Assembly: GCA_016199625.1 (NCBI GenBank)
Contig: JACQGI010000023.1
Location: 1-64,000, forward strand
DNA: 64,000 nt
Reading direction: 5' to 3'
Source: Acidobacteriota bacterium
Lineage (GTDB): Bacteria; Acidobacteriota; Vicinamibacteria; Fen-336
Shown here: in pieces, positions 1 to 64,000 of the stretch
Position numbering within the stretch: the first letter of the stretch is position 1
Layout of the letters: each line of letters opens with the position of its first letter
Translations under genes and position numbers: made by a program
Notes under the pieces: model-generated
The model's database searches: none
What the model saw: the letters and a program-made list of their open reading frames with translations, nothing else
Told to the model about the DNA's origin: nothing

Positions 1-1703
1 GTGCGGAGGCCGAGGAAGTCCATCTTCAGGAGGCCGATCCGCTCGATCCCCTTCATGTCGTACTGGGTCGTGATCTCGGCCGCCGTCCCCTTGAAGAGGG
101 GCACGAACTCGGTGAGGGGCCTCGGGGCGATCACGACGCCGGCCGCGTGGGTGGAGGCGTGACGGGTCGTCCCCTCGAGGCGGCGGGAGACGTCGATGAG
201 CTCCTTGACCTTCGCGTCCTTTTGGTAGGCGTCCTTGAGGGGCGGCGACTCCTCGAGGGCGCGCTCGAGGGTCATCTTCAGGTCCGGGGGGATCATCTTG
301 GCGATCTTGTCCACGTCGCCGTACGGCAGATCCATGACCCGCCCCACGTCGCGTACGACGGCCCGGGCCTTCATGGTCCCGAAGGTGATGATCTGGGCGA
401 CGTTCTCACGGCCGTACTTCCGGGTGACGTACTCGATGACCTCGCCGCGCCGGTTCTCGCAGAAGTCGATGTCGATGTCCGGGGGGCTGATGCGCTCCTC
501 GTTCAGGAACCGCTCGAAGATGAGATCGCCTTCGATGGGATCGATGTCGGTGATGCGCAGGCAGTAGGCCACGAGGCTGCCGGCAGCCGAGCCGCGGCCC
601 GGTCCCACCGGGATGCCCCGCTCGCGTGCGTAGCGTATGAAGTCCCAGACGATGAGGAAATAGCCCGAGAACCCGACCCGTTGGATGACGGCGATCTCGT
701 TGTCGAGGCGCTGCTCGTACACGGACATCGGGTAGCGGAGGCGCCCGGCGGACGCGAGGGGTTCGAGGACGCGGCGCCTCTGCGCGAAGCCGTCGCGGGT
801 GATCTTCTCGAAGTAGCTCTCCGTCGTGTCGCCGTGGGGCACGTCGAAGGCCGGGAAGGATTCGGCGCTCTTCAGCGTGAAGTCGCACATCTCGGCGACC
901 TTCACGGTGTTCACGAGCGCCTCGGGATGGTCGGGGAAGAGCCGCGCCATCTCCTCCGCGCTCTTCAGGTAGAACTCCTGGGTGTCGAAGCGCAGGCGGT
1001 CGGGATCGGCCACTTTCTTGCCCGAGCCGATGCAGAGCAGCACGTCGTGGGCCTGGTGGTCGTCACGGCGCAGGTAGTGGGCGTCGTTCGTGGCCGCGAG
1101 CCCGAGGCCCGTCTTGTCCCGGATCCGGAGGAGGCCCTGGTTGACCCGTCGCTGCTCCTCGATGCCATGGTCCATGACCTCGAGGTAGAAGCGGTCCCGC
1201 CCGAAGATCTCCGCGAACTCACCCACGGACTGGAGGGCGGCCTGATCGAGCCCCGCGCGCAGGTGCCCGGCGATCTCGCTCGAGAGGCAGCCCGAGAGCC
1301 CGATGAGGCCGGATCTATGGGCGGCCAGGACCTCCTTGTCGATCCTGGGCCGGTGGTAGAAGCCCTCGGTGTAGCCGATGGACACCAGCTTGACGAGGTT
1401 GTGGTAGCCCGCCGTGTCCGAGGCGAGGAGCGTCAGGTGGTTGTACGCCTCCGTGATGCTCCCTGCGGACCGGTCGTGCCGGCTTCCCGTGGCCACGTAG
1501 ATCTCGCAGCCGAGGATCGGCTTGATCCCCCGCTCGCGGCAGGCATCGTGAAAGGCCACGGCCCCGAACATGTTGCCGTGGTCGGTCACGGCCATGGCCC
1601 TCATGCCGAGCTCGCGCCCCTGCTCGACCAGCTCGTCGATGTGGCAGGCCCCGTCCAGGAGGCTGTACTCCGTGTGCAGGTGCAGGTGGACGAAGTCGCT
1701 CAT
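1..1703 (-). CDS. dnaE: DNA polymerase III subunit alpha (N-terminal part, runs off the window edge)
   Basis: Minus-strand translation begins MSDFVHLHLHTEYSLLDGACHIDELVEQGRELGMRAMAVTDHGNMFGAVAFHDAC (PHP domain) and contains GRGSAAGSLVAYCLRITDIDPI and PPDIDIDFCENRRGEVIEYV. ATG at 1703; no stop before position 1. Confidence 0.95.
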   Translation of the reverse strand, partial: MSDFVHLHLHTEYSLLDGACHIDELVEQGRELGMRAMAVTDHGNMFGAVAFHDACRERGIKPILGCEIYVATGSRHDRSAGSITEAYNHLTLLASDTAGYHNLVKLVSIGYTEGFYHRPRIDKEVLAAHRSGLIGLSGCLSSEIAGHLRAGLDQAALQSVGEFAEIFGRDRFYLEVMDHGIEEQRRVNQGLLRIRDKTGLGLAATNDAHYLRRDDHQAHDVLLCIGSGKKVADPDRLRFDTQEFYLKSAEEMARLFPDHPEALVNTVKVAEMCDFTLKSAESFPAFDVPHGDTTESYFEKITRDGFAQRRRVLEPLASAGRLRYPMSVYEQRLDNEIAVIQRVGFSGYFLIVWDFIRYARERGIPVGPGRGSAAGSLVAYCLRITDIDPIEGDLIFERFLNEERISPPDIDIDFCENRRGEVIEYVTRKYGRENVAQIITFGTMKARAVVRDVGRVMDLPYGDVDKIAKMIPPDLKMTLERALEESPPLKDAYQKDAKVKELIDVSRRLEGTTRHASTHAAGVVIAPRPLTEFVPLFKGTAAEITTQYDMKGIERIGLLKMDFLGLR

Positions 1704-1710
1704 CGCGCCC

Positions 1711-1840
1711 CGAACGGCGCCACAGAGCACACAGAGACCACGGAGCCAACGAAGCCGAGGGGCCCAGGCCCACCCGGGACGCCCGCGGTTCCCCACGGCG
1801 GCGTTCCTCCGTGCACTCTGTGGCCTCTGTGGCTCCGTCG
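1711..1840. repeat. Imperfect inverted repeat of the CACAGAG/CACGGAG family (arms 1711-1743 and 1809-1840)
   Basis: Left arm CGAACGGCGCCACAGAGCACACAGAGACCACGG; reverse complement of right arm CGACGGAGCCACAGAGGCCACAGAGTGCACGG. Lies in the dnaE-guaA gap. Confidence 0.75.
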
Positions 1841-1851
1841 TTCGTCGTCGT

Positions 1852-3390
1852 TCATTCCCACTCGATCGTGGACGGGGGCTTGCTGCTGACGTCGTAGACG
1901 ACGCGGTTGATGCCGCGGATCTCGTTGACGATCCGGTTCGAGATCCGGGCGAGGAGGTCGTGGGGCAGGCGTGCCCAGTCTGCGGTCATACCGTCGGCCG
2001 ACTCGACGGCCCTGATCGCCAGGGTGTACTGGTACGTCCGGTCGTCCCCCATCACGCCGACCGACCGCACGGGCAGCAGCACGGCGAAGGCCTGCCAGAG
2101 CTGCCGGTAGAGCCCCGCCTCCTTGATCTCCTTCACGACCACGTCGTCGGCCTCCCGCAGCAGGTCGAGCTTCTCCTTCGTCAGCGGACCCAGACAGCGG
2201 ACGGCGAGCCCCGGCCCGGGGAAGGGCTGCCGGTGGACGAACTCCCCGTCGAGGCCCAGGGCCAGGCCGACCGAGCGCACCTCGTCCTTGAACAGCTCCC
2301 GCAGCGGCTCCACGAGCTTGAACTTCAGCGCCTTCGGCAGGCCCCCGACGTTGTGATGGCTCTTGATCACCGCCGAGGGCCCGCGAACCGACGTGGACTC
2401 GATGACGTCGGGATAGAGCGTGCCCTGGGCGAGGAAGTCCGCCTTGCCCACCTTGCGCGTCGCCGCCTCGAAGACCTCGATGAACTCCCTGCCGATGATC
2501 TTCCTCTTCCGCTCGGGATCGGTGACCCCCGCGAGCTTCCGGAGGAAGGTCCGGGAGGCGTCGGCGAAGTGGACCTTCAGGTGCAGCTTCTCGGCGAAGC
2601 GCTTCCGCACCTGGAGGGCTTCGTCCTTCCGGAGGAGCCCGTTGTCCACGAAGACGCACGTCAGCCGATCGCCGATGGCCCGATGCACGAGGAGCGCCGC
2701 CACCGCCGAGTCCACGCCGCCCGAGAGGGCACAGAGCACCCGTCCCTTCTCTCCCACGGCCGTGCGAATCCGCGCCACGGCCTCGTCCACGAAGGACGCC
2801 GCGTTCCAGTCCCTGCGGCAGCCGCAGACGTCCAGGAAGTTGGCCAGCACCCGTGTCCCGTTCTCCGTGTGCACGACCTCCGGGTGGAACAGGATCCCGA
2901 AGAGGCGTGCGTCGGCCGACTCCATGGCGGCCACCGGGTTCGTGGCGCTCGAACCGATCACACCGAAGCCGTCGGGCGGGCGCTCGATGGAGTCACCATG
3001 GCTCATCCATACGCGGTTCTTCGCCGGAAGGCCCGCGAAGAGGCGCGATCGGCCGCGGGGCTCGAACGTGGCGTGGCCGTACTCCCGCTGCCCGCTGCGC
3101 CGCACGTCCCCCCCGAGCATGTGGCTCATGAGCTGCATGCCGTAGCACACGCCGAGGACGGGCACGCCGAGGTCGAAGACGGCGCGGTCGCAGCGGGGCG
3201 CGCCCTTGGAGTGGACGCTGTCCGGCCCACCGGAGAGGACGATCCCGCGCAGCCGCCGGGCCTGGAGCGCCGCGGCCTCGATCCCCGGCGGGAGGATCTC
3301 CGAGTACACCTGCAGCTCCCGGAGCCGCCGGGCGATGAGCTGCGTGTACTGCGACCCGAAGTCCAGGATGGCGACGGTCTCTCGGTCCAT
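1852..3390 (-). CDS. guaA: GMP synthase (glutamine-hydrolysing)
   Basis: [26 protein letters not shown], class I amidotransferase [13 protein letters not shown]-loop [15 protein letters not shown]-terminal dimerisation region ending TIEWE. Confidence 0.97.
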
Positions 3391-3463
3391 GGGAGTGAGG
3401 AGCCCTCCGAAGAGGCGGATTATAGCCCGCGCCGCCGTCCCAAGAGGACCCTTCGCGATCTGC

Positions 3464-3469
3464 TATAGT
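3464..3469 (+). promoter_or_regulatory. Candidate extended -10 (TGCTATAGT) for the beta-propeller lipoprotein gene
   Basis: TATAGT ends 9 nt before the inferred TTG start at 3479. Confidence 0.4.
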
Positions 3470-3478
3470 CTCGCTTCC

Positions 3479-4600
3479 TTGCGCGCGCGCCTCCTGGTCG
3501 TCCTCGCGTTCGGCCTCGCGTCGTGCGGCGGCCGCTTCAAGCTCGGCCCGCCCGGCCTCTTCCCGGTGACGACGGTCTGGGTCGCGCCGGCCGGCGACGT
3601 CCTCGAGCCGCCGCTCGCGACCGACGGCGTCCGGGTCTTCGCGGCAACCCGAAGCGGCGTCCTCGCCCTCGACGTCACGGGCACGCCGGCGTGGCGCCTC
3701 GCCGACCGGAGCGGCCGCCTCGCGGCGGCTCCCGGCCTGGTGGTCCTCCGGCAGGCCGACGGCACGCTCGTCGCCCTCGATCCCGCCACGGGCTCGGTCC
3801 GCTGGTCGACGCCTACGGGCATCCCGGGAGACCTCGCGCCCGTCGTGGACGACGATCGCATCCTGGTCGCGGGGGAGGGCCTCGCCGCCGTGGAGGCGTC
3901 CTCGGGGCGCATCCTCTGGTCCGCGCCCGCCCCCCCCACGGTCTCGACCCTCCCCGTCGCGCGGGGCCCCTGGGTCCTCGCCGGCGAGGCCGACGGGACC
4001 CTGCGCTGTCGCGATCGCGCCACCGGCCTGTCTCTCTGGACCCACGCCACGGGCGAGCGCCTCGTGGCGCCGCCGGTGGTCGACGACCGGCAGAGGATCC
4101 TCCTGGGGACGACGACCCGGCGCTTCTTGGCCCTCGGCCTGGAGAGGAAGGGAGACCGTCTCTGGCGATGGACCGTGGGGGCCGACGTCCAAGGGCCGGC
4201 GGCGGTCCTCCGCGATCGAGTCCTGTTCGCCAGCTACGAGGCGGTGCTCTACGCCCTGAACCGCGGCAACGGACACCTCGCGTGGCGCGTGTCGCTCCCC
4301 TCCCGACCCCTGTCGGGCCCTCTCCTCGTCGGAGACTCCGTCCTCGTCGCCTGCTACGAGAGCGAGATCGTCGGCTTCGACGGCCGGACGGGCCGGCGCC
4401 TGGGCGGCTTGCGGACGCCGGCCGAGATCCACACCGTGCCGCTCGTCGTGGGCGATCGCGTCTACGTCGGCCTCAGGGACCGGACCATCGCGGCCTTCCA
4501 GCTCGACCTGACGCCGGCCAGGCCGGTGGAGACACCACGTCCCGACACCGACCGGCCCGGCCGGAGAGGCCGGAGGGGGCGTGAACCTGGCTCTCCTTGA
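3479..4600 (+). CDS. PQQ-like beta-propeller repeat lipoprotein (BamB-like fold)
   Basis: In-frame TTG start gives LRARLLVVLAFGLASCGGRF (lipobox LASC) followed by repeated propeller blades (LVALDPATGSVRWSTPTG, LRCRDRATGLSLWTHATG, LYALNRGNGHLAWRV). The ORF-track start at 3206 lies inside guaA antisense. Confidence 0.8.
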   Translation: MRARLLVVLAFGLASCGGRFKLGPPGLFPVTTVWVAPAGDVLEPPLATDGVRVFAATRSGVLALDVTGTPAWRLADRSGRLAAAPGLVVLRQADGTLVALDPATGSVRWSTPTGIPGDLAPVVDDDRILVAGEGLAAVEASSGRILWSAPAPPTVSTLPVARGPWVLAGEADGTLRCRDRATGLSLWTHATGERLVAPPVVDDRQRILLGTTTRRFLALGLERKGDRLWRWTVGADVQGPAAVLRDRVLFASYEAVLYALNRGNGHLAWRVSLPSRPLSGPLLVGDSVLVACYESEIVGFDGRTGRRLGGLRTPAEIHTVPLVVGDRVYVGLRDRTIAAFQLDLTPARPVETPRPDTDRPGRRGRRGREPGSP

Positions 4601-4624
4601 CAACCTCTTCGGCGCCGGTAGACT
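4597..4624 (+). promoter_or_regulatory. Candidate sigma70-type promoter for the cupredoxin/ctaA region
   Basis: TTGACA (4597-4602), 16-nt spacer, TAGACT (4619-4624), 34 nt before ATG 4659; AAGAGGAG ribosome binding site at about 4643-4650. Confidence 0.5.
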
Positions 4625-4658
4625 ACCCGGTCAACTCTTATCAAGAGGAGCTCACGTG

Positions 4659-5429
4659 ATGTCCATCCGAAAGCCATCCGTCCTGTTCGCTCTCGGCCTC
4701 GTAACGATCCTCGGGGCCTGTGGCGGCGAGTCGCAGCAGCCGGCGGGCCCGGGCGCCACCCAGGCCGCCGCTCCCGCAGCGCCGGCCGCGACCAGCGGCA
4801 CGGCCTCCGTGTCCGGCCGCATCCTCTTCGAAGGCACGGTTCCCCCCGCGGAGAAGGTGAAGACCAGCGCCGATCCGAAGTGCCAGGCCATGAACCCCAA
4901 TGGCCTCGAGAAGCAGACGATCAAAGTGAAGGAGGGCGGCCTCGCCGAAGTCGTGGTCTACGTCAAGAACGTCTCGGGCGCCTACCCCGCCCCCGCCACG
5001 GCGGTGACCCTCGACCAGTCTGGCTGCACGTACCAGCCGCACGTCGTCGCCATGCAGGCGGGCCAGACGCTCACCATCAAGAACAGCGACGACACGCTCC
5101 ACAACATCCACCCGCGTCCGACGGTCAACGCGGAGTTCAACATCGGCCAGCCGCGCAAGGGCATGGAGACCAGCAAGGCCTTCTTCGACAAGGCCGAGGT
5201 CATGATCCCCGTGGGTTGCGACGTGCATCCCTGGATGCGCTCGTACATCGCGGTCTTCACGCATCCCTTCTTCGTGGTGACCGGCGAGGGCGGCTCCTTC
5301 GAGATCAAGGGCCTGCCCGCCGGCGAGTACGAGATCGAGGCGGTCCACGAGAAGCTGAAGGCCGTCTCTGGCAAGGTGACCGTGAAGGACGGCGAAGCCG
5401 GCAAGCTGGATCTCACTTACAAGAGCTGA
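4659..5429 (+). CDS. Cupredoxin (plastocyanin-like) lipoprotein with C-terminal carboxypeptidase-regulatory-like domain
   Basis: Lipoprotein signal MSIRKPSVLFALGLVTILGACGG; candidate copper ligands in NSDDTLHNIHPRP and VGCDVHPWM; C-terminal GSFEIKGLPAGEYEIEAVHEKLKAVSGKVTV. Confidence 0.8.
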   Translation: MSIRKPSVLFALGLVTILGACGGESQQPAGPGATQAAAPAAPAATSGTASVSGRILFEGTVPPAEKVKTSADPKCQAMNPNGLEKQTIKVKEGGLAEVVVYVKNVSGAYPAPATAVTLDQSGCTYQPHVVAMQAGQTLTIKNSDDTLHNIHPRPTVNAEFNIGQPRKGMETSKAFFDKAEVMIPVGCDVHPWMRSYIAVFTHPFFVVTGEGGSFEIKGLPAGEYEIEAVHEKLKAVSGKVTVKDGEAGKLDLTYKS

Positions 5430-5430
5430 C

Positions 5431-6429
5431 GTGCCCCACGACGCTCAGGGGGGGGTGCCCGCCGGATTCCGCACCCCCCCGAGTCCGCCCGCCTTCGATC
5501 CCTGGCGCTACCGCTGGGCCGTCGCCACAGCTCTCGCGACACTGGTCCTCGTCTTCATCGGGGGCCTCGTGACGAGCACGGGCTCCGGCCTCGCGGTCCC
5601 CGACTGGCCCCTTTCCTACGGCATGCTCATGCCCCCGATGGTCGGGGGCGTCTTCTACGAGCACGGCCACCGCATGGCCGCGGCCACGGTGGGGGTCCTC
5701 ACCCTGGTCTTCGCCGTTTGGACCTCGCTCCGTGAAGCCCGCCAGGGCGTGAGGCGGCTCGCCTGGGCGGCCCTCGCCGCGGTGGTCGTCCAGGGGCTGC
5801 TCGGCGGCCTCACCGTCCTCTACCTCCTGCCCACACCCGTCTCGGTGGCTCACGCTTGCCTCGCCCAGACGTTCTTCTGTGCCGTCGTCGCCCTGGCCTA
5901 CGCCACCTCGCGCGAGTGGCTCGCCGCTCCTGGGGCCCGGGAGGACCGCGCGGGCGTACGCCCGGTGGCCGCAGCGGCGACCGCGTGCGTCTACGGCCAG
6001 CTCGTCCTCGGCGCCGTCATGCGTCACACCGGAGCCGGCCTGGCGATCCCGGATTTCCCTCTCGCCTTCGGTACCCTCGTCCCGCCCCTGACGACGCTCC
6101 CCGTCGCCGTCCACTTCGCCCACCGCGCCTGGGCGGTGGCTGTCCTGGCCGCCGTGATCGTGCTGGCGCGGCGCGGGCGACGGTCGGGAGAGCGCGGGCT
6201 CGCGCGTCTGGGCCTGCTGGTCCTCGTCCTCGTCCTCGTCCAGGTCGCGCTGGGGGCCGCCGCGGTCCTCACCGGCAAGGCCGTGACCCCGACGACGCTC
6301 CACGTGGCCGGCGGCGCCGCCGTGCTCGGCGGGTGCTGGCTCGCCACGCTGCGGTCCTTCCGCCTGCTCCGCCCGCAGGCGCCCCAGGAAGCCCCGGCTT
6401 CCCTGGTGGAGGCGAGGGCGCGACCGTGA
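5431..6429 (+). CDS. ctaA: Heme A synthase (COX15/CtaA family)
   Basis: TSTGSGLAVPDWPLSYG, YEHGHRMAAATVG, RHTGAGLAIPDFPLAFG, VHFAHRAWAV, TLHVAGGAA. Confidence 0.93.
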   Translation: MPHDAQGGVPAGFRTPPSPPAFDPWRYRWAVATALATLVLVFIGGLVTSTGSGLAVPDWPLSYGMLMPPMVGGVFYEHGHRMAAATVGVLTLVFAVWTSLREARQGVRRLAWAALAAVVVQGLLGGLTVLYLLPTPVSVAHACLAQTFFCAVVALAYATSREWLAAPGAREDRAGVRPVAAAATACVYGQLVLGAVMRHTGAGLAIPDFPLAFGTLVPPLTTLPVAVHFAHRAWAVAVLAAVIVLARRGRRSGERGLARLGLLVLVLVLVQVALGAAAVLTGKAVTPTTLHVAGGAAVLGGCWLATLRSFRLLRPQAPQEAPASLVEARARP

Positions 6430-7307
6430 GCACCCCCGCGCTCGCCGCCGGCCGGGCGCTCGCCGCCGACTACGCCGAGCTGACGAAGCCCCGGATCACC
6501 CTGATGGTCGTTCTCACGACCCTCGTGGGCTTCGTCGTGGGGACGCCGGGTTCGGTCCCGGTCGCCCCGCTCCTGGCAGCGCTCGTCGGGACCGGCCTCG
6601 TCGCGGCGGGGGCGAGCACGCTGAACATGCTGCTCGAGCGGGAGATCGACGCGCGGATGTTCCGGACGCGGAATCGGCCCCTGCCCGCGGGCCGCCTCCG
6701 CCCGGCGGACGCCCTGGGCTTCGGCCTCATCCTCACGGCCGGCGGCCTCGCCGTCCTCGCCTGGCTCTCGGGCCCCCTCGCGGCCGCCGTCGCCCTGCTG
6801 ACCTGGGGCTCGTACCTCTTCGTGTACACGCCTCTCAAGACCCGCACGTCGCTCTCGACGGTCGTCGGCGCGTTCCCAGGCGCCCTGCCTCCGGTGATCG
6901 GATGGGCGGCCGCCCGCGCCGCCCTCGAGCCGGGGGCCTTCGTTCTCTTCGCCATAATGTTCCTCTGGCAGATCCCCCACTTCCTCGCCATCGCCTGGAT
7001 CTACAGAGAGGACTACGCTCGCGGCGGTCTGCCCATGCTGCCGGTCCTCGACCCTGACGGCCACCTGACGGGGCGCCAGGCCGTGGCGAACAGCTTCGCG
7101 CTGCTCCTCGTGAGCCTCACTCCGGCCGCCGCCGGCCTCGCCGGCGTCGCTTACGTCGCCGCGGCCGCCCTCCTGGGTGCGGGTCTCACCGGGGTGGCCG
7201 CCCACGCCGCCGTCCGCAGGACCCAGAAAGCCGCGCGCGCCCTCTTCCTCGCCTCGCTGGCGTACCTGCCCCTCCTCTCGGCCGTCCTCCTCCTCGACCG
7301 ACCGTAG
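6426..7307 (+). CDS. ctaB: Protoheme IX farnesyltransferase
   Basis: GTG at 6426 overlaps the ctaA stop (GTGA). TKPRITLMVVLTTLVGF, TLNMLLEREIDARMFRTRNRPLPAGRL, FLWQIPHFLAIAWIYREDYARGGLPMLPV. Confidence 0.95.
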   Translation: MSTPALAAGRALAADYAELTKPRITLMVVLTTLVGFVVGTPGSVPVAPLLAALVGTGLVAAGASTLNMLLEREIDARMFRTRNRPLPAGRLRPADALGFGLILTAGGLAVLAWLSGPLAAAVALLTWGSYLFVYTPLKTRTSLSTVVGAFPGALPPVIGWAAARAALEPGAFVLFAIMFLWQIPHFLAIAWIYREDYARGGLPMLPVLDPDGHLTGRQAVANSFALLLVSLTPAAAGLAGVAYVAAAALLGAGLTGVAAHAAVRRTQKAARALFLASLAYLPLLSAVLLLDRP

Positions 7308-7327
7308 CCGCCCGTTCCGGGGTCCTG

Positions 7328-7357
7328 TTGACGGCGCGGTTTGGCTTGCGGTAAGGT
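7328..7357 (+). promoter_or_regulatory. Candidate sigma70-type promoter upstream of coxB
   Basis: TTGACG (7328-7333) and GTAAGG/TAAGGT (7351-7357), spacing 17-18, in the ctaB-coxB gap. Confidence 0.35.
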
Positions 7358-7440
7358 TCGCCCGCATCGCGATCCCCAAGTCGTTCGAGCCGTTCGTCTA
7401 CGGGCGATCCCCGGTGCGCGACAGCTGAACCCGTTAGGCC

Positions 7441-8289
7441 ATGGAGGGCGGGATGTCCAAGTTGCAGGGCCTGTCGTTCGGGCTCGCCACGGTCGTTCTG
7501 GTGGTCCTGGCCACCGGGTACTTCATGCGGGACTGGCTGCCGCCGCTCAAGTCGGACCGCGGCGCCATCGACGAGGCCATGGCAGCCACGCTCGTCGTCA
7601 CGGGGCTGGTGTTCATCGCCACCAACCTGCTCCTGGCGTTCGTCGCCTGGCGCTACGAGGACCACGAAGGGGCCAAGGCGGCCTACTGGCACGACAACAC
7701 GCGGCTCGAGATCGCCTGGACCGCCGTGACGGCCGTGATCATGTTCGCGTTCCTCTTCAACGCCCTCAAGCTGTGGGCCGACATGACGTCCGAGGCCCCC
7801 AGGGACGCCGTGGTCGTGGAGGTGACCGGCCAGCAGTTCCGTTGGGTCGTCCGTTACCCTGGGAAGGACGGCGCCTTCGGGAAGACCGACGCCGCGAAGG
7901 TGGACGTGGACACCGAGAACTACATCGGCCTCGACAAGAGCGACCCGGACGCCAAGGACGACGTCCTGATGGTCAACGACGTCTACCTTCCCGTGGGCAA
8001 GCCGGCGGCGGTCCGGATCCGCTCCACGGACGTGATCCACAGCTTCTTTCTCCCCAACTTCCGCGTGAAGCAGGACGCCCTGCCGGGGATGACGACGAAG
8101 ACGTGGTTCATCCCGAAGGTGGAGGGGGACTACGAGATCGCCTGCGCCGAGCACTGCGGTCTGGGCCATTACAAGATGAAGGGCCAGCTCCACGTGCTCT
8201 CGCCCGACGCCTTCGAGGCGAAGCTCGTCGAGCTGGGCCCCGCAGCGCCCGAGGCCCCGGCCGGGAGCCCGAACCAGGCGTCGGAGTAG
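7441..8289 (+). CDS. coxB: Cytochrome c oxidase subunit II
   Basis: GQQFRWVVRYPG, VIHSFFLPNFRVKQDALPG, CuA site CAEHCGLGHYKM. No C-terminal cytochrome c motif. ATG 7453 is an alternative start. Confidence 0.95.
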   Translation: MEGGMSKLQGLSFGLATVVLVVLATGYFMRDWLPPLKSDRGAIDEAMAATLVVTGLVFIATNLLLAFVAWRYEDHEGAKAAYWHDNTRLEIAWTAVTAVIMFAFLFNALKLWADMTSEAPRDAVVVEVTGQQFRWVVRYPGKDGAFGKTDAAKVDVDTENYIGLDKSDPDAKDDVLMVNDVYLPVGKPAAVRIRSTDVIHSFFLPNFRVKQDALPGMTTKTWFIPKVEGDYEIACAEHCGLGHYKMKGQLHVLSPDAFEAKLVELGPAAPEAPAGSPNQASE

Positions 8290-8305
8290 AAGGGGGAGAC
8301 CGAGA

Positions 8306-10120
8306 ATGGCTCACGCCGAGGCACACGCCGCAGAGGCCCACGCGCCCCAGGCCTTCATCTGGAAGTACGTCTTCAGCAAGGACCACAAGGTCATCGGCGT
8401 CCAGTACTACGTCACGGCGATGCTCATGGCCTTGATCGCGGGCCTGCTCGCCATGCTGATCCGCCTGCAAGTGGGCTTCCCCGAAGCGACCTGGCCCACA
8501 CTCGGAAAGCTGCTGCCCAGAGGGTTCAGCGACGGCATCATGAGCCCCGAGTTCTACGCCATGCTCTTCACGATGCACGGCACCATCATGGTGTTCTTCG
8601 TCCTCTCCACGGCACCGGTCTCGGGCTTCGGCAACGTTCTGATCCCCCTGCAGGTGGGATGGCGAGACATGGCCTTTCCGTTCCTCAACGCCCTCTCGTA
8701 CTGGACCTTCCTCCCGGGCTGCATCATCATCCTCGCTTCGTTCTTCGTGGGCGCGGGAGCCGCCGCCGGCGGCTGGACGTCCTACCCGCCGCTCTCGGCC
8801 CTCCAGGGCGCCGTCCCCGGATCGGGCACCGGCCAGACCCTGTGGATCGTCGGGATGGTGTTCTTCATCGCGTCGTTCACCATGGGCGGCCTCAACTTCC
8901 TCACGACCATCCTGAACCTCCGGACGAAGGGCATGTCGCTCACGCGCCTGCCCCTCACCATGTGGGCGATGCTCCTCGTGGCGGTCCTCGGCCTCCTCTC
9001 CTTCCCCTCGTTGGTCGCCGGCTGCATCCTGCTCCTCTTCGACCGCCACTTCGGCACGAGCTTCTACCTGCCGAGCGGCCTCATCCTCACCAACGTGCCT
9101 CTCCTGAACCCCGACGGCACGCCGCTCCACGCGGGCGGTTCGCCGCTGCTCTGGCAGCACCTGTTCTGGTTCCTCGGCCACCCCGAGGTCTACATCCTGA
9201 TGCTGCCGGCCCTGGGCTTCACCTCCGACATCCTCTCGACCTTCTGCCGCAAGCCGATCTTCGGTTACAAGAGCATGGTGGGCGCCATGGTGTCCATCGG
9301 GGCGCTGAGCTTCCTGGTGTGGGGCCACCACATGTTCGTGTCGGGGATGAACCCGTACCTGGGCATGGCCTTCGCCGTCTTCACGATGCTCATCGCCGTT
9401 CCCTCGGCCGTGAAGGTCTTCAACTGGCTGGCGACACTGTGGGGCTCGCGGATCCAGTACCGCACCCCCGTCTTCTGGGCCCTGGGCGTCGTGTCGCTCT
9501 TCATCAGCGGCGGCCTCTCGGGGATCTGGCTGGGCCAGTCGGCGGTGGACATCCCCCTCCACGACACGTATTTCGTCGTGGCGCACTTCCACCTCATCAT
9601 GGCCGGCGCGGCCCTGTTCGGCGTGTTCGGCGCCACGGCGTACTGGTTCCCGAAGATGTTCGGGCGCATGATGAACGAGACGCTGGGGAAGGCGCATTTC
9701 TGGTTCACCTTCGTGGCCTACTACTGCACCTTCTTCCCGATGCACTACATCGGCATCGCGGGCCACATGCGGCGGATCTACGCATCGGGCCGGCCCATCG
9801 GCTACTACGAGTTCCTGGAGCCCCTCCAGGAGATCAACGTCTTCATCACACGGTCGGCCCTCGTCCTGGGAGCCTCGCAGCTGCTCTTCTTCGTCAACTT
9901 CTTCTGGAGCGCCTTCAAGGGGCCCAAGGCCTCGGAGAACCCCTGGAACGCCGCCGGGCTCGAGTGGACGACACCCTCGCCGCCGGGGCACGGCAACTGG
10001 CCCGGCGAGATCCCCGAGGTCCACCGCTGGCCGTACGACTACAGCGTGCCCGATGCGCCGAAGGACTTCGTCCCGCAGACCGACCCGGCCCCCATCGGCG
10101 CCAGGGCCGGGGGACACTAG
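8306..10120 (+). CDS. coxA: Cytochrome c oxidase subunit I
   Basis: MLFTMHGTIMVFFV, WQHLFWFLGHPEVYILMLP, VWGHHMFVSGM, DTYFVVAHFHLIM. Confidence 0.97.
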   Translation: MAHAEAHAAEAHAPQAFIWKYVFSKDHKVIGVQYYVTAMLMALIAGLLAMLIRLQVGFPEATWPTLGKLLPRGFSDGIMSPEFYAMLFTMHGTIMVFFVLSTAPVSGFGNVLIPLQVGWRDMAFPFLNALSYWTFLPGCIIILASFFVGAGAAAGGWTSYPPLSALQGAVPGSGTGQTLWIVGMVFFIASFTMGGLNFLTTILNLRTKGMSLTRLPLTMWAMLLVAVLGLLSFPSLVAGCILLLFDRHFGTSFYLPSGLILTNVPLLNPDGTPLHAGGSPLLWQHLFWFLGHPEVYILMLPALGFTSDILSTFCRKPIFGYKSMVGAMVSIGALSFLVWGHHMFVSGMNPYLGMAFAVFTMLIAVPSAVKVFNWLATLWGSRIQYRTPVFWALGVVSLFISGGLSGIWLGQSAVDIPLHDTYFVVAHFHLIMAGAALFGVFGATAYWFPKMFGRMMNETLGKAHFWFTFVAYYCTFFPMHYIGIAGHMRRIYASGRPIGYYEFLEPLQEINVFITRSALVLGASQLLFFVNFFWSAFKGPKASENPWNAAGLEWTTPSPPGHGNWPGEIPEVHRWPYDYSVPDAPKDFVPQTDPAPIGARAGGH

Positions 10121-10124
10121 GGCG

Positions 10125-10775
10125 ATGCCGGCCGAGGCCCTCGAGGACCGCGCGAAGGAGACCCCGACGCATTCCGGGGGCGGACGTCCCGAGAGCCGCT
10201 GCGGCGCCCCCGGGGGCGACCCGGGGCCCGGAGGAACCGGCATCCTCGGCGACCCCGCGCTCTTCGGCGTCTGCGCCTTCCTCGGGACCGTGACGATGCT
10301 CTTCGTGGGCATGACGAGCGCCTACATGGTGCGGCGTGCCTCGGCCGACTGGCGCCCGCTCGCGCCCCCGGCGATCCTGTGGCTGAATACCGGCGCGCTC
10401 CTCGCCAGCAGCGCGGCCCTCGAAGTCGCCCGGCGTCGCTTCCGGGGATGGGACCTGCCCGCAGCACGGACCTGGGTGGCGGTCACCGGCCTGCTCGGCG
10501 CCCTCTTCGTCGCGGGGCAGTACGGCGCGTGGCGTGCGCTCGCGGCCCAGGGCATCTTCCTCGCCAGCAACCCGCACAGCTCGTTCTTCTACGTGCTCAC
10601 GGGCCTCCACGGCCTGCACCTGCTGGGCGGGCTGGCCTGGTTCGCTGCGGTCGCTTCGCGGCTCCGCCGCATGACGCTCACTCCCGGGGAAGACGGCCTC
10701 CGGCTCTTCGCCGTGTACTGGCACTTCCTGGCCGGGCTCTGGGTCTACCTGTTGCTCGTGCTGTTCGTGCTCTGA
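10125..10775 (+). CDS. Cytochrome c oxidase subunit III family protein (first copy)
   Basis: GVCAFLGTVTMLFVGMTSAYMVRR, FYVLTGLHGLHLLGGLAWF, VYWHFLAGLWVYLLLVLFVL. ATG 10125 follows the coxA stop. Confidence 0.87.
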   Translation: MPAEALEDRAKETPTHSGGGRPESRCGAPGGDPGPGGTGILGDPALFGVCAFLGTVTMLFVGMTSAYMVRRASADWRPLAPPAILWLNTGALLASSAALEVARRRFRGWDLPAARTWVAVTGLLGALFVAGQYGAWRALAAQGIFLASNPHSSFFYVLTGLHGLHLLGGLAWFAAVASRLRRMTLTPGEDGLRLFAVYWHFLAGLWVYLLLVLFVL

Positions 10776-10806
10776 GGACTGACGCGACGAGTCGCTCAAG
10801 GAGGAG

Positions 10807-11451
10807 ATGATGGACCACGGCGCCCACGCCGCCGTCATGGAGTCCCACTGGGGCGGCGGTGTGTCCCCGTTCGCCGCGACGTGGCAGAAGACGATGATGT
10901 GGATCTTCATCGTCACCGACGGCCTGCTGTTCTCCGGCCTGCTCTGCGGCTACGGCTTCCTGCGCATGGCCAACACGATCCCGTGGCCCAAGCAGTCCGC
11001 CGTCTTCAGCATCCCCTTCATCGCCCTCATGACCTTCATCCTGATCACCTCGAGCGCGACCATGGGGACGGCCGTGGGCGCCGCGAGGCTCGGCGACCGG
11101 AGGACCGCGGTCCGGTTCCTCTGGCTCACGATCCTGGGGGGCGCGGCCTTCCTCGGCTGCCAGGCCTACGAATGGACGCACGTCATCCACGACGGGGCCC
11201 GCCTGTACGGACCCCTGTCGGGGAGCGAGCTGGCCCACCTCGGCGTGCCCCGGCAGTTCCCCGCCGCCTTCTTCATCCTGACCGGCTTCCACGGCTCCCA
11301 CGTCCTCTCGGGCCTCGTGATCCTCACGATCACGGCTCTCCGGACGGGCCTGGGCAAGACCCCGGCGCAGGGCGTCGAGATGGCGGGGCTCTACTGGCAT
11401 TTCGTGGACCTCGTGTGGGTCTTCATCTTCACGCTGTTCTACCTCGTCTAA
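10807..11451 (+). CDS. Cytochrome c oxidase subunit III family protein (second copy)
   Basis: FILTGFHGSHVLSGLVILTITALR, GLYWHFVDLVWVFIFTLFYLV. Confidence 0.9.
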   Translation: MMDHGAHAAVMESHWGGGVSPFAATWQKTMMWIFIVTDGLLFSGLLCGYGFLRMANTIPWPKQSAVFSIPFIALMTFILITSSATMGTAVGAARLGDRRTAVRFLWLTILGGAAFLGCQAYEWTHVIHDGARLYGPLSGSELAHLGVPRQFPAAFFILTGFHGSHVLSGLVILTITALRTGLGKTPAQGVEMAGLYWHFVDLVWVFIFTLFYLV

Positions 11452-11462
11452 AGGAGCCGCGG

Positions 11463-11768
11463 ATGAGCGAGAGCACGCACGGCAGCCCTTACCGGGTCTA
11501 CTGGATCACGTGGGCGATCCTGCTGGTCATCACCGTGGCGATGCTCATGGCCGAGCGCTTCCACATGCCCCGCTGGTTCCTGATCGTCTTCCTGGTCGCT
11601 TTCATGATGGTCAAGGCCACCATGATCGGCGGCAACTTCATGCACCTCCGCTTCGAGAAGCGCAACCTGGCGGTGATGGTGGCGGCGGGCCTCCTCGTGA
11701 CCAGCCTGATCCTCTTCGCATACATCGCCCCCGAGAGCTGGAGCGTCCTGCGGAGCACCGTGCGATGA
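11463..11768 (+). CDS. Cytochrome c oxidase subunit IV family protein
   Basis: Small three-helix protein YRVYWITWAILLVITVAMLMAE...FMMVKATMIGGNFMHLRFEKR directly after subunit III. Confidence 0.85.
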   Translation: MSESTHGSPYRVYWITWAILLVITVAMLMAERFHMPRWFLIVFLVAFMMVKATMIGGNFMHLRFEKRNLAVMVAAGLLVTSLILFAYIAPESWSVLRSTVR

Positions 11769-12043
11769 CGCGTACCCGCCTCGTGGTGGCGCTCGGCCTC
11801 CTGGCCCTCGTCGGACTGGCGGCCGTTCCGGCAGCCGAGGCGCAGTGCGCCATGTGCAAGGCCGCCCTCACGTCCTCCGACGAGGGGCGAGAGGTCGCGG
11901 CCACGCTGAATCGCGCCATCCTCGTGATGCTCGTGGGCCCGTACCTGATCGTGGGGACGTTCGTGCTCCTGATCTTCCGCCGCAGGATCGGCGCCGTCGC
12001 CGCGCGATGGGCGGAGCGCCTGCCCGGGCTGCGCCGGGCGTGA
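11765..12043 (+). CDS. Small membrane protein with exported CxxC motif, oxidase-locus associated
   Basis: MTRTRLVVALGLLALVGLAAVPAAEAQCAMCKAALTSSDEGREVA...LLIFRRRIG. ATG overlaps the upstream stop (ATGA). Confidence 0.7.
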   Translation: MTRTRLVVALGLLALVGLAAVPAAEAQCAMCKAALTSSDEGREVAATLNRAILVMLVGPYLIVGTFVLLIFRRRIGAVAARWAERLPGLRRA

Positions 12044-12684
12044 CGGTCCTCGGTCCCCGCGGCGCCCTCGTCGGAGCGCTGCTGCTCCCGATGACCAGCG
12101 GCTGCGTCTCCCTGCGCGCGGAGCCAGAGCTCCCCGTCCTCGCCGAGCTCCCGGCCTTCACCCTCGCGGGCCACGACGGAAGGCCGGTGACCCTGGAGGG
12201 CCTGCGCGGGCGGCCGTGGGTCGCCGACTTCATCTTCACGCGCTGCGGCGGCGTCTGTCCGGTCCTGACCGCGCAGATGGCCCGCCTCGAGCGCCGAGCG
12301 CCGCGGGGCGCGGCGTTCGTCTCGTTCACCGTGGACCCCGACCACGACACGCCCGAGGTCCTGGCGCGCTACGCCCGCCAGCACGCGGCGGGCGACCGCT
12401 GGGTCTTCGTGACCGGGCCCAAGGCGGCCCTCCACGAGCTGTCCACCGAGGGGTTCAAGCTGGCCGCCTTCGAGGTCCCGCCGGGCGAGCAGGGCGGAGG
12501 CGACGGCCCCTTCCTCCACAGCGGGAAGCTCGTCCTCGTGGACGGCCGCGGCTGCGTGAGGGGCTACTACGACAGCGAGGACGGGGAGGACCTCGAGGCC
12601 CTCGCCGCGGACCTGGCGCGCGTCGTCCGCGAAAACCCGTCCTCGGGCAGGGGTGGCGTGCCCTCGGGACGCGAGGGCTCGTGA
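12040..12684 (+). CDS. SCO1/SenC-type copper chaperone
   Basis: GTG 12040; FIFTRCGGVCPVLTAQMARL (CxxxC), SFTVDPDHDTPEVLARYA, distal His in FLHSGKLVLVDGRG. Confidence 0.88.
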   Translation: MTVLGPRGALVGALLLPMTSGCVSLRAEPELPVLAELPAFTLAGHDGRPVTLEGLRGRPWVADFIFTRCGGVCPVLTAQMARLERRAPRGAAFVSFTVDPDHDTPEVLARYARQHAAGDRWVFVTGPKAALHELSTEGFKLAAFEVPPGEQGGGDGPFLHSGKLVLVDGRGCVRGYYDSEDGEDLEALAADLARVVRENPSSGRGGVPSGREGS

Positions 12685-13094
12685 CCCTCCGCGACCTCCC
12701 CGCCCTGAATGCCGCCCTGAACGCCACGAGCGCGTTGCTCCTCGCGGCGGGCTACGTCTTCATCCGGACCGGACGTCGGGGAGCCCACGCCGCCGCGATG
12801 CTCTCGGCCCTGACGACCTCCACGGTCTTCCTGGCGTCGTACCTCGTCTACCACGTCCAGGTGGGCTCGGTGCGATTCCAGGGGGAAGGGCCTGTCCGGA
12901 CGGTCTACTTCGGGATCCTCCTCACCCACACGCTCCTTGCGGCGGCTCTCGTCGTTCTCGTGCCGCTCACGCTGGCACGGGCCCTGCGCGAGAGGTTCGA
13001 TGCCCACCGGCGGGTCGCCCGTGTCACGCTCCCGATCTGGGCGTACGTCTCCGTGACCGGTGTCGTGGTGTACTACATGCTGTACAGGATGTAG
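12681..13094 (+). CDS. DUF420 family membrane protein
   Basis: LPALNAALNATSALLLAAGYVFIRTGRRGAHAAAMLSALTTSTVFLASYLVYH; four TM segments; position next to SCO in an oxidase locus. Confidence 0.8.
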   Translation: MTLRDLPALNAALNATSALLLAAGYVFIRTGRRGAHAAAMLSALTTSTVFLASYLVYHVQVGSVRFQGEGPVRTVYFGILLTHTLLAAALVVLVPLTLARALRERFDAHRRVARVTLPIWAYVSVTGVVVYYMLYRM

Positions 13095-13287
13095 CCGCGC
13101 CCTACGTCCCCTCCCGGGCCACCCGGCGGAGTATAGCAGCGCGTGGCCTCGGGCCGGGACAGACGTCTCCGGCCGGGGACGCCGTCGCCGCCGACAAGTG
13201 TCGGCCCTGCAGCAGGATGTGAACGGCACGCCGCGTGCTTCCCTTCGTTGACGGGTTTCCGCTCGGAGGTCTACCATCGGACGGACG

Positions 13288-13737
13288 ATGCTCTCGACGC
13301 CGCTCCTCGCGCTGTCCCTGGCGGTGCCCGCGGCGCCTCGCGCCTTCGACGAGGGACCCCCTGAGCCCGCCCTCGCCACGCGTCTCGACCGCATCGAGAC
13401 CGCCTTTCGTTCCGGCGACGCGGCGTCCCTGCGCCTCTCCCTCGCGAGCTCGACGAAAGTCCACGTGGACCTCCCCGATCTCCCCGACGGACCCGGCTCG
13501 TACGGGGCCGGGCAGCTCCAAGTGATGTTCGGCCACATCTTCGGTGCGTTCGGCACGCGCGAGTTCTCCATCCACCGTGACGGCGTCCGCGTCTCGCGGC
13601 CCGGCACCGCCTTCGCACGTGGCCGCTGGGTCCGCCGGAGCCAGCCCGACGGGCCCGAGACCGTCCAGGTCCTCACTTTCACCCTGCGCGAAGAGAAGGG
13701 GGACTGGCGGATCTCCGAGATCCGCTCGTCGCGGTAG
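13288..13737 (+). CDS. DUF4783-like secreted protein, 149 aa
   Basis: Signal-like N-terminus; TAFRSGDAASLRLSLASSTKVHVDLPDL...GQLQVMFGHIFGAFGTREFSI...GDWRISEIRSSR. Confidence 0.6.
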   Translation: MLSTPLLALSLAVPAAPRAFDEGPPEPALATRLDRIETAFRSGDAASLRLSLASSTKVHVDLPDLPDGPGSYGAGQLQVMFGHIFGAFGTREFSIHRDGVRVSRPGTAFARGRWVRRSQPDGPETVQVLTFTLREEKGDWRISEIRSSR

Positions 13738-16700
13738 TGCGCGGTTCCCCTCCCGGGCGCCACACGGCCGCGGCGTCGTCCTTCGCCCTGGCCGTTGCCG
13801 CCACGCTCACCGCCGTCGCAGGTGCGGCGCACCTGCGCCTCGAGGCCAGCCGGGCGCCCATGGCGGCCGAGGAGAGGTCGCGGGCGCGTCTCGCCGCCGT
13901 GGAGGTACGGCTACGGCGCCTCGTCCTCGCCGCGGAGTCGGCCGCGGGGCGCGTCGCCACGCTGCCCGAGACCCTTTCCGCTCTCGCAGGTGAGCCCGGC
14001 GCCCTCGCGCGCCTGTTCGCGACCCTCGACGCCGTGCGCCTCTCCGACGACGAGCGTCCCGCCCTGGCCGTCCACGTGCTGCCCCTCGCCACGCGGGCCT
14101 GGTCGGGTCGCATCACGGACCCTCGGGCTCTTCAGGGCATCGCCGGCCCGAAACGGGACGTCTTCGTCCTCGCCGGGAGCGTGACGACCACCCTCGTCGC
14201 CACGCGGCCGATCCTGGGCCCGGACGGCCGGCCCCTCGGCATCGCCACGGCCGAGCTGCCCGTGGCGATACGCAGGAACATCCGCAACGAATACCTCTCG
14301 GACTTCGACCGCCTGGCCGGGGAGCAGGCCGGTGTCGAGGTTCGCTACGTGGACGCGCGTGACGACGTTCCGGAGGCGCGGGCCTTCCCGGATCTCGCCG
14401 ACGGCGCCGCTGCCCTCGAGGAGACGCTGCGGGCCCCTGATGGCGGCACCCTCGCCCACGTCCGCGTGCGGCCGCCCTCGCCGGAAGACACCCTCGGGCC
14501 CCTCTCTGCGGCCTATCGCCGGGTCGTCTCCGGCCTCGGCCTCCTGGCCCTCTTGGCCTGGACCCTCCGCGACACACCGCGATGGCGCCTGCGCCTCGCC
14601 GCCGGAGCCACGGCCCTCCGTGCCCTCCCCCTCCTGCTCGGCCCTCCCGTGCCCGCCGCGGATTCGCGACTGCTCTCCGCGGACGTCTACGCCTCCACGG
14701 CCCTCGGTCCCCTGACCCGGAGCCCCCTCGACCTGCTGCTCACATCCGTCTGGGTCCTCGTCCTCGCCGGCCTCCTCTTCGAGCGGGCGGCCTCCCGGCT
14801 CCGACCGCCCGCCCGCCCGGCGGTCGCGCTGGTCGTCTACCTGGCGACGCTGCCCGCCCTCGGCGGCGTCTTCGCCTGGGTCGCCGACACGTCGGCCAAC
14901 TGCTCCCTGGACCTCGAGTCGATCGCCCTCGTCCCGGCGAGCGCGGCCCATCTGGTTCTGCAGATCTCCCTCCTCCTCGTCCTGGCCGCCGGAGGCCTCG
15001 TCCTCGGTGCGATCCTTTGCCTGGCCGGCCCCGTCCCGACGGCGGCCTCGGGCCGCCTCGTCCGGCTCGGGTCCGCGACGCTCGTAGCCCTCGCGGCGTT
15101 CCGCTTGTGGCCCCGCGACCTGATCGGCCTGCCGCTCGTGCCTGCCGTCGCCCTCGTGCTCCTGGCTGCTCTCCCGGGCGCAGGGCGCCCGGCGTGGCAG
15201 GACCGACTGGGCTCCCGAGGCCCTGGTGCCCTGGCGGGCCTCGCGCTGGCCACGGTCGCGCTCCTCGCGCTGATGCTCTACCCGACGCTCGTCCACTACG
15301 GCGAGAAGAACGCGCGGCAGCAGATCGAGCACGACCACGCACCGCTCGTCAGACGTCAACCCCAGTGGCGCGAGTACGTGCTCCGCGAGACGCGCCAGCG
15401 CATCGACGTCTTGAACGTCCTCGAGGATCTCCCGTGGGGATCGGCCCCGCCGCTCCTCGAGGAGCTCGCCTTCGCCGTCTGGTCGAGCACGGACCTCGCG
15501 GCCTTCGGCTTCTCCTCGGCCGTCGAGATCCAGGATCCTGCCGGCTCCGTCGTGAGCCGCTTCGCCCTCAACCTGCCCGCCGTGGGCGGGTCGCCGCCTC
15601 CGCTGCCGCAGAGCGACGAGTGGGTGACCGGCCGCGACGACCTCCCGGCCGCGGGCGGGGGCGGCCAGGTCCTCCACGCCCGACGCCTGCTCTCCTACCA
15701 TGGCGAGGTCCACGGGGCCGTCCACGTCTACGTGAAGGACGACTTCTGGAATCTGCCCTTCATCCGGCCTCGGGACCCCTACTCCGTGCTCTACCGGACC
15801 TCCACCCTCGGCACCACACGCAGTCGTCCGCTCGCGCTGCTCGCCTACGACCGATCGCGCCGCCTGTTGTTCAGCTCCGCGGAACAGCCCCCCGCCCTGA
15901 GTGCCACGCTCCTCGAGCGCGTGCGGCGGCACGGTGAAGGCTTCTGGACGACCCTCGCGGTGGACGGCCGGCCCCAGCACACGTTCCTGTTCGCCGACTC
16001 CCACGCCCTCTACGGCCTCGCGTACCCACGGATGGGCGCCGGCCGCTTCACGGCGGACCTCGTCGAGGCCGGGGCCGGCCTCACGCTGCTCGCCCTCGTC
16101 GTCCTCTTCGGCGTCCTGCTGGTCCGCACCGCCCTGGGTCGCGCGAGACTCTCGCTGCCTTCGCTCCTCGAGGCGGTCACGGGCCGCTTCACCCTCCGGC
16201 TCTTCGCGGCCTTCGTCGCCGTCGCGATCGTGCCCGTCCTCGTCCTGCAGGTCGTCGTTCGCGGCTTCGTGGCCGACCGCCTCCGCAGCGAGGCGGAAAG
16301 CGACGCCCTCGAGCGCGCCGCGGTGGCGAAGAAGGCCGTCGAGGACTACGTTCTTTACCAGCGCGGCGAGGCCCCGGGGCTGCAGCCCGGCCTCGACGCC
16401 GGCCTCGTCTACATCGCGAGCCTGGTCGGCAACGACCTCGACGTGTTCCACCACGGGCGCCTCGTGGCCTCGAGCAAGCGCGAGCTGTACGACTCGGGCC
16501 TCCTGCATCCGAGGGTGCCGGGCACGGCCTTCCGCTCCCTCGTCCTCGACAGCCAGCCCGCCATCGTCGGAACGGAGGGCATCGGCGGGTTCTCGTACCT
16601 CGTCGCCTCGGTCCCGGTCCGCCTCGACGCGTCGGAAGCGGGCATACTCTCCATGCCGCTGGGCCTGCGACAGAAGGAGGTCGAGGCGGTCCTCGAGGAC

Positions 16701-17627
16701 CTGGACCGGACGATCCGACTCGCGTCGGCGCTCTTCCTGGTCGCCGCCGGGGCCCTGGCCCACTCCATGGCCCGGCGGATCTCCGAGCCCATCCGCGAGG
16801 TGACCGCAGCGACGCGCAGGATCGCCGAGGGCGACCTCGCGATCCGCGTGGCAGCCACGAGCCGCGACGAGCTCCTTGCGCTCGTCGATTCCTTCAATCG
16901 CATGGCGGCGGACCTCGAGCGCCAGCGCGCGGACCTCGAGCGAAGCAACCGTCTGGCGGCATGGGCGGAGATGGCTCGCCAGGTGGCCCACGAAGTCAAG
17001 AACCCCTTGACGCCCATCCAGCTCTCCGCGGAGCACCTGCGCCGCGTGTACCGCGACCGCGACGTGGACTTCGCCGCGACCCTCGAGGCCTGCACCGAAA
17101 CCATCCTGAAGCAAGTCCGAACGCTACGCGGGATCGTCACGGAGTTCTCGGCGTTCGCACGCCCCCCGGCCACACGACTCGAGCCGCAGGACCTTCAGGA
17201 GCTCGTCTCGGTCGTCGTCCGCCCTTATGGAACCGCCCTCCCCCCCGGGGTGCGCCTGGTCCTCGAGGCGCCGGACGTGCCTCAGGTCAACGCGGACCGC
17301 CGGCTGCTCGAGCGCGCGGTGGTGAACCTCGTCGAGAACGCGCTCCAGGCCGTGGGCGAGAGGGGGACGATCACCGTCCGGCTGCAGGCCGGAGACGACC
17401 GCGTCGAAGTGGTCGTGGAGGACGACGGGCCGGGTGTCGATGCCGAGGCGCGGGCCCGGGTCTTCGAGCCCTTCTTCTCCACCAAGACCGCAGGCAGCGG
17501 CCTCGGTCTCGCGCTCGTGAAGAAGATCGCCGAGGACCACGGCGGCGGCGTGGCCCTCGACAGCGGCCCCGGTGGGACGCGGGCGACTCTCTGGCTGCCC
17601 GCGGCGAGCGCCGCTCAGCGTCTGTAG
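13737..17627 (+). CDS. Large multi-TM sensor histidine kinase, NtrY-like (HAMP-HisKA-HATPase)
   Basis: HAMP RRISEPIREVTAATRRIAEGDLAIRV; H-box WAEMARQVAHEVKNPLTPIQLSAEHLRR; N/G boxes NLVENALQAVGERG, DDGPGVDAEARARVFEPFFSTKTAGSGLGLALVKKIAEDHGG. Confidence 0.9.
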   Translation: MRGSPPGRHTAAASSFALAVAATLTAVAGAAHLRLEASRAPMAAEERSRARLAAVEVRLRRLVLAAESAAGRVATLPETLSALAGEPGALARLFATLDAVRLSDDERPALAVHVLPLATRAWSGRITDPRALQGIAGPKRDVFVLAGSVTTTLVATRPILGPDGRPLGIATAELPVAIRRNIRNEYLSDFDRLAGEQAGVEVRYVDARDDVPEARAFPDLADGAAALEETLRAPDGGTLAHVRVRPPSPEDTLGPLSAAYRRVVSGLGLLALLAWTLRDTPRWRLRLAAGATALRALPLLLGPPVPAADSRLLSADVYASTALGPLTRSPLDLLLTSVWVLVLAGLLFERAASRLRPPARPAVALVVYLATLPALGGVFAWVADTSANCSLDLESIALVPASAAHLVLQISLLLVLAAGGLVLGAILCLAGPVPTAASGRLVRLGSATLVALAAFRLWPRDLIGLPLVPAVALVLLAALPGAGRPAWQDRLGSRGPGALAGLALATVALLALMLYPTLVHYGEKNARQQIEHDHAPLVRRQPQWREYVLRETRQRIDVLNVLEDLPWGSAPPLLEELAFAVWSSTDLAAFGFSSAVEIQDPAGSVVSRFALNLPAVGGSPPPLPQSDEWVTGRDDLPAAGGGGQVLHARRLLSYHGEVHGAVHVYVKDDFWNLPFIRPRDPYSVLYRTSTLGTTRSRPLALLAYDRSRRLLFSSAEQPPALSATLLERVRRHGEGFWTTLAVDGRPQHTFLFADSHALYGLAYPRMGAGRFTADLVEAGAGLTLLALVVLFGVLLVRTALGRARLSLPSLLEAVTGRFTLRLFAAFVAVAIVPVLVLQVVVRGFVADRLRSEAESDALERAAVAKKAVEDYVLYQRGEAPGLQPGLDAGLVYIASLVGNDLDVFHHGRLVASSKRELYDSGLLHPRVPGTAFRSLVLDSQPAIVGTEGIGGFSYLVASVPVRLDASEAGILSMPLGLRQKEVEAVLEDLDRTIRLASALFLVAAGALAHSMARRISEPIREVTAATRRIAEGDLAIRVAATSRDELLALVDSFNRMAADLERQRADLERSNRLAAWAEMARQVAHEVKNPLTPIQLSAEHLRRVYRDRDVDFAATLEACTETILKQVRTLRGIVTEFSAFARPPATRLEPQDLQELVSVVVRPYGTALPPGVRLVLEAPDVPQVNADRRLLERAVVNLVENALQAVGERGTITVRLQAGDDRVEVVVEDDGPGVDAEARARVFEPFFSTKTAGSGLGLALVKKIAEDHGGGVALDSGPGGTRATLWLPAASAAQRL

Positions 17628-17899
17628 AGGTAGTGGGCTCCCGGCCTCTGGCTCGACCGGAACAGCCGCTCCCACTGATTGCCCCACTCGGGACGGGCGT
17701 ACTTCCCCGGATGGGACCCGCGCCGGCCCACCTTGTGGCTGTGATCGGACTTCGTCCGCACGTTCTGGACGTAGTCGACCGGTTTCGGCGCAGAACCTCC
17801 TCCGCCGCCCTTGCGCTTGAACAGGCCACCGAACCAGCCGGCCTCTGCCGAGGGCGTGAACAGCAGCACCAGCACGATCCAAGCGAGTCGCCGCGTCAT
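17615..17899 (-). CDS. Small secreted basic Gly-rich protein, unknown function
   Basis: MTRRLAWIVLVLLFTPSAEA signal peptide, then GWFGGLFKRKGGGGGSAPKPVDYVQNVRTKSDHSHKVGRRG. Convergent 13-bp overlap with the kinase 3' end. Confidence 0.5.
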   Translation of the reverse strand: MTRRLAWIVLVLLFTPSAEAGWFGGLFKRKGGGGGSAPKPVDYVQNVRTKSDHSHKVGRRGSHPGKYARPEWGNQWERLFRSSQRPGAHYLYRR

Positions 17900-17956
17900 T
17901 CTTCCCCCCTTCTAGAGGGTTTGCGCCTTCGAGGTGAAGGTAATCCTTGAAGAAGT

Positions 17957-18415
17957 CTAGCGCCGGGTCGGGGGGTTTGGCAAGGCGACTTCGAACGGAA
18001 GGCCTCGACGCCGGAAGCCCTCCCGGACCACCTCGAAGGCCTTCTCCGGAAGATCGTAGGAGGCCAGCTCGGCCGGGCCGACGAGCGCGACCGCGTCGGC
18101 ATCCGAGCCCGCGCGCAGGCTGCCTCCCGTGAGCTCGCAGAGATAGTCGAGGATCACGTAGTGGTATTCGAGCCGCCCTTCCCGGTCGCGTTGGATGCGG
18201 TCGAAGACCGTGAGCAGCTCGCCGATCCGGACTTCGAGGCCCGTCTCCTCCTCGATCTCGCGGATGAGGGCCGCCTCGAGGTGCTCGCCGGGCTCCACGG
18301 TGCCGCCGGGGATCACCCATCGCCCGCGGAGCGGCTCCTTGCCCCGCTTGACCAGCAGAACGCGCCCGTCCTGGATCAGGACCGCTCCCACGCCGACCGT
18401 GGGCCTGAGGGTCAC
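17957..18415 (-). CDS. NUDIX hydrolase
   Basis: NUDIX box GGTVEPGEHLEAALIREIEEETGLEV; GTG start 18415 overlaps the pssA stop. Confidence 0.9.
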   Translation of the reverse strand: MTLRPTVGVGAVLIQDGRVLLVKRGKEPLRGRWVIPGGTVEPGEHLEAALIREIEEETGLEVRIGELLTVFDRIQRDREGRLEYHYVILDYLCELTGGSLRAGSDADAVALVGPAELASYDLPEKAFEVVREGFRRRGLPFEVALPNPPTRR

Positions 18416-19194
18416 GGCCCCGAGGGGGCTTCGCCCGCCGGCACCGGCGTCGGCGGCTCGGGGCGGCGGCGGAAGAGGAGCGACAGAAGATACGCTCCGG
18501 GCGCCCAGATGGAGTACGCCGTCGCCAGCGAGAGCAGGAGGGCCTCGGGATGCAGGAACAGCACCGCGAGCCCCAGGGCGATGCCCAGGACGGTGATGTA
18601 GCTGCGGCGCCGGCGCAGGTCGACCGTCTTGAACGACGGATAGCGCAGCGTGCTCACCATGAGGAAGGCCAGGGTGGTGACGATGGCCAGCCCTACGGCG
18701 GCCTGGAGTCGATCGGTGAGGCCCTGGGGCATGAAATGCACGATGGCCGCCACCTGCCCCGCTGCCGCCGGGATGGGCAGCCCCACGAAGTACCTCCCGT
18801 CCACGGCGTGCCGCTGCACGTTGAAGCGGGCCAGCCGGAGCGCGCCGCACACGACGAAGAGGAACGCCGCCAGCCACCCGGCGCGAGGGACCCAGTCCGA
18901 GAAGCCCCAGGAGTAGACGAGCAGGGCCGGCGCCACACCGAAGCTGATGACGTCCGCCAGGCTGTCGAGCTCGCCGCCGAACTCGCTCGCGGTTCCCGTG
19001 AGGCGCGCGATCCGGCCGTCGAGCATGTCGAGCAGGATGGCCCAGAAGACCAGGGGCGCGGCCTCGCCGTACTGGCCGTGGAGCGTCTTCACCATGGCCC
19101 AGAAACCCAGGAAGAGGTTGCCGGTGGTGAAGAGGCTGGGGAGGATCGCGGCGCCTCGGCGAAACGGTCCCGGGCGCTTCCGCGCCTCGCTCAC
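18412..19194 (-). CDS. pssA: CDP-diacylglycerol--serine O-phosphatidyltransferase
   Basis: CDP-alcohol phosphotransferase motif DGRIARLTGTASEFGGELDSLADVISFG; adjacent to psd. Confidence 0.92.
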   Translation of the reverse strand: MSEARKRPGPFRRGAAILPSLFTTGNLFLGFWAMVKTLHGQYGEAAPLVFWAILLDMLDGRIARLTGTASEFGGELDSLADVISFGVAPALLVYSWGFSDWVPRAGWLAAFLFVVCGALRLARFNVQRHAVDGRYFVGLPIPAAAGQVAAIVHFMPQGLTDRLQAAVGLAIVTTLAFLMVSTLRYPSFKTVDLRRRRSYITVLGIALGLAVLFLHPEALLLSLATAYSIWAPGAYLLSLLFRRRPEPPTPVPAGEAPSGP

Positions 19195-19814
19195 GGGGCT
19201 TCCCCGAGCACCGACGTCCCGCCCTCGACGCGGTCGCCGACCTTCACGCGGATCCGGACGTCCGACGGCAGGAACACGTCCACGCGGCTGCCGAACTTGA
19301 TGAGGCCGACGCGCTCGCCACGCTCCACCGGGTCGTTCACGCGCTTTCGGAAGACGATCCGCCGGGCGATGAGGCCCGCGATCTGCTTGAAGACGATTCT
19401 CCTCTTGCCGTCGTCCACGGTCACGCTGTTCTGCTCGTTCCTGAGCGACGCCTTGTCGTCGAAAGCCGGCAGGAACTCGCCCTTGTGGTAGTGCACCTCG
19501 GCGATCCGGCCCGAGATCGGCGAGCGGTTCACGTGGACGTCGAAGACCGAGAGGAAGATGGAGACCTGCGTCGCGCCCGCGCCCAGGGGGTTCCCCTCGG
19601 GAGCCGGGACGACCTTCACGACCTTGCCATCGGCGGGCGAAAGGACGAGCCGAGGGTCCGAGGGGATCGCACGCTCGGGGTCGCGGAAGAAGAACAGCGT
19701 GAAGACGCCCAGGGAGAGGATGGCCCCGCCGGCCCAGGGGTAACGGAGGCACACGGCCGCCCCCAGGAGCAGCAGCGTCGTGACGTACGGCCATCCTTCA
19801 CGCGCGATGGGCAT
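19191..19814 (-). CDS. psd: Phosphatidylserine decarboxylase (short form)
   Basis: FFRDPERAIPSDPRLVLSPADGKV, GEFLPAFDDKASLRNEQN, IKFGSRVDVFLP cleavage region. Confidence 0.93.
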   Translation of the reverse strand: MPIAREGWPYVTTLLLLGAAVCLRYPWAGGAILSLGVFTLFFFRDPERAIPSDPRLVLSPADGKVVKVVPAPEGNPLGAGATQVSIFLSVFDVHVNRSPISGRIAEVHYHKGEFLPAFDDKASLRNEQNSVTVDDGKRRIVFKQIAGLIARRIVFRKRVNDPVERGERVGLIKFGSRVDVFLPSDVRIRVKVGDRVEGGTSVLGEAP

Positions 19815-19874
19815 CGCGGCTTTCCCTCCGGCTCCCCTTCCGCCCCTGGTTCGAACGCTGCCGGCCTAAAGGCG

Positions 19875-19898
19875 GCGGAGGACCCGAAGGTCCTCCGC
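19875..19898 (-). terminator. Stem-loop downstream of the DUF465 gene
   Basis: Perfect 10-bp stem GCGGAGGACC-CGAA-GGTCCTCCGC with a tetraloop, between the DUF465 stop and the psd start. Confidence 0.55.
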
Positions 19899-19957
19899 GA
19901 GACGAAGACACGTGACGTTCCCCGCTGGCCCGCGGGCCGGCGCTCCGGCGAGCCTGG

Positions 19958-20191
19958 CTAAATGTGTACCGCCCCTTCCCGATACTGGCGGGCGATCGCT
20001 TCCATCCGGTCCTTGACCTGCAGCTTCTTCTTCTTGAGGGTGGTCTCCTCCACCTGCTCCTCGTCTGTGAGCACCGCCTTCTCCGTCAGGGTCTGCAGCC
20101 GGGTCTCGTACTCGTGGTGCTGCTGTTCCAGACGGCGGTACTCCTCGTTCGTGAGCAGTCGCTCCTTCAGGACACCCGTACTCTGGGCCAT
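19958..20191 (-). CDS. DUF465/YdcH-like small coiled protein
   Basis: MAQSTGVLKERLLTNEEYRRLEQQHHEYETRLQTLTEKAVLTDEEQVEETTLKKKKLQVKDRMEAIARQYR. Confidence 0.8.
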   Translation of the reverse strand: MAQSTGVLKERLLTNEEYRRLEQQHHEYETRLQTLTEKAVLTDEEQVEETTLKKKKLQVKDRMEAIARQYREGAVHI

Positions 20192-20304
20192 CGGCACCTC
20201 CCGTATTCGCGGACTTGAGACCACGGTCCTGTGGATCGGCGTGGCACCGGACGGCAGGGGGAATCCCCTGTCGGCAGGAACCCTAGCACGCACCCCTGGA
20301 GATT

Positions 20305-20793
20305 TCAAGATTGATCCCGGAGGCCGCTGCGGCGCAGGAGCAGGGCGTCCTCGCACGGGCCGGTGTAGTAGCCGCGCCGCACGCCGGTCGTCTCGAAACC
20401 CAACGCCCGGTAGAGAGCCAGCGCGGCCCAGTTGCTCGCGCGGACCTCGAGATGTGCGGTCTCGGCCCCCCGACCACGCGCCGTCTCGAGTGCCAGCCGC
20501 AGAAGCCTCCGCCCCAGGCCTCGGCGCCGATGATCCGGGTGGACCGCGAGGTTGTGGATGTGCATCTCGTCGACGACGGTCTCGAACACGCAGTACGCGC
20601 GGATTCCGCGCTCGGGATCGCCCCGTCCGAAGGGCGCCCTCAGCACGAGGAAGAGCCCGCGTCCGGACGCCGCGAGCGCCTCTCGCAGGCCGCTCACGGC
20701 CCAGGGGTGGCTGAAGGAACGTCGCTCCAGGAGCGCGAGCGCCTCCAGGTCCTCGAGGCCCGCCTCCTCGAGGACGAGGGCCTCTCCGCTCAC
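20305..20793 (-). CDS. rimI: Ribosomal-protein-alanine N-acetyltransferase
   Basis: GNAT fold: EMHIHNLAVHPDHRRRGLGRRLLRLALE, LEVRASNWAALALYRALGFETTGVRRGYY; adjacent to tsaB. Confidence 0.88.
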   Translation of the reverse strand: MSGEALVLEEAGLEDLEALALLERRSFSHPWAVSGLREALAASGRGLFLVLRAPFGRGDPERGIRAYCVFETVVDEMHIHNLAVHPDHRRRGLGRRLLRLALETARGRGAETAHLEVRASNWAALALYRALGFETTGVRRGYYTGPCEDALLLRRSGLRDQS

Positions 20794-21452
20794 GGCCGGG
20801 ACGCGGGACGGATGGCGGCTTCCCGGACGTACACCGGGCGGAGCTCCCCCGGTCCGGTGACCTCACCGCCGGCAACCCGCTCGGCGGCGAGGGTCGCGAG
20901 GGTGCCGGCCAGGAAGAGACCCCTCTCCGGCAGGATCGCCCCCGGCCGTCGGGACAGGATCAGCTCGCGGTAGAGGCGGGCCCCGTCCCCCGTGAAACCA
21001 GCCCCTTCGGGCACGCGCGCCAGAAAAGCGTCCGGGGCCTCGGCGGTGATGTCGCCCTGCCTCCGCGCCTCGCTGTCGTATAGCGCGCCGTAGACCTCAC
21101 CGCGCCAGGCGTCCATCCACGCCACCAGACACGACGAGACGCCGCGGATCCGCGCCGCCAGGACGTCCAGCGCCGGGATCCCCACGCAGGGGCGTCCTGC
21201 GCCCAGCGCCAGGCCCTGGACGGTGCTGATCCCCACCCGCAGCCCCGTGAACGAGCCCGGGCCGGTCGCCACGGCGAAGGCGTCGAGCTCCGCCGGACGC
21301 AGGCCGAGGCTGCGGAGGAGGAAGTCCACGGCGGGAAGGATCCGCTTCGAGTGCGCGTCGGCGTCGAGGCGCACCTCGCCTCGCACCTCTCCCTCCGCCA
21401 GGAGCGCGACGCTGCCGCGCGCCGTCGTGGTGTCCACGGCGAGGAGGCGCAC
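20790..21452 (-). CDS. tsaB: tRNA threonylcarbamoyladenosine biosynthesis protein TsaB
   Basis: MRLLAVDTTTARGSVALL, LDAFAVATGPGSFTGLRVGISTVQGLALG. Confidence 0.93.
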   Translation of the reverse strand: MRLLAVDTTTARGSVALLAEGEVRGEVRLDADAHSKRILPAVDFLLRSLGLRPAELDAFAVATGPGSFTGLRVGISTVQGLALGAGRPCVGIPALDVLAARIRGVSSCLVAWMDAWRGEVYGALYDSEARRQGDITAEAPDAFLARVPEGAGFTGDGARLYRELILSRRPGAILPERGLFLAGTLATLAAERVAGGEVTGPGELRPVYVREAAIRPASRP

Positions 21453-21462
21453 CGGATTAGCT

Positions 21463-21468
21463 TATACT
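21463..21468 (+). promoter_or_regulatory. Candidate -10 (TATACT) of pfkA
   Basis: TATACT ends 8 nt before the GTG start of pfkA at 21477. Confidence 0.5.
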
Positions 21469-21476
21469 CTCCGGCC

Positions 21477-22493
21477 GTGAGCGTGAAGAAGATCGGAATC
21501 CTGACCGGTGGGGGCGACTGCCCCGGCCTGAACGCCGTGATCCGCGCCGTGGTGCGCCGCGCCCAGTCCTTTCAGATCGAGGTCCTGGGCATCCGAAACG
21601 GCTGGCTGGGCCTGATCAGCGGCGACGTCGAGCCCCTGACTTCGTTCTCGGTCATCGGGATCCTTCCCAAGGGCGGGACGATCCTCGGCACGTCGCGGGT
21701 GAACCCCCTGCGGACGACCGAGGACCGCCAGAAGCTGCTGGCCAACTACCAGCGCTACGGCCTGGAGGCGGTCATCGCCGTGGGCGGGGACGGTACGCTC
21801 TCCGCCTCGCGTGAACTCTTCCACCTCGGCCTGCCCGTCGTCGGCGTGCCCAAGACCATCGACAACGACCTCAGGGGCACGGACTACACCTTCGGGTTCG
21901 ACACGGCCGTCAACGTCGTCCGCGACGCCATCGACCGCCTCCACACCACCGCCGAGAGCCACCACCGCGTGATGGTCGTGGAGGTCATGGGGCACCGCGT
22001 GGGCTGGATCGCCACCTTCGGGGGTCTTTCCGGGGGGGCCGACTTCATCCTGATCCCGGAGAAGCCCTACCGCATCGAGGACATGTGCGCCGTCCTCGAG
22101 AACCGCCGCAAGCGCGGGCGTTCGTTCTCCATCGTCGTCGTCGCCGAGGGGGCCGCGCCCGCGGGCGAGGCCCTCCCCGAGAAGGTGGGCGAGGGCACGA
22201 CCACCGGCATCGGCTACCGTATCGCCAAGGAGATCGAGGTCCGTCTCGGCATCGAGACCCGCGTCACGGTCCTGGGCCACATCCAGCGCGGCGGCTCCCC
22301 GACCGCGTTCGATCGGATCCTCGCCACCCGCTTCGGGATCCGGGCCGTGGACCTCGCACAGCAAGGCACCTTCGGGCAGATGGTAGCCCTCCAGGGCACG
22401 CGCATCGTCGCCGTGCCCCTCGACGAGGCCACCGCCGGCCCGAAGACCGTGGACCTCGAGCAGTTCGCCGACGCGGAAGTGTTTTTCGGATAG
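21477..22493 (+). CDS. pfkA: 6-phosphofructokinase
   Basis: KKIGILTGGGDCPGLNAVIRAVV, AVGGDGTLSAS, VGVPKTIDNDLRGTDYTFGFDTAV, GHIQRGGSPTAFDRILATRFG. Confidence 0.95.
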   Translation: MSVKKIGILTGGGDCPGLNAVIRAVVRRAQSFQIEVLGIRNGWLGLISGDVEPLTSFSVIGILPKGGTILGTSRVNPLRTTEDRQKLLANYQRYGLEAVIAVGGDGTLSASRELFHLGLPVVGVPKTIDNDLRGTDYTFGFDTAVNVVRDAIDRLHTTAESHHRVMVVEVMGHRVGWIATFGGLSGGADFILIPEKPYRIEDMCAVLENRRKRGRSFSIVVVAEGAAPAGEALPEKVGEGTTTGIGYRIAKEIEVRLGIETRVTVLGHIQRGGSPTAFDRILATRFGIRAVDLAQQGTFGQMVALQGTRIVAVPLDEATAGPKTVDLEQFADAEVFFG

Positions 22494-22600
22494 GACGCCA
22501 CGAAGACACGGAGGACACGGAGCCCTTGAGAGCATGGTCGATGGTCCTCCGCGCTCCCCGTGACTCCGTCGCTCTGTCACCGCGATGACGGCTGCCGCCT
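22493..22600. repeat. Second, degenerate copy of the CACGGAG-type inverted repeat
   Basis: GACGCCACGAAGACACGGAGGACACGGAGCCC ... GGTCCTCCGCGCTCCCCGTGACTCCGTCGCTCTGTCAC between pfkA and mutS. Confidence 0.6.
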
Positions 22601-25221
22601 CTCCCCAGACGCCGGCGATGCAGCAGTACCACCGCATGAAGGCGGAGCATCCCGGCGCGCTGTTGTTCTTCCGGATGGGGGACTTCTACGAGCTCTTCTT
22701 CGAGGACGCCGTCACGGCCGCGAAGGCCCTCGACATCGCCCTCACCTCGCGGTCCAAGGACAAGGACGGGACCCCCATCCCGATGTGCGGCGTCCCCCAC
22801 CACGCCGCGCCCACGTACGTGGGCCGCCTGGTACGACAGGGCTTCCGCGTGGCCCTGTGCGAACAGATGGAGGACCCCCGCTCGGCGAAGGGCGTCGTGC
22901 GTCGCGAGGTGGTCCGCGTCGTCACGCCGGGCACGCAGCTCGAGGCCGCCGCCCTCGATGCGGGGGACAGCTCCTTCGTCATGGCCCTCTCCCCGGCGGA
23001 GTCTGCGGTCGGCGTCGCCTACCTCGACGCCACGACCGGCGCCTTCGTCGCGGCCGAGTGGCCGGGGCCCAACCGATGGGACCGCCTGCGGGACGACATG
23101 GGCTCCATGCGCCCCCGCGAGGTCCTCGTGCCCCGCGGAGCCGCGCTGCCGCCGTGGCTCGTCGACCCGACCCAGACGGAGGCGGCGATTCCGCGCACGG
23201 AGATCGAGGAGCGCACCTTCGATCCCCGCACCGCCCGACGCGAACTCCTCGGCCACTTCGGCGTCGTCACCCTCGAGGCATTCGGCTGCGAGAGCCTGCC
23301 CCACGCCGTGGCTGCCGCCGGCGCCGCCCTCCGCTACGTCCGCGAGACGCAGAAGCGCGACCTGACCCACGTCCTCGGGCTGCGCACGCGCGACGAAGGC
23401 GACGCTCTCGTCGTGGACGCCCTGACCCGCCGCAACCTCGAGCTCGTGGAGAGTCTCGCCGACGGCGGGCGCCGCGGGACACTCCTCGACGTCCTCGACG
23501 AGACGCGGACCCCCATGGGCTCGCGTCTGCTCCGCGACTGGATCCTGCGGCCCCTCGTGCGCGTCGAGGAGATCCAGGACCGCCTCGACGCCGTCGAGGA
23601 GCTGGCGTACCGCACGCTGGAGAGAGGACGCTTCCGCGACGCGGCGGGCGGCGTTCAGGACCTGGAGCGCATCCTCGGCCGCGTGACACTCGGCATCGCC
23701 GGCCCACGCGATCTCGTGGCTCTCGCCCGGTCCCTCCGCGCCTTGCCCGACGCCGAGAGCGCTCTGGCAGAGTGCATCGCCCCTCTCACCCGGCGGTCCG
23801 TCAAGGACCTCGACCCGCCCACGGACGTGGCGGCCGACGTGGAGGCGATTTTGGTCGAGGACCCGCCCGCGTCGGTGAAGGAGGGTGGCCTGGTCCGTGA
23901 CGGCGTGGACCCCGAGCTGGACGAGCTGCGGGAGGTCAGCCGCGGCGGCCGCACCACGATCGCCGCCATCGAGGAGCGCGAGCGCCAACGGACCGGCATC
24001 GCGTCCCTGAAGGTGCGGTTCAATCGCGTCTTCGGCTACTACATCGAGATCAGCAAGGCGAACCTCGGCCTCGTGCCCTCCGATTACGTCCGCAGGCAGA
24101 CCATCGTCGGCGGGGAGCGCTTCGTCACGCCGGAGCTCAAGGAGTACGAGGAGAAGGTCCTGCGGGCCGACGAGGGGATCCTGACCCGCGAGGCCGAGAT
24201 CTTCGAGGCCCTCCGCGCCCGGGTGGCGGCCGAGGCGCGACGGGTCCAGGAGACCGCCCGGGCGGCCGCCGCGCTGGACGTCCTCGCGTCCCTGGCGGAG
24301 GTCGCCTGCCGCTACAACTACGTCAAGCCGCGGATCTCTCGCGGCGACGAGCTGGCCTACGCCGAGGGGCGGCATCCCATGATGGAGCGGCTGCTCCCCG
24401 ACCCGTTCGTGGCCAACGACCTCGGGATGGGCGAGGGGGCGGCTCGGCTGTACATCCTCACTGGACCCAACATGGGAGGCAAGTCCACGTTCCTCCGCCA
24501 GACCGGCCTCATCGTCCTCATGGCGCAGATGGGCTCCTTCGTCCCGGCCCGCGAGGCGAAGGTCGGCGTCGCGGACCGCCTCTTCACCCGAGTCGGCGCC
24601 AGTGACCAGATTCTGCGCGGGCAATCCACGTTCATGGTGGAGATGCAGGAGACCGCCCACATCGTCCGCCACGCGACGTCCCGAAGCCTCGTGCTCCTCG
24701 ACGAGATCGGCCGCGGCACGGCCACCTTCGACGGCCTCTCGATCGCGTGGGCCGTCGCCGAGCATCTCGCTGCGGACCCCCGCCCCGGCCCGAAGTGTCT
24801 CTTCGCCACCCACTATCACGAGCTCACCGACCTCGCGGCCGACATCTCCGGGGTCGGCAACCTGCACGTCTCGGCCCGCGAGTGGAAGGACGCGGTGGTT
24901 TTCCTCAGGAAGATCGAGCCCGGGGGGTCGGACCGGTCCTTCGGGATCCAGGTGGCGCGCCTGGCGGGGCTCCCCGCCCCTGTCGTCGTCCGTGCCCAGG
25001 AGATCCTCGGCAATCTCGAGCGGACGGAGTTCGACCGGGAGGGGCGACCGCGGATCGCCCACTCCGATGCCGGTTCTCCTTCCGGCGCCCGACAGCTCGC
25101 CCTCTTCTCCGGGCGGGACGAGGCCGTCCTCGAAGATCTGCGGCGGATCGAGGTCGACGGCCTCACCCCCCTCCAGGCCCTCACGCTGCTCGCCGAGCTG
25201 AAGAGGCGCCTCTCGTCCTGA
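22585..25221 (+). CDS. mutS: DNA mismatch repair protein MutS
   Basis: TPAMQQYHRMKAEHPGALLFFRMGDFYELFFEDA, ILTGPNMGGKSTFLRQTGLIVLMAQMGSFVPA, LVLLDEIGRGTATFDGLSIAWAVAEHL, LFATHYHELTDLA. Confidence 0.98.
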   Translation: MTAAASPQTPAMQQYHRMKAEHPGALLFFRMGDFYELFFEDAVTAAKALDIALTSRSKDKDGTPIPMCGVPHHAAPTYVGRLVRQGFRVALCEQMEDPRSAKGVVRREVVRVVTPGTQLEAAALDAGDSSFVMALSPAESAVGVAYLDATTGAFVAAEWPGPNRWDRLRDDMGSMRPREVLVPRGAALPPWLVDPTQTEAAIPRTEIEERTFDPRTARRELLGHFGVVTLEAFGCESLPHAVAAAGAALRYVRETQKRDLTHVLGLRTRDEGDALVVDALTRRNLELVESLADGGRRGTLLDVLDETRTPMGSRLLRDWILRPLVRVEEIQDRLDAVEELAYRTLERGRFRDAAGGVQDLERILGRVTLGIAGPRDLVALARSLRALPDAESALAECIAPLTRRSVKDLDPPTDVAADVEAILVEDPPASVKEGGLVRDGVDPELDELREVSRGGRTTIAAIEERERQRTGIASLKVRFNRVFGYYIEISKANLGLVPSDYVRRQTIVGGERFVTPELKEYEEKVLRADEGILTREAEIFEALRARVAAEARRVQETARAAAALDVLASLAEVACRYNYVKPRISRGDELAYAEGRHPMMERLLPDPFVANDLGMGEGAARLYILTGPNMGGKSTFLRQTGLIVLMAQMGSFVPAREAKVGVADRLFTRVGASDQILRGQSTFMVEMQETAHIVRHATSRSLVLLDEIGRGTATFDGLSIAWAVAEHLAADPRPGPKCLFATHYHELTDLAADISGVGNLHVSAREWKDAVVFLRKIEPGGSDRSFGIQVARLAGLPAPVVVRAQEILGNLERTEFDREGRPRIAHSDAGSPSGARQLALFSGRDEAVLEDLRRIEVDGLTPLQALTLLAELKRRLSS

Positions 25222-25314
25222 GGCGGGGCCCGCACGATACGGCCCGTCTTGACCGTCTCGTCGGGGGCGACTTACACTGCGTCCGTTGAGCCCCCATCCC
25301 CTCCGAAGGAACCC

Positions 25315-25767
25315 GTGACCACGCGGCGGTGGGACCCTCTCCGGGATCTTCTGACCTTGCAGGAGAGGATGAACCGGCTCTTCGAAGAGGCGCTCCTCCG
25401 CACCCGCCCTCACGCCCCCGCGCTGTTGGCGAGCGGCTGGACGCCCATGGCCGACGTCTACGAGACGGCCGAAGGCTTCGTGGTGCAGGTGGAGCTTCCG
25501 GGCGTGGGCGAGGACGACGTGGAGGTCCACGTCGATGGCGACGAGCTGACGCTCCGGGGAGTGCGACGGATGGGATCCCCCATGCGGCCGGAGAGCTTCC
25601 ACCGGATGGAACGGAACGACGGAGCCTTCTCGCGCACCTTCAAGTTCACCGAGGACGTCGATCCCGGCGGGGTCACGGCTCAGCTCCGGGACGGTCTGCT
25701 CCGTCTGGACCTCCCCAAGGCCCGTCGGCGCGCGCCCAGGCGCCCGCGCGGCGAGGATCCGGCGTGA
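25315..25767 (+). CDS. Hsp20/alpha-crystallin family small heat-shock protein
   Basis: WDPLRDLLTLQERMNRLFEEAL, ETAEGFVVQVELPGVGEDDVEVHVDGDELTLRGVR, GAFSRTFKFTEDVDPGGVTAQLRDGLLRLDLPK. Confidence 0.93.
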   Translation: MTTRRWDPLRDLLTLQERMNRLFEEALLRTRPHAPALLASGWTPMADVYETAEGFVVQVELPGVGEDDVEVHVDGDELTLRGVRRMGSPMRPESFHRMERNDGAFSRTFKFTEDVDPGGVTAQLRDGLLRLDLPKARRRAPRRPRGEDPA

Positions 25768-25922
25768 GGAGGCGGTGGGGCACGCTCCTTCCCTTGGCGG
25801 GGGCCCAGGCCGCGCTCGTCAACGTCCGCGGAGAGCTGATCGGCATCGACACGGCGATCTGCTCGGAGAGTCGGAAGCGCGAGGTGCGCGTGCCCGTCGA
25901 GGAGGCGAGACCCGATGCCTAA
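25764..25922 (+). pseudogene. Candidate remnant of an HtrA/DegP-type trypsin-like protease
   Basis: 52-aa frame contains ALVNVRGELIGIDTAI, resembling the conserved segment after the catalytic serine in HtrA proteases (A/PLVN..GEVIGINTAI); no catalytic triad or PDZ present. Confidence 0.45.
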
Positions 25923-27333
25923 GAAGGAGCTGGGAGAGATCCTCCGGGAAGCCGATCTCGTCAGCGAGACCCAGCTGGCCGAAGCCCTCGCCCTCCAGCG
26001 GACCTACGGGGAGCGCCTCGCGAGCATCCTCGTCCGGCAGCGGATCCTCACGGAGAAATTCGCGGTCACGTACCTCGGACGTCAGCTCGGCGTGCCCTCC
26101 GTCGACCTCTCGAAGCAGGAGATCGACATCGGCCTCCTCGAGGTCATCCCCCTCGAGCTGTGCGAACGACACCTGATCTTCCCCGTGAAGGTCGAGGGAA
26201 CCCGCCTGCAGCTCGCCATGTCTGACCCCATGGACCACGTTCTCGTCTCGGAGATCGAGTTCAAGACCGGGGTCCGACTCGCCCCGATGATCGCCCTCGA
26301 GTCGAGCATCAAGAACGCCATCGTCGAGGCTCGTCGGGCCCTGAAGGCGGGACGCAAGACCATCGCGCCCAACGTCCAGCGCCCGCGGGAGTCCGAGGCT
26401 CCCGCGGCGTCGTCCCACGCCCCGACGGCTGCGGCGCCCAGCCCCCCGCGCCCCGTGCCCCCGGCGCCTCTGGCACCCCTCGAGGAGCGAGAGCGGGCGA
26501 TCTTCGAGACCCTGGCGGGAGCTCCCCTCCTGACGACCCCGCCGCCCGCCCCGGCGGCGCGCGTGCCCGCCGTGGAGGAGGTCCAGACGATCCTCGTCGT
26601 GGACGACGACGAGAACATCCTCAAGCTCATCCAGACGATCCTCCAGACGCGCCGCTACAAGGTCCTCACGGCCAAAGCGGGACGCGAGGCCCTCGCCAAG
26701 GTCCGCGAGGCCATGCCCGATCTCGTGATCCTCGACGGCATGCTCCCCGAAGTCCACGGCTTCGAGATCTGCCGCCAGCTCAAGACCAGCGAACGCTTCC
26801 GCCACATCCCGGTCATCATGGTCTCCGCGGTACACACCGGCTGGCGCTTCGCGGCCGACGTCAAGGAGAAGTACGGGGCGGACGACTACGTCGAGAAGCC
26901 CTTCGACCCCGCCGACCTCCTTCGCCGCGTCGAGGTCCTCATGAACCGGGCGCCCGCGGTGCCGGCCGACTCGGAGGCGGCGGCCCGCCAGCACCTCAAG
27001 GAGGGCGTCATCGCCCTCAAACAGGACCGACTCGACGACGCCGTCGCCGCCTTCAAGCGCGGCCTCGCCATCGACCAGTTCAACGACATGCTCCACTACT
27101 ACCTGGCGATGACCTACGAGAAGAAGGACATGGTCTTCCATGCCATCGACCACTACGAGAAAGCCATCCAGAACAACCCGGACTTCTACGACGCCATCAC
27201 CTCGCTCGCGAACCTCTACCAACGCCAGGAGTTCTGGCGGAAGGCCGTGGAGATGTGGGAGCTGGCCTTGGCCGCCACCAAGGACGAGAGCGTCCGCGCC
27301 CGGATCAAGGACCACCTGCTGAGCCTGCTGTAG
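25915..27333 (+). CDS. MshEN-type (GspE N-terminal) domain + response regulator receiver + TPR protein
   Basis: N-term LGEILREADLVSETQLAEALALQR and RLASILVRQRILTEKFAVTYLGRQ; REC ILVVDDDENILKLIQTIL...DLVILDGMLPEVHGFEICRQLK; TPRs VIALKQDRLDDAVAAFKRGLAIDQFNDMLHYYLAMTYEKK. Confidence 0.85.
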   Translation: MPKKELGEILREADLVSETQLAEALALQRTYGERLASILVRQRILTEKFAVTYLGRQLGVPSVDLSKQEIDIGLLEVIPLELCERHLIFPVKVEGTRLQLAMSDPMDHVLVSEIEFKTGVRLAPMIALESSIKNAIVEARRALKAGRKTIAPNVQRPRESEAPAASSHAPTAAAPSPPRPVPPAPLAPLEERERAIFETLAGAPLLTTPPPAPAARVPAVEEVQTILVVDDDENILKLIQTILQTRRYKVLTAKAGREALAKVREAMPDLVILDGMLPEVHGFEICRQLKTSERFRHIPVIMVSAVHTGWRFAADVKEKYGADDYVEKPFDPADLLRRVEVLMNRAPAVPADSEAAARQHLKEGVIALKQDRLDDAVAAFKRGLAIDQFNDMLHYYLAMTYEKKDMVFHAIDHYEKAIQNNPDFYDAITSLANLYQRQEFWRKAVEMWELALAATKDESVRARIKDHLLSLL

Positions 27334-27394
27334 CAAGAGTTGCGCCGCCACCCGCACAGGAATCGAACCGGAAGGGGCTCGGCGCGAGGGGTGA

Positions 27395-28069
27395 TCAGTC
27401 GAAGGACTTCTCGAAGTCGGGCTGGACGATGATCTCGCGGCCCTCGATGTGGATGAGCCCCTGGCGCTCGAGGTCCTTGAGCATCCGGGTGACCGTCTCG
27501 CGGGTCGTCCCGATGCGGTTGGCGATCTCCTGGTGCGTCGCCCGGCGGAAGGCGATGCGGCCATCCTTGAGGCGTTTGCCCTCCTCGCGCGCCATGTCCA
27601 GGATCACCCGGGCCACGCGCCCGTAAACGTCGAGTAGAGCGAGGGTGGAGATCTGGTGGTTCGCCCGCCGCAGCCGCTGGGTCAGGACTTTGATCAGTGC
27701 GGTGGTGATGCTCGCCTTCTCGGAGACGACGCCCTGGAAGTCCGCCCGGTTCAGCGCCAGAAGCTCGCTCTCCTCGACGGCGATGGCCGTGGCCGAGCGG
27801 GGCTCGTTGTCGAGGAGCGCCATCTCCCCGAAGAAGTCTCCCGGTCCCAGCACCGACAGGATGATCTCGCGCCCGTCGTCTCCGAGGATCGTGACCTTGA
27901 TGCGCCCCTCGACGATGACGAAGAGGCTGTCCCCTTCCTCGTTCTCGAAGAAGACCACGGTGTCCTTCGGGTAGCGGCGGCGCGAGGTGAGCCGGGCGAG
28001 GGCCGCGGTGTCGTCGTCGCTCAGCTCGGCGAAGATGGGAACGGTGCGCAGCAGCTCGCGGTCGTCCAT
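27395..28069 (-). CDS. Crp/Fnr family transcriptional regulator
   Basis: cNMP domain (VVFFENEEGDSLFVIVEGRIKVTI, FGEMALLDNEPRSATAIAVEES) and HTH ATHQEIANRIGTTRETVTRMLKDLERQGLI. Confidence 0.92.
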   Translation of the reverse strand: MDDRELLRTVPIFAELSDDDTAALARLTSRRRYPKDTVVFFENEEGDSLFVIVEGRIKVTILGDDGREIILSVLGPGDFFGEMALLDNEPRSATAIAVEESELLALNRADFQGVVSEKASITTALIKVLTQRLRRANHQISTLALLDVYGRVARVILDMAREEGKRLKDGRIAFRRATHQEIANRIGTTRETVTRMLKDLERQGLIHIEGREIIVQPDFEKSFD

Positions 28070-28117
28070 GCCGGTGGCCTCCGGGACGCATCCTACCAGC
28101 AAACCCCGACGCTCGCC

Positions 28118-29425
28118 TCAGGGCCCCACGAGGCGCACCAGGGCCTCGACCACCGCGGCGGCATCCTGTCCCGAGACGGGCCGCCAGGCTTCGAAGGCAC
28201 CCTCGGGTGTCAAGTCCATGAGGCCCGTGGCCACGGCCCGTGACGCCGCCCCGTGGAAGAGGTTGTTCGCCGACATGTCCTTCAGCACGGGACCGGCGCC
28301 CGTCGGGACCTTGAGGAGGTCGAGGACCCGCGCCACGGCCCGCGCGAGGTCGCCACGCCGCACCATGGCCGCGGGCTGGAACGTGTGGTTCGGATACACG
28401 TCCATGACGTCGAGGGCCAGGACCTCGAGGATGTGCTCTCGGGCCCACGACCCCGAGATGTCCACGGCGACCCGCGGCTCGCCCCGGGGCATCCGGGCGA
28501 GGGCTCCGACCTTCACGGCCACGAGGGCCGCGAGGTCGGCGCGGGTGATCCGCGGCGCCGCGAAGATGCGCTGGTACTCCGGCGGCATCTGCTGCAGCTC
28601 CCACGCCCGCCGGGCGTCGAGGGCCCGCTGCAGGGCCTCGGCATCCTTCGGATCGCGTGTGAGGGCGCGGCGGTAGGCCTCGAGGGCGCCCGCGTGGTCC
28701 CCGCGCTCCGAGAGCACGTCTCCCAGGCGGAACATGACCTGGCGGTCCCCTCCTGGATCGGCCCGGAGCAAGGCGACGGCCTCGTCGATCTCACCGCGGC
28801 CCGCCAGCAACTCGGCCAGCTCCACGCGCAGCCCTCCGAGCTCCGGCGCCACGTCGAGGGCGCGCGCGAACTCCTCGATGGCCCGTTCCGGGTCTCCGGC
28901 CCCCAGGGCGCCGCGCGCCTCCGCCACCCGCCGCTCGGTGACCTGCAGCTTCACCTCTCCGAGCCGCCGGCGCACCGTCGCATCGGTCGCGTCCACGGCC
29001 AGCGCGCGCCGATAGTAGGCGAGCGCCCGCTCGGGATCCCGCCGGCGCACGGCCGCCGACCCGGCGCCGAGGAGCCCCGGCAGGTAGTCGGGCCGGGAGG
29101 CGAGCGCTGCCTCGAAGCCACGCCCCGCTTCGTCGAACCGCCCGGCGCGGAGGAGAGCGTAGGCGAGGCCCACGCGGGCCGGCACCAGGTCCGGGCGGCG
29201 CTCGAGGAGCTTCCGGAAGTCCTTCTGGGCCGACGATGACCGCCCGGCCAGGACGTCCCGCCAGGCCTCGTCCACCCGGCGCGCCTCCTCGGCCCGCAGC
29301 TCCCCGGCTCGGGCGACGGGAAAGACGTAGTCCTCCCCTTCGGGGAAGCGGGGCCGCACCGCCGGCGCGCACGCCAGGACCGCGAGGACGGCGAGCGCCA
29401 GGGAGCCCCGCAGGAAGCGGGGCAT
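28118..29425 (-). CDS. TPR-repeat lipoprotein with C-terminal SLH-like region
   Basis: Signal MPRFLRGSLALAVLAVLACAP; multiple TPRs; C-term RITRADLAALVAVKVG...DVYPNHTFQPAAMVRRGDLARAVARVLDLL...ATGLMDLTPEGAFEAWRPVSGQDAAAVVEALV resembles SLH modules. Confidence 0.7.
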   Translation of the reverse strand: MPRFLRGSLALAVLAVLACAPAVRPRFPEGEDYVFPVARAGELRAEEARRVDEAWRDVLAGRSSSAQKDFRKLLERRPDLVPARVGLAYALLRAGRFDEAGRGFEAALASRPDYLPGLLGAGSAAVRRRDPERALAYYRRALAVDATDATVRRRLGEVKLQVTERRVAEARGALGAGDPERAIEEFARALDVAPELGGLRVELAELLAGRGEIDEAVALLRADPGGDRQVMFRLGDVLSERGDHAGALEAYRRALTRDPKDAEALQRALDARRAWELQQMPPEYQRIFAAPRITRADLAALVAVKVGALARMPRGEPRVAVDISGSWAREHILEVLALDVMDVYPNHTFQPAAMVRRGDLARAVARVLDLLKVPTGAGPVLKDMSANNLFHGAASRAVATGLMDLTPEGAFEAWRPVSGQDAAAVVEALVRLVGP

Positions 29426-30732
29426 CAGCAGAGGTGCCCCCGGTACCGGTCCACGAAGCGAGCGGGTATCTCGGCCCGGATACGCACCTCGTCCCCGTGG
29501 ACCTCGTGGGAGACCACCTTGCCGGCAGTGTAGACGCCGGCGATGCCACGGGCGTCGGCGGCGTCGAAGCGGAGTCGAACGGTGCGCGGAACGAGGTCCA
29601 GCCGCGCGGCCAGGACCCCGGCCAGCGACTCCAGCCCCTCGCCCGTTCGCGCCGAGAGGAGCACCGCGTCGGGACGACTGGCCAGAAGGACGCCGTGACG
29701 CGCCGGCGCGACCTCGTCCCTCTTGTTCAGCACCTCGATGCGCGGCCGTTTCCCCGCGCCGATCTCCTCCAGCACGACGTTCACCGCCGCTTCGCGCTGG
29801 TCCAGGTCCTCTGCCGAAGCGTCCAGGACGTGGAGCATCAGGTCGGCCTCCACGACCTCCTCGAGGGTGGCCCGGAAGGCGGCGACCAGAGAATGGGGCA
29901 GCTTCTGGATGAACCCGACGGTGTCCACGAGGAGCACGTCGCGGCCCGATCCCAGGCGGGCGCGGCGGACCAACGGGTCGAGAGTCATGAAGAGCTGGTC
30001 GGAGACGGCCGCTCCCGCCCGCGTGAGCGCGTTGAAGAGCGTCGACTTGCCCGCGTTCGTGTAGCCCACGAGGGCCACGATGGGCGTCTCGGAGCGCTGC
30101 CGCGCCTCGCGCCGGGTATGGCGGTCGCGCCGCACCTTGTCGATCTCGCGGCGCACCGCCCGGATCCGCTGACGGATCCGGCGCCGGTCGGTCTCCAGCT
30201 TCGTCTCCCCGGGGCCGCGCGTTCCGATTCCGCCCCCCAGGCGCGAGAGCATGACGCCTTTGCCCGTCAGCCGCGGCAGCAGGTAGTCGAGCTGCGCGAG
30301 CTCGACCTGGAGCCGCCCCTCGCGGGAGCGCGCGCGCCGGGCGAAGATGTCCAGGATCAACTGGGTCCGATCGAGTGTCTTGCGTCCGACGGCCTGCTCC
30401 AGGTTGCGCTGCTGCGCGGGCGACAGGTCCTCGTCGAAGAGCAGGACGTCCGCCCCCTTCTCCTCGGAGAGGCGAGCCACGTCCTCGACCTTCCCCCGTC
30501 CGATCAACGTCGCCGGGTCCGGGCGTTTCCTCTCCTGGATGAGGCTTCCGACGACCGTGGCCCCGGCGGCGCGGGCGAGGAGCCCCAGCTCGGCCACGGA
30601 CGCCTCGGTGCGGGAACGTGGGCCTCCGCCCGACGCCAGCCCGACCAGCAGGGCGCGTTCGGCGGAGGCAGAAGGGTTTCGTGGTTCGGTCGCGATGGGC
30701 TCTGGGGCCTCCCTGTGTTTCGATTCTAGCAA
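29425..30732 (-). CDS. hflX: GTPase HflX
   Basis: LIGRGKVEDVARL, DEDLSPAQQRNLEQAVGRKTLDRTQLILDIFARRARSREGRLQVELAQLDYLLPRLTG, G1 LVGYTNAGKSTLFNAL. Start codon inferred (TTG 30732). Confidence 0.92.
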   Translation of the reverse strand: MLESKHREAPEPIATEPRNPSASAERALLVGLASGGGPRSRTEASVAELGLLARAAGATVVGSLIQERKRPDPATLIGRGKVEDVARLSEEKGADVLLFDEDLSPAQQRNLEQAVGRKTLDRTQLILDIFARRARSREGRLQVELAQLDYLLPRLTGKGVMLSRLGGGIGTRGPGETKLETDRRRIRQRIRAVRREIDKVRRDRHTRREARQRSETPIVALVGYTNAGKSTLFNALTRAGAAVSDQLFMTLDPLVRRARLGSGRDVLLVDTVGFIQKLPHSLVAAFRATLEEVVEADLMLHVLDASAEDLDQREAAVNVVLEEIGAGKRPRIEVLNKRDEVAPARHGVLLASRPDAVLLSARTGEGLESLAGVLAARLDLVPRTVRLRFDAADARGIAGVYTAGKVVSHEVHGDEVRIRAEIPARFVDRYRGHLC

Positions 30733-31364
30733 GGCGCGCCCGAAAGCAAAACGGCCTGGACGTCGCGCCAGGGGATCGCGCCCGCCCGCAGCAGCCGGGG
30801 CGGCTGCGTCGCCACGTCCACGATCGTGGATCCCTGGGGTCGTCCGGGTCCCGCGTCGAGCGCCAGGCCCGCCGCCTCTCCTACGGCTGCGACCGCCTCC
30901 GCGCACGTCAGCGGAGCCGGTCCGCCCGACCGGTTGGCGGAGGTCGAGACGAGCGGCCCGGTCTCGCGACAGAGCTCCCGAGGGAGAGCGAGGCCCGGAA
31001 CGCGCACGGCCACGGTCCCCCCGCCCGCAGTCACCTCGGCGGGCACGCCGGGCGCGGCGAGCAGCACCAGGGTCAGGGGCCCCGGCCAGAACCGTGCCGC
31101 CAACCGTTCGGCCGCGGGCGGCCACCCGGCCGCCAGCCCCCGCGCCTGAGCCGCGTCGGCCGCGACGAGGGGAAGGGCCTTGCCGGCCTCCCGCCCCTTC
31201 GCCGCGCGAACCCGCTGCCCGACCCCCGGTTCCCCGGCGCGGCCGCCAAGGGCATAGAGCGTGTCCGTGGGATAGATCAGCAGCTCTCCGCGCCGGAGCG
31301 CGTCGACTGCGCGGGCGACGACCGCCTCATCGGGCGTCTCGCCGCGGACCGGGAGGGTCTCCAC
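30726..31364 (-). CDS. tsaC: L-threonylcarbamoyladenylate synthase (Sua5/YciO/YrdC)
   Basis: ALRRGELLIYPTDTLYALGGRA, FWPGPLTLVLLA, LVSTSANRSGGPAPLTCAEAV. Confidence 0.88.
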   Translation of the reverse strand: METLPVRGETPDEAVVARAVDALRRGELLIYPTDTLYALGGRAGEPGVGQRVRAAKGREAGKALPLVAADAAQARGLAAGWPPAAERLAARFWPGPLTLVLLAAPGVPAEVTAGGGTVAVRVPGLALPRELCRETGPLVSTSANRSGGPAPLTCAEAVAAVGEAAGLALDAGPGRPQGSTIVDVATQPPRLLRAGAIPWRDVQAVLLSGAPC

Positions 31365-32696
31365 TTACGCGGGAGCGCCCCCGGCGGCGCCGACGTCCGC
31401 GGGGGCCCAGGACGTGTCGATGCCGTTCTTCTTGAACGCGTTGATGAGACCGACCTTGTCCTGGGTCTTCGCGTACGCCTCCTGTGGCTCGACGACCTTC
31501 TTCTTCACGAGGTCCACGAAGCTGTCGGTCATCTGGCACATGCCGTACTTCTTCCCGGTCTGCATGATGGAGGGGATCTGGAAGATCTTCGACTCGCGGA
31601 TGAGATTCGAGACCGACGGTATCCCGATGAGGACCTCGAGGACGGGGACCCGACCGCCGCCGATCTTCTTGCAGAGCATCTGGGAGATGACGCCCTTCAG
31701 GCTCGAGGCGAGCATCACGCGGATCTGGCTCTGACGGTCCGCCGGGAACTGGTCGATGATCCTGTCCACCGTCGAGGGGGCCGAGGAGGTGTGCAGCGTC
31801 CCGAAGACCAGGTGCCCTGTTTCCGCGGTCTCGATGGCGATGGAGACGGTCTCCAGGTCGCGCATCTCCCCCACGAGGACGATGTCGGGGTCTTCGCGGA
31901 GGGCGGCGCGGAGCGCGTCCTTGAAGGAGTCGGTGTGCTCGCCCACCTGTCGCTGGTTGATCAGGCACCTCTTGTTGTCGTGGACGAACTCCAGGGGGTC
32001 CTCGATGGTGATGATGTGGTCGGTGCGATTGCGGTTGATGTAGTCGACGAGGGCGCAGAGCGTCGTGGACTTCCCCGAGCCCGTGGGCCCCGTGACCAGG
32101 ATCAACCCCTTGGGCAGGTGGCAGAGCTGGAGGATCTCCTGGGAGAGGCCCATGTCCTCCGCGGCGATGATCTTCGTAGGGATGACCCGGAACACGCCGC
32201 CCATTCCCTTGCGATCCATGAAGAAGTTGCACCGGAAGCGGGCGAGGCCGGGAATCTCGCAGGCGAAATCGGTGTCATGGCGCCGCTTGAACTCCTCGCG
32301 GTTCCGCTCGGGGGCGATGGGCCAGAGGATCCGCTCGACATCCGCGGGGCCCAGTACGGGTCGTCCGGGGATCGCCTTGACCTCGCCATCGTGGCGCAGC
32401 ATCGGAGGGCAGCCCGTCGAGAGGTGGAGGTCGGACGCCTTCCACTCGACCATGGTCCGGAAGAGCTCCTCCATCTCGGCCGCAGGTCCGCTTCCGGTGA
32501 CCGGGCGGGGCGCCGGTACGGCCGAAACCGGTGCGGGCGCGGGTGTGGCCTCGGGCGAGCGCGCGCCCACGGCGGCCCGGCCCGGCAGACGGACCACGCT
32601 CTGGCACTTCGGGCACTTGACGCCGAACGGCCGGTCCGGGACCTTCGCGTCGTCGATGCCGATCACGTGGGAGCACTGGGGGCAGCTCGCTTGCAT
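31365..32696 (-). CDS. PilT-family type IV pilus ATPase with N-terminal zinc-ribbon
   Basis: N-term CPQCSHVIGIDDAKVPDRPFGVKCPKCQSVVRLP (CxxC...CxxC); ATPase ASDLHLSTGCPPMLR, VTGPTGSGKSTTLCALVDYIN, HIITIEDPLEFVH, LREDPDIVLVGEMRDLETV, GHLVFGTLHTSSA. Confidence 0.93.
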   Translation of the reverse strand: MQASCPQCSHVIGIDDAKVPDRPFGVKCPKCQSVVRLPGRAAVGARSPEATPAPAPVSAVPAPRPVTGSGPAAEMEELFRTMVEWKASDLHLSTGCPPMLRHDGEVKAIPGRPVLGPADVERILWPIAPERNREEFKRRHDTDFACEIPGLARFRCNFFMDRKGMGGVFRVIPTKIIAAEDMGLSQEILQLCHLPKGLILVTGPTGSGKSTTLCALVDYINRNRTDHIITIEDPLEFVHDNKRCLINQRQVGEHTDSFKDALRAALREDPDIVLVGEMRDLETVSIAIETAETGHLVFGTLHTSSAPSTVDRIIDQFPADRQSQIRVMLASSLKGVISQMLCKKIGGGRVPVLEVLIGIPSVSNLIRESKIFQIPSIMQTGKKYGMCQMTDSFVDLVKKKVVEPQEAYAKTQDKVGLINAFKKNGIDTSWAPADVGAAGGAPA

Positions 32697-33166
32697 CACT
32701 CCTCCCGGACCTCGATGACGCGCGTGATCCGCTCCTTCTGCACCAGGTGGTGCTTGTCGCCGTCGCGCAGCGTGAGGAAGGCCTGCGGGCGGTTCAGGTA
32801 GTCGAGGACGCGGATCTGGTTCTGGGGCATGTCGAGGATCAGGCTGCCCTCCAGCCGGCGGTCCTCGGCTTCGAGGATGACGCGCCGGACCGGGTTCGAC
32901 GCTTCCTCGGGGATGTCGCCTTCGTCCGCGAGGGCAGGGACGGTCAGGACGAGGACCTCGCGCTTGTTGAGAACGACCGGCGCCTTGGCGTCGTCCGGCA
33001 GGAACGGGAAGAAGGGGGCAGCCTCGTTCATCCACTCCTCCGGGCGCATCGGCCCCGGATGGCGCGACGCCGTGGCCGGCACGAAGATGCGCCCCACGAA
33101 GCTGCGCCCGTCGGCGCACAGGATCTCCGCCGTGAGCGCGATGGTCGGCACACGCAGCTCGCTCAT
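32696..33166 (-). CDS. Conserved hypothetical protein upstream of and overlapping the PilT-family gene
   Basis: 157 aa; MSELRVPTIALTAEILCADGRSFVGRIFVPA...DYLNRPQAFLTLRDGDKHHLVQKERITRVIEV; ATGA-type overlap with the next gene. Confidence 0.6.
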   Translation of the reverse strand: MSELRVPTIALTAEILCADGRSFVGRIFVPATASRHPGPMRPEEWMNEAAPFFPFLPDDAKAPVVLNKREVLVLTVPALADEGDIPEEASNPVRRVILEAEDRRLEGSLILDMPQNQIRVLDYLNRPQAFLTLRDGDKHHLVQKERITRVIEVREE

Positions 33167-33191
33167 GTCCCGCTCCTTGAATTGCGGCCCA

Positions 33192-33932
33192 TTATCCGTC
33201 GCCGCCAGGGACCGTCGCAATGCGCCCCGCCGCCCAGAGGATCTGCCGCGCGATCCCGCGGAGCAGCGACGCCTCGCGCGGCGTCGGCGACGCGCGGACG
33301 AGGAGCCCACGGATCTCGCCGAGGATCCCCTCGGGGTTCCGCGGGTTCAGGTAGCCGATGCCGAGGAGGCCCCGGCCCAGGTCGCCGAGGGCAGCCTCGA
33401 TCTCCCCGGCCGACGCCTGCGCCGGGATCGCGGCAGGGACCTCCTCCCTCGCGCCCACGGCGATCTCGTAGGCCACGACGAGAACCGCCTGGGCCAGGTT
33501 CAGGGAGGGCTGGGCCGGATCGGTGGGAACGTGGACCCGCTGATGGCAGAGCGCCAGCTCCTCGCCCGTCAGCCCGGATGCCTCCGGTCCGAAGACCACG
33601 GCCACCCGTCCTCCGCCAGCGCGGGACGCCCCCTCCAGGGCGAGACGCCGCGCCGTCCACGACCCCTCGCCACCGCGAGAAGACGTCCCCACCACGAGGG
33701 CCGCGTCCGATACGGCGCCCGCGAGCGAGGTGGCCCGCTCCGCGCCGTCGAGCACGTCCCAGGCACCGTAGGCGAGCGCTCGCACGTCGGCGCGCTGCAT
33801 CGTCTCCCCCTCCGGGCCGCCGACGAGCCGCAGCCTCCGCAGCCCCATGTTCTTCATGGCCCGACAGGCCGCAGCCACGTTCGCAGGCCGGGCCGGACGG
33901 ACGAGGACGACGTCGACACGCGAGGGGTCCAA
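33192..33932 (-). CDS. TrmJ-like RNA 2'-O-methyltransferase (SpoU/TrmH family)
   Basis: VVLVRPARPANVAAACRAMKNMGLRRLRLV, VVFGPEASGLTGEELALCHQRVHVPTDPAQPSLNLAQAVLVVAYEI. TTG start. Confidence 0.88.
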   Translation of the reverse strand: MDPSRVDVVLVRPARPANVAAACRAMKNMGLRRLRLVGGPEGETMQRADVRALAYGAWDVLDGAERATSLAGAVSDAALVVGTSSRGGEGSWTARRLALEGASRAGGGRVAVVFGPEASGLTGEELALCHQRVHVPTDPAQPSLNLAQAVLVVAYEIAVGAREEVPAAIPAQASAGEIEAALGDLGRGLLGIGYLNPRNPEGILGEIRGLLVRASPTPREASLLRGIARQILWAAGRIATVPGGDG

Positions 33933-33960
33933 GGTGCCGGCAGTCTAGCACCCCCACCGC

Positions 33961-33966
33961 TATAAT
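33961..33966 (+). promoter_or_regulatory. Consensus -10 TATAAT for the transglutaminase transcript
   Basis: Exact TATAAT, 5 nt before ATG 33972 and 31 nt before GTG 33998. Confidence 0.5.
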
Positions 33967-33997
33967 CAGGGATGCTCGCTCGGGCGGGACGGCCCTC

Positions 33998-35614
33998 GTG
34001 AGGATCCTGAGGCCCGTGCCGCGGGCGGTCGCCCGCCCTCTCTCCGCGCTGATCGTCCTCGCCTGGCTCGTCCAGATGGGCGTTCTCCTGCACCGCACCG
34101 TCGCGACCGGGGTGTCCGCCGCGACCCTGGCCGCCGATATCGGCCGCTACGGTGCCGGCGCTCAATGGAAGGGGGTCTACTACAAAGGGCACAAGATCGG
34201 GTTCATGGTGGGGCAGACCGTCCCGACCGACGACGGATACCTACTCCAGGAGGAGGGGCAGCTCCAGATGACGCTGTTCGGGTCCTCGACGGCGGCGCGC
34301 CTCAAGACCAGCGTCCAAGTGGACCGGGAGTTCATGCCGAGATCCTTCTCCTTCTCCCTCGACCCTGGTACGGGCCCAATCGAGGTGGACGGGCGGCTCG
34401 ACGGCCGGACTTTGCACCTCACCATCCGGACGTCTTCGGGGACGCGCACCGAGGCCCGCGAGATCCCCGAGACGCCCCTTCTCGCGTTGAACCTCCCGCG
34501 ACGCCTTGCGGCCGAGGGGCTTGCTCCCGGCAAGAGGTTCACGGTCTCCGCTTTCGACCCCGCGACGTTGCGCAACGCCCCGATGACCGTCGTCGTCGAA
34601 GGGCGGGAAGTGGTGTGGGCCGCGGGCCGACCTGTGCCGGCCTTTCGGGTGCAGACGGAGTTCTCGGGCATCACGTCCTCCTCGTGGGTCACCGACGTCG
34701 GCGAGGTAGTCAAGGAAGAGAGCCCGATGGGGCTCGTCGTCCTCCGGGAGACGCGGGACCAGGCCACCGCTCTCGCGGTCCCGGGCGACGTGCGCGGCGA
34801 CATGCTCCGCGCGGCCGCCGTGGTCCCCGAACCGCCGCGCCGCATCGACGATCCTGCCTCGGTGACCCTCCTCCGCTTCCGCCTCGAGGGCGGAGACTTC
34901 GCCGAGGCCGACCTCCAGGGTGCGGGCCAGCGCGTCTCGGGAGGGGAGTTCGAGATCGTGAGCCCGAGGAGCCTCGCGGCGGGCCCCGCTGACCCCGAGG
35001 CCGCCCGCTTCCTGGCCCCCGAACCCCTCATCGAGAGCGACGCGCCCGAGATCGCCGAGGAGGGGCGCAGGGCTGCGGCTGGCGCATCGTCCCACCGTCT
35101 CGCCGCCGAACGGTTGACTCGCCACGTCGCCGCGCTCCTCGAGAAGCGGCCGACAGTGAGCCTGCCGTCGGCCCGCGAGGTTCTCCGCACGCGCATCGGG
35201 GACTGCAACGAGCACACGGCGCTCTACGTGGCCTTGGCGCGGTCCCTCGGGATCCCGGCCCGCGTGGCCGTGGGCCTCGTGTACGTCCAGGGCGCCTTCT
35301 ACTACCACGCGTGGCCCGAGGTCTACCTGGCCGGCCCCGCGGGGCGGGGCTTGTGGCTGCCCGTGGACCCAACCCTCAACCAGTTCCCCGCGGACGCGAC
35401 CCACGTGCGGCTCATCCGGGGAGGGCTCGACCGCCAGGCCGCCCTTGTGCAGTCCATCGGGCGGCTCAAGATGAAGGAGCTCCACGTGGAGCTGCGCCCG
35501 GGTTCCGTTCCGATCCTGGTGGGTCGTGCCCCGGCCAACGCGCCCCAGCCACTGGAGCTGACCCTGCCACGTCGAGACGGCGGCGGCCGCTGGTGCTGGT
35601 CCCAACCCGACTAG
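33998..35614 (+). CDS. Transglutaminase-like domain protein, membrane anchored
   Basis: N-terminal TM; C-terminal LRTRIGDCNEHTALYVALARSLGIPARVAVGLVYVQGAFYYHAWPEVYLAG...WLPVDPTLNQFPADATHVRL (Cys-His-Asp triad). Confidence 0.87.
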   Translation: MRILRPVPRAVARPLSALIVLAWLVQMGVLLHRTVATGVSAATLAADIGRYGAGAQWKGVYYKGHKIGFMVGQTVPTDDGYLLQEEGQLQMTLFGSSTAARLKTSVQVDREFMPRSFSFSLDPGTGPIEVDGRLDGRTLHLTIRTSSGTRTEAREIPETPLLALNLPRRLAAEGLAPGKRFTVSAFDPATLRNAPMTVVVEGREVVWAAGRPVPAFRVQTEFSGITSSSWVTDVGEVVKEESPMGLVVLRETRDQATALAVPGDVRGDMLRAAAVVPEPPRRIDDPASVTLLRFRLEGGDFAEADLQGAGQRVSGGEFEIVSPRSLAAGPADPEAARFLAPEPLIESDAPEIAEEGRRAAAGASSHRLAAERLTRHVAALLEKRPTVSLPSAREVLRTRIGDCNEHTALYVALARSLGIPARVAVGLVYVQGAFYYHAWPEVYLAGPAGRGLWLPVDPTLNQFPADATHVRLIRGGLDRQAALVQSIGRLKMKELHVELRPGSVPILVGRAPANAPQPLELTLPRRDGGGRWCWSQPD

Positions 35615-35621
35615 GAAGGGC

Positions 35622-36374
35622 ATGATCCAGGTCATCGATCTCGTCAAGCACTACGGCAAGTTCACTGCCGTCGGCGGCGTCTCGCTGAACGTTCGCCCCG
35701 GCCAGATCCAGGGGTTCCTCGGACCCAACGGGGCAGGCAAGACCACGACGATCTGCATCATCGCGGGCCTCCTCAAGCCCACGTCGGGACACGTGGTGAT
35801 CGACGGCCACGACCTGGCGACGCGACCCGAAGCCGCCAAGGCCGCCCTGGGCTTCATCCCCGACCGGCCCTTCCTTTACGAGAAGCTCACCGCCAGGGAG
35901 TTTCTCCGTTTCCACGGCGGTCTGTACGGCCTCGACGGCGACGGCATGGACCGTCGGATCGCCGAGATGCTGGAGTTGTTCGAGCTCAGCGCCTGGGCTG
36001 GAGAGCTCGTCGAGGCCTTCTCTCACGGGATGAAGCAGCGGCTGGTCATGTGCGCCGCCTTCCTCCACCGGCCGAAGGCCGTCGTCGTCGACGAACCGAT
36101 GGTCGGCCTCGATCCGCGCGGCGCGCGGCTCATCAAGGACGTCTTTCGGGCCATGAGCCGGAAGGGCGTCGGGATCCTCATGAGCACCCACACCATCGAG
36201 GTCGCCGAGGAGATGTGCGACGATATCAGCATCATTCTCCAGGGACGCATCATCGCCCGGGGCACGGTGGACGAGCTGCGCTCCCTGGCGGGTGGACAGG
36301 ACGAGCAGCTCACGCCGGTCTTCCTGAAGCTCACGGGCGGCTCGGGCTTCCAGGAGATCCCCGATGCCCTCTGA
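35622..36374 (+). CDS. ABC transporter ATP-binding protein (exporter type)
   Basis: VKHYGKFTAVGGVSLNV, FLGPNGAGKTTTICIIAGLLKPTSGHVVIDG, VVDEPMVGLDPRGARLIKD. Confidence 0.9.
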   Translation: MIQVIDLVKHYGKFTAVGGVSLNVRPGQIQGFLGPNGAGKTTTICIIAGLLKPTSGHVVIDGHDLATRPEAAKAALGFIPDRPFLYEKLTAREFLRFHGGLYGLDGDGMDRRIAEMLELFELSAWAGELVEAFSHGMKQRLVMCAAFLHRPKAVVVDEPMVGLDPRGARLIKDVFRAMSRKGVGILMSTHTIEVAEEMCDDISIILQGRIIARGTVDELRSLAGGQDEQLTPVFLKLTGGSGFQEIPDAL

Positions 36375-38076
36375 GGGCGGCGCGGTCTTCGCCCGCCCGT
36401 TCACGTACCTTCTGAGCCCGGTGGTCTGGGGAGCCCGGAACCGCGCCCAGCGCCGCCAGCCCGGCGACGCTGCCCGGGCCGCCGTCTTCGCCGGCGTCGG
36501 CCTCGTCGTGGCGGCCCTGGTGTTCGGCGTGGTCTTCTGGCTGACGTGGCAGCTGCTGTCCTACGAGGAGCTGGGCGAGTACCTCGTCCGGCTCGGCCTC
36601 TCGTGGCTGTTCCTGACCTTCCTCTCGTTCCTGGCCTTCAGCGCCGTGGTCACCGCCCTCTCGACGTTCTTCCTCTCCGAGGACCTGCGCCTGGTCCTGG
36701 CGGCTCCCGTGACCGCGGAGCGCTTCTTCTACGCCCGCTTCGCCAAGACGGCAGGACAGGCCTCCTGGATGGTCGTGACCTTCATGCTTCCCGTGCTCCT
36801 CGCCGTGGGGCTGGCCCGGTGCGCGAGCGGAGCCTACTACGCGGCGATCCCCCTGACCCTGGTCCCGTTCGTCCTCATCCCGGCGGCAGCCGGGTCGGTG
36901 GTGACCCTCGCCCTCGTGAACATCTTCCCGGCGCGCCGGGCTCGCGACATCCTGATGCTCATGGGGCTCCTCTTCGCCGTGGCGCTGGTGATGCTGCTCC
37001 GGTTCCTCCGTCCCGAGCGCCTGCTCTCGGTCCAGTCGCTCCCCGACATCACGGGGTTCTTCGCGACGATCCAGTCGCCGGTGACGCCACTCCTGCCCTC
37101 CTTCTGGGCCGGGGAGGCGCTCTTCGCCGCCCTGCAGGGCGACGTGGACTGGCTGCACGCCGGTGCGCTCTGGACCACGGCCCTCGCCTTCACGGTGCTC
37201 GCGCGCGCGGTCTTCGGCCGCCACTACTTCGCCGGATGGAGCAAGGCTCAGGAGGCCCGCAAGGCGAGATTCACGAGCCTCGCCCTCCTCGAGCGCCTCA
37301 TCGGACTGCTCCCCGCGCCGACGCCCACGCGGAGTCTCCTCATCAAGGACCTCAAGATCTTCCTCCGCGACACGACCCAGTGGTCGCAGCTGCTGCTCCT
37401 GCTGGCCCTCGTGATGGTGTACCTCTACAACTTCCGCGTCCTGGACCTCGACCGGCTTCCGTACATGAGCGCCTTCGTCAAGAACGCGTATGCCTTCGTC
37501 AACCTGGCCATGGCGGGACTCGTCCTCTCGGCGGTGGCGGTGCGCTTCGTGTTTCCGGCGGTCTCGGTCGAGGGACCGGCGTTCTGGTTGGTGCGCGCGT
37601 CGCCGGTCAGCATGCGCTCGTTCCTCTGGTCCAAGTTCTGGGCCGGCCTCCTGCCAGTGCTCGTCCTCGCCGAGACGCTGACCATCGTGTCCAACGAGTT
37701 CCTGGGCGTCGCCCCTTTTCTCAAGGCCGTGGACGCCTTGGCCGTCCTCTTCATGACTTTCGCCCTCGTGGGGCTCGCCGCCGGCATGGGCGCCCGCCAT
37801 CCCCTCTTCAGCTACGAGAACGTCACCCAGGTAGCGGGCTCGTACGGGGGGGTCGCCTTCATGATCCTCGCGGTCCTCTACGTCCTCGTGGAGATCGCCC
37901 TGGTGGCCTGGCCTTCGTCGGTCTACCTGTGGTACGACTACCGCGACGTTCCGATCCCCGCGTGGCGTCAGGCCCTCATGGCTGCCGCGTTCGTCCTCGC
38001 GGCCGCGGTGAGCCTGGCGACGTTCTGGATCCCCATGAGGCGGGGGGTCGCCGCACTCGAGCGCCTCGGGAGCTGA
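36364..38076 (+). CDS. ABC transporter permease (putative exporter, 570 aa)
   Basis: Many TM helices; overlaps the upstream ATPase gene. Confidence 0.78.
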   Translation: MPSEGGAVFARPFTYLLSPVVWGARNRAQRRQPGDAARAAVFAGVGLVVAALVFGVVFWLTWQLLSYEELGEYLVRLGLSWLFLTFLSFLAFSAVVTALSTFFLSEDLRLVLAAPVTAERFFYARFAKTAGQASWMVVTFMLPVLLAVGLARCASGAYYAAIPLTLVPFVLIPAAAGSVVTLALVNIFPARRARDILMLMGLLFAVALVMLLRFLRPERLLSVQSLPDITGFFATIQSPVTPLLPSFWAGEALFAALQGDVDWLHAGALWTTALAFTVLARAVFGRHYFAGWSKAQEARKARFTSLALLERLIGLLPAPTPTRSLLIKDLKIFLRDTTQWSQLLLLLALVMVYLYNFRVLDLDRLPYMSAFVKNAYAFVNLAMAGLVLSAVAVRFVFPAVSVEGPAFWLVRASPVSMRSFLWSKFWAGLLPVLVLAETLTIVSNEFLGVAPFLKAVDALAVLFMTFALVGLAAGMGARHPLFSYENVTQVAGSYGGVAFMILAVLYVLVEIALVAWPSSVYLWYDYRDVPIPAWRQALMAAAFVLAAAVSLATFWIPMRRGVAALERLGS

Positions 38077-38080
38077 GGCC

Positions 38081-38752
38081 GTGATCCTCAAGGCCGACTT
38101 CCACATCCACACCCGGGAGGATCCCCACGACTTCATCCGTTACACTGCCGTCGAGCTGCTCGTGGCCGCCGCCCGACAGGGCTTCGACGTGCTCGCCTTC
38201 ACGTGCCACAACAAGCGGATCCACACAGAGGACCTGCGCCAGCGGGCCGAGGACCTCGGCATCCTCCTCATCCCGGGGGCCGAGGCCGCCATCGAAGGCA
38301 AGCACACGCTGCTCCTCGACATGCCGTACGGACGGTGGCGGGTTCGGACCTTCGAGCACGTGCGGGACCTCCGGCGCTGCGGCGGGCTGGTCATCGCCCC
38401 TCACCCCTTCTTCCCCGCCCCCAAGTGCCTGAACGGCAAGCTCCGCGAGAACCTCGACGTGTTCGACGCCGTCGAATTCTCCCACTTCTACACGAGGACC
38501 GTGGACTTCAATAGGCGGGCGGTGGATTACGCCCGGCGCATGGGGTTGCCGCTCGTGGGGACCTCGGACTGCCATCGCCTGTGGCAGCTCGGGACGACCT
38601 ACAGCCTGGTCGATGCCGAAGCGAGGACGATCCCGGCCGTGTTCGCGGCGATCCGGGCTGGACGAGTCCGGGTCGTCACGGCGCCCCTCGAGCCCCTCCG
38701 GGCCCTGGCCCGCCTCGGCTCTCGCGTGCCGGGCCACCGCCCCACGGGCTGA
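38081..38752 (+). CDS. PHP-domain metal-dependent phosphoesterase
   Basis: [74 protein letters not shown]. Confidence 0.85.
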
Positions 38753-38787
38753 CGGGCGCTTCCGGCCCACGGGTCAGCTCTGCTAAC

Positions 38788-39939
38788 ATGGTCCGGATGA
38801 AGCGCAACCCGACGCGCCCCGTGAGGGTCGGGCGCACCACGCTGGGCGGGGGTCATCCCGTGGCCGTGCAAAGCATGTGTGCCACCCGCACACAGGACGT
38901 AGACGCCACAGTGGAGCAGGCCGAAGCCATTCGAAGGGCCGGCGGGGACCTCGTCCGCGTCGCCGTCGACGCCCCGAAGGACGTCGAGGCCCTCTCCGAG
39001 GTCCGCCGCCAGACGACCGCAAACCTCGTCGTGGACCTCCAGGAGAACTACCGTTTGGCCGCCCGGGTCGCGCCCCACGTGGACAAGGTCCGCTACAACC
39101 CCGGCCACCTGTACCACCACGAGAAGGACAAGCCCGTCCTGCAAAAGGTGCGCTCTCTCGTCGAGGTGGCCCGGGAGCACGACTGCGCCGTCCGGATCGG
39201 CGTGAACTGCGGAAGCGTGGATCCCGACATCAAGGCGCGTTACCCCGGGGACGACGTGCAGGCCATGGTCGAATCGGCCCTGGAGCACTGCCGCTACATG
39301 GACGACCTGGGATTCGACCGCTACGTCGTGAGCCTCAAGGACTCCCACCCGCGAAAGGTGATCGAGGCGAACCAGCGTTTCGCGGCCGCCCGGCCCGACG
39401 TCCCGCTCCACCTCGGCGTCACCGAGGCGGGGATCCCGCCCGAGGGGATCGTCAAGACACGGGTCGCGCTCGAACAGCTCCTCTCCCGGGGCATCGGCGA
39501 CACGCTCCGCGTCAGCCTGACCCTGCCGAACCCCCGCAAGCACGAGGAGATCCTGGTCGGAAGGCAAATCCTGGCCGACATCGCAGCAGGGCGCTTCCGA
39601 TCGGTGCCGGTCTTCGACGACGACACCCTGAACATCATCTCCTGCCCGTCCTGCTCGCGGGTGGAGAACGAGCGCTTCGTGGAGCTCGCCGAGGCCGTCA
39701 AGGCCATGACGGTGTACGCGCAGCGCCATGCCCTCACCATCGCCGTGATGGGGTGCCGGGTGAACGGCCCCGGAGAGACCGACGACGCGGACCTGGGGCT
39801 CTGGTGCGGTCCGACCCACGTCAACCTGAAGCGCCGGACCGAGAGCATCGGGGCCTTCACCTACGACGAGATCTTGCCGCGCCTCAAGCAGGAGCTGGAC
39901 GCACTCATCGCCAGCCGCACCGCCGTCGAGGCGGGTTAG
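38788..39939 (+). CDS. ispG: 4-hydroxy-3-methylbut-2-enyl diphosphate synthase (flavodoxin/ferredoxin)
   Basis: [77 protein letters not shown] 38797 is an alternative start. Confidence 0.95.
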
Positions 39940-40923
39940 CTACCGCGGGGGCCGCGTGGCGAGGCCATCGCGCTCCATGTCGGCGTCGACCATCAGGCGG
40001 ACGAGCTCCCGGAAGGTGACCCGCGGCGCCCAGCCGAGCTTCGTCCTCGCCTTCGCGGGGTCGCCGAGGAGGAGGTCCACCTCCGCGGGCCGGAAGTACT
40101 TGGCGTCGACCCTGACGTAATCCTGCCAGTTCAAGCCCGCGTAGGAGAAGGCTTCCTCGAGGAACTCGCGCACGGAGTGCGTCTCACCCGTTGCGACGAC
40201 GTAATCGTCGGGGCGCTCCTGCTGCAGCATGAGCCACATGACCTCGACGTAGTCCTTGGCGTATCCCCAGTCGCGCTTCGCCTCGAGGTTGCCGAGGCGC
40301 AGATCCCTCGCCCGACCCCTCTTGATCGCCGCAAGGCCCATGGTGATCTTGCGCGTCACGAAGTTCTCCCCGCGGCGCGGGGACTCGTGGTTGAAGAGGA
40401 TTCCATTCGAGACGTGCAGCCCGTAACTCTCGCGGTAGTTCACCGCCATCCAGTGACCGTACACTTTCGCCACGGCGTAGGGCGACCGAGGATGGAAGGG
40501 CGTGCGCTCGGTCTGCGGCGTCTCCTGGACCAGGCCGTACATCTCGGAGCTCCCCGCCTGATAGACGCGGGTGGGGAGCCCCAGATCCCGGGCGGCGTCG
40601 AGGAGCCGCAGGACTCCCATGGCCGTGACGTCGGCGGTGTACTCGGGCATCTCGAACGAGACCTTCACGTGGCTCTGCGCGCCGAGGTTGTAGACCTCGT
40701 CCGGCCGGATGGTCTCGAGGGCTCGCACCAGGCTGTTCTGGTCCACCAGGTCCCCGTAGTGGAGGATCAGGCGCTCGCGGACGTGGTCGATGCGCCAGGT
40801 GTTGAACGAGCTGCTCCGGCGCACGAGGCCGTGGACCTCGTAGCCCTTCTCGAGGAGAAACTCGGCCAGGTAGCTGCCGTCCTGGCCGGTGATGCCGGTG
40901 ATGAGGGCCTTCTTCACGGTCAA
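39940..40923 (-). CDS. gmd: GDP-mannose 4,6-dehydratase
   Basis: [100 protein letters not shown] 40923 chosen over GTG 40917 because GGGAGG lies 5 nt upstream. Confidence 0.95.
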
Positions 40924-41202
40924 GAGTACCTCCCCGCCTCTAGGGCGAGGTGTGAATCTACACCGACTGGGCGCCGGAGGCCAAAGGCGTCGGCGGACGA
41001 GGATCGACCGGGGGAATGAAAAGGGACCGCTTTGCTGCCCGTGACCACGCGGCTGCCGGAAACCCCGTCCGGCCGAGCGGCCGAACGTTCCCGACGACCA
41101 CGACGCGGCTCCCTCCAAACCACGCCGTCACCGTCGGAGGTCCCGACGCGCCAGCGCTTGCGGCCACTGGAGCGAGGCGGTCCCTATTCGGTGGGAGACC
41201 TG

Positions 41203-41218
41203 TGCAGGACGCATGCCA
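41203..41218 (-). promoter_or_regulatory. Candidate sigma54 (-24/-12) promoter upstream of gmd
   Basis: Minus strand TGGCATGCGTCCTGCA against consensus TGGCACRNNNNTTGCW; GG and GC separated by 10 nt. Confidence 0.4.
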
Positions 41219-41232
41219 AACCAGACGCTGCG

Positions 41233-41261
41233 AGTAAGTCAGTGTAAAATAATGACTTACT
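41233..41261. repeat. AT-rich inverted repeat AGTAAGTCA-N11-TGACTTACT
   Basis: Perfect 9-bp arms 41233-41241 and 41253-41261. Confidence 0.7.
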
Positions 41262-41331
41262 GCGCTGCACGCTCTCCTCTTGGTCTTCGGATGATGCAGA
41301 TTCTCAACTACGAGTTATCAGACGTACAACA

Positions 41332-42702
<1,371 letters not shown>

Positions 42703-42804
42703 CGAGCCGAGGCATGCTATCATCCGCGGAATTTCGCCGGCAAGAGCGCCCGACCCGGCCGTGTGCCGGGCCGATGCGTCTCAATCTCCGGGAGAGCGAT
42801 CGCG

Positions 42805-43296
42805 ATGAGTCCCCGAGCCCGCGCCGCCGTGCTCGCCGTGGTCCTGGCGGTCCCGGCGGCGGGTTGCTACGAGTTCCGCCTTGCCGGGCCCGAGGACCCG
42901 CCCCCGGTCCCTGCCCCGCGCTTGGTTTCCGTGACCGTCGAGTACCGGCAGCCCGCCGGATGCCTCGGGGGGGGGCGCTGCGAGGACCTCGTCGTCTTCT
43001 TCGGGAGCTGGATGAGACCCGGGACCGAGTTCGCCCTGACAGCGGACCCGGGGCACTTCGTCTGGCGCGGGGTCGCCACGGGCGTGCCCGTGAACTTCCC
43101 CCCTCGCGAGAACCCGCAGCCCTACCAGGTGCGGATCTACGACCCTCACCTCCTCGTGGGCCCGACGGGAGGGTTCACCGGGGATCGGATCACCTTCGGG
43201 AGCGAGTTCCTCTACGTGATCGAATCCCCGGGCCGACCCGACGTGCACGCCCTGGCTTACGTGGACGAGAACGGCCTGGGGCACAACGCCTACTGA
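42805..43296 (+). CDS. Small secreted lipoprotein, unknown function
   Basis: MSPRARAAVLAVVLAVPAAGCYEFRLAGPEDPPP (lipobox AAGC); divergent from the response regulator. Confidence 0.65.
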   Translation: MSPRARAAVLAVVLAVPAAGCYEFRLAGPEDPPPVPAPRLVSVTVEYRQPAGCLGGGRCEDLVVFFGSWMRPGTEFALTADPGHFVWRGVATGVPVNFPPRENPQPYQVRIYDPHLLVGPTGGFTGDRITFGSEFLYVIESPGRPDVHALAYVDENGLGHNAY

Positions 43297-43316
43297 CGAG
43301 CTCCGCGACGGCCGTT

Positions 43317-44279
43317 TCAGCGGGGCGGGCGCAGCTCCCGGAGCCGGAGGACGTAGTCCTGGAGCTTCAGGCCCTGGGGGGAGTTCTTGTCGGTGATCCA
43401 CTTTTGCGCTTCCAGGAAGCGAGCCTGCGCGGTGGCGTACTGCTGGATCTTCCAGTGTTCGACGCCCTGGGTGATGTAGATCTCGGCGATCTTCGACCGC
43501 GTGGTGTCGTCCTCCGCCCGCCACACCAGCGCCTGCTTGTACTGCTCCACGGCCGCCTGGGGATCCTTCTTCTCGTTGGCGAGGAAGTCCCCGTACCGGA
43601 TGAATGGCTCGGGCCTCTCGGGCTCGCGCCGCGTCATCTCCTGGAGAGCTCCCTCGGCCTCGACGAGCCGGCCGACCCGCTGGGCGAATCGCAGCAGCGC
43701 GTCCACCGGCGCCTGGGTCCTCGGGTCCCCCTGGACCGCGATCTGGTAGTGCTTGAGGACCCGCTCCACGCTGAAGTCCGGCCCTTCGGCCGCAGGAGGA
43801 GGCGTCGGCTCCGGAGCCCGCCCCTTCCGCGCGGGGCGCCGCTGCTTCGCTGCCTCCTCGAGGTCGTGACGATGGGCCGCGTGAGGACCGAGCAGCTCGG
43901 CCACGCCCAGGTGCGCCTGTGGATGATCGGCGCGGGCCGCGAGGGCCTTCTCGTAGAGGTCGAGAGCCGTCAGCTCCTCTGGCTTGAACTCGGGGGCCGG
44001 GGGCGGCTCGGTCCCGCGCGGAAGGGGCTCCAAGGTCGGAGGGGGCGTCGGGAGGGGCGCGATCTCCGCCTTCCTGGCCCAGACGACACCCTGGTAGTAG
44101 AGGCCGTCGGCCTGCGAGCCCGCCTGCTGGAACTTCGCGAGCGCCGCGTCGAGCTGTCCCTGCCCGAGCAGCGCCTTCCCCTCCTCCACTGGCGTCGGCG
44201 GCGGCGGGGTCCCTGCGGCGTCGCGCTGGCACGCCCCGGCGAGGAGTGCGACGAGAGCGACCGAGGCATGGGATCTCAT
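43317..44279 (-). CDS. TPR-repeat lipoprotein
   Basis: MRSHASVALVALLAGACQRD lipobox; LLGQGQLDAALAKFQQAG, LDLYEKALAARADHPQAHLGVAELLGPH, AVEQYKQALVWRAEDDTTRSKIAEIYI. Confidence 0.75.
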   Translation of the reverse strand: MRSHASVALVALLAGACQRDAAGTPPPPTPVEEGKALLGQGQLDAALAKFQQAGSQADGLYYQGVVWARKAEIAPLPTPPPTLEPLPRGTEPPPAPEFKPEELTALDLYEKALAARADHPQAHLGVAELLGPHAAHRHDLEEAAKQRRPARKGRAPEPTPPPAAEGPDFSVERVLKHYQIAVQGDPRTQAPVDALLRFAQRVGRLVEAEGALQEMTRREPERPEPFIRYGDFLANEKKDPQAAVEQYKQALVWRAEDDTTRSKIAEIYITQGVEHWKIQQYATAQARFLEAQKWITDKNSPQGLKLQDYVLRLRELRPPR

Positions 44280-44298
44280 CCGGAACGCTCCTCACGAC

Positions 44299-45618
44299 CT
44301 ACGGTCGCGTGGCCCCGGTGACGGTGCTGCGCTTCAGGCGCTCGACGGCCCGGTTGGCGCGGTCGGCCACCTTGGAGCTCGGGTCGTCGACGAGCGGCTC
44401 GAGGCGCGGGATCGCCTCGGCGTTCCCCAGCGCCGCGAGAATGTCGCAGAGCTCGGCGCGGACGTCTGCCTCCGGGTCGTTGAGGTACGGGTAGAGCTCT
44501 GGGAGGATCTCGGGGCCCATCTCCAGGATGTACCCGCGGCAGCGGCTCCCGAGGGTCTTCGAGGGCAGACAGAGCACGAGGCTGTCGAGGAACGCGCGGT
44601 TGCCCAGCAGCGTGAGGGAGAAGCTGTAGGCCAGCTTCAGCTCCTCGTTGCGCTCGCGCTGGTAGTCCTTGGTGAAGGCTCCCAGCATCGAAGCGTCCGA
44701 GATCCGGCCGAGCCCCTCCACGGCGAGTCGCTTGCGCTCGGGATCGGGATCCTGGATCAGCTCGCGGAAAAGGTCCCCCTGTCCAGGGTCCCCGACACGG
44801 CTGAGGCAGGCCAGGACCCGAAGGCCGAAGTCCTTCCGGCGGTTCGCCTCGTACATCTGGCGGAGGGCGGGCCCCGCCTCCTTCACTTCGAGCACGCCCA
44901 ACGCCTTCAGGACGCGCTTGCGCACCCCTTCGGACTCGTCGGCCAGCAGCGGAATCAGCGCCTTGCCCTCCTCGGCTGTCCCCACCTTGCCGAGGGCCGT
45001 CGCGGCGGCACCGCGGACCCCCGGCTCGGGATCCGAGACGGCGGCGACGAGGTCCTTGACGACCGAGCGGCCGTCGAGGATGCCGAGGGCGAGGGCTGAC
45101 TTCTCGCGGATCTCCCTCTCCTCATCCTTCAGGGCGGCGGCCAGGCCCTGGTAGACCGAGGGGTCCACGGCGGTGTAGGGCGGGATCGACGCCCGGTCGT
45201 ACTCGTCGGAGAAGATGTCGAGGAAGTTCTCGACGGGCGTCGTGCTCGGGCTCTCGGCGTACATCTCCACGAGGGCCTCGATCGCCTCGCGCCTGATCTT
45301 CGGATCTCCGTCCCCGAGCGACGTGACGAGCGCCGGCACGCCGTCGAGGTCCCGCAGCTCGCGCAGGGCCTTGACCACCTCGAGGCGGACCTTCGGCTCC
45401 GGATCGCGCACGAGGGCCGCCAGGGGCGTGACGGCCTCCCGACGACGGCTCTTTCCCAGGGAGGACGCGGCGTCCTCACGGGTCTTGGCGTTGGGACTCT
45501 TCAGGTTGGCGAGGAGATCGTCGAAGGAGGGACGGGGCGACGCGGCGCCGTGGGCGGTGCCCGACAGGATCAGGCTCATGGCAGCGACGACGGCCCCCGA
45601 GCCTCGAATCATCCGCAT
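44299..45618 (-). CDS. HEAT-repeat protein, secreted
   Basis: Signal peptide MRMIRGSGAVVAAMSLILSGTAHGA; repeats such as DPEPKVRLEVVKALRELRDLDGVPALVTSLGDGDPKIRREAIEALVEM. Confidence 0.8.
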   Translation of the reverse strand: MRMIRGSGAVVAAMSLILSGTAHGAASPRPSFDDLLANLKSPNAKTREDAASSLGKSRRREAVTPLAALVRDPEPKVRLEVVKALRELRDLDGVPALVTSLGDGDPKIRREAIEALVEMYAESPSTTPVENFLDIFSDEYDRASIPPYTAVDPSVYQGLAAALKDEEREIREKSALALGILDGRSVVKDLVAAVSDPEPGVRGAAATALGKVGTAEEGKALIPLLADESEGVRKRVLKALGVLEVKEAGPALRQMYEANRRKDFGLRVLACLSRVGDPGQGDLFRELIQDPDPERKRLAVEGLGRISDASMLGAFTKDYQRERNEELKLAYSFSLTLLGNRAFLDSLVLCLPSKTLGSRCRGYILEMGPEILPELYPYLNDPEADVRAELCDILAALGNAEAIPRLEPLVDDPSSKVADRANRAVERLKRSTVTGATRP

Positions 45619-45683
45619 CCTCCTCGCGCGCCTCGGTTGGCGCGCCGCGGCACCGCGGGATGATATCAGAACGGACCCTTCGA

Positions 45684-48470
45684 TCAACCGGCCCCGCGGG
45701 CCGCCAGGCCCCGTGCCGCGCCGTTGAGCGCCGCGCGCAGGTATCGGGCCGTCAGGCCCACGTTCTGCGAGGCCAGCCGTTCGGGCGTCCCCTCGAAGAG
45801 GAGGTGGCCGCCGGCGGCCCCGCCCTCCGGGCCGAGGTCCACCACCCAGTCGGCCTGCTTCACCACGTCCATGTTGTGCTCGATGACCACGAGGGTGGCT
45901 CCGGCATCCAGGAGGCGGCCGAAGCACGCGAGGAGCTCACTCACGTCGGCCATGTGAAGACCCGTGGTGGGCTCGTCGAGGACGTACAGCACGCGCTCCC
46001 CCGGTCTCCTCAGGAGGTGGGAGGCCAGCTTGACGCGTTGCGCCTCGCCCCCGGAGAGGGTCGTGGCCGCCTGCCCGAGGCGCACGTAGCCCAGGCCGAT
46101 CTGTTCGAACACCTTCAGCCGTTTCAGCACCCGGGGCTGCCCCGAGAAGAAGTGCAGCGCCTCCCGCACGGTCATGTCGAGGACCTGGTCGATGGTCCGA
46201 CCGCGGTAGCGGACTTCGAGGACCTGCGGGCGGTAGCGCCGGCCGCCGCAGGTCTCGCAGACGAGGTACACGTCGGCCAGGAACTGCATGTCCACTTTGA
46301 CCTGACCGTCGCCGCAGCAGGCCTCGCAGCGCCCACCGGGCACGTTGAAGGAGAAGTGGCTGGAGCCCAGGCCCAGCTTGCGGGACTCGGGAGTGGCCGC
46401 GAACAGGCTGCGGATGGCGTCGAAGGCCTTGAGGTAGGTCACCGGATTGGACCGCGGGGTGCGGCCGATGGGCGTCTGGTCCACCACCACGATCTCGTCG
46501 ACGAACTCGGCCCCGTCGATCGCGTCGTGGGCCCCGACGGCGCGGTCCCATCTTCCCCTCCGCTTGAGCAGAGCCGCGCAGAGCACCTCGTGGACGAGGG
46601 TCGACTTGCCCGAGCCCGACACGCCGGTGACGCAGCTCATGGCGCCGAGGGGGATGCGCACGTCGATGTCCTTCAGGTTGTGGGCGCGGGCGCCGCGGAT
46701 GAGGAGCTGCAGGCCGTTGCCCCGGCGCCGGCGAACCGGCACCGGGATCGTCAGCTCGCCGCGCAGGTACTTCCCCGTCAGGCTCCGTCCGTCCCGAAGC
46801 AGCTCGGGATACGAGCCTTCGAAGACCACGCGCCCCCCCTGGTCCCCGGCGCCGGGGCCGAGGTCCACGATGTGGTCGGCCGCCTTCATGACGCTCCGGT
46901 CGTGCTCCACGACCACCACCGTGTTCCCCTGAGTGCGCAGAGCCCGCAGGGTGTTCACGAGGCGGTCCGTGTCCCTCGGATGGAGCCCCACCGACGGCTC
47001 GTCGAGGACGTAGAGCGTCCCCACGAGGCCGGTGCCCAGGGCCGTGGCCAGGCCGATCCGCTGGGCTTCGCCGCCGGAGAGGCTGCCGAACGGACGGTCC
47101 AGCGTGAGGTAGTCGAGCCCTACGTCGCCGAGGAACCGAAGCCGCCGGTCGACCTCCGCGACGATCTTGCCGGCCACCGCCCGCTCCCGCTCCCCCAGCG
47201 CCGCGTCACGAAGGAACTCGCGGGCCTCGCGCACGGACAACGAGCAGACCTCGTGGATGTTCCGACCGCCGACCAGGACCCGCAGCGCCTCGGGCCGCAG
47301 CCGCGTGCCGTGACACGTGGTGCAGGTCTGATACCCCCGGTACCGGCTGAGGAAGACGCGGACCTGGACCTTGTACTTCTTGGTCTCGAGCCACCTGAAG
47401 AAGCCGACGACGCCCTGGAACTCCTCGTCGCCCTCGAGCACCAGCCGGCGCTCGCCCTCGCTGAGATCCGCCCAGGCCACGTCCATCGGGATCCGGTGCC
47501 GCCGGGCGAGCCGCTGAAGCTCCTCCTGCAGGGCACGGTAGTGCGGCTTGGCCCAAGGCTCGACGGCTCCCTCGGCCAGGGTCTTGCCCTTGTCGGGGAC
47601 CACCAGGTTCTGGTCGACTTCGATGAGGTTTCCGAAGCCGTGGCAGGTGCCGCAGGCGCCGTAGGGGTTGTTGAAGGAGAAGAGGCGGGGCTGCGGGTCC
47701 TCGAAAGCGCGCCCGCAACGCGCGCACTCGAATCGCTCGGAGAACCGGAACTGTGGCCCCGCTACGACCTGCGCGCGGACGAGCCCCGCCCCCTCCGCGA
47801 ATGCCGTCTCGACGGAGTCCGCCAGCCGGGAGCGCGCCTCGGCCCGCGCGACGAGCCGGTCCACGAGCACCACGATCTCCCCGGTCCCGGCCAGACCGTC
47901 GGCCGCCTCCTCGAGGACGAGGGCCTCTTCGCCCACGAGGAGCCGTGCGAACCCCTTCTTGCGCAGTCGATCCAGCAGGTCGGCCAGAGGCGTCCCACCG
48001 ACCGCGATGGGGAATCCGACCAGGAGCGGGGTCCCTTCGCCGAGACCCATGAGCCGCTCGACCACCGACTCCGGCGTGTCCTGGGTCACCTCACTGCCGC
48101 AGATGTCGCAAACCGTTCGGCCCGCGCGGCTGAAGAGCAGGCGCAGGTGGTCGTGGATCTCGGTGGCCGTCGCCACCGTGGAGCGGGGGTTCCGGGAGGG
48201 CGTCCGCTGCCGGATGGCGATGGCGGGACAGATGCCCTCCACCGACTGGACGAGGGGGCGCTCCATGCGTTCGAGGAACTGCCGGGCGTAGGCGGAGAGG
48301 CTCTCGACGTACCGGCGCTGGCCCTCGGCGTACAGCGTGTCGAAGGCGAGACTGGACTTCCCCGAACCTGAGACCCCGGTGAAGACGACCAGCCGCCCCG
48401 TAGGGACAGCGACGTCGATGTTCTTCAGGTTGTGGACGCGCACGCCGCGGCAAATGATGGCTTCGGGCAT
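45684..48470 (-). CDS. uvrA: UvrABC system protein A
   Basis: [84 protein letters not shown], second ATPase domain [18 protein letters not shown]. Start ATG 48470. Confidence 0.97.
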
Positions 48471-48651
48471 TCGGTGGCTCCCCGGTGCGCGCCGGCGCAC
48501 GGGACGCAAACACTCGATTTTACGGCAGCATCGACCGATGGGCAATCGGCCGTGGACGGGCGGACGAGCGTAGTGGGTCGGACCCACTTCCCGGCCGCGG
48601 CGAGGCGATCGGGGGGGGGCGCTGAGGGACGGGTGCCGGGCGAGCCCCCGC

Positions 48652-49386
48652 CTACTTCTCGTCGAAGGCCGACGAGATCTTTTCCTTCTCCTTCGTCGGG
48701 ACGGCGGCGGCCGACGTCCCCTCGGAGAGCCGGGCCTTGAGCGCGTCGAGGGCGGAGTCCACCTCGGTCTTCTTGCTGATGGCCGCGAGTTGCCGATCCA
48801 GCTCCTCGCCCTCGGACACCGCGATCGTGTCCATGGCCGACAGTTTGTCGGCCTGCTCCTGGATCGACCCAGCCACCTTGTCGAAGACCGTCACGGCGCC
48901 GTCGATGTTGTACTCGTCGGTGATCTCCTGCATCCGGCGCTGCGCCTTGTTCATCTCGCTGACGGCCTTCAGCTCCCCGAGCTGGCGGATCTTCGCCTGG
49001 ATGCGCTCCTCTTCGATCTTGAGCTTCGCCCGGGCGTTTTCGCCGCGCAGCTTCGCGGCCTTGTAGACCTGCTCCGACCGCTCCCGTGTGGCCTTGGCCT
49101 CGACTTGGAGCTGGAGAGCGCGGCGGGCCAGCTTCTCGTTCCCCTGCTTCAGGGCCTCTTCGGCCTGCGCGTCCAGGTTCCTGACCCGGGCGTTCTGGGC
49201 GTCGAGCTCCCTCTTGCCCTTGGTCTCGAAGGCGATGGTCGTCGCCGTGGCCTCCCGCAGAGCGCGGAGGTTGTCCAGCATCTCGCGCGCCGATTGCTCG
49301 AGCATGGCGACGGGGACCTGGGCCTCGGCTTCGCCGAGGATGGCGTTGAAGATGGCCTTGAAGAAGCGACCGATGCGCGTGAACAT
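48652..49386 (-). CDS. PspA/IM30 family protein
   Basis: MFTRIGRFFKAIFNAILGEAE...MLEQSAREMLDNLRALREATATTIAFETKGKRELD; long coiled coil. Confidence 0.87.
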   Translation of the reverse strand: MFTRIGRFFKAIFNAILGEAEAQVPVAMLEQSAREMLDNLRALREATATTIAFETKGKRELDAQNARVRNLDAQAEEALKQGNEKLARRALQLQVEAKATRERSEQVYKAAKLRGENARAKLKIEEERIQAKIRQLGELKAVSEMNKAQRRMQEITDEYNIDGAVTVFDKVAGSIQEQADKLSAMDTIAVSEGEELDRQLAAISKKTEVDSALDALKARLSEGTSAAAVPTKEKEKISSAFDEK

Positions 49387-49472
49387 GGCGGCCTCCAGCG
49401 GTGAGCGGAGATTAACACGCGACCCGCGGAGGCTTCAAGGAAGCGCCCTGGCCGCGACCGGCGGCGCCGCGG

Positions 49473-51176
49473 TCAGCGCCCCCCGCCGGCGGACGCCATC
49501 CGCTGCTCGGCTTCGCGCTCGGCGATGTAGCGCTGCGGGTCGGTGAGGAGCACCTCGGCCTTCGGGACCAGCTCGATGGCCTTCCTCACCTGCGGGTCCC
49601 ACGCCAGGGTGCGCTTCCGGGCCTCGGCCTCGCCGAAGACCTGACGCACGACCTCCTCGAGGATCAGCCGCGACAGGATCTCCCGGTTCGCCTCGACCTC
49701 CTCGGGCGTGTAGGGGATCTTCCGGGCCTCGAGGAAGGTCCGGAAGTCCGCCAGGACCTGCTCGTCGACCTTGAAGCCGCGGTCGATCACCTTGACCTTC
49801 GCCGAGACGACGTCCGACCGCCGGCCGGTCCCCGCGATGTCGGCGACCCCGGTTCCCTCCGAGGCCTCGTATCCCCTCGAGAAGCCGACGAAGACCTGCC
49901 GGCCGATCAGCGACGCGACGAACTTGCCCGGCGTCTCGGGCTCGACGCAGTAGTCCGGCGCGATGCCGTCTCCCCCGAAGACCTTCCGGCCGGCGTCGGT
50001 GAGCTTCGGCTCGCCGTGGGGCTCGTTGCAGCTCTTCCGCTCCCGGGGCGCCACGTAGTCCTCGAAGGCAGTGGACCCGTAGTCGCGCTGGATCGACCGC
50101 CCCGACGGTGTGTAGTAGCGCGCCGTGGTGAGGGCGAGGGCGTAGCCCCGGCTGTTCCGCAGCGGCATGATGGTCTGGACGAGCCCCTTGCCGAAGGTCG
50201 TCTCCCCGACGATGAGTCCCCGGTCGTGGTCCTGCAGCGCGCCTGCGACGATCTCCGAGGCGCTGGCGCTGTGGCGGGACGTGAGGACGAGGAGCGGCAC
50301 GTCCAGGAACGGAGTCTCGCGTTCGGTGATGTAGTTCGTCTCGTCGCGCTTGGTGCGGCCCCGGGTGAACACCACGAGCTGGCCCTTCTTGAGGAACAGG
50401 TTCGACACGGCGAAGGCCTGGTCCAGGAGCCCGCCGGGGTTGTCCCGGATGTCGAAGACGACGGCCCTCGCGCCGCTCTCCCTCAGCTTTCGCAGGGCCC
50501 GCTCGAGCTCCTTCTCGCAGTCCTTCGGCTCGCCGACCCGACACGCCGTGGTCTCGTTGAAGTCCAGCAGGCGCACGTAGCCGGTCCTGTCGTCGAGCAT
50601 GAAGAAGTACGGTACCGAGTGGAGCGGGATCTCGTCCCGGATCACCGTGAACTCCAGCGGCTCGTCGTACCCCTGGCGGACGATGGTGATCCTCACGGGG
50701 GTCCCCTTGGCGCCCCGGAGGCGTTTGACCGCGTCGTCGATGCTCATCCCCCGGGCGTCCTCGCCCTCGATGCGGCTGATGACGTCCCCGGCGCGGATCC
50801 CGAGGCGGTGCGCCGGCGTGCCCTCGAAGGGCGACACCACGGTGATGTTGCCGTCCACCGACTGAACGGTGATGCCCAGGCCGTAGTACGACCCCTTCTG
50901 CCGCTCCTGGAGCTGCCCGTACTCGCGCGTCTCGAGGAAGTTGGAGTGGGGATCGAGCGTTCGGAGCATCTCGCGGATCGACGTGGCCACCAGACGATCG
51001 CTCTTCACCTCGTCCACGTACTGGTCTTCGATCGCTGCGAGGATGGCGGAATACTGGCGCAGGTGGTCGGGCAGCCGGCTGCTCCCGGCGAGGACCCGGT
51101 CCCCGAGGAGCCCGCCGGCAACCGTCGACGCCACGAGCAGCACCGTGCTGAACGTTCCCAGCCGCTTCGTTCTCAT
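49473..51176 (-). CDS. S41 family C-terminal processing protease (PDZ)
   Basis: LRTLDPHSNFLETREYGQLQERQKGSYYGLGI, GTPAHRLGIRAGDVISRIEG, VVFDIRDNPGGLLDQAFAVSNLFL, VLTSRHSASASEIVAGALQDHDRGLIVGETTFGKGLVQ. Confidence 0.93.
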   Translation of the reverse strand: MRTKRLGTFSTVLLVASTVAGGLLGDRVLAGSSRLPDHLRQYSAILAAIEDQYVDEVKSDRLVATSIREMLRTLDPHSNFLETREYGQLQERQKGSYYGLGITVQSVDGNITVVSPFEGTPAHRLGIRAGDVISRIEGEDARGMSIDDAVKRLRGAKGTPVRITIVRQGYDEPLEFTVIRDEIPLHSVPYFFMLDDRTGYVRLLDFNETTACRVGEPKDCEKELERALRKLRESGARAVVFDIRDNPGGLLDQAFAVSNLFLKKGQLVVFTRGRTKRDETNYITERETPFLDVPLLVLTSRHSASASEIVAGALQDHDRGLIVGETTFGKGLVQTIMPLRNSRGYALALTTARYYTPSGRSIQRDYGSTAFEDYVAPRERKSCNEPHGEPKLTDAGRKVFGGDGIAPDYCVEPETPGKFVASLIGRQVFVGFSRGYEASEGTGVADIAGTGRRSDVVSAKVKVIDRGFKVDEQVLADFRTFLEARKIPYTPEEVEANREILSRLILEEVVRQVFGEAEARKRTLAWDPQVRKAIELVPKAEVLLTDPQRYIAEREAEQRMASAGGGR

Positions 51177-51216
51177 CGCATGGCCCCGGGTCTCCCCCTG
51201 CGAGATGATAGCAGAC

Positions 51217-51852
51217 TCATCGAGCCTCCTGGGACGCGCTCGGGGCGCGCCCGCACCTCCGGACGCAGTATCCGGCGCCCACGAGGAGCAGCAGCACCGC
51301 CGTCACGACGCCCGCAGCCGCGACGCGCTCGGCGAACCACGCGTCCACGGCCCGGAGCAGGCCCATGGCCTCGTCCCCGTAGACCACCCCCAGCGCTCCC
51401 CAGACGACGTATCGGAGCCCGCGGGCCACGAGGAGCGTGAGGACGAAGCGCCGGTAGGACACGCGGAAGACCCCGGCGGACAGGACGAAAACCTTGAACG
51501 GCATCGGCGGGGGCAGGACGGCCGGCACGGCCAGGGCCAGGAGGTCCCAGCGCTCGAAGGCGGCGCGCGTGCGCTCCACCTGCGCCGCTCCGAAGCGCCG
51601 GACCAGGAAGGCCTCGCCTCCCCGCCCGCCGAGCCACCACAGAACCGAGCAGCCCGCGATCGACCCCAGGGTGGCCATGAGCACCGGAACCCAGGCGGTC
51701 TCGGGTCGCGCCGCGGCCCAGGTCACCACCAGCAGGTCGTTGATCTCGGGGAGGCTGAGGAAGGACGAGTCGAGGAAGGCGGCCATGAAGAGCCCCGCCG
51801 GCCCCAAGGCGGGCACGAGGATCTGCTGGACCCAGAGCACGACCTTGTGCAT
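51217..51852 (-). CDS. VTT/DedA-like (YqaA family) membrane protein
   Basis: LGPAGLFMAAFLDSSFLSLPEINDLLVV, ATLGSIAGCSVLWWLGGRGG, PPPMPFKVFVLSAGVFRVSYRRF. Confidence 0.8.
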   Translation of the reverse strand: MHKVVLWVQQILVPALGPAGLFMAAFLDSSFLSLPEINDLLVVTWAAARPETAWVPVLMATLGSIAGCSVLWWLGGRGGEAFLVRRFGAAQVERTRAAFERWDLLALAVPAVLPPPMPFKVFVLSAGVFRVSYRRFVLTLLVARGLRYVVWGALGVVYGDEAMGLLRAVDAWFAERVAAAGVVTAVLLLLVGAGYCVRRCGRAPSASQEAR

Positions 51853-51860
51853 CGGGCTCC

Positions 51861-52343
51861 CTACTCCCGGGGGCCCAGGACGAACTCCTCGGCGTCGCCG
51901 TCGAAGTCGAAGACCTCCCCATACCGGGCCCAGTCCAGGGCGGTCTGGAGCTGGCGCTCGGCCTCGCCGGGCGAGAAAGAGGAGCGCAGGCGCTCCAGGA
52001 AGCGCTTCTTGGCCGCCCGGCCCTTCTCGGCCTCGCGCAGGATCGCGGCGATGAGCGGAAGCGCCTCGAGCCTCCGCGCGACGAGTCGCTTGCGCTCCGG
52101 CTCCTCGGCGGCGGCGAGCGCGCGCCCGTCCGCGGTCAGCTCGATGTCGCCGGAGGCCACGACCACCAGCCCCAGCCGTTTCGCCGCTTCCGTCACGGGG
52201 AGGAGGTCGTCCAGCTCGTAACCGAGAGGCGCCCCGAGCTTGTACAGGTCCTCCCGACCGCCCGGTACCTCGCGGAGGTGCTCGAGGAGGCCGAGGACCC
52301 GGCCGATGGGCGCGTGCGGCAGCGGCTCGAAGGCTTCGGGCAT
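51861..52343 (-). CDS. AAA-associated C-terminal domain protein (stand-alone), ABC transporter linked
   Basis: PIGRVLGLLEHLREVPGGREDLYKLGAPLGYELDDLLPVTEAAKRLGLVVVASGDIELTADGRALAAA; directly downstream of the ABC ATPase. Confidence 0.75.
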   Translation of the reverse strand: MPEAFEPLPHAPIGRVLGLLEHLREVPGGREDLYKLGAPLGYELDDLLPVTEAAKRLGLVVVASGDIELTADGRALAAAEEPERKRLVARRLEALPLIAAILREAEKGRAAKKRFLERLRSSFSPGEAERQLQTALDWARYGEVFDFDGDAEEFVLGPRE

Positions 52344-52354
52344 CGACGGGGTCC

Positions 52355-53125
52355 TCAAGCGAGCAGGGCGTACATGCGGTCCACGGTCTCGCGGACCGCC
52401 GGAGCATCCGAGCGTCGCGGGCGAGGGAGGGCTTTGAGCTCGACCGTCTCGGCGATCCGGCCCGGGTTCGCCTTCAGAACCACCACGCGGTCCGACATGG
52501 CCACGGCCTCCTCGATGCTGTGCGTCACGAGGAGGATGCTCTTCGTCGTCACCGCCGGCGAGGCCCAGAGGTCGAGCACGAGGTCGCGCATGGTCCGCGC
52601 CGTCAGCACGTCCAGTGCCGAGAAGGGCTCGTCCATGCAGAGCAGCTCCGGTTCCACCGCCAGGGCCCGGGCCAGGCCCACGAGCTGCTTCATGCCCCGG
52701 GACAGCTCCCGCGGGAAGGCGCGCTCGTATCCCGAGAGGCCGACGAGGTCGATGTACTTCTCGGCCTTCTTGAGTCGCTCCCGGATCCCGACGCCCTGCG
52801 CCTCCAGCCCCACGGCGACGTTCTCCACGACCGACAGCCACGGGAAGAGGGCGAAGGACTGGAAGACCATCGCCGCGCTGCGGTTGACGCCGCCAAGCGG
52901 TCGATCCCGGAGGCGCACGACGCCGCCGGTCGGCCGGAGGAGCCCCGCCACGATCCGAAGGAGGGTGCTCTTGCCGCATCCCGACGGGCCCACGAGGGAC
53001 AGGAACTCGCCGTCCCGCACCTCGAGATCCAGGGGGCCCAGGATGCGGATCTTCCCGTCGTAGAGCTGCTCGACTCCCTCGAGGCGGAGGACCACCGGGG
53101 CGGCGCGGGGCGTGGTCTGGGCCAT
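52355..53125 (-). CDS. Nitrate/sulfonate/taurine-type ABC transporter ATP-binding protein
   Basis: LVGPSGCGKSTLLRIVAGLLRPTGG, MVFQSFALFPWLSVVENVAVGLE, ELSRGMKQLVGLARALAVEPELLCMDEPFSALD. Confidence 0.9.
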   Translation of the reverse strand: MAQTTPRAAPVVLRLEGVEQLYDGKIRILGPLDLEVRDGEFLSLVGPSGCGKSTLLRIVAGLLRPTGGVVRLRDRPLGGVNRSAAMVFQSFALFPWLSVVENVAVGLEAQGVGIRERLKKAEKYIDLVGLSGYERAFPRELSRGMKQLVGLARALAVEPELLCMDEPFSALDVLTARTMRDLVLDLWASPAVTTKSILLVTHSIEEAVAMSDRVVVLKANPGRIAETVELKALPRPRRSDAPAVRETVDRMYALLA

Positions 53126-53146
53126 CGCGGGGGCTCCATGGCGGGA

Positions 53147-54826
53147 TCAGGCTTCCATCTTACAGCGCGCGGCCACCTGCCGATAGAGCGGCCCCCAGAA
53201 GAGGCGGTTGACCAGGATGATGAGGAGGACCATGGAGGCGAGGCTCGCCGCAACGACCTGCATGTCCCCCGTCACGTACGTTGCCCGCGCCAGCGTCGCG
53301 CCGACGCCCCGCACCGACAGGACCCTCCCCCCGGTCTCGAGGTATTCGCACAGGATCATGGCGTTCCAGCCGGCTCCCCACGCCGTCACGCAGCCGGTCA
53401 CGAGCCCCGGGGCCACCGCCGGGACGAAGACGCGACGCATGTAGCCCGCCCCTCCCAGCCCGAGCCCTCGTGCCACCTCGACGAGATCCTTGGGGATCGC
53501 CGCCGCGGCGCCGACCACGTTGAAGAGCACGTACCAGAACATGGCGCTCAGCGCCAGGAGGACCGCCGCCGCGTTCATGCCCAGCCCCCACGTGACGACC
53601 ACCGCGATCAGGGGGAAGAAGGCCGTGGCCGGGACGCTGGCGAGGATCTGGATGACGGCGACGGCGGTGGCACGCCGCTCCGGGCTGCGCGAGATCCGAT
53701 GCGCCAGGGGGACCGCGAGGGCGGCCGAGAGGACGACGCCGAGGCTCACGCGCACGAAGCTCGAGAAGAGGTCGAGGGGCAGCCCCAGGACTTCCGGGGC
53801 CAGGGGCCGACCGGAGAAGAGGCCGTAGAGCCCGTATCCGCCGTACGCCATCGCCGCCGGCAGTCCGAGGGCGACCAGGATCCCCACGGCGCGACCATGG
53901 CGGCCGACGAAGTCGAGGACGCGGCCTGCGACGCCGAGCGCCTGCTGCCCCAGGGGGATCACGAGGGAACGGGTGATCCCCCGGACGATGCGGCTGCGGC
54001 CCAGCACCCGTGCCACGCGAGGCGTGCGCGGATGGTCACCCGTCTCCTCGAGGTGAAACCGCTCGGCCCAGGTGTCCAGGGGACTCCACAGCAGGAGGTG
54101 CATCGCGACCGTCGTCGCCACGAGGAGGCCCAGGGCGAGGAGCGTCCGATCGTGGCGGCCGGCGATCACGGCCTGGGCGAGATAGCTGCCCAGGCCCGGC
54201 AGCGTGTACCGCGCCGGCCCCACGGCGATGATCTCGCTGGCGATGAGGAAGTACCACCCGTTCGCCCAGGACAGGAGCGAGTTGTAGAGCAGCGTGGGCA
54301 GGACGCTCGGGAGGATCAGGCGGCTCCACCGCAGCGGGCCCCTGACCCCGAACTGCGTCGCCGCCATCTGGAGATCCTCTGGCAGGGTCAGCAGGCTCTC
54401 GTACACGCCGAAGGCCAGGTTCCAGAACATGCAAGTGAAGACGAGGAAGACGGCGGCCACCTCGACGCCCAGGGCCGAGCCCCCGAAGACGCCGATGAAC
54501 AGGCCCACCGCCGCCGGGAAGAACCCGAGGATGGGAACGGACTGGAGCACGTCGAGGGTGGGGAGGATGAAGCGCCGGGCCGTCGGCGAGCGCGCCGCGA
54601 GGTGCCCGACGGCGAGGGCGAGCACGAGGGCCGCGGCGTAGGCCACCCCGAGGCGAGCCAGGGAGCGGAGCAGGTAGACCGGCAGCAGTGCAGGGCTTGG
54701 CTCCAACTCCGGGGCGTCGTAGGGACGGAGGAACGAGCCGCCGAAGAGGCTCGCCAGCAGGACCACGGCGAGCGCCGCGACGAGACCGAGATCGACGGGG
54801 AGGGAGCGCGAAAGGCGACGCGTCAC
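53147..54826 (-). CDS. ABC transporter permease, two fused TauC/SsuC-like modules
   Basis: 559 aa; two permease halves with loops PEDLQMAATQFGVRGPLRWSRLILPSVLPTLL and PKDLVEVARGLGLGGAGYMRRVFVPAVAPGLV. Confidence 0.88.
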   Translation of the reverse strand: MTRRLSRSLPVDLGLVAALAVVLLASLFGGSFLRPYDAPELEPSPALLPVYLLRSLARLGVAYAAALVLALAVGHLAARSPTARRFILPTLDVLQSVPILGFFPAAVGLFIGVFGGSALGVEVAAVFLVFTCMFWNLAFGVYESLLTLPEDLQMAATQFGVRGPLRWSRLILPSVLPTLLYNSLLSWANGWYFLIASEIIAVGPARYTLPGLGSYLAQAVIAGRHDRTLLALGLLVATTVAMHLLLWSPLDTWAERFHLEETGDHPRTPRVARVLGRSRIVRGITRSLVIPLGQQALGVAGRVLDFVGRHGRAVGILVALGLPAAMAYGGYGLYGLFSGRPLAPEVLGLPLDLFSSFVRVSLGVVLSAALAVPLAHRISRSPERRATAVAVIQILASVPATAFFPLIAVVVTWGLGMNAAAVLLALSAMFWYVLFNVVGAAAAIPKDLVEVARGLGLGGAGYMRRVFVPAVAPGLVTGCVTAWGAGWNAMILCEYLETGGRVLSVRGVGATLARATYVTGDMQVVAASLASMVLLIILVNRLFWGPLYRQVAARCKMEA

Positions 54827-54937
54827 GCGGGGAGTCCGGAGGGCGTCGTCACGATGATCTCGCCCGATGGTAGCACGCCCCCGCGACCCGCTCGCTTGCC
54901 TCAGGGGCGCGGCGTCGTGCGAGCGGGTCGAGGGAAC

Positions 54938-55630
54938 CTAGAACCTCAAGTGAACGCCGATGGTCGCGCTCGCCCCGGTGAGGTCGAGCTGGTTCTTGTC
55001 CGTGGCGCGGAAGAAGTCGCCTCCCATGTCCGTTTCCTTCGCGACCTGGTAGCGCACCTCGCCCGTCACGCTCAGGTCGCGGTTGAGGGGCACACGGACA
55101 CCGCCCGCCACGTGGAATCCGGGCACGACGCCGTCGGACACGAAGTGGTCCGCGAGGATGTTCAGTTCGGGGTCCTCGAAATCCACGAAGTCCCCGAACT
55201 CTTCGTAGTTCCAGAAGAACAGGTCCACGCCCGCGGCGAGGTACGGCGCGAGACGCGCGCGGCGGCTGGTCGGCACCAGACGGAGCGAGACGCCCACGGG
55301 TACGACGTCGAGCTTCAGGGTCTGGAGGATTTCGCGGCCGTCCTCACGCACGAATTCGCGGTAGGACGTGTCCACCTCGCGGCCGTAGCCGTCCAGGTGG
55401 AACCCCAGCTCCACGTTGCGCGCCAGCCGGACGCTGAACTCGATCCCCCCGCTCACGCCGCGGAAGTCCTCCTTGGGATCGACGTTGTACAGATCGGCGT
55501 CGTCGGTGAACAGGTTGCTCTGGGCTCTTGGAAAGAAGCCGCCGAGGCGCAGCTCGACGCCCGAGGCGGACGCGGTGGCGGGCAGAGCCGCGAGGAGGCC
55601 CAGTGTGGCGGTGACCAAGACTCGTCTCAT
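54938..55630 (-). CDS. Outer-membrane beta-barrel protein
   Basis: Signal MRRVLVTATLGLLAALPATASA; amphipathic beta pattern; C-terminal ATIGVHLRF (terminal aromatic residue). Confidence 0.75.
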   Translation of the reverse strand: MRRVLVTATLGLLAALPATASASGVELRLGGFFPRAQSNLFTDDADLYNVDPKEDFRGVSGGIEFSVRLARNVELGFHLDGYGREVDTSYREFVREDGREILQTLKLDVVPVGVSLRLVPTSRRARLAPYLAAGVDLFFWNYEEFGDFVDFEDPELNILADHFVSDGVVPGFHVAGGVRVPLNRDLSVTGEVRYQVAKETDMGGDFFRATDKNQLDLTGASATIGVHLRF

Positions 55631-55823
55631 CGGATCTCCTTCGGGGCGACCCTTTGCCTTCGCCGCCCTCCGTCTCGCCCTTGAAGCAGAAACGGTGCCA
55701 TGGCAGGACCCGCGTGAGCCCACGGAGCCAGCGGCAGTTAGGGGCGGGACGCGCTGGGCTGACCGTCCTCACACGAGGACGCCGGCGTCCCGCGGGGTTC
55801 ATTCGTCGATGGGGGGAGGAGGA

Positions 55824-55868
55824 TGGAGGCGGCGTCCGGATTTGAACCGGAGAGTAGAGGTTTTGCAG
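55824..55868 (-). other. 3' half of tRNA-Cys(GCA): probable attL of an integrated element
   Basis: Minus strand CTGCAAA|ACCTC|TACTC|TCCGG|TTCAAAT|CCGGA|CGCCGCC|T|CCA = anticodon loop (GCA), 3' anticodon stem, variable loop, T-arm, acceptor 3' strand, U73 discriminator and CCA. The D-arm half is absent. Confidence 0.85.
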
Positions 55869-55986
55869 AACGGACGGAGCACTGCGCGACGGGACGGCAT
55901 TCGCTCGAACCCGCGTGGATACTGGCCGAAACCGACGTGCCCGGAGGACGTCCCGGCCTGTTCGGACGCATGACAACCGATAGAAT

Positions 55987-56004
55987 GGGCACAGAACGGG
56001 CACA
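55987..56004 (+). repeat. Paired motif GGGCACAGAACGGGCACA
   Basis: Two GGGCACA units, 11-bp period; a related inverted copy lies at 61668-61685. Confidence 0.6.
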
Positions 56005-56016
56005 AGCGAACACCGA

Positions 56017-56050
56017 GGGGGCCCGGGGCGCGTGCGGCCACCGGGCCCCC
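56017..56050 (-). terminator. Stem-loop at the end of the element's minus-strand operon
   Basis: Perfect 10-bp stem GGGGGCCCGG ... CCGGGCCCCC with a 14-nt loop, 11 nt beyond the last gene; no clear U-tract. Confidence 0.5.
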
Positions 56051-56060
56051 AGGTTTCCCC

Positions 56061-56312
56061 CTACGCGGTGCGACGCTTCGACTCGAGGACGCGACGACGG
56101 GGGCGCGGCCACCAGTTCATCGCCCACTGGATCAACCCTCGCTTGTCGGGCTCGTCGAGCAGCGTCTCGAGGATCCGACGCGGCGTCCAGTAGATCGCCT
56201 CCCCCTTCTCGACGTCTCGGGACAGCGGGCCGCCCGCGATGCAACGCGCGACGCGGCGTAGCGTGTTGACCCGCGTCCGGGTGAGCACGAGAGTCAGAGC
56301 CCGGGGCTTCAT
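56061..56312 (-). CDS. Element-encoded hypothetical protein, 83 aa
   Basis: MKPRALTLVLTRTRVNTLRRVARCIAGGPLSRDVEKGEAIYWTPRRILETLLDEPDKRG; ATGA overlap with the upstream gene. Confidence 0.5.
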   Translation of the reverse strand: MKPRALTLVLTRTRVNTLRRVARCIAGGPLSRDVEKGEAIYWTPRRILETLLDEPDKRGLIQWAMNWWPRPRRRVLESKRRTA

Positions 56313-57154
56313 CGCCCACCTCCCGCCGTGGCCACTTGCCGCCGGCGTGTGGACTCTCGGCGCGCCTGCGATCGGCCAGGCACCTCCCGGATGAGCTTCG
56401 CCATGAAGGGGCGGTCGCGGAGGAAGACGTTGACGACGTCGGACGGCGACACGTAGGGCTTGCTATCCCAGAGCATCGTGCTCATGTCGCTGCCGAGCCT
56501 ATGCTCGATGAACACTTCCCATCCGGGGCGGCGCCCGGAGGCAAGCGGCCAACTTTGGGCGCGTCTCACGACGCCCGCGAAGTCTGCGACGAGCCGCGCC
56601 GAGGCCGCGTTCGCAACGAGCTGCGCGACGGCCGCCATGCTCCAGGGTGTGAGGGTACGGGCGGTGAGGGTGCGGGCGTAGGACTTCAGGATCCGCTGCC
56701 CTTCTGCGTCGAGCTTGACCCACCAGCCCCGTGGGCCCTTCTGGAAGAGCTGCCAGCGGAGGGCCTCCTCGCGGGACATCAGCCCGTCGCCGCCCTCCCC
56801 GGTGCCCTCGACTTGCCGGGCCCAAGCGTCGGCCTTCGGATCCCTCATCGCCTCGACGAGGCCCTCGAGCTCGCGGAGGATCTCGCGCCTGCACTCCTGC
56901 TCCCGCCTCCCGAGGGCCTCCAGCCCGTCCATGGGTTGCCGGCGCCGAAGGAACGCCTCCGCCTCCGTCGCCTCCCTGTCCCTCTCGGCGGCCACGGAGT
57001 GCGACACCATCGAGTCCGTTCTCGCCATGGTCCTCCCCTCGCCAAGTATCTGCCGCAGGTCGGCCGCCGCGGCCTCGCACTTCGCCAGCGTGAGGAGCGC
57101 TGCCTTCCGTTCCTCGGTCGGCCGCCTCCGCGTCCCCTTCCCGGTCTTCGCCAT
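56309..57154 (-). CDS. Element-encoded hypothetical protein, 281 aa
   Basis: ATG 57154: MAKTGKGTRRRPTEERKAALLTLAKCEAAAADLRQIL...; coupled to downstream and upstream genes. Confidence 0.55.
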   Translation of the reverse strand: MAKTGKGTRRRPTEERKAALLTLAKCEAAAADLRQILGEGRTMARTDSMVSHSVAAERDREATEAEAFLRRRQPMDGLEALGRREQECRREILRELEGLVEAMRDPKADAWARQVEGTGEGGDGLMSREEALRWQLFQKGPRGWWVKLDAEGQRILKSYARTLTARTLTPWSMAAVAQLVANAASARLVADFAGVVRRAQSWPLASGRRPGWEVFIEHRLGSDMSTMLWDSKPYVSPSDVVNVFLRDRPFMAKLIREVPGRSQARRESTRRRQVATAGGGR

Positions 57155-57192
57155 GCTCCACCTCCGGATTGCCCCGAGAGGAACCGGCTCTT

Positions 57193-57339
57193 TCACGCGC
57201 GCCGCGGATCCACGAGGACCGCGAGGCCCAAGCCGAACGCGAGCCCGGCCAGGAGCCGCGCGATGCCGGCGACGTCGTCAGCGATCGCCGCGAGGCCCAC
57301 GAGCGCGAGCGCCAGGCCGATCCCCTCCAGGCGAGTCAT
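57193..57339 (-). CDS. Small two-helix membrane protein, 48 aa (absent from the supplied ORF list)
   Basis: MTRLEGIGLALALVGLAAIADDVAGIARLLAGLAFGLGLAVLVDPRRA; two hydrophobic segments; directly preceded by a palindrome. Confidence 0.5.
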   Translation of the reverse strand: MTRLEGIGLALALVGLAAIADDVAGIARLLAGLAFGLGLAVLVDPRRA

Positions 57340-57401
57340 TAGGTTTACAACCTAGGAGTAACACTGGCCGGATGATCCCCCGGAATGGGGCCAGGGTCAA
57401 G

Positions 57402-57569
57402 CTACTTCTGACGGCGCCGGTAGGGGCGAGCGGGCTTGTCCCATCCGCGAGCCTTGCAGCGCGCGCACGCCTGGGGGGGCTTCGGGCCCGTCGTCTTCCA
57501 CTTGTGGCCGCAGCGCTCGCAGGTGCAGGACCACTCGAACGTGGTCACCTTGCGTTTTCGGATGGTCAT
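57402..57569 (-). CDS. Small zinc-ribbon protein
   Basis: MTIRKRKVTTFEWSCTCERCGHKWKTTGPKPPQACARCKARGWDKPARPYRRRQK; CxxC...CxxC. Confidence 0.65.
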   Translation of the reverse strand: MTIRKRKVTTFEWSCTCERCGHKWKTTGPKPPQACARCKARGWDKPARPYRRRQK

Positions 57570-57579
57570 TCGGCGGAGT

Positions 57580-58044
57580 CTACCCACGGCGGGACCCCTC
57601 GTCACGTCCCGGCGGAGCACCGGTACGGGATCGTCCTGGGGCCGGCACCGTGGTGCCCGTACGCGCCGACGCAGTCAGGAGGTCATCCGCGTTGGTCAGA
57701 TGCCCCTTCCGCTCGATCGCGCCTAGCAAACACGCGTCGAGGCGGTAGCGGCTCTCGGCCCGCCGATTCGTCGCGGTCGGCAGGCTTGGGTCGATCACCG
57801 CCCCGCCAAGCTCTTCGAGCCAGGCGTGGAGCGGCACGATGAAGCGCCCGACCTGCGTTGGCAGATTGCACGAGCCCTCACAGTAGTAGAACGCGCCGTC
57901 CTGGGTGTCGACCGCTTCGAGCGCCTCGATCCAGCAGAGCCCCTTCGCATCCGGCGGGAACAGGCTCCGCACGCGGCGCGCCTCGGCCGCGATCCACCAT
58001 CGCTCCACGACGGATGGATGGGCGGGTGACTTCCCGGCGTTCAC
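57580..58044 (-). CDS. Element-encoded hypothetical protein, 154 aa
   Basis: GTG start with GTGA coupling; GLCWIEALEAVDTQDGAFYYCEGSCNLPTQVGRFIVPLHAWLEELGG. Confidence 0.5.
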   Translation of the reverse strand: MNAGKSPAHPSVVERWWIAAEARRVRSLFPPDAKGLCWIEALEAVDTQDGAFYYCEGSCNLPTQVGRFIVPLHAWLEELGGAVIDPSLPTATNRRAESRYRLDACLLGAIERKGHLTNADDLLTASARTGTTVPAPGRSRTGAPPGRDEGSRRG

Positions 58045-58274
58045 CAGGCGCCCCCAGGATCGGCCAGCATCCGGGACGGGCCATCGCCCGTCTCGGCCCC
58101 CGATCGTGTCTCCGACTGCGTGCGCACGCAGTCAGGGGGGGGTCTACGGGACGCCCGACGCCGGCATGCGGCCGAGCAGTAGAGCGCACGCTTCCGGGGG
58201 CCGGTCCCACGCAGCCGGGGGGCGAACGGGCGCCCGCAGGTCGTGCACCAGGCGATGCCGGAGGCGGCGTTCAC
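58041..58274 (-). CDS. Small zinc-finger protein
   Basis: VNAASGIAWCTTCGRPFAPRLRGTGPRKRALYCSAACRRRASRR; CxxC...CxxxC; GTGA coupling at both ends. Confidence 0.6.
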   Translation of the reverse strand: MNAASGIAWCTTCGRPFAPRLRGTGPRKRALYCSAACRRRASRRPPPDCVRTQSETRSGAETGDGPSRMLADPGGAW

Positions 58275-58573
58275 GCGGGCTCCTTCGCCCGATCGCCCGC
58301 GGACCTCGAGGTGGCCGCCGGCTCGCGCGACGGGCTGCCCGGGGCGACCGCGTCCGTGGACGGATCCGTCATCGTCTCGGAGGGTCGCGCCAGGACCTCG
58401 GCCGGCCTGCCGGTGCGCCGGATCCGCCGGCAACGGGCGCACCGACGCGGAAGGACCCACCCCTTCTCGCGGTACCAGTCCGCCTCGCCCGCCGTGATCG
58501 CGAACGAGGCGGAGCACAACAGGCACCGCGAGATGGTGGCGCCGGCCGAGACGCTACCGCTCGAGGACGTCAC
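58271..58573 (-). CDS. Zinc-ribbon (zf-trcl-like) protein
   Basis: CLLCSASFAITAGEADWYREKGWVLPRRCARCRRIRR; CxxC...CxxC. Confidence 0.65.
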   Translation of the reverse strand: MTSSSGSVSAGATISRCLLCSASFAITAGEADWYREKGWVLPRRCARCRRIRRTGRPAEVLARPSETMTDPSTDAVAPGSPSREPAATSRSAGDRAKEPA

Positions 58574-59300
58574 CGCTGGTCGTCGTGAGGGCGGGGTCCT
58601 CCATCGGCTCGTGCGACGCCGGCACCGCGGCGAGCACTTGCTTGCGCAGCCCGGTGACCGTGATGGCGTACAGGTGCCGTAGCTCCCGCATGAGCTCCAG
58701 CTCCTCGGCCGTCGCGGGGTCGGACGTCCGCGCCCGCTCGAGGACCATCGTCAGCTTGCGGTCGGGGTCGACGAGCGGACGGAACTCCGGCGCCACGAAC
58801 GGGCGCTTCCCGCCGAACGACTCCACGATGGGCGGCGCGCTCTCGAAGGCGTCGATGACCATGGGGTCGGATGTCGCCAGGTACGCGGCGAGTCGCTCCG
58901 TGGGCGGGAGCGCCCGGGCCGAGGCCCGGATCTCCGCGAGGCGCAGTTCGTAGGCGATGCGTTCGGCCGGATCGGTCGGCCGGGCGATCGCGCCGCGCCT
59001 GAGGACCACATCCGCCAGGCCCTTGATGCGGTTGTCGAGCGGCAGGATCGCAGCCTCGATCCACCGCGTCACCAGGCCGAGTGTCTTGGTCACGAGCGAG
59101 AGGAGACCCTTGTGCTGGCCCTGAGGCGTCAGGTCCGGGTTGTCGCTGATCTCCGTGAAGCCCTGATCGAAGCTCTGGGCGATCGTGAGGAGGGCTCGCA
59201 GCTTCTCCTCGACGTCCTGGGCCCACTGCGGCCTCAGGCTCTGCCAGGTCTTGATGTGCGCCGGGACCTCGAGGCCCAGCGTGTAAGCAACGTTCGTCAT
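58554..59300 (-). CDS. Element-encoded protein following terminase, 248 aa, unknown
   Basis: MTNVAYTLGLEVPAHIKTWQSLRPQWAQDVEEKLRALLTIAQSFDQGFTEISDNPDLTPQGQHKGLLSLVTKTLG. Confidence 0.6.
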   Translation of the reverse strand: MTNVAYTLGLEVPAHIKTWQSLRPQWAQDVEEKLRALLTIAQSFDQGFTEISDNPDLTPQGQHKGLLSLVTKTLGLVTRWIEAAILPLDNRIKGLADVVLRRGAIARPTDPAERIAYELRLAEIRASARALPPTERLAAYLATSDPMVIDAFESAPPIVESFGGKRPFVAPEFRPLVDPDRKLTMVLERARTSDPATAEELELMRELRHLYAITVTGLRKQVLAAVPASHEPMEDPALTTTSGDVLER

Positions 59301-59373
59301 GGTCTTCTGCCCTTTCCTTTGTGCGTCGTTTGCCGTCGAGTCCGTCTGCGTCCCTTCGTTCGCCGTCCAGACG

Positions 59374-60792
59374 TCAGCCCCACAGGGCCTCCTTGATCAC
59401 GAGCGGTCGGGAGCGGGTTGCCTCCAGGCACAGCACGACGGCGCCGGCCGCCGCGTTGGCACGGTCGTCGTGAGCCCCGGGCCGATGGTCCACACGGTCC
59501 CGCCCGCTCGTCCCACGGCGCCGCTCCAGGCCCCGCAGCTCGCGGAGAAGCTCGGCATCGTCGAGCAACTCGACACGCCCGCGGCCGGCGTTCACCGCGG
59601 GCAGCAGCTCCAGGTACAGCGCGGAGCGGTCGCGTTCGCTGGCGTGGTACGTGATGCCGGCCGCGCGGAAGCCTTCTGACACGAAGCCCGGGGCGTAACG
59701 GTCGCCCGTCGTCTCGCGCAGGCCGTAGCGCTTCAGCAGGTCGGCCGCCTCGCCGATCACGCCCGAGGGGTTGAACGGGGGCCGCCAGGCCCGCACGACG
59801 TCGAGGACGGCGCGCTCCCCGACCAGGTGAGCCACGGCCGCCGTGAAGGCGTCCTTGCCGCTCCCGCTCGCGGCGTCCACGAAGGACACGTACCACGGGC
59901 GCGGCGAGTCCTCCGGGGCCCGCTCGCGTACGCCCTCGGCCACGCACGCCTCGAGCGCCTCCGGGTCGAAGAGCGTGGAGATGCCGGCGCGGAACTCGCC
60001 GAGGACCTCGCTTCGGTACGCCTCGGGATCCTCGGCCTCCATGCGGGCGAGGTAGTCGGCGGGGAGCGTCGGGTTCATCTCCGGCGCCGTGGCCTGCCAC
60101 ACGAGGGTGGGGGAGTCCTCCCGCCCGTGGTGCTTCCGGTGCAGCTCCCACAGGGCCCCGGCCTGCGCGTAGGGACTCGACAGGATCAGGAGCTTCCCGC
60201 CCGTGGTGGCGACGCGCGAGCGCACGGCCCGGAGCATCTCGCGGTCGGTTGGGCGCCCGTCCGTCGCGATGAAGAACGCCAGCTCGTCGACGACGACGCA
60301 CGCGGCCCGGATCCCACGGACAGCCGCGGGCCGGCACGGGTAGACCCCGAGGGACACCCCGCCGGCCAGCTCGAGGGTGTCGGCCGTCTCGCGGGCCACT
60401 TCCGCGCGCAGCACCTCCGACGCCTGGACGGCCTCGCGCACGTAGGCGAGTAGGGCTCGCTGGGCCCCGCGGAGGTCCTGCGCGATCAGCGGGACGTACA
60501 GCCCGCGCCGGCCTGCCATCACGGCCTGCGCGGCCTCGAAGACCCCGACCAGGGCCGCGACGTTGCTCTTGCCACTCTGCGTTCCCACGATGCAGGCGGC
60601 CTCGGGATAGCCGCCCGCCCTCGGCGTCTGGCGGCCCGTGTGCGCCCGGAACAGCTCGAGGTCCCGATCATCCATCGGCAGGCCGTAGACGGCGCGCAGG
60701 AAGGCGAGCCAGGGCCGCCAGGACGTCAGGTCGTGGAAGGCAGGTAGAGCACCGAACAGGTGCGGGTCGCTGAGGGCTTCGATGATCGTCAC
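59374..60792 (-). CDS. Phage terminase large subunit
   Basis: Walker A-like CIVGTQSGKSNVAALVG, Walker B ACVVVDELAFF, motif III LLILSSPYAQAGALW, nuclease YVSFVDAASGSGKDAFTAAVAH and HDDRANAAAGAV. GTG 60792. Confidence 0.88.
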   Translation of the reverse strand: MTIIEALSDPHLFGALPAFHDLTSWRPWLAFLRAVYGLPMDDRDLELFRAHTGRQTPRAGGYPEAACIVGTQSGKSNVAALVGVFEAAQAVMAGRRGLYVPLIAQDLRGAQRALLAYVREAVQASEVLRAEVARETADTLELAGGVSLGVYPCRPAAVRGIRAACVVVDELAFFIATDGRPTDREMLRAVRSRVATTGGKLLILSSPYAQAGALWELHRKHHGREDSPTLVWQATAPEMNPTLPADYLARMEAEDPEAYRSEVLGEFRAGISTLFDPEALEACVAEGVRERAPEDSPRPWYVSFVDAASGSGKDAFTAAVAHLVGERAVLDVVRAWRPPFNPSGVIGEAADLLKRYGLRETTGDRYAPGFVSEGFRAAGITYHASERDRSALYLELLPAVNAGRGRVELLDDAELLRELRGLERRRGTSGRDRVDHRPGAHDDRANAAAGAVVLCLEATRSRPLVIKEALWG

Positions 60793-61070
60793 GCGGCGCC
60801 GCCCTTCCCTGCTGCCTCGCGGCCGTTGCGGGGAATGTCCACCACGGCACCGGGACCGATGATGCGCAACCGGGGCGCGTGCAGCTCGGCCAGGGCCGCC
60901 CGTGCGAGCCCCCGCATCGCGCCGGCCCGGATGGTCGCCGGCACCTTCCACCCGAGGACCGCGAAGGCGCCCGCCAGCTCGGGCCACTCGGCGAGCGTTC
61001 CCGACACGCAGCCGCGGGCAGCTCCCTCCAGCGCCAGGCGTTCACGCTCGCTGAGGGGCCGCGTCGTCAT
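60789..61070 (-). CDS. Element-encoded hypothetical protein, 93 aa
   Basis: MTTRPLSERERLALEGAARGCVSGTLAEWPELAGAF; overlap coupling on both sides. Confidence 0.5.
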   Translation of the reverse strand: MTTRPLSERERLALEGAARGCVSGTLAEWPELAGAFAVLGWKVPATIRAGAMRGLARAALAELHAPRLRIIGPGAVVDIPRNGREAAGKGGAA

Positions 61071-61570
61071 GCCGCCTCCGGATCGGGGCCAGGTGAGGGC
61101 GACGCGACGGCGACGGCGGCGCTCGCGGGGCCCTTGCGCGTGGCATCCCTGCCCGCGAGGTAGTCGCTGAGGCGCGGGATCTCTCTCGCGCGCCGCTCCA
61201 ACCCGAGCTTCTCGAGGAGCCCGGTCAGGTGCGACGCCACCTTGAGCCGCTGTTCGACCAGCGGCACGAAGCGCCGGTATCGCCGGTTGATGACGGCCTC
61301 GGCGTTCTCGCGCAGCCACGAGTCGGCGACCGTGAGCAGGACGACGTCCTGCGCCGCGACGTCGAGGACCGTCCGCTGTGCCTGAGAGAGTCCCTCCTCA
61401 CCCCCCAGGTCCGAGGCCACCGCGGCCCGCCAGTCGCGCACGGCCCGGGCAAGCGCCGATCGGCCGTCGAGCGCCGAGATACCACGGTTGGAGAGGGCGG
61501 CCTTCGTCCGGTGAAAGCCGCTCTGCACATAGCCGCGGCGGGTCTTCCGAGGCGGAGGCGTGGGCTTCAT
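61067..61570 (-). CDS. Hypothetical protein, possible small terminase subunit by position
   Basis: 167 aa, basic N-terminus; part of the coupled operon shortly upstream of the large terminase. Confidence 0.4.
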   Translation of the reverse strand: MKPTPPPRKTRRGYVQSGFHRTKAALSNRGISALDGRSALARAVRDWRAAVASDLGGEEGLSQAQRTVLDVAAQDVVLLTVADSWLRENAEAVINRRYRRFVPLVEQRLKVASHLTGLLEKLGLERRAREIPRLSDYLAGRDATRKGPASAAVAVASPSPGPDPEAA

Positions 61571-61667
61571 GGGGTCGCCGGCCTCCCGGCTTGGTCAGGG
61601 CGGCACGCGGTTTCCTGAACCACACCCCGCGCTGAGGGCCGCGCCTGGCGCGGGTCCCGCGAGGCCC

Positions 61668-61685
61668 TGTGCCCGAACTGTGCCC
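61668..61685 (-). repeat. Paired motif GGGCACAGTTCGGGCACA (minus strand)
   Basis: 16/18 identity to the plus-strand copy at 55987-56004. Confidence 0.6.
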
Positions 61686-61781
61686 GTCCGGCGCCGGGAC
61701 GTCCGATCCTGGAATGCACCCTTCCGGAGCTGTGGTGATTGGGCCTGCTGTGAGCCCTCCTCCCCTGCACCCCTTCTCCCA

Positions 61782-61811
61782 ACAGAAACAGAAGTAGAAG
61801 TAGAAGTAGAA
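61782..61811. repeat. Five-unit hexanucleotide tandem repeat (ACAGAA x2, GTAGAA x3)
   Basis: Direct reading of positions 61782-61811. Confidence 0.8.
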
Positions 61812-61824
61812 GGAGACGCATAGC

Positions 61825-61867
61825 TGTCACATAGTCACGGCGTGACACCGTGACAAGCTCCGTGACA
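61825..61867. repeat. CCGTGACA repeat cluster (iteron/operator-like)
   Basis: TGTCAC-ATA-GTCACG-G-CGTGACA-CCGTGACA-AGCT-CCGTGACA: three direct copies plus inverted copies. Confidence 0.65.
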
Positions 61868-61894
61868 TTTCCGACACCCGATGGTTGCAATTCA

Positions 61895-63205
61895 TCAGAC
61901 CTCGTCCTCGGACAGGTCCTCGAAGCGGTGATAGGTCCCTTCGAAACGGACCTTGACGGAGCCCCGGCCGCGGTTGCGGTGCTTGCCCACGATGACCTCG
62001 GCCGTGCTTGAGGTCTCGTCCTCCTGGTGGAGGAGGAGGACGACGTCGGCGTCCTGCTCCTGGCTTCCCGACTCGCGGAGGTCGCTGAGCCGTGGCCGTC
62101 CGTCCTTGCGCTGCTCCGGGGCTCGGCTCAGTTGCGCCGCGGCGATGACGACCACCTCGAGGTCCTGGGCGAGCCGCTTGAGGGCCCGGCTGACACGGGC
62201 CACCTCGGCCTCGCGTGTTTCGCCACGACGGCCCGGGCCCGGGGGCAGGAGCTGCAAGTAGTCGACCATGAGGCAGTCGAGCCCGATGGCCGCTTTGACG
62301 AACCGGGCCTTGCACCGAAGCTCAAGCGGCGCAGGCGCCGAGGCCTCCACGATGAAGCGCCGCTCCTTGAGGGTCTCCGCAGCCGCGGCGATCGCGTCCC
62401 GCTCCCTGCGGAGTGGCGTCACGCCGTTGGGTTCGAAGCGGTCCGCGCGGACCCGGGCCTCGGCCAGGACCCGACGCCGGTTGATCTCGCGGGCCGACAT
62501 CTCCGCGCTGATCAGCAGCACCGTTCCGCCCTGCGCGGCGATGGCGTCCCCCAGGTTGGCGAGGAGCGTTGACTTGCCGAGGCCCGTCCGGGCCGCGACG
62601 AGAACGACTTGACCCGGCAGGAGCTGCCCGATCCGGCGATCGAGGTCTGCGATCCCGGTCTTGAAGCCCCGGCCCTCGCTCCGCGCCGAGGCCTCGAGGT
62701 CCCTGATCGCCTCCTCGATGGGCGTGGCGACGTCGAGGTTGACCTGGGCCCCGACTGCCTCGGCGACGCTCGCAAGCGCCTGCTGGCCGCGCTCCAGGAC
62801 CTCGTGGGCGTCGGCTGTGCCCGATCGCGCCATGGTGAGCATGCGCTCCGCGGCCACGGTGACGGCCCGCAGGCGGGCCCGGTCGCGGACGATCGCGACC
62901 CACGCCTCCACGTTCGAGATGCGGGGCACGCCATCGCCGAGGGAACCCACGTAGCCGACGCCGCCGGAGGCCTCGAGCTGGCCGCTCGTCAGCAGCGCGT
63001 CCCGCAGGGTGACGTGGTCGATCGGCGTGCCGGCCTCGTCGAGCTTCAGGATCGCGGACCAGATGATGCGGTGCGCGGCGCCGGCGAAGTCGGAGGGCCG
63101 CAGGGTGGCCGAGGGAAGGAGCGACGGGTTCACGAGCACGGCCCCGATGACGGTCCGCTCGGCCTCGGCGTTCTGCAGGGCCGGCGGCAAAGTGGTCGTG
63201 GTCAC
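61895..63205 (-). CDS. DnaB-like replicative DNA helicase
   Basis: QNAEAERTVIGAVLVNPSLLPSATLRPSDFAGAAHRIIW, GQVVLVAARTGLGKSTLLANLG, LISAEMSAREINRRR, DCLMVDYLQLLPPG, SDLRESGSQEQDADVVLLLHQED. Confidence 0.93.
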   Translation of the reverse strand: MTTTTLPPALQNAEAERTVIGAVLVNPSLLPSATLRPSDFAGAAHRIIWSAILKLDEAGTPIDHVTLRDALLTSGQLEASGGVGYVGSLGDGVPRISNVEAWVAIVRDRARLRAVTVAAERMLTMARSGTADAHEVLERGQQALASVAEAVGAQVNLDVATPIEEAIRDLEASARSEGRGFKTGIADLDRRIGQLLPGQVVLVAARTGLGKSTLLANLGDAIAAQGGTVLLISAEMSAREINRRRVLAEARVRADRFEPNGVTPLRRERDAIAAAAETLKERRFIVEASAPAPLELRCKARFVKAAIGLDCLMVDYLQLLPPGPGRRGETREAEVARVSRALKRLAQDLEVVVIAAAQLSRAPEQRKDGRPRLSDLRESGSQEQDADVVLLLHQEDETSSTAEVIVGKHRNRGRGSVKVRFEGTYHRFEDLSEDEV

Positions 63206-63957
63206 GCTGATCTCTTTCGCGGGTTCGGCATGGCCGTGCTCTGGTCGAGCGCGTCGAGCGCGGCCTCAAGATGCGGATCGTCGGGGGCCTCCGGACGCGC
63301 CACGCCCAGCTCGTTCGTGATCTTGTCGAGCGGGCCCTGGACCATCTCGCCGGACTGGCGGTGCCGATACGTTGGCCGGATCAGGTACTCGAAGGCCCTG
63401 TTGTGCTCCGCGCACCACCTCGCGGTCTCCGTGCTCCGGGCCTTCACGGCCTCGAAGACGGCCCGCATCTGCCCGAGGGTGTAGCCGCCGTCCAGGGCCC
63501 GCCGCGCCGCCTTGAGGTTTCCGGCCGTGTGACTCAGCCGGGTCCCGAAGACCTGGTTGTAGGCGTCCACGATGCCGGCGGTTTCGGCGTACGCGGTCTC
63601 GACGATGGCCTGCCGGTCGCGCTCGCGCTGGCGCCGCTTCCGCTCCGTGACCGTGTGATCGCGCTGGCGATACTTCAGGTAGTTCACGGCCAGGTAACCG
63701 CCGTCCACGCGGCGGACGCGACGCCCCCCCTCGGCGAGCGAGCGGCTGTGGGGATCCGGGGCCTCGAGGACGGCGAGGGCCCGCTCGACGACGTCCAGAG
63801 GAAGGTTCGCACGTCGCGCGATCCCCGGGGCCGTCGCGGGACACACGCCATCCGGGCCCGCCATCGCCAGGATGGTGATGAAGGCGATCCGGACGTCGGC
63901 GGGCTCGACCCAGAGGGACGAGTCGAGGATGTTGGTGTCGAGCTTGACGAAGGTCAC
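63202..63957 (-). CDS. Phage replication initiator/replisome organiser-like protein
   Basis: VTFVKLDTNILDSSLWVEPADVRIAFITILAMAGPDGVCPATAPGIARRANLPLDVVERALAVLEAPDPHSRS (HTH) and C-terminal AYNQVFGTRLSHTAGNLKAARRALDGGYTLGQMRAVFEAVK. Confidence 0.7.
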   Translation of the reverse strand: MTFVKLDTNILDSSLWVEPADVRIAFITILAMAGPDGVCPATAPGIARRANLPLDVVERALAVLEAPDPHSRSLAEGGRRVRRVDGGYLAVNYLKYRQRDHTVTERKRRQRERDRQAIVETAYAETAGIVDAYNQVFGTRLSHTAGNLKAARRALDGGYTLGQMRAVFEAVKARSTETARWCAEHNRAFEYLIRPTYRHRQSGEMVQGPLDKITNELGVARPEAPDDPHLEAALDALDQSTAMPNPRKRSA

Positions 63958-64000
63958 GGGCGCCGCTCCTCCCCGAGGGCCAGCAGTCCCGCGCAGACGA
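63954..64000 (-). CDS. 3' end of a further element gene (runs off the window)
   Basis: Minus-strand frame ending CAGLLALGEERRP*, with its TGA overlapping the GTG at 63957. Confidence 0.5.
   Translation of the reverse strand, partial: VCAGLLALGEERRP

Follow-up and report, generated by a model that had tools for sequence, protein, structure and literature searches.

A satellite-like element flanked by a duplicated tRNA-Cys 3′ half in a genome from the Vicinamibacteria

The window analysed here, a stretch of 64,000 nucleotides, takes in positions 1-64000 of C16, a contig of 124,185 bp from a Vicinamibacteria (Acidobacteriota) metagenome-assembled genome (MAG) of 1.37 Mb and 63% completeness; positions beyond its edge are given in C16 numbering, which continues that of the window. 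Towards the right edge, a host gene for an outer-membrane beta-barrel-like protein (54938..55630, minus strand) is followed by a displaced 3′ half of tRNA-Cys(GCA), also on the minus strand (55824..55869). The letters from 55824 to 55868 provide, on that strand, an anticodon loop (CTGCAAA), the 3′ anticodon stem (ACCTC), a variable loop (TACTC), a T arm with a perfect 5-bp stem (TCCGG-TTCAAAT-CCGGA), the acceptor strand CGCCGCC, U73 and CCA. A preliminary description of this DNA had parsed these 45 nucleotides as a tRNA-Cys 3′ half, and the position and all parts agree with our reading; its repeat does recur exactly, but is 46 bp long rather than 45 (55824-55869), the extra base being a T at tRNA position 31, and so spans tRNA nucleotides 31-76 including CCA. 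We treat the piece as a fragment because ARAGORN called no tRNA within the 64-kb window. Dinucleotide shuffles returned no chance match to the repeat in the window, even at three mismatches, and in 1.37 Mb about 1e-18 exact 46-mer matches would be expected by chance.

Beyond the fragment lies the left 8.1 kb (55870..64000) of an integrated element of ~10.85 kb, whose remainder, outside the window, runs on as far as C16:66627. On its minus strand are genes for an 83-aa protein (56061..56312), a 281-aa protein with no relative in the class or in viral contigs (56309..57154), a 48-aa small hydrophobic protein (57193..57339), a 55-aa zinc-ribbon-like protein with a homologue beside the large terminase gene of a sister element in genome G013 (57402..57569), a 100-aa treble-clef (zf_Tbcl) protein (58271..58573), a 248-aa protein predicted to be all-helical and with homologues in four other Vicinamibacteria genomes (58554..59300), a terminase large subunit (TerL; 59374..60792), a probable small terminase subunit (TerS; 61067..61570), a DnaB-like replicative helicase (61895..63205), a weakly matched DnaD-like helicase loader or replication initiator (63202..63957), a 99-aa weakly excisionase-like protein (C16:64121-64420) and an HTH regulator (C16:64417-64635). 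A divergent 238-aa protein is encoded on the plus strand (C16:64684-65400). The full gene order, read from the left, is 83-, 281-, 48-, 55- and 142-aa, treble-clef, 248-aa, TerL, 93-aa, TerS-like, DnaB, loader-like, 56-aa, 99-aa, HTH, 238-aa and integrase.

Both the ATPase and the nuclease halves of TerL were matched, its family profile hitting the ATPase of T4 gp17 and, separately, structures of TerL nucleases. The gene product upstream of it, in a position conserved in sister elements, has HK97 TerS as its top PDB fold match (E = 1.4) and TerS among several viral-library matches (E above 0.1), which are suggestive of a small terminase. Searches of the element against Pfam and PHROGs returned no portal, capsid or tail match, leaving the 281-, 142- and 83-aa proteins without assignment. 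Like the 281-aa protein, the integrase and the 248-aa protein had no relatives in viral contigs, and PADLOC matched no defence gene among seven unassigned or weakly assigned element proteins.

Searched for in the whole assembly, the 46-bp repeat has a single other copy, identical to the first, at C16:66628-66673, 2.6 kb past the window edge and 10,804 bp from the first (core start to core start); at 63% completeness, the genome may hold another tRNA-Cys elsewhere. This copy belongs to a minus-strand tRNA-Cys(GCA) gene that is intact (C16:66628-66703; ARAGORN and Rfam, 65.7 bits), with GGCGGCG as its 5′ acceptor strand, exactly as had been predicted for the right end. Both copies span tRNA nucleotide 31 to CCA, and the sequences flanking them differ. 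The integrase anticipated nearby is also there: a plus-strand tyrosine integrase (C16:65397-66545; Pfam 2.6e-14, PHROG 2.5e-41), whose gene ends 82 bp from the tRNA and which keeps the R-K-H-R-Y residues (R201, K226, H311, R314 and Y346).

Each arm of the element holds a pair of GGGCACA boxes spaced 11 bp start to start, on the left at 55987..56004 (plus strand; starts 55987 and 55998) and on the right at C16:66561-66578 (starts 66561 and 66572); the left-arm pair is probably an arm-type integrase site. The element has three such pairs, whereas 300 dinucleotide shuffles produced none. The third, inverted, lies between the TerS-like and DnaB genes (~61668-61685) and may be bound by the integrase too, or may have a part in replication origin function or regulation. 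On the element side, 7 bp after CCA, stands CAACGACTT, and the pattern CAACRACTT recurs at equal spacing after CCA in G013 (Phe), G076 (Leu) and G054 (Cys); with its preceding TT or AT, it looks similar to the IHF consensus, WATCAANNNNTTR. A compositional boundary was sought and rejected, as G+C content (71.1% in the element, 69.5% and 71.7% in the host) does not separate element from host.

In five relatives (G002, G006, G011, G013 and G016) the host order is kept as beta-barrel gene, tRNA-Cys, tRNA-Gly, YraN and CysS. Because homologues of the left-flank beta-barrel gene adjoin tRNA-Cys in these element-free genomes, at a distance of ~110-280 bp, the site there is, judged by gene order, empty and uninterrupted, and the element described here fills that gap. 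The comparison is between genera, among family- and order-level relatives, rather than within a species. G004 and G015 show this order only in part, consistently so where the beta-barrel gene is concerned, and in G014 the tRNA-Cys is differently oriented. No identical element was found in a close relative.

With an intact tRNA and a displaced fragment at its ends, a tyrosine integrase within and an uninterrupted site in relatives, the locus has the make-up of a tRNA island, and it is very probable that the ~10.85-kb element used its own tyrosine integrase to enter tRNA-Cys(GCA) in the region of the anticodon loop. The fragment at 55824 had been read as the left att site; the second copy, the intact tRNA, the integrase and the empty-site order in relatives all support that reading. 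The element would have brought its own tRNA 3′ half, from anticodon loop to CCA; on strand exchange, presumably within the anticodon loop, the host 5′ half at the right end would be completed by this 3′ half, so that the gene stays functional, and the original host 3′ half would be displaced to the left end (55824-55869). The element may also be excised as a circle. This is a textbook mechanism of an already known kind: the Islander survey lists 3,760 islands that have 3′ fragments, along with 2,083 sites centred on the anticodon (PMC4383910), likewise with a regenerated tRNA and a displaced 3′ fragment at their ends and with an identical mechanism; what differs is the target, here tRNA-Cys in Vicinamibacteria.

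Homologues of TerL, with ~33-72% identity where compared, were found elsewhere in the Acidobacteriota and in a few other phyla, some of them in elements bounded by tRNA-Phe, tRNA-Pro, tRNA-Arg or tRNA-Leu. The closest sister, in G013, is 15.9 kb long, has an integrase 70% identical to ours and is bounded by a 47-bp repeat of a tRNA-Phe 3′ half. Repeats in the 45-50-bp range bound the tRNA-Pro element of G031 (10.8 kb) and the tRNA-Arg elements of G053 (12.9 kb) and G066 (8.7 kb); the G024 element has a weaker, 29-bp tRNA-Leu repeat. Several independent elements of 9-16 kb share an integrase, a primase/helicase, a TerS-like protein and TerL, and in these no portal or capsid was found. Capsid-less elements in G013 (L022/L134) and G024 (L030) carry a protein of ~1,000-1,100 aa, the G024 copy matching tape-measure families, so tail-type genes are not absent throughout the group. 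By eye, a small protein in the G013 element also resembles a tail component.

Phage satellites are defined as 7-20 kb in size, with att repeats, an integrase, a regulator, replication genes and no structural genes (PMC13376191). Our element, with 10.8 kb between direct repeats and with integrase, regulatory and replication modules, and with no gene recognised for the portal, capsid or tail of a complete temperate phage, appears from its gene content to be satellite-like, not a full prophage, and likely lacks structural genes. Compared by definition, it is like PICI, cfPICI, PLE, PICMI and P4-like elements in size, repeats, integrase, regulator and replication, but differs from them in that it encodes a complete large terminase and, next to it, a probable small terminase. 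It is conceivable, if somewhat short of an even chance, that it represents an undescribed family of Acidobacteriota satellites, 9-16 kb long, which use various tRNA anticodon regions and carry their own TerS, TerL and replication genes without a capsid. If so, such satellites would package themselves into helper heads using their own motor, and the life style of this one may depend on a helper phage, with the element's TerS-TerL serving to package it.

Many described satellites have no TerL, and its retention here, with the ~1,000-1,100-aa protein of the G013 and G024 elements (tape-measure-like in G024), would fit a prophage that arrived by the same integration and then lost its capsid and tail genes. 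We consider such decay less likely than not, though the most serious of the alternatives, since all main genes are open, the integrase is intact and the same gene set is found in several independent elements, which random decay would hardly repeat. A small autonomous phage with capsid and portal too diverged to recognise is quite improbable: several proteins do lack assignment (281, 248 and 142 aa), but the coding space left to them is too small for portal, capsid and tail, the predicted all-helical 248-aa protein is unlike an HK97-fold capsid, and the whole 63%-complete MAG gave no portal or capsid family match (none to PF04860 or PF05065). As a hidden capsid the 248-aa protein was rejected, its model being helical and without a confident viral fold match.

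A search of 60 relatives, in which G054 was set aside for its assembly gap, gave fourteen further tRNA-Cys 3′-half fragments, spread over 10 genomes. All of them start at nucleotides 29-32 and reach the CCA end (nucleotide 74 in one). Judged by these fragments, tRNA-Cys is a recurrent integration target, or hotspot, across Vicinamibacteria. For the adjacent tRNA-Gly(GCC) in the same genomes, the matches listed include no fragment of this kind; the nearest is a piece of 31 nt where a G011 contig ends. Three fragments each are present in G005 (C70, L072: 6515, 7560 and 11328) and G039 (C45, L074: 2042 and 3088; C42, L073: 8760), possibly through serial insertions or as remnants; those of G005 lie 1-5 kb apart with no phage genes between them. 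Most fragments are flanked by ordinary genes and are therefore probably remnants of older insertions; G059 retains part of an integrase. No TerL was found at any of these other fragments, which look like other or older insertions, not the same element content.

Since the source is a MAG, and some relatives' contigs break or gap at tRNA-Cys, it must be weighed whether two contigs were wrongly joined in assembly at the tRNA half that is repeated. Such a chimera is highly improbable, given that the host genes on either side of the element keep their ancestral order and both arms hold matching GGGCACA box pairs. That the fragment is merely an unrelated decayed tRNA gene, as the commonness in the class of old 3′-half fragments without phage genes might suggest, is the least probable reading of all and is refuted by the second copy, which bounds an integrase-bearing element, as well as by 100% identity to the intact gene, the adjoining integrase and the empty site in relatives. 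In G054:C8 (L078, 7320-7712), a run of Ns lies inside the tRNA-Cys anticodon stem, with element-like sequence after CCA.

In picocyanobacteria, related integrases target tRNA-Phe or tRNA-Cys (PMC10187409), the same pair as here and in G013, a likeness of targets in other bacteria and with other element content. Within the class, the targets beside related integrases (Cys, Phe, Leu and Ser) all fit a preference for tRNAs reading UNN codons (A36-A37-A38); this rule failed a held-out test and was rejected, because phylum relatives also adjoin Arg(TCG) in three cases, Met and Val.

In the open-access literature we found no description of capsid-less, terminase-bearing satellites in Acidobacteriota. 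With the mechanism already familiar, interest lies in the satellite-like element family, which could comprise Acidobacteriota phage satellites, in the tRNA-Cys hotspot, and in having the exact ends of a mobile element from a lineage that is poorly cultured. A homologue of the 248-aa protein is encoded where a G005 contig ends (C42, L137: 5775-10416), with a treble-clef-like protein and a large gene of serine-recombinase type as its neighbours; this small module recurs there in an element of a different kind.
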